Source: an uncultured Eubacteriales bacterium
GTDB lineage: Bacteria > Bacillota > Clostridia > Peptostreptococcales > Anaerovoracaceae
DNA length: 11,286 nt
Direction of reading: 5' to 3'
NCBI GenBank assembly: GCA_902766915.1
Contig: CACXFN010000104.1
Coordinates: forward strand, 1-11,286
The translations under genes were made by a program, and so were the position numbers. The notes below the pieces were generated by a model. It ran no database searches, was not told where the DNA came from, and saw nothing but the letters and a program-made list of their open reading frames with translations. Shown here piece by piece: positions 1-11,286 of the stretch. Every line of letters begins with the position of its first letter. Within the stretch, counting starts at the first letter, position 1.

Positions 1-1
1 A

Positions 2-37
2 AACAAAATAGACCGCAGGGGAGCAGCCTATTTTGTT
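2..37. terminator. Hairpin at window edge, possible terminator
   Basis: A perfect 10-bp inverted repeat (AACAAAATAG at 2-11, CTATTTTGTT at 28-37) encloses 16 bases that can pair further (C13-G26, G15-C24, C16-G23) around an AGGGGA loop. The T-rich 3' arm could serve as the release tract for an upstream gene lying outside the window. The dyad is nearly symmetrical, so it could also work for transcription from the right. There is no separate T-run after the stem, so the terminator reading is tentative. Confidence 0.4.
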
Positions 38-68
38 CAAAAGGGGTATTGGGATTAGAGATTAATGA

Positions 69-87
69 GGTTATCAGGGGGATAACC
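69..87. repeat. Short inverted repeat GGTTATC-5-GATAACC
   Basis: Perfect 7-bp arms flank the 5-base spacer AGGGG. It lies about 125 bases upstream of the Nudix start and just upstream of an A/T palindrome (TTTATAATATAAA, 98-110). It could be an operator-like dyad or a small hairpin. Nothing identifies a binding protein, and no T-run follows, so I do not call it a terminator. Confidence 0.4.
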
Positions 88-164
88 ACAATATAAGTTT
101 ATAATATAAACCGTAAAATTGCAAGAAAAAAATGATAAAACCAGAATATTCTAATGAATTTTTT

Positions 165-193
165 TTGATGATTTACGGATTAGATGATATAAT
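165..193 (+). promoter_or_regulatory. Probable sigma-A promoter of the Nudix gene
   Basis: TTGATG (165-170) and TATAAT (188-193) are separated by exactly 17 bases, a near-consensus vegetative promoter. The expected start near 200 would leave a leader of only about 14 bases, with the ribosome binding site CGGAGGT (199-205) at its very 5' end. That is unusually short. A second TATAAT at 100-105 has no convincing -35 partner but would give a longer leader. Confidence 0.5.
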
Positions 194-213
194 TCTCACG
201 GAGGTAATTTGAA

Positions 214-756
214 ATGACGCATGAAGAAAAAACTATTAATAGCGAATTGATATATAAAGGCAGAATTCTTAATTTAAGAAGGGATAAAGTCACCACAATC
301 AACGGAGAATCCTATCGAGAGATAGTAGAACATAACGGAGCTGCAGCAATAGGCGTTTTGACTGAAAATAAAACGATGATTATGGTAAAACAATATCGTA
401 AACCATGTGAAAAAATCCTATTGGAGGTTCCTGCCGGTAAAAGAGATGGTGATGAGGGCTTTGAAAATGTTGCAAAAAGAGAATTGAAGGAGGAGACAGG
501 ATTCACTGCGGAAAAAATGCTTTTCCTTGGAACCATGTTTGGATCCCCTGGTTATTCTGATGAAATTATTTATCTCTATCTTGCTACAGGATTATCTGCA
601 GGTGAAACGGATTTTGATGATAATGAAGCAATCGATATTTGCGAATATCCTATTGATGATCTTGTCAAAATGGTAATGTCGGGGGAACTTCAGGATGCCA
701 AATCGCAGATTATTATATTAAAAGTAGCCGAGCTTCTAAGAAGAGGAGAAATTTAA
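214..756 (+). CDS. nudF: Nudix hydrolase, ADP-ribose pyrophosphatase type
   Basis: Predicted cytoplasmic enzyme of 180 residues that hydrolyses ADP-ribose (or a related nucleotide sugar) to AMP and ribose 5-phosphate. The full Nudix signature GX5EX7REUXEEXGU is present at residues 75-97: Gly75, Glu81, then REL-KEE-T-GF from Arg89. Downstream, the SPG motif at 111-113 and the following YSDE match the ADP-ribose subgroup, in which a Pro about 16 residues after the box is typical. The length is usual for this family. The ATG at 214 has a strong ribosome binding site, CGGAGGT, 8 bases upstream. The next gene, a XerD-like recombinase, starts 57 bases after the stop; Nudix and xerD genes lie near each other in several Firmicutes, which suggests a shared transcript. 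The substrate cannot be fixed from sequence alone. Confidence 0.9.
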   Translation: MTHEEKTINSELIYKGRILNLRRDKVTTINGESYREIVEHNGAAAIGVLTENKTMIMVKQYRKPCEKILLEVPAGKRDGDEGFENVAKRELKEETGFTAEKMLFLGTMFGSPGYSDEIIYLYLATGLSAGETDFDDNEAIDICEYPIDDLVKMVMSGELQDAKSQIIILKVAELLRRGEI

Positions 757-813
757 AAATTGCACTTTTTACATATGAGGTAGAAGAGAAATTATACTTA
801 ATAGGGTGATTAT

Positions 814-1704
814 ATGGATATTAACGCTTTTTTAAACTATTTGGAAAAAGAAAAGAAAGCATCGGATAATACATTGATGGCATATAGAAGAGACGTAACT
901 GCTTTTCACAATTATATGACAGAATTGGGGTCCTCAATTGAGGAAGCTACTGAAACTGATGTAATTTCATACATAATGGGACTTAATAAAGCAGGAAAGA
1001 GTAGAGCTACCACTAATAGAAAGGTATCTTCTTTAAGAGCTGCTTTTGATTATTTACTCCGGGAAGACATAATTAAGAAAGATCCCACTTCAGGGATAAA
1101 AACAGCCAGAACAACAAGGCAGAACCTGGATTATCTTTCCATAGATGAAGTGACTGCCCTATTAGATAAACCGGATAATAGCATCAAAGGTAAGAGAGAT
1201 AAGGCAATACTGGAGATTTTATATGGAACAGGGCTAAGAGTGGCAGAGTTAATCGCAATGAACTATGGTGATGTCAATGTTAAAATGGGGTTTATTCAAT
1301 GCTCAGGAGCCCATGGAAGACCAAGAATTGTACCCTTAGGTAAGTTTGCCAGAACTGCAGTTACTGATTATTTAAGGGATAGCAGACCTGCATTATTAAA
1401 AGGTGAAGAGAATAAAGAAGACGAAGGCAGGCCGTTTTTTGTTAACTATATGGGTGAAAGATTAACAAGGCAAGGCCTGTGGAAAATACTAAGTGAGTAT
1501 GGAAAAAAAGCAGGTCTTGAAGGTAGGATAACACCGCATATTCTTAGAACCAGTTTTGCAGTTCACATGATAAAAAACGGAGCAGACGTTAAAACATTAC
1601 AGGAATTAATGGGTTATGATGATGTCCAAGCCCTTCAAGTCTATTTGGATATGGTTAACAATAGAATAAAAGATGTTTACGATAAAACCCATCCGAGAGC
1701 ATAA
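814..1704 (+). CDS. xerD: XerC/XerD-like tyrosine recombinase with altered active site
   Basis: A 296-residue protein with the full two-domain Xer layout and usual length. An N-terminal SAM-like core-binding domain spans about 1-105 and a catalytic domain about 110-290. Recognisable catalytic residues are Arg142 (in GTGLRVAEL), His242 and Arg245 (in HILR), and the nucleophile Tyr277 (in LQVYLD). Two positions differ from active Xer proteins. The beta-hairpin Lys of the GKG motif aligns with Ala166 (GAHGRPR), and the second His, normally in LLGH, is Tyr268 (LMGY). Xer proteins normally resolve chromosome dimers at dif by cutting and rejoining DNA through the Tyr. Context next to a Nudix gene suggests the housekeeping XerD lineage, but the substitutions make full activity doubtful. 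The start has a weak ribosome binding site, AGGGTGAT, only a few bases upstream of ATG. A GC-rich terminator follows at 1875. Confidence 0.85.
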   Translation: MDINAFLNYLEKEKKASDNTLMAYRRDVTAFHNYMTELGSSIEEATETDVISYIMGLNKAGKSRATTNRKVSSLRAAFDYLLREDIIKKDPTSGIKTARTTRQNLDYLSIDEVTALLDKPDNSIKGKRDKAILEILYGTGLRVAELIAMNYGDVNVKMGFIQCSGAHGRPRIVPLGKFARTAVTDYLRDSRPALLKGEENKEDEGRPFFVNYMGERLTRQGLWKILSEYGKKAGLEGRITPHILRTSFAVHMIKNGADVKTLQELMGYDDVQALQVYLDMVNNRIKDVYDKTHPRA

Positions 1705-1819
1705 TGGCATAAGTATATATAAGCATTGATATTACACATTTAAGAGTGTTTCAAACCCATGTTTTGCTTTAATAATTGAATGGGGAAACTATGGTAAAAT
1801 TTTATTTCTATGGGAATCC

Positions 1820-1848
1820 TTGACACCAGGGGATAATAGTGCTAACAT
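1820..1848 (+). promoter_or_regulatory. Strong sigma-A promoter upstream of the giant surface-protein gene
   Basis: Consensus TTGACA (1820-1825) and TAACAT (1843-1848) are spaced by 17 bases. Transcription should begin near 1855, about 100 bases before the giant gene's ATG. It is the only good promoter I see in the 253-base gap between the recombinase and the surface-protein gene. An intrinsic terminator hairpin begins only about 20 bases after the expected start. Confidence 0.6.
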
Positions 1849-1849
1849 T

Positions 1850-1861
1850 TTGGTATACCAA
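1850..1861. promoter_or_regulatory. Palindrome TTGGTATACCAA at the expected transcription start, candidate operator
   Basis: A perfect 12-bp palindrome begins 2 bases after the -10 box and overlaps the predicted start site, the classical place for a repressor to block initiation. The core TGGTATACCA resembles operators of GntR/FadR-type regulators (TGGTnnnACCA-like). That family link is an inference from resemblance only; no regulator gene is in the window. Confidence 0.4.
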
Positions 1862-1874
1862 TAATTAGGTCTAA

Positions 1875-1908
1875 GGGCCGCGAGAATAATCTCGCGGCCC
1901 TTTCTGTT
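1875..1908 (+). terminator. Intrinsic terminator or leader attenuator
   Basis: A perfect 10-bp GC-rich stem (GGGCCGCGAG at 1875-1884, CTCGCGGCCC at 1891-1900) has a 6-base AATAAT loop and is followed by TTTCTGTT. This is a textbook intrinsic terminator. It can end the recombinase transcript. Because it also lies between the promoter at 1820-1848 and the giant gene, it could end a short leader RNA of about 55 bases unless polymerase reads through. Confidence 0.85.
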
Positions 1909-1957
1909 AGCAAAAATCCAAAGGATTGGATCTATGGGAAAGAAAGGAGAATAAACA

Positions 1958-2056
1958 ATGACAGAAAGAATAAAAAAAAGACTTGTATTGGCACTAATCG
2001 TTTCTTTGATAATGGGGCTTATGACCCCATATTATGAAATGAGTAATTCATATGCC
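1958..2056 (+). other. Signal peptide of the giant surface protein
   Basis: Residues 1-33 have a basic n-region (ERIKKR), a 14-residue hydrophobic core (LVLALIVSLIMGLM, 9-22) and a polar c-region ending SYA before SE, a good signal peptidase I site after Ala33. It marks the protein for Sec export and agrees with the C-terminal sorting signal. Confidence 0.85.
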
Positions 2057-5000
2057 TCGGAATATGAGGATGAAGAAGATGTAAATGAAATAACATCTTA
2101 CGGAGAAGAATTTAACGAAGAATCGGATAGAAGTGCTTCAAATGAAGAGTCTAGAACTGACACTTTAAGTAGCGTGATTATTAGCAGTGAAAAGGATGAT
2201 AAAGAAAGTGCGGAAGTTTTAGAAGAGGATGATAACCCTGATGAGGAAGCTTCAGAAAGTGAAAGCATTGAGGAAGTAGAAGAAAGTGACGATAGTATAG
2301 AGGATGAAGAAAATAATGATGTAATAACTATTGGTGACACATCCATATTGGATAATTTAGATTTTTCATCAAGACGTCTTATAGTGAAGGGAGAAAAATC
2401 GGTTTTCACAGAAATGGATCCCGTTATAGGTAATTATGGAGATGTTTTTCTTTTGCAGTATGATACCCAAAAGGAAGCAAAGGATGCATATATTAGGCTG
2501 AGGCAATTGACTGAGGCAGTAGAGGTTGATTCTGTAATATCAATAGCGTCAGATGATTTTTCCAATGATGTTTCCAATGATGATACTGAGCCTGAAATGA
2601 CAAAAGAAGGTATTGAGGAATTAACCAATCCTTTCAACGAATTGGATGAAATGACAAACAAAGAACTTGGTGATAGTTTTGACATTGCCATAATTGATAC
2701 AGGAGCAAAGAATGCAGATAAGATGGTTTCGGTAATCGGTGAAGATCCCATGGATTACAATGGTCATGGTCAAAGAATGGTTGATAGTATAAAAGGCATC
2801 TATCCAGATGCAAAGATACTTTCCATTAAAGCAATTGGTGATGATGGGAATGGAGACATGTCCGCTGTATATGCTGCTATTGAATATGCCCTTATTCAAA
2901 ATGTGAAGGTTATCAATCTTTCAATATCCGCATTAAGGACGGAAGATAGTTTTTTAGTCGAAGAAGCTATAGAAAAAGCCATAGATAAGGGAATAATTGT
3001 GGTCGGTGCAGCAGGTAATAATGGCCTTCCAGCAAAGGCCTTTATTCCTGGAGGAATCGAAGGCGTAATAGTTGTAGGATCATGTGATTCGGAAGGAAGG
3101 CCTCTCTCTAATTCAAATTATGGAGATACTGTGGATGTTTATGCCGAAGGAACAGGCACATCATATTCTGCAGCGAAAGTATCTGGTCTAATTGCTAAGG
3201 AAGGAATATCTATTCTCGAAGCGTATGAGAATAACACTATCCTATTTAGCATGGATGCAAAAGGCCTTGAGAAAGAGGATATGAATATGGAAGAGCAGGA
3301 AGATGAAATTGATGAAAAAGAAGAAAGTTCAGAGACATTAAGGATTATACTCCAAGGAATGACAGGATCAATCTCCATAAATGAAAAGGTTTATACCCTT
3401 AAAGAAGGAGAAAACGTAATAGATGGTCTTAAAAGAGAAGAAGTGAAGGTTAGGATTAATACAGATTCACATATTACGGGCTATGCAATAGATGGAAAGG
3501 TAAATAAATTTGGCTTTAATACGGAAATCATCGACCTTTGGGGGATGTTGGTGTCGAAGGAAATCCTGGTTTTATCAATGCCCTTTGTTAATGGATTCGG
3601 TATTTCTTCAGACTATTTTTCCGGAACAGTGACAGAAAGATATTCACAATATGATGAAGGATACAGCACATTTGAAATAAGAGCCGACGATACCGGTGAA
3701 TATATGGATGCATATTGTGCAGATAATTATGAGCACCAAATTCCGGATCTTGGGGCATCTGTATCCGGATATAGATTGGATAATTCAGATATGCTTGCCA
3801 AAATTGCATATTATGGTTATATAAACGGATATTGGGCAAGCTCAGAGTATTACGGATATATTATGTCCAGAGCATTATCAAGAGAGAATGTCGGAAATTC
3901 CTCATTCCAGTATAACAGTGAAATTGATGAGCTTATTAGTCAGGCGAGTTACGAGGATGTTCCCGATGGATTTGAAGTTTATTATATTACTGATGGTACG
4001 CCCCAGTCCATTATTACAATGAGAGGTCCAAGTATAGGAGAGATAGATCTAAGAAAGGGCTATTCCAGCGAATACGCTGAAATTATAGGAAAATTCTCCT
4101 CCTATTATGATTTAACGGGAGCTGTTTATACTGTTTATAATAACGCCGGTTTGACAGGAATTGAGGGCTATTTAACTGTGGGTTCGACCAGCTATGATGG
4201 ATATCAATATACGGATACTTTAGAAGTAGAAGCAGGCACATATTATGTTAAAGAAACAACGCCCGGAAAGGGATATAAACTGGATCCGGAAGTTTATGAG
4301 ATTTATGTAGGGGCAGGAGACTTTGAAAGAATAACGTCTATAGAGGAGCCAGAAACTGGAGAAATAAACCTGATAAAAGGATCTGTAAACCCTGAAATCA
4401 GCAATAATAATTCCTGCTACAATATGATGGGAATAAAGTATAACGTATATGCCACAAATGAAGGAACAGAAAAAGATCCTGTTTTATCAGATAAGGTGGG
4501 CGAGTTAACAATAGACTCCTACAATACTTCTAATTCAACAGGTTCATCAAATAGTTTAACCTTGCCATTGGGGGATTTTTGGATACAGGAGGATAAGCTT
4601 ACTGTGATTGGCACATCCTTTAATTGGAATCCTAAGGCAAAGAAAATTACGGTTACAGCAGATACAATCCAGACAATTGAGTTCATTGATGAATATGGGG
4701 AAATAGCAGAAGGAAGTCAGGTGAGTATGCTTCTTCTAAAAAAAGATAGTGATACTAATAAAAACCATCCTGAAGGAAACGCATCTCTTTCAAATGCGGA
4801 ATTTACTGTAAAATACTTTGATAATTACAATGGAAGTGGAACACCCCTGAGAACCTGGGTTTTCAAGACAGATGATGAAGGAAAAATAGTCTTTGGAGAT
4901 AATAGTTATTTTGTTTCCGGAGATGATCTCTATAGTGATATTAACGGAGAACCTGCTATTCCTGCCGGTTCAATTACTATTAAAGAAACTGCTTCACCAA

Positions 5001-8000
5001 TTGGATATCTTGTTGATGACTCGGAATATTTGGTTACATTTATCCAGGGAGGAGATGGAACCGTACATGGGGATAAACTATTATCAACATCAACAAAGGT
5101 AATTGATAATCTGGATGTTTCTCCCATGGATAAAGTAATACGTGGTGGTGTCAGGATAGAAAAGTGGGATAGCGCACTTAATCGCAAAGAGAGTCAAGGT
5201 GATGCGAGTCTTTCAGGTATTCAATTTGAAATAATTAACAAGAGTAAAAATGCTGTATTGGTGGATGGTAAGGAATATCAGCCTGGAGAAATTGTTAAAA
5301 TGATTGTAACAAATGAATCAGGAGAAGCCGCCACAGGAAATGATACACTACCATTTGGATCATATGAAATTAGAGAATCTGATTCAAACAACATGTATCG
5401 TTTGGTTGATGGCAGTGTTTATTCATTTGAAATTGAAGAGGATGGTAAGTGTGTTACAAAGGATAGGCTTGGAGAGAATCTTGTATTTAAAAATGAAGTT
5501 TATTCAGGTGATGTAAAAATAGAAAAATGGGATAAAGAGCTTGATGCCAAATCACCTCAGGGAGATGGAGATTTGGGAGGAATATCCTTCGAAATAATAA
5601 ATAAAAGTGCCCAGTCCGTTTATGTTGAAGGAAAGGAATATGAGCCAAACCAAGTGGTTAAAACCATCACCACAGATGAAAAGGGAGTAGCTAAAACTAC
5701 GGGAAGTATTCTTCCCTATGGAACCTATGACATTAAAGAGGTGAAGTCTAATGCAGGATATCTATTAACTGATGGCAATGCAAAAACCTTTGAAATCAGG
5801 CAGGATAATACAGAGGTTTCAAATGATATAAATGGCAATGAACTATTGTTTAAGAATAGAATTGTTAGAGGAGGAATAAGTATTGAAAAGCATGACAGGG
5901 AAAAGAATAAAAAAGAGTCTCAGGGTGATGCTGACCTGGCAGGAATTGAATTTGAAATAACCAATAAGAGCAAGTATGCAGTTTTAGTAGATGGGGTGGA
6001 ATATCAGCCCGGAAAGGTTGTAAAAACAATTGCAACAGATAAGTTCGGAAATGCTGGTACTGATCAGAATCTGCTTCCTTATGGGACATATGAAATAAAA
6101 GAGGTTAAAACCAATAATAAGTATAGATTAACAGATGGAGTTCCGAGAACTTTTACGGTAAGAGAAGAAGGCCAATTGGTAATAGATACAATTGAAGGGA
6201 ATAAAATGATCTTTAGCAATTTGGTTTTTAGAGGAGGAGTAAGAATAGAAAAATGGGATTTGGAATCGAATAAAAAGGCCCCTCAAGGAGATGGGGATTT
6301 TTCCGGAATCCAGTTTGAAATTGTAAATGCAAGTCCTCAGTCTGTAATCGTAGATAATGTTGAATATAAGAAGGGTGATGTGGTTTATGTACTTACAACT
6401 GATGCTGCAGGAAATGCTGAAACAAAAGAGGACACCCTGCCATATGGAACCTACACTATTCAGGAGGTTACATCTAATGACGCATACCTTTTAACTGATG
6501 GTGCCCTCAGATCATTTGAAATCAGGGAAGAGGGTAAGATGGTAGTAAAGGATAAGAAGGGTCAGGACTTAGTCTTCAAAGATAATGTTTCAAGAGGAGC
6601 TGTAAGGATTGAGAAATGGGATGCTGAATTAGATAGACAGGAATATCAGGGTGAAGCAGGATTCGAAGGAATAAAATTTGAACTGACGAACAGATGCAAA
6701 TATCCGGTAAAGGTTGATGGAACCTGGTACGCTCCGGGTGAAGTGATTTCCAACACGGTGCTTGTTTGCGATAAGGAAGGAAATGCTAAAACGCCAGATA
6801 GACATCTTCCCTATGGAACTTATGAAATCAAAGAGGTTGAAACTAATGAAAGCTATATGTTGACTGATGATAAACCCAGAACTTTTGAAATAAGAGAGGA
6901 TGGTGAAATAGTATTTAAGGCCAAGGATAAATCCCACGAAGGGGAAAATCTAGTGTTTAAGAATTTCCCTATAAAAGGAGGGATTAAGGCAGGAAAGATC
7001 GATAGAGAATCAGATAATAACAATCCTCAAGGTTGGGGGACTCTTGAAAATGCCGAGTTTACCATTTATTCAAATAACGAGAAGCAGGTAAAGATTAATG
7101 GAGTGGAGTATTCCAGAGACGAAGCAATTAAAGCCCTTTATTCGGATAAAAATGGATTTATTGAAAGTGAAAATGATTTACTTCCATATGGGACATACTA
7201 CATAAAGGAAACAAATGCACCTATAGGATATATTTTAAATGAAGAATGGAGAGTGGATTTTCAGATAAGAGAATATAAAGTCATCGCTGATACAACAACA
7301 GATGCAATGAAGATTGAAAAAGGTAAACCTGCCACCACCGGATGGTTTTCCGCCCTTGGAATTAGCGATACCAATCCTGCAGAAGTTCCGGATGAGATAG
7401 CAAGACTGGATATGGAATTCTTTAAAACTGATATAGATGGAGAAATAATGCCATTTATTCCATTTCTGGTTTCAAGAGTTAATAAGGACGGAGACATTAT
7501 TGAGCAGCATGTAATAGTTTCAGATGAAGATGGCAGAGTAAACACTAAGGAAAGAGATAAGACGGGAGATAAGGTAAATAGCCTTGATAAATATGTAAAG
7601 GGTGGTAAGTTCACTGACGAGAGTAAACTGGATCCGGAAGTTAATATCTGGTTTGGCGATGAAAACTATAATAAGGACAATCCCGGCAGCTTGATTTATT
7701 CACAGTACAAAATAGAAGAACTCCAGGTAGAGAAAAATAAGGGGATGGATTTGCTAAAAACCTGGCTTTATGCTGACGAAGATAACAATATGATTACTGA
7801 AATCATGGGTTATTTCAAACATGGAGATGTTAGAGACTTAAGCAATGTGTTCGTAAATCTTATTATTCATCCACAGTCTGATTTAATTGATGATGAATCC
7901 AAATCAAAGATTGCTACTATAGGAGAAAGCATAGCCGTAACAGATAAGTTCACTTATGACCATCTTAAGACAGATCAAAACTATAAGCTGTTGACAGAAA

Positions 8001-11000
8001 TATTCTATGAGGATAGAGATGGAAAGGTAAGCAAGATGGGAGAAAGCATGAGTGATATATGGAGACCAGTCAAGTCTGATTCAAATAGAACGGCTAAAGG
8101 TTATATTTACAATACTGTGGAGATTAACACTTTAGGATTAGAGGGAGGAACTATTAATGCAGTAGATACCCTTTACTCTGAAATAAATGGAGAATACATA
8201 GAATTAACAAAGCATAATTCAAATCTGGATGTTGAATCCCAGAAAATATATGTCCCATGGATGAAGACAAATGCTGCAGATATAAAAACAAAAGATCACA
8301 TTGGAGCAGTAGATAAGGTGTCGGAAATAGTCGATAAAGTTAAATATGAAAATTTAGGGGATAAAAAAGTTTATCTATTTGTTGGTGAACTAAGAGATGC
8401 TGAAAGCGGTGAGTTAATAAAGGACATAGATGGAAAGGATGCCGTTGTGGAAAAAGTGCTTAGAGTATCTTGGGAAATTGATGGCATGGAAGAAAAGTCA
8501 TATGGTCTTATTGGTCCAAAGGATGGAGAGGTGGAGATGCCCGCCTTTAAAATTAATGGAAGAATGTATGAGGGAAGAACTCTTGTTGTAACTGAGAGAC
8601 TATTTGACTATGACAGGGACATCGAGATAATTAGGCATGATTCTTTAATGGATGAGGATCAAAGTGTCCATTATCCAAGGGTTCGAACTAAGGCAATAGA
8701 CAATAATACAGAAAGCCACACTGCGGTTGTGGGGAAAACAGTTATTAAAGATGAAGTAATTATAGAAAATACAATTCCCGGGGAAACATATGTAGTTAAA
8801 GGAGAACTGAGATATCAGTCTGATGGTGTGGATGCTAATGGTAATAGATTTGCAAAGGGCCATGTCATTAAGTCTCATGAAGGAGTTTCTATTAAGGCAA
8901 CTGAATCGATTACAAAAGTGGTCCTTGAATTTGAAGTAGATGCAGCTTTACTGGAAGGAGTTTCAGGGGTTGTATTTGAAAATCTTTATCACAATGATAT
9001 TCTTGTGGCTTTGCATCATGACATTGAGGATGAGTCGCAAACTGTCAACTTTCCTAAGGTAAGAACTACAGCATTTGATTCAGAAACCATGGGTCATACA
9101 GGTATAGTAGGAGATAATGTAAATATAATAGATAGTGTTAGTTTAAGCAATTTAACGGTTGGTGATAAATATAGGGTGTGTGGAACCCTCATGACAAAGG
9201 ATGGGAAGGCATTTTTGGTTGATGGAGAACCCCTAGTTCGTGAAACAGAATTGTTTGTTGCAGAAGAAAAGAATATGACGAAGGAACTCCGGTTTACCTT
9301 CGATTCAACAAATCTTGCCGGGGATAGCCTGGTGGTCTTTGAGAAATTAATACATGTTATAGAAGCTATGGGTGAATCAGGTTCAACGGTTAAAGAAACT
9401 GAGGTGGCAAGACATGAAGACTTAAATGACGAAGGACAAAGGGTTGATTATCCTGATATACATACAAATGCAACTGATTCAAAAACCGGAGACGAGGTCG
9501 GAACAGTTGGAGATAAGGAGATAATTGTTGATAAGGTAAGCTACAAGAATCTCATAATCGGAGAAACTTATAAAGTCGAGGGTAATCTCCATTATAAGGA
9601 TGAGTCTGAGAGGCACGAAAAGGGAGAATTGGTTCTTGATGAAAATGGAGAGCCTTATACTGCTTCCATAACCTTTATTCCTGAGGAGGAAGACGGTTTC
9701 GTAAATCTGGTTTATCATGTGAATAGCCAGGTCCTTAGAGGTGAATCAATTGTTGTATTTGAGGATTTGTATAGTAATGGTATTAGGGTTATTTCACATA
9801 GTGATATAAATGATGATGACCAAAGAATAGACTATCCCGAAGTAAGAACGACTGCATTATCAAAGAAATCAGGTAATCATGTAGGTGATAGTGATGAAGT
9901 ATCTACAATAATTGATACTGTTGAACTCGTCAATCTCACAGTTGGTAAAACTTATAAGGTTTCAGGTATTTTAATGGATAAGGAAAGTGGTGAACCTGTG
10001 TTAGATATAAATGGGAAACCTATAGAAGCTAAAACAGAGGAATTCCTGGCTGATAAAAATAATATGACTGTGAATATGGAGTTTAAATTAGATGGAAGTA
10101 AAAGAGAGTCCAAGACCACGGTTGTGTTTGAACAATTAATTCATAATGATGTGGTAGTAAGTTATCATGCGGATATAGAGGATGAAGCGCAGTCTGTCTA
10201 TACACCTAAGATTAAAACAAAGGCAATTGACGCGGAGACTGATGATCGGATAGGACGACCAAGAGAAGAGACCATAATAATTGATACCGTTTATTACGAA
10301 AACCTTATACCAGGAATACTGTATAAGGTGGAAGGCCTTCTAATGGATAAAAAAACCGGTGAATCCTATATCGACGGAGATGGTAAAAAAGTTAGGTCAG
10401 AATCACAACCTTTCACCGTAGAGAAGGGGAAAAAAAGTGGAACAATTGATATAAAGTTTGTGTTTAATGGCACTAACCTAAAGGGAACCACGGTTGTAGC
10501 ATTCGAAGATCTTATCCATAATGAGGTGATTGTAACCGCACATCATGATATTAATGATGATGATCAATCAGTTCAGTATCCCGATGGAAAAACGGAAGCA
10601 AGAGATGCCAAAACAAATACTAAAGAAATGGAAATAGGTAAGAAAACTACGATTATAGATACAGTTTACTATGAGAATCTTTTGCCCGGAAAGGAATATT
10701 ATTTATCCGGAATATTGATGGATAAGAATACAAATAAGCCGCTAATTGCAAATGGAAAGGAGGTAATTAATAGTATTAAGTTTACTCCAAAAGAGAAAGA
10801 TGGAAAGATTGAACTTGAATTCGTTTTTGATTCCTCACAATTGTCAGATGGTAAAATAGTTGTGTTTGAGGATGTTAAATATAAGGGAATACCAGTGTTT
10901 TCACATAAAGATATTAATTCGGCGGAACAAAGCATAGCTATTAAAACCCCTGAGAAACCTGAAATACCCAATACACCGCCCAGAGAAAATGTGCCGAAGA

Positions 11001-11113
11001 ATAGAAATATACCGGAAACAGGCGATAAGGAGAGTTTTCTGATGAGCTTGCTGTTCTTACAGGTTGCCCTATTAGGCCTTTTCTCAACAATTAGATTGAG
11101 CATTGACGAATAA
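1958..11113 (+). CDS. Giant cell-wall-anchored S8 protease / CnaB / VaFE (T-Q ester) surface protein
   Basis: A 3051-residue secreted protein. Order of parts: signal peptide (1-33, predicted cut after SYA); acidic linker (34-138); propeptide-like segment starting RRLIVKG (139-198); subtilisin-like protease (about 236-425, Asp247, His270, Asn354, Ser402); thioester-domain-like module (about 554-690, Cys587); three divergent SpaA/CnaB domains (about 693-790, 801-912, 918-1045); six tandem CnaB domains (1062-1780); VaFE-protein core with WFG at 1898-1900 (1817-1967); eight T-Q ester-bond domains (1968-2998); Pro-rich spacer; IPETG (3018-3022), one membrane segment and a short tail. CnaB and T-Q domains form internal Lys-Asn and Thr-Gln bonds that stiffen surface rods. 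The ATG has AAAGGAG 8 bases upstream. The likely role is host or surface adhesion combined with proteolysis, as a protein covalently fixed to peptidoglycan by sortase. Architecture is clear; target and function are inferred. Confidence 0.92.
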   Translation: MTERIKKRLVLALIVSLIMGLMTPYYEMSNSYASEYEDEEDVNEITSYGEEFNEESDRSASNEESRTDTLSSVIISSEKDDKESAEVLEEDDNPDEEASESESIEEVEESDDSIEDEENNDVITIGDTSILDNLDFSSRRLIVKGEKSVFTEMDPVIGNYGDVFLLQYDTQKEAKDAYIRLRQLTEAVEVDSVISIASDDFSNDVSNDDTEPEMTKEGIEELTNPFNELDEMTNKELGDSFDIAIIDTGAKNADKMVSVIGEDPMDYNGHGQRMVDSIKGIYPDAKILSIKAIGDDGNGDMSAVYAAIEYALIQNVKVINLSISALRTEDSFLVEEAIEKAIDKGIIVVGAAGNNGLPAKAFIPGGIEGVIVVGSCDSEGRPLSNSNYGDTVDVYAEGTGTSYSAAKVSGLIAKEGISILEAYENNTILFSMDAKGLEKEDMNMEEQEDEIDEKEESSETLRIILQGMTGSISINEKVYTLKEGENVIDGLKREEVKVRINTDSHITGYAIDGKVNKFGFNTEIIDLWGMLVSKEILVLSMPFVNGFGISSDYFSGTVTERYSQYDEGYSTFEIRADDTGEYMDAYCADNYEHQIPDLGASVSGYRLDNSDMLAKIAYYGYINGYWASSEYYGYIMSRALSRENVGNSSFQYNSEIDELISQASYEDVPDGFEVYYITDGTPQSIITMRGPSIGEIDLRKGYSSEYAEIIGKFSSYYDLTGAVYTVYNNAGLTGIEGYLTVGSTSYDGYQYTDTLEVEAGTYYVKETTPGKGYKLDPEVYEIYVGAGDFERITSIEEPETGEINLIKGSVNPEISNNNSCYNMMGIKYNVYATNEGTEKDPVLSDKVGELTIDSYNTSNSTGSSNSLTLPLGDFWIQEDKLTVIGTSFNWNPKAKKITVTADTIQTIEFIDEYGEIAEGSQVSMLLLKKDSDTNKNHPEGNASLSNAEFTVKYFDNYNGSGTPLRTWVFKTDDEGKIVFGDNSYFVSGDDLYSDINGEPAIPAGSITIKETASPIGYLVDDSEYLVTFIQGGDGTVHGDKLLSTSTKVIDNLDVSPMDKVIRGGVRIEKWDSALNRKESQGDASLSGIQFEIINKSKNAVLVDGKEYQPGEIVKMIVTNESGEAATGNDTLPFGSYEIRESDSNNMYRLVDGSVYSFEIEEDGKCVTKDRLGENLVFKNEVYSGDVKIEKWDKELDAKSPQGDGDLGGISFEIINKSAQSVYVEGKEYEPNQVVKTITTDEKGVAKTTGSILPYGTYDIKEVKSNAGYLLTDGNAKTFEIRQDNTEVSNDINGNELLFKNRIVRGGISIEKHDREKNKKESQGDADLAGIEFEITNKSKYAVLVDGVEYQPGKVVKTIATDKFGNAGTDQNLLPYGTYEIKEVKTNNKYRLTDGVPRTFTVREEGQLVIDTIEGNKMIFSNLVFRGGVRIEKWDLESNKKAPQGDGDFSGIQFEIVNASPQSVIVDNVEYKKGDVVYVLTTDAAGNAETKEDTLPYGTYTIQEVTSNDAYLLTDGALRSFEIREEGKMVVKDKKGQDLVFKDNVSRGAVRIEKWDAELDRQEYQGEAGFEGIKFELTNRCKYPVKVDGTWYAPGEVISNTVLVCDKEGNAKTPDRHLPYGTYEIKEVETNESYMLTDDKPRTFEIREDGEIVFKAKDKSHEGENLVFKNFPIKGGIKAGKIDRESDNNNPQGWGTLENAEFTIYSNNEKQVKINGVEYSRDEAIKALYSDKNGFIESENDLLPYGTYYIKETNAPIGYILNEEWRVDFQIREYKVIADTTTDAMKIEKGKPATTGWFSALGISDTNPAEVPDEIARLDMEFFKTDIDGEIMPFIPFLVSRVNKDGDIIEQHVIVSDEDGRVNTKERDKTGDKVNSLDKYVKGGKFTDESKLDPEVNIWFGDENYNKDNPGSLIYSQYKIEELQVEKNKGMDLLKTWLYADEDNNMITEIMGYFKHGDVRDLSNVFVNLIIHPQSDLIDDESKSKIATIGESIAVTDKFTYDHLKTDQNYKLLTEIFYEDRDGKVSKMGESMSDIWRPVKSDSNRTAKGYIYNTVEINTLGLEGGTINAVDTLYSEINGEYIELTKHNSNLDVESQKIYVPWMKTNAADIKTKDHIGAVDKVSEIVDKVKYENLGDKKVYLFVGELRDAESGELIKDIDGKDAVVEKVLRVSWEIDGMEEKSYGLIGPKDGEVEMPAFKINGRMYEGRTLVVTERLFDYDRDIEIIRHDSLMDEDQSVHYPRVRTKAIDNNTESHTAVVGKTVIKDEVIIENTIPGETYVVKGELRYQSDGVDANGNRFAKGHVIKSHEGVSIKATESITKVVLEFEVDAALLEGVSGVVFENLYHNDILVALHHDIEDESQTVNFPKVRTTAFDSETMGHTGIVGDNVNIIDSVSLSNLTVGDKYRVCGTLMTKDGKAFLVDGEPLVRETELFVAEEKNMTKELRFTFDSTNLAGDSLVVFEKLIHVIEAMGESGSTVKETEVARHEDLNDEGQRVDYPDIHTNATDSKTGDEVGTVGDKEIIVDKVSYKNLIIGETYKVEGNLHYKDESERHEKGELVLDENGEPYTASITFIPEEEDGFVNLVYHVNSQVLRGESIVVFEDLYSNGIRVISHSDINDDDQRIDYPEVRTTALSKKSGNHVGDSDEVSTIIDTVELVNLTVGKTYKVSGILMDKESGEPVLDINGKPIEAKTEEFLADKNNMTVNMEFKLDGSKRESKTTVVFEQLIHNDVVVSYHADIEDEAQSVYTPKIKTKAIDAETDDRIGRPREETIIIDTVYYENLIPGILYKVEGLLMDKKTGESYIDGDGKKVRSESQPFTVEKGKKSGTIDIKFVFNGTNLKGTTVVAFEDLIHNEVIVTAHHDINDDDQSVQYPDGKTEARDAKTNTKEMEIGKKTTIIDTVYYENLLPGKEYYLSGILMDKNTNKPLIANGKEVINSIKFTPKEKDGKIELEFVFDSSQLSDGKIVVFEDVKYKGIPVFSHKDINSAEQSIAIKTPEKPEIPNTPPRENVPKNRNIPETGDKESFLMSLLFLQVALLGLFSTIRLSIDE
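2057..2371 (+). other. Highly acidic N-terminal linker
   Basis: By my count 41 of the first 94 mature residues (34-127) are Asp or Glu, with Ser and Asn making up much of the rest and no repeats of fixed length. It is probably disordered. A second shorter acidic patch (about 436-460, EEQEDEIDEKEE) follows the protease domain, so the catalytic unit is bracketed by acidic linkers. Confidence 0.75.
2372..3232 (+). other. Propeptide-like segment and subtilisin-like (S8) protease domain
   Basis: Residues 139-198 begin RRLIVKG and continue with a segment containing LLQYDTQKEAKDAY, resembling the inhibitory propeptide of large clostridial S8 proteases. The catalytic domain has Asp247 in IAIIDTG, His270 in YNGHGQRM, oxyanion Asn354 in GAAGNNG, and Ser402 in GTGTSYSAAKVSG. 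All four key positions are therefore present. Spacings (Asp to His 23, His to Asn 84, Asn to Ser 48) are shorter than in classical subtilisin (32, 91 and 66), so surface loops have been lost. Family logic suggests autoprocessing of the propeptide after export, leaving the protease at the tip of an anchored stalk. Confidence 0.85.
3617..4027 (+). other. Thioester-domain-like module lacking the TQ partner
   Basis: The segment MDAYCADNYEHQIPD (Cys587), then IAYYGYINGYW and YYGYIMSRALS (636-641 is MSRALS), follows the layout of thioester adhesin domains: an aromatic-Cys motif, a GY-rich middle, then a TQxAIW-like helix. In true thioester domains the Gln of TQ bonds to the Cys. Here that position aligns with Ser637 or Arg638. 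The fold assignment is by motif order and is moderate; loss of thioester chemistry is inferred. Confidence 0.55.
4031..5092 (+). other. Three divergent SpaA/CnaB-type domains
   Basis: Domain 1 starts GEIDLRKG (Lys699) and has the typical Glu motif YYVKETTPGKGY. Domain 2 starts GEINLIKG (Lys807) and has a weaker Glu motif, DFWIQEDK. Domain 3 starts SMLLLKKD (Lys928/929) and has ITIKETASPIGY. These are the Lys and Glu positions expected of isopeptide-forming CnaB folds. They share little sequence with each other or with the regular array that follows. Confidence 0.7.
5141..7282 (+). repeat. Six tandem CnaB domains, exact 363-bp period in the first five
   Basis: Repeat starts at the RGG-x-x-IEKWD motif fall at residues 1062, 1183, 1304, 1425, 1546 and 1673, giving steps of 121, 121, 121, 121 and 127. 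Each has the Lys of IEKWD, a QGD/QGE segment, LPYGTYEIKE with the catalytic Glu, and a C-terminal FKN (Asn partner), as in CnaB isopeptide domains; in repeat 1 these are Lys1069, Glu1140 and Asn1179. Repeat 4 ends FKD, where Asp could replace Asn. Repeat 6 reads AGKID and lacks a clear FKN. DNA copies have diverged, so the array is old rather than a fresh tandem duplication. Confidence 0.88.
7406..7858 (+). other. VaFE-protein core domain between the two arrays
   Basis: Residues 1817-1967 begin LDMEFFKTDIDG and contain EQHVIVSDEDGRVNT, NIWFGDEN (Trp1898) and SLIYSQYKIEELQVEKNKG. This order (K-x-D strand, E/Q-H-x-I with a DE-G turn, WFG, L-x-Y-x-Y-x-I-x-EL) matches the module that precedes T-Q repeats in VaFE-repeat surface proteins of Clostridia, from my knowledge of the family. 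No catalytic role is known to me. Confidence 0.6.
7859..10951 (+). repeat. Eight tandem T-Q ester-bond (VaFE) domains
   Basis: Seven copies carry the N-terminal Thr in a [R/K/H]-T-x-A motif at residues 2104, 2244, 2370, 2503, 2631, 2754 and 2879 (steps 123-140). Each has an Asp before a V-x-Y/L strand, a VFE-like motif (VTE in copy 2, VAFE in copy 7), a His 8 residues before the end, and the C-terminal Gln (DEDQ, DESQ, DEGQ, DDDQ, DEAQ, DDDQ, SAEQ; the last is Gln2991). These are the residues needed for the Thr-Gln ester crosslink described for clostridial adhesins. The first copy (from 1968) has Pro in place of Thr, AVD in place of VFE and a displaced His, so it probably forms no ester bond. 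Confidence 0.85.
10952..11113 (+). other. Proline-rich wall spacer and IPETG sortase sorting signal
   Basis: After the last T-Q domain comes a Pro/Asn/Lys-rich spacer, then IPETG (3018-3022), a hydrophobic segment of about 18 residues (SFLMSLLFLQVALLGLFS) and the tail TIRLSIDE. The order pentapeptide, membrane span, tail is that of sortase substrates, and Ile in place of Leu is a known clostridial variant. The tail has one Arg and ends acidic, unlike the usual Lys/Arg-rich stop. Confidence 0.85.
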
Positions 11114-11120
11114 AAAAACC

Positions 11121-11149
11121 TTGCATTGATTGTTCTGATATGGTAATAT
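11121..11149 (+). promoter_or_regulatory. Promoter of the L19 gene
   Basis: TTGCAT (11121-11126) and TAATAT (11144-11149) are separated by 17 bases. Transcription would begin near 11156, giving a leader of about 80 bases before the L19 start. No intrinsic terminator lies between the giant gene's stop and this promoter, so some transcripts from upstream may also run into it. Confidence 0.6.
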
Positions 11150-11168
11150 ATTTCGGTCAGTACGGGTG

Positions 11169-11199
11169 GTCCTCTGTTATTAATTATCACGGAATGGAT
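11169..11199 (+). promoter_or_regulatory. Leader hairpin before rplS, possible L19 autoregulatory element
   Basis: GTCC-TCTG-T (11169-11177) can pair with A-CGGA-(AT)-GGAT (11189-11199), forming a 9-bp stem with two G-T(U) pairs at least and a 2-base bulge on the 3' side. It sits between promoter and ribosome binding site. Firmicutes rplS genes often carry an L19 leader RNA bound by the protein itself. Position and shape fit, but I cannot confirm a match to that family. Confidence 0.45.
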
Positions 11200-11236
11200 A
11201 TAGCATGAACACCTTGGAGGGAAGGAGGAAACCAAA

Positions 11237-11286
11237 ATGAATATTCTTGATTCAGTCACACGTGACTATTTAAAGAAAGAAATCCC
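11237..11286 (+). CDS. rplS: Ribosomal protein L19, start only (cut by window end)
   Basis: The 16 full codons visible read MNILDSVTRDYLKKEI and then a Pro is implied by the final CC. This resembles the N-terminus of bacterial L19, where a short helix with a basic stretch leads into IPEF. A perfect AAGGAGG (11222-11228) lies 8 bases before the ATG, as expected for a highly expressed ribosomal gene, and a separate promoter and structured leader precede it. L19 sits at the interface of the 30S and 50S subunits. The call rests on a short stretch plus context, so it is probable rather than certain. Confidence 0.65.
   Translation, partial: MNILDSVTRDYLKKEI

Follow-up and report, generated by a model that had tools for sequence, protein, structure and literature searches.

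A putative subtilisin-like protease head on a giant CnaB/T-Q surface protein of an uncultured Anaerovoracaceae bacterium

Introduction

Giant surface proteins built from CnaB and T-Q domains are usually taken as adhesins. What would a subtilisin-like (S8) domain be doing at the head of one? The question is raised by a stretch of 11,286 nucleotides (the window), which makes up the whole of contig C104 in a draft genome of 1.44 Mb, 77% complete. An earlier note on this DNA proposed a protease tethered at the tip of a sortase-anchored, self-crosslinking stalk. If dozens of such giants bore a conserved protease head that matures itself, part of them would be enzymes, working at a distance from the wall on proteins of the host or of microbes.

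Results

The giant protein of 3051 amino acids is encoded by an open frame at 1958..11113 on the plus strand, to which all of its features below belong. The frame had previously been given as 2372..11113; its end was right, and 2372 proved to be residue 139. Three features were missing from the list given at that time: a signal peptide (residues ~1-34, 1958..2059, recognised by eye from the sequence), an acidic low-complexity linker (residues 35-136, 2060..2365, likewise read from the sequence) and an I9-like propeptide (residues 139-197, 2372..2548). The S8 catalytic core lies at residues ~240-430 (2675..3247), as placed by Pfam, a PDB sequence match, the structure model and alignment. Its Asp-His-Ser triad occurs in order together with the oxyanion Asn, just as the earlier note had read them: Asp247 (2696-2698), His270 (2765-2767), Asn354 (3017-3019) and Ser402 (3161-3163). 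Pfam Peptidase_S8 (PF00082) matches residues 275-414 with an E-value of 1.9e-20, scoring 73.8 bits (cut-off 21.8), and the top PDB sequence match of the head is subtilisin BPN' (E 4.8e-19), so the S8 match is not a matter of chance.

The head model has the subtilisin fold expected of Peptidase S8 and aligns end to end with unautoprocessed pro-subtilisins, starting at model residue 1. This alignment and the conservation of the segment's end point to the propeptide; Pfam I9 gave no match in the protein at E<=1. Across the 65 domains that cover the propeptide end, the position of our protein's residue 197 is Ala in 41 and Ser in 14, position 196 is Val in 27 and Ile in 22, and position 194 is Phe, Ile, Val, Leu or Met in 63. 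We place a putative self-cleavage site near Ala197. A probably flexible acidic stretch (residues ~430-460) comes directly after the core, and low-complexity acidic stretches stand on both sides of the head.

Behind the head, residues 548-706 (3599..4075) form a thioester-domain-like module, identified through its relatives, its invariant Cys and Gln and Pfam TED_2. The TED_2 match is below threshold (E 5.1e-4, 20.4 bits, cut-off 27), and TED_2 matches two of the seven members of the module family. The other six are frames found in genomes other than this one, all belonging to its bacterial family (L066-L071, E 3e-10 to 9e-7), and alignment shows Cys587 (3716-3718) and Gln683 (4004-4006) to be invariant in all seven. 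In the available text of PMC6194298 and PMC4450167, only the Cys and the Gln are universal in thioester domains, and by that rule Cys587 and Gln683 are the candidate bond-forming residues. The earlier assignment of a thioester-like module is supported in the sense that the module is related to thioester domains; the thioester itself is putative. Against it, Pfam TED was absent from a whole-protein scan at E<=1, a protein-database search with residues 450-700 returned only the protein itself (2013 candidates sharing short words), and a PDB profile search of the module gave as its sole match an unrelated antigen (E 0.0053). The single-sequence structure model of the region (mean pLDDT 36.4) was unusable. 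A TQxAIW-type motif is absent after the module in our protein and, by a rough pattern, present in 3 of 98 proteins. We had considered this as an argument against a thioester and dropped it, since the Gln and Trp of the helical TQxxW motif are not essential and the thioester bond uses another Gln (available text of PMC4450167 and PMC6194298). The six relatives, surface proteins with the invariant Cys and Gln and without TQxxW, look like a divergent thioester subgroup that TED_2 barely detects. In four of them (L067, L068, L069, L071) the module sits close behind the N-terminus; in the window's protein the protease lies ahead of it. Searched with a profile of the module, 98 proteins gave 12 (E<0.01, our own among them) in which it follows the S8 head.

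The stalk begins with eight Pfam SpaA/CnaB stretches (residues ~695-1800, 4040..7357), where Lys/Glu motifs counted by eye give nine or ten domains. The nine CnaB domains claimed before are therefore plausible, without that exact number being fixed. The isopeptide bonds of these domains are putative, the Lys/Glu motifs being present. The eight T-Q domains of the earlier note are borne out, by Pfam and, as VaFE ester-bond domains, by NCBIfam (residues ~1975-2995, 7880..10942). So is the sorting motif IPETG at residues 3018-3022 (11009..11023), which is LPXTG-like and followed by a hydrophobic stretch to ~11092. Past this stretch, the tail contains a single Arg, lacks a basic cluster and ends in Asp-Glu. 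Among the 75 related giants described below, a loose pattern applied to the last 60 residues finds an LPXTG-like motif in 32, and most of the remainder end, by eye, in a hydrophobic stretch with a basic tail. With the motif in only 32 of 75, and with a tail of its own that has no basic cluster, wall anchoring is something we infer. The source genome has a single sortase gene.

A search with the head alone, restricted to proteins of ~1680-5340 amino acids, gave 161 matches, of which the best 120 were listed. The best 75 of the 161, our protein included (E to 2e-22), share a common module of ~280 residues, and by hand count 65 of these carry a SpaA label and 47 a T-Q label. Their sources include Chordicoccus sp., Eubacterium ruminantium, Bilifractor sp. 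and Ruminococcus sp. 5_1_39BFAA. An architecture unique to the window is thereby rejected; the domain-architecture check shows it to be common, not rare, and the premise that CnaB/VaFE giants are normally pure adhesins is unsafe. A precomputed table puts the PF00082 label on only 21 of the 75 (hand count). The match extends into the propeptide in 71, leaving four without a recognisable one. At least 45 further proteins among the best 120 of 161 (P0076-P0120), most of them 2506 amino acids long, carry the S8 domain on a Flg_new/PF08481 stalk; all 45 have the loop GTSYSAA, as in the window, and these rows were excluded from the head-family counts.

Closer to the source organism, 10 of 393 genomes of the order match the head at E<=1e-30: three, all with the family loop, come from the window's own genus; of the other seven, six have a GTS..P loop, and in one (G120) the contig ends before the loop. 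The query 139-714 matches 115 of the 296 genomes of the bacterial family, some solely through the thioester-like part (for example, G065 and G038 have matches falling there). Seven of the 13 listed genomes of the genus match, our own included. Five others have a readable core, with the catalytic residues intact, and one (G231) has the propeptide alone, at a contig end; the propeptide is not recognisable in G144. Stalks differ among the three genus relatives that were scanned for stalk domains. The six non-matching genomes include G011, G095 and G175 (completeness 90% or higher, contamination 1%) and G261 (completeness 93%, contamination 8%), which suggests an accessory gene. In a scan of named genomes, the sole match was a Paenibacillus S8 protein at 32% identity. 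No clear, complete free-standing head was seen among 32 shorter matches (best 7991 candidates scored), several of which lie on short contigs; 20 of the 32 entered the structure run.

The head alignment had 86 rows, and after seven with 150 residues or fewer were dropped, 79 domains were counted. Asp, His and Ser are each retained in 78 of the 79 and the Asn in 75, the sole triad exception being an additional head in one giant (P0005). In 63 non-redundant cores with a mean pairwise identity of 47%, the triad is among the most conserved columns, the top residue of the median column being found in 59% of rows. Such retention is the mark that selection for catalysis would leave, and it does not name a substrate.

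The loop around the serine is another matter. Classical subtilisins have the serine-site pattern G-T-S-x-[SA]-x-P and an S1 strand of SLG. The head family has mostly (S/T)-T-S-E-A-A-A, in contrast to G-T-S-M-A-x-P; the S1 strand here is SxSA. Position 225 (Ala406 in our protein, 3173-3175) is Ala in 78 of the 79 domains, Ser in one and Pro in none. The window's own loop, GTSYSAA, lacks Pro225 and retains Gly219, the only one of the 79 to do so. For the outgroup, 32 frames contained three repeats, leaving 29 distinct loops sought with an assumed G-T/N-S pattern; two were unread (L014, contig end; L018, no loop found). Position 225 in the 27 readable loops is Pro in 25, Ala in one (Paenibacillus) and Ser in one (L027). 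With Pro225 and usually Gly219 lost, and with the SxSA strand, activity in trans may be weak; the altered loop suggests narrow specificity or slow turnover.

Upstream of the giant gene, domain scans identify a NUDIX gene (214-756) and a XerD-like recombinase (814-1704). The xerD gene also precedes the giant gene in G267 and G144, and the upstream genes are different in G219, G202 and G248. Between xerD and the start codon, on the plus strand, are a promoter-like site, TTGACA-17-TAACAT (1820..1848, 10/12 match; the stretch has seven such sites, with 1.9 expected), and a GC-rich hairpin with a short T-rich tail (1873..1902), the 76-base stretch containing it having a folding z of -5.6. Comparable promoter-like sites were seen by eye upstream of four relatives' genes. 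The order promoter, GC hairpin, start codon (window 1820-1957) is kept in G267, G144, G219 and G248; the stem is nearly identical in G267, and the other three have different stems. This order was not seen at G202 within the stretch read. The region looks like a leader or attenuator proper to the giant gene. The terminator scan did not pick up the hairpin, and an Rfam scan of the leader gave no match above gathering. A weak antisense match to sraA was taken as chance, as was a second genomic match of the hairpin pattern inside a serine-tRNA-ligase-like frame.

Discussion

We suggest, with somewhat better than even confidence, that the head is a tip-mounted serine protease that would first remove its own propeptide and, once mature, cleave a single protein or a small set of them within the stalk's range. 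The tethered protease of the earlier note fits the domain order, with the head in an N-terminal place and a sorting motif at the other end, the intact Asp-His-Asn-Ser set, the pro-subtilisin fold of the model and the conservation of the triad on stalks that diverge; beside it stand the invariant Cys587 and Gln683. The chain would be secreted and then anchored by sortase at IPETG, with the stalk stiffened by isopeptide and ester bonds, which would leave the head farthest from the wall. The head would clip its own propeptide and act in trans on target proteins with narrow specificity. Since the protease lies directly ahead of the thioester-like domain, cutting and covalent gripping would be side by side: the thioester, if formed, would hold an amine of the target while the protease cuts close by.

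Several known systems resemble parts of this protein. Sortase-anchored subtilases are established in the cell-envelope proteinases and C5a-peptidase type proteins, which have an N-terminal subtilisin domain and carry PA and Fn3 domains. The window's protein shares the sorting motif and the N-terminal subtilisin domain, but it has a compact core and a CnaB/T-Q stalk, and Pfam gave no PA or Fn3 match in it at E<=1. PCSK9 and clostridial CspB likewise combine a propeptide with the S8 fold and are not on stalks. Pro-subtilisin E and pro-Tk-subtilisin are closest in fold to the head model, propeptide included, but have the classical GTSMAxP loop; they are secreted and have no stalk. TIE proteins also unite a thioester-like domain, a CnaB and T-Q stalk and a C-terminal sorting motif in one chain (available text of PMC4450167 and PMC6194298), but their thioester domains are almost always N-terminal (PMC4450167, same limit), whereas here a pro-subtilase is in front. 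'Fibrillar enzymes', as the accessible part of PMC9210967 presents them, are long repeat-stalk surface proteins in which an enzymatic region replaces the adhesive one; the giant protein, as a TIE-type surface protein with a protease tip, is likely one of these. What differs is an S8 domain with its own propeptide, and neither 'subtilase' nor PF00082 occurs in that part of the text. In the open-access journal literature searched, we found no description of TIE or CnaB/T-Q proteins headed by an S8 domain.

The Ala225 loop, common to the head and PCSK9, provides a handle on whether the head is a protease, a one-shot self-cutter or a ligase. PCSK9 is not known to cut anything but itself, and a head of the PCSK9/CspB kind would make one propeptide cut, keep the propeptide in its cleft and serve thereafter as a binding tip, not a protease. 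We consider this possible but doubtful, because PCSK9 has kept Gly219 and the pro-subtilisins of ordinary active enzymes match the model slightly better. Retention of the propeptide after self-cleavage is described for both PCSK9 and CspB in the available portion of PMC3567191. A natural peptide ligase, which would hand its acyl-enzyme to an amine and stitch the tip to other proteins, is very unlikely, given a Ser rather than a Cys as nucleophile. Nor is PCSK9, with the same Ala225, known to be a ligase. The attraction of a ligase lies in the Ala225 of 78 of 79 domains, the change paired with S221C in subtiligase (S221C + P225A), where position 225 sets the balance of synthesis to hydrolysis, the ratio for the Cys221 enzyme being 0.2 with Pro225 and 4.5 with Ala225 (PMC7921005, in the text available). 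The departure of the whole family from the classical serine loop would also suit a catalytically dead scaffold of subtilase origin, which the triad in 78 of 79 domains, set against the 59% of the median column, renders highly improbable.

Other readings turn on what the head would cut. The head might mainly trim its own stalk or adjoining copies, leading to tip shedding or a set fibre length, as the acidic low-complexity stretches on either side of it and the union of stalk and enzyme in a single chain could suggest; CnaB and T-Q domains, once crosslinked, are generally regarded as protease-resistant, however, and we find this quite improbable. Alternatively, the protease could shield the thioester domain behind it and lay it bare by cleaving the chain that joins them, rather as proteolysis activates the thioester proteins of complement. 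The head precedes a module with both bond-forming residues, in a class of domain that is almost always N-terminal (PMC4450167, in part), the probably flexible stretch past the core lies between them, and the tandem recurs. The thioester-like module nevertheless follows the head in just 12 of 98 proteins, which makes thioester gating unlikely as the head's general role; it may be the role in the window's protein, and as an explanation we hold it unlikely. The related idea is a self-arming covalent harpoon, which would unite complement C3 and its convertase in a single bacterial protein: the subtilase would shed its propeptide and then cut the junction of head and thioester domain, so that the thioester, bared only where it should be, would bond the crosslinked stalk to a target. 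It is improbable to a similar degree.

Returning to the protease reading, the make-up of the tip varies among the giants. Four carry two S8 modules: in P0002, P0003 and P0004 a second core without a propeptide is set far inside the stalk, within residues 1580-2133, and the additional head of P0005, at residues 64-312 before the first head, has lost the triad. In P0016 and P0030, the module next to the S8 head resembles, by eye, a cysteine peptidase of NlpC/CHAP type; certain tips may thus combine a pair of enzymes.
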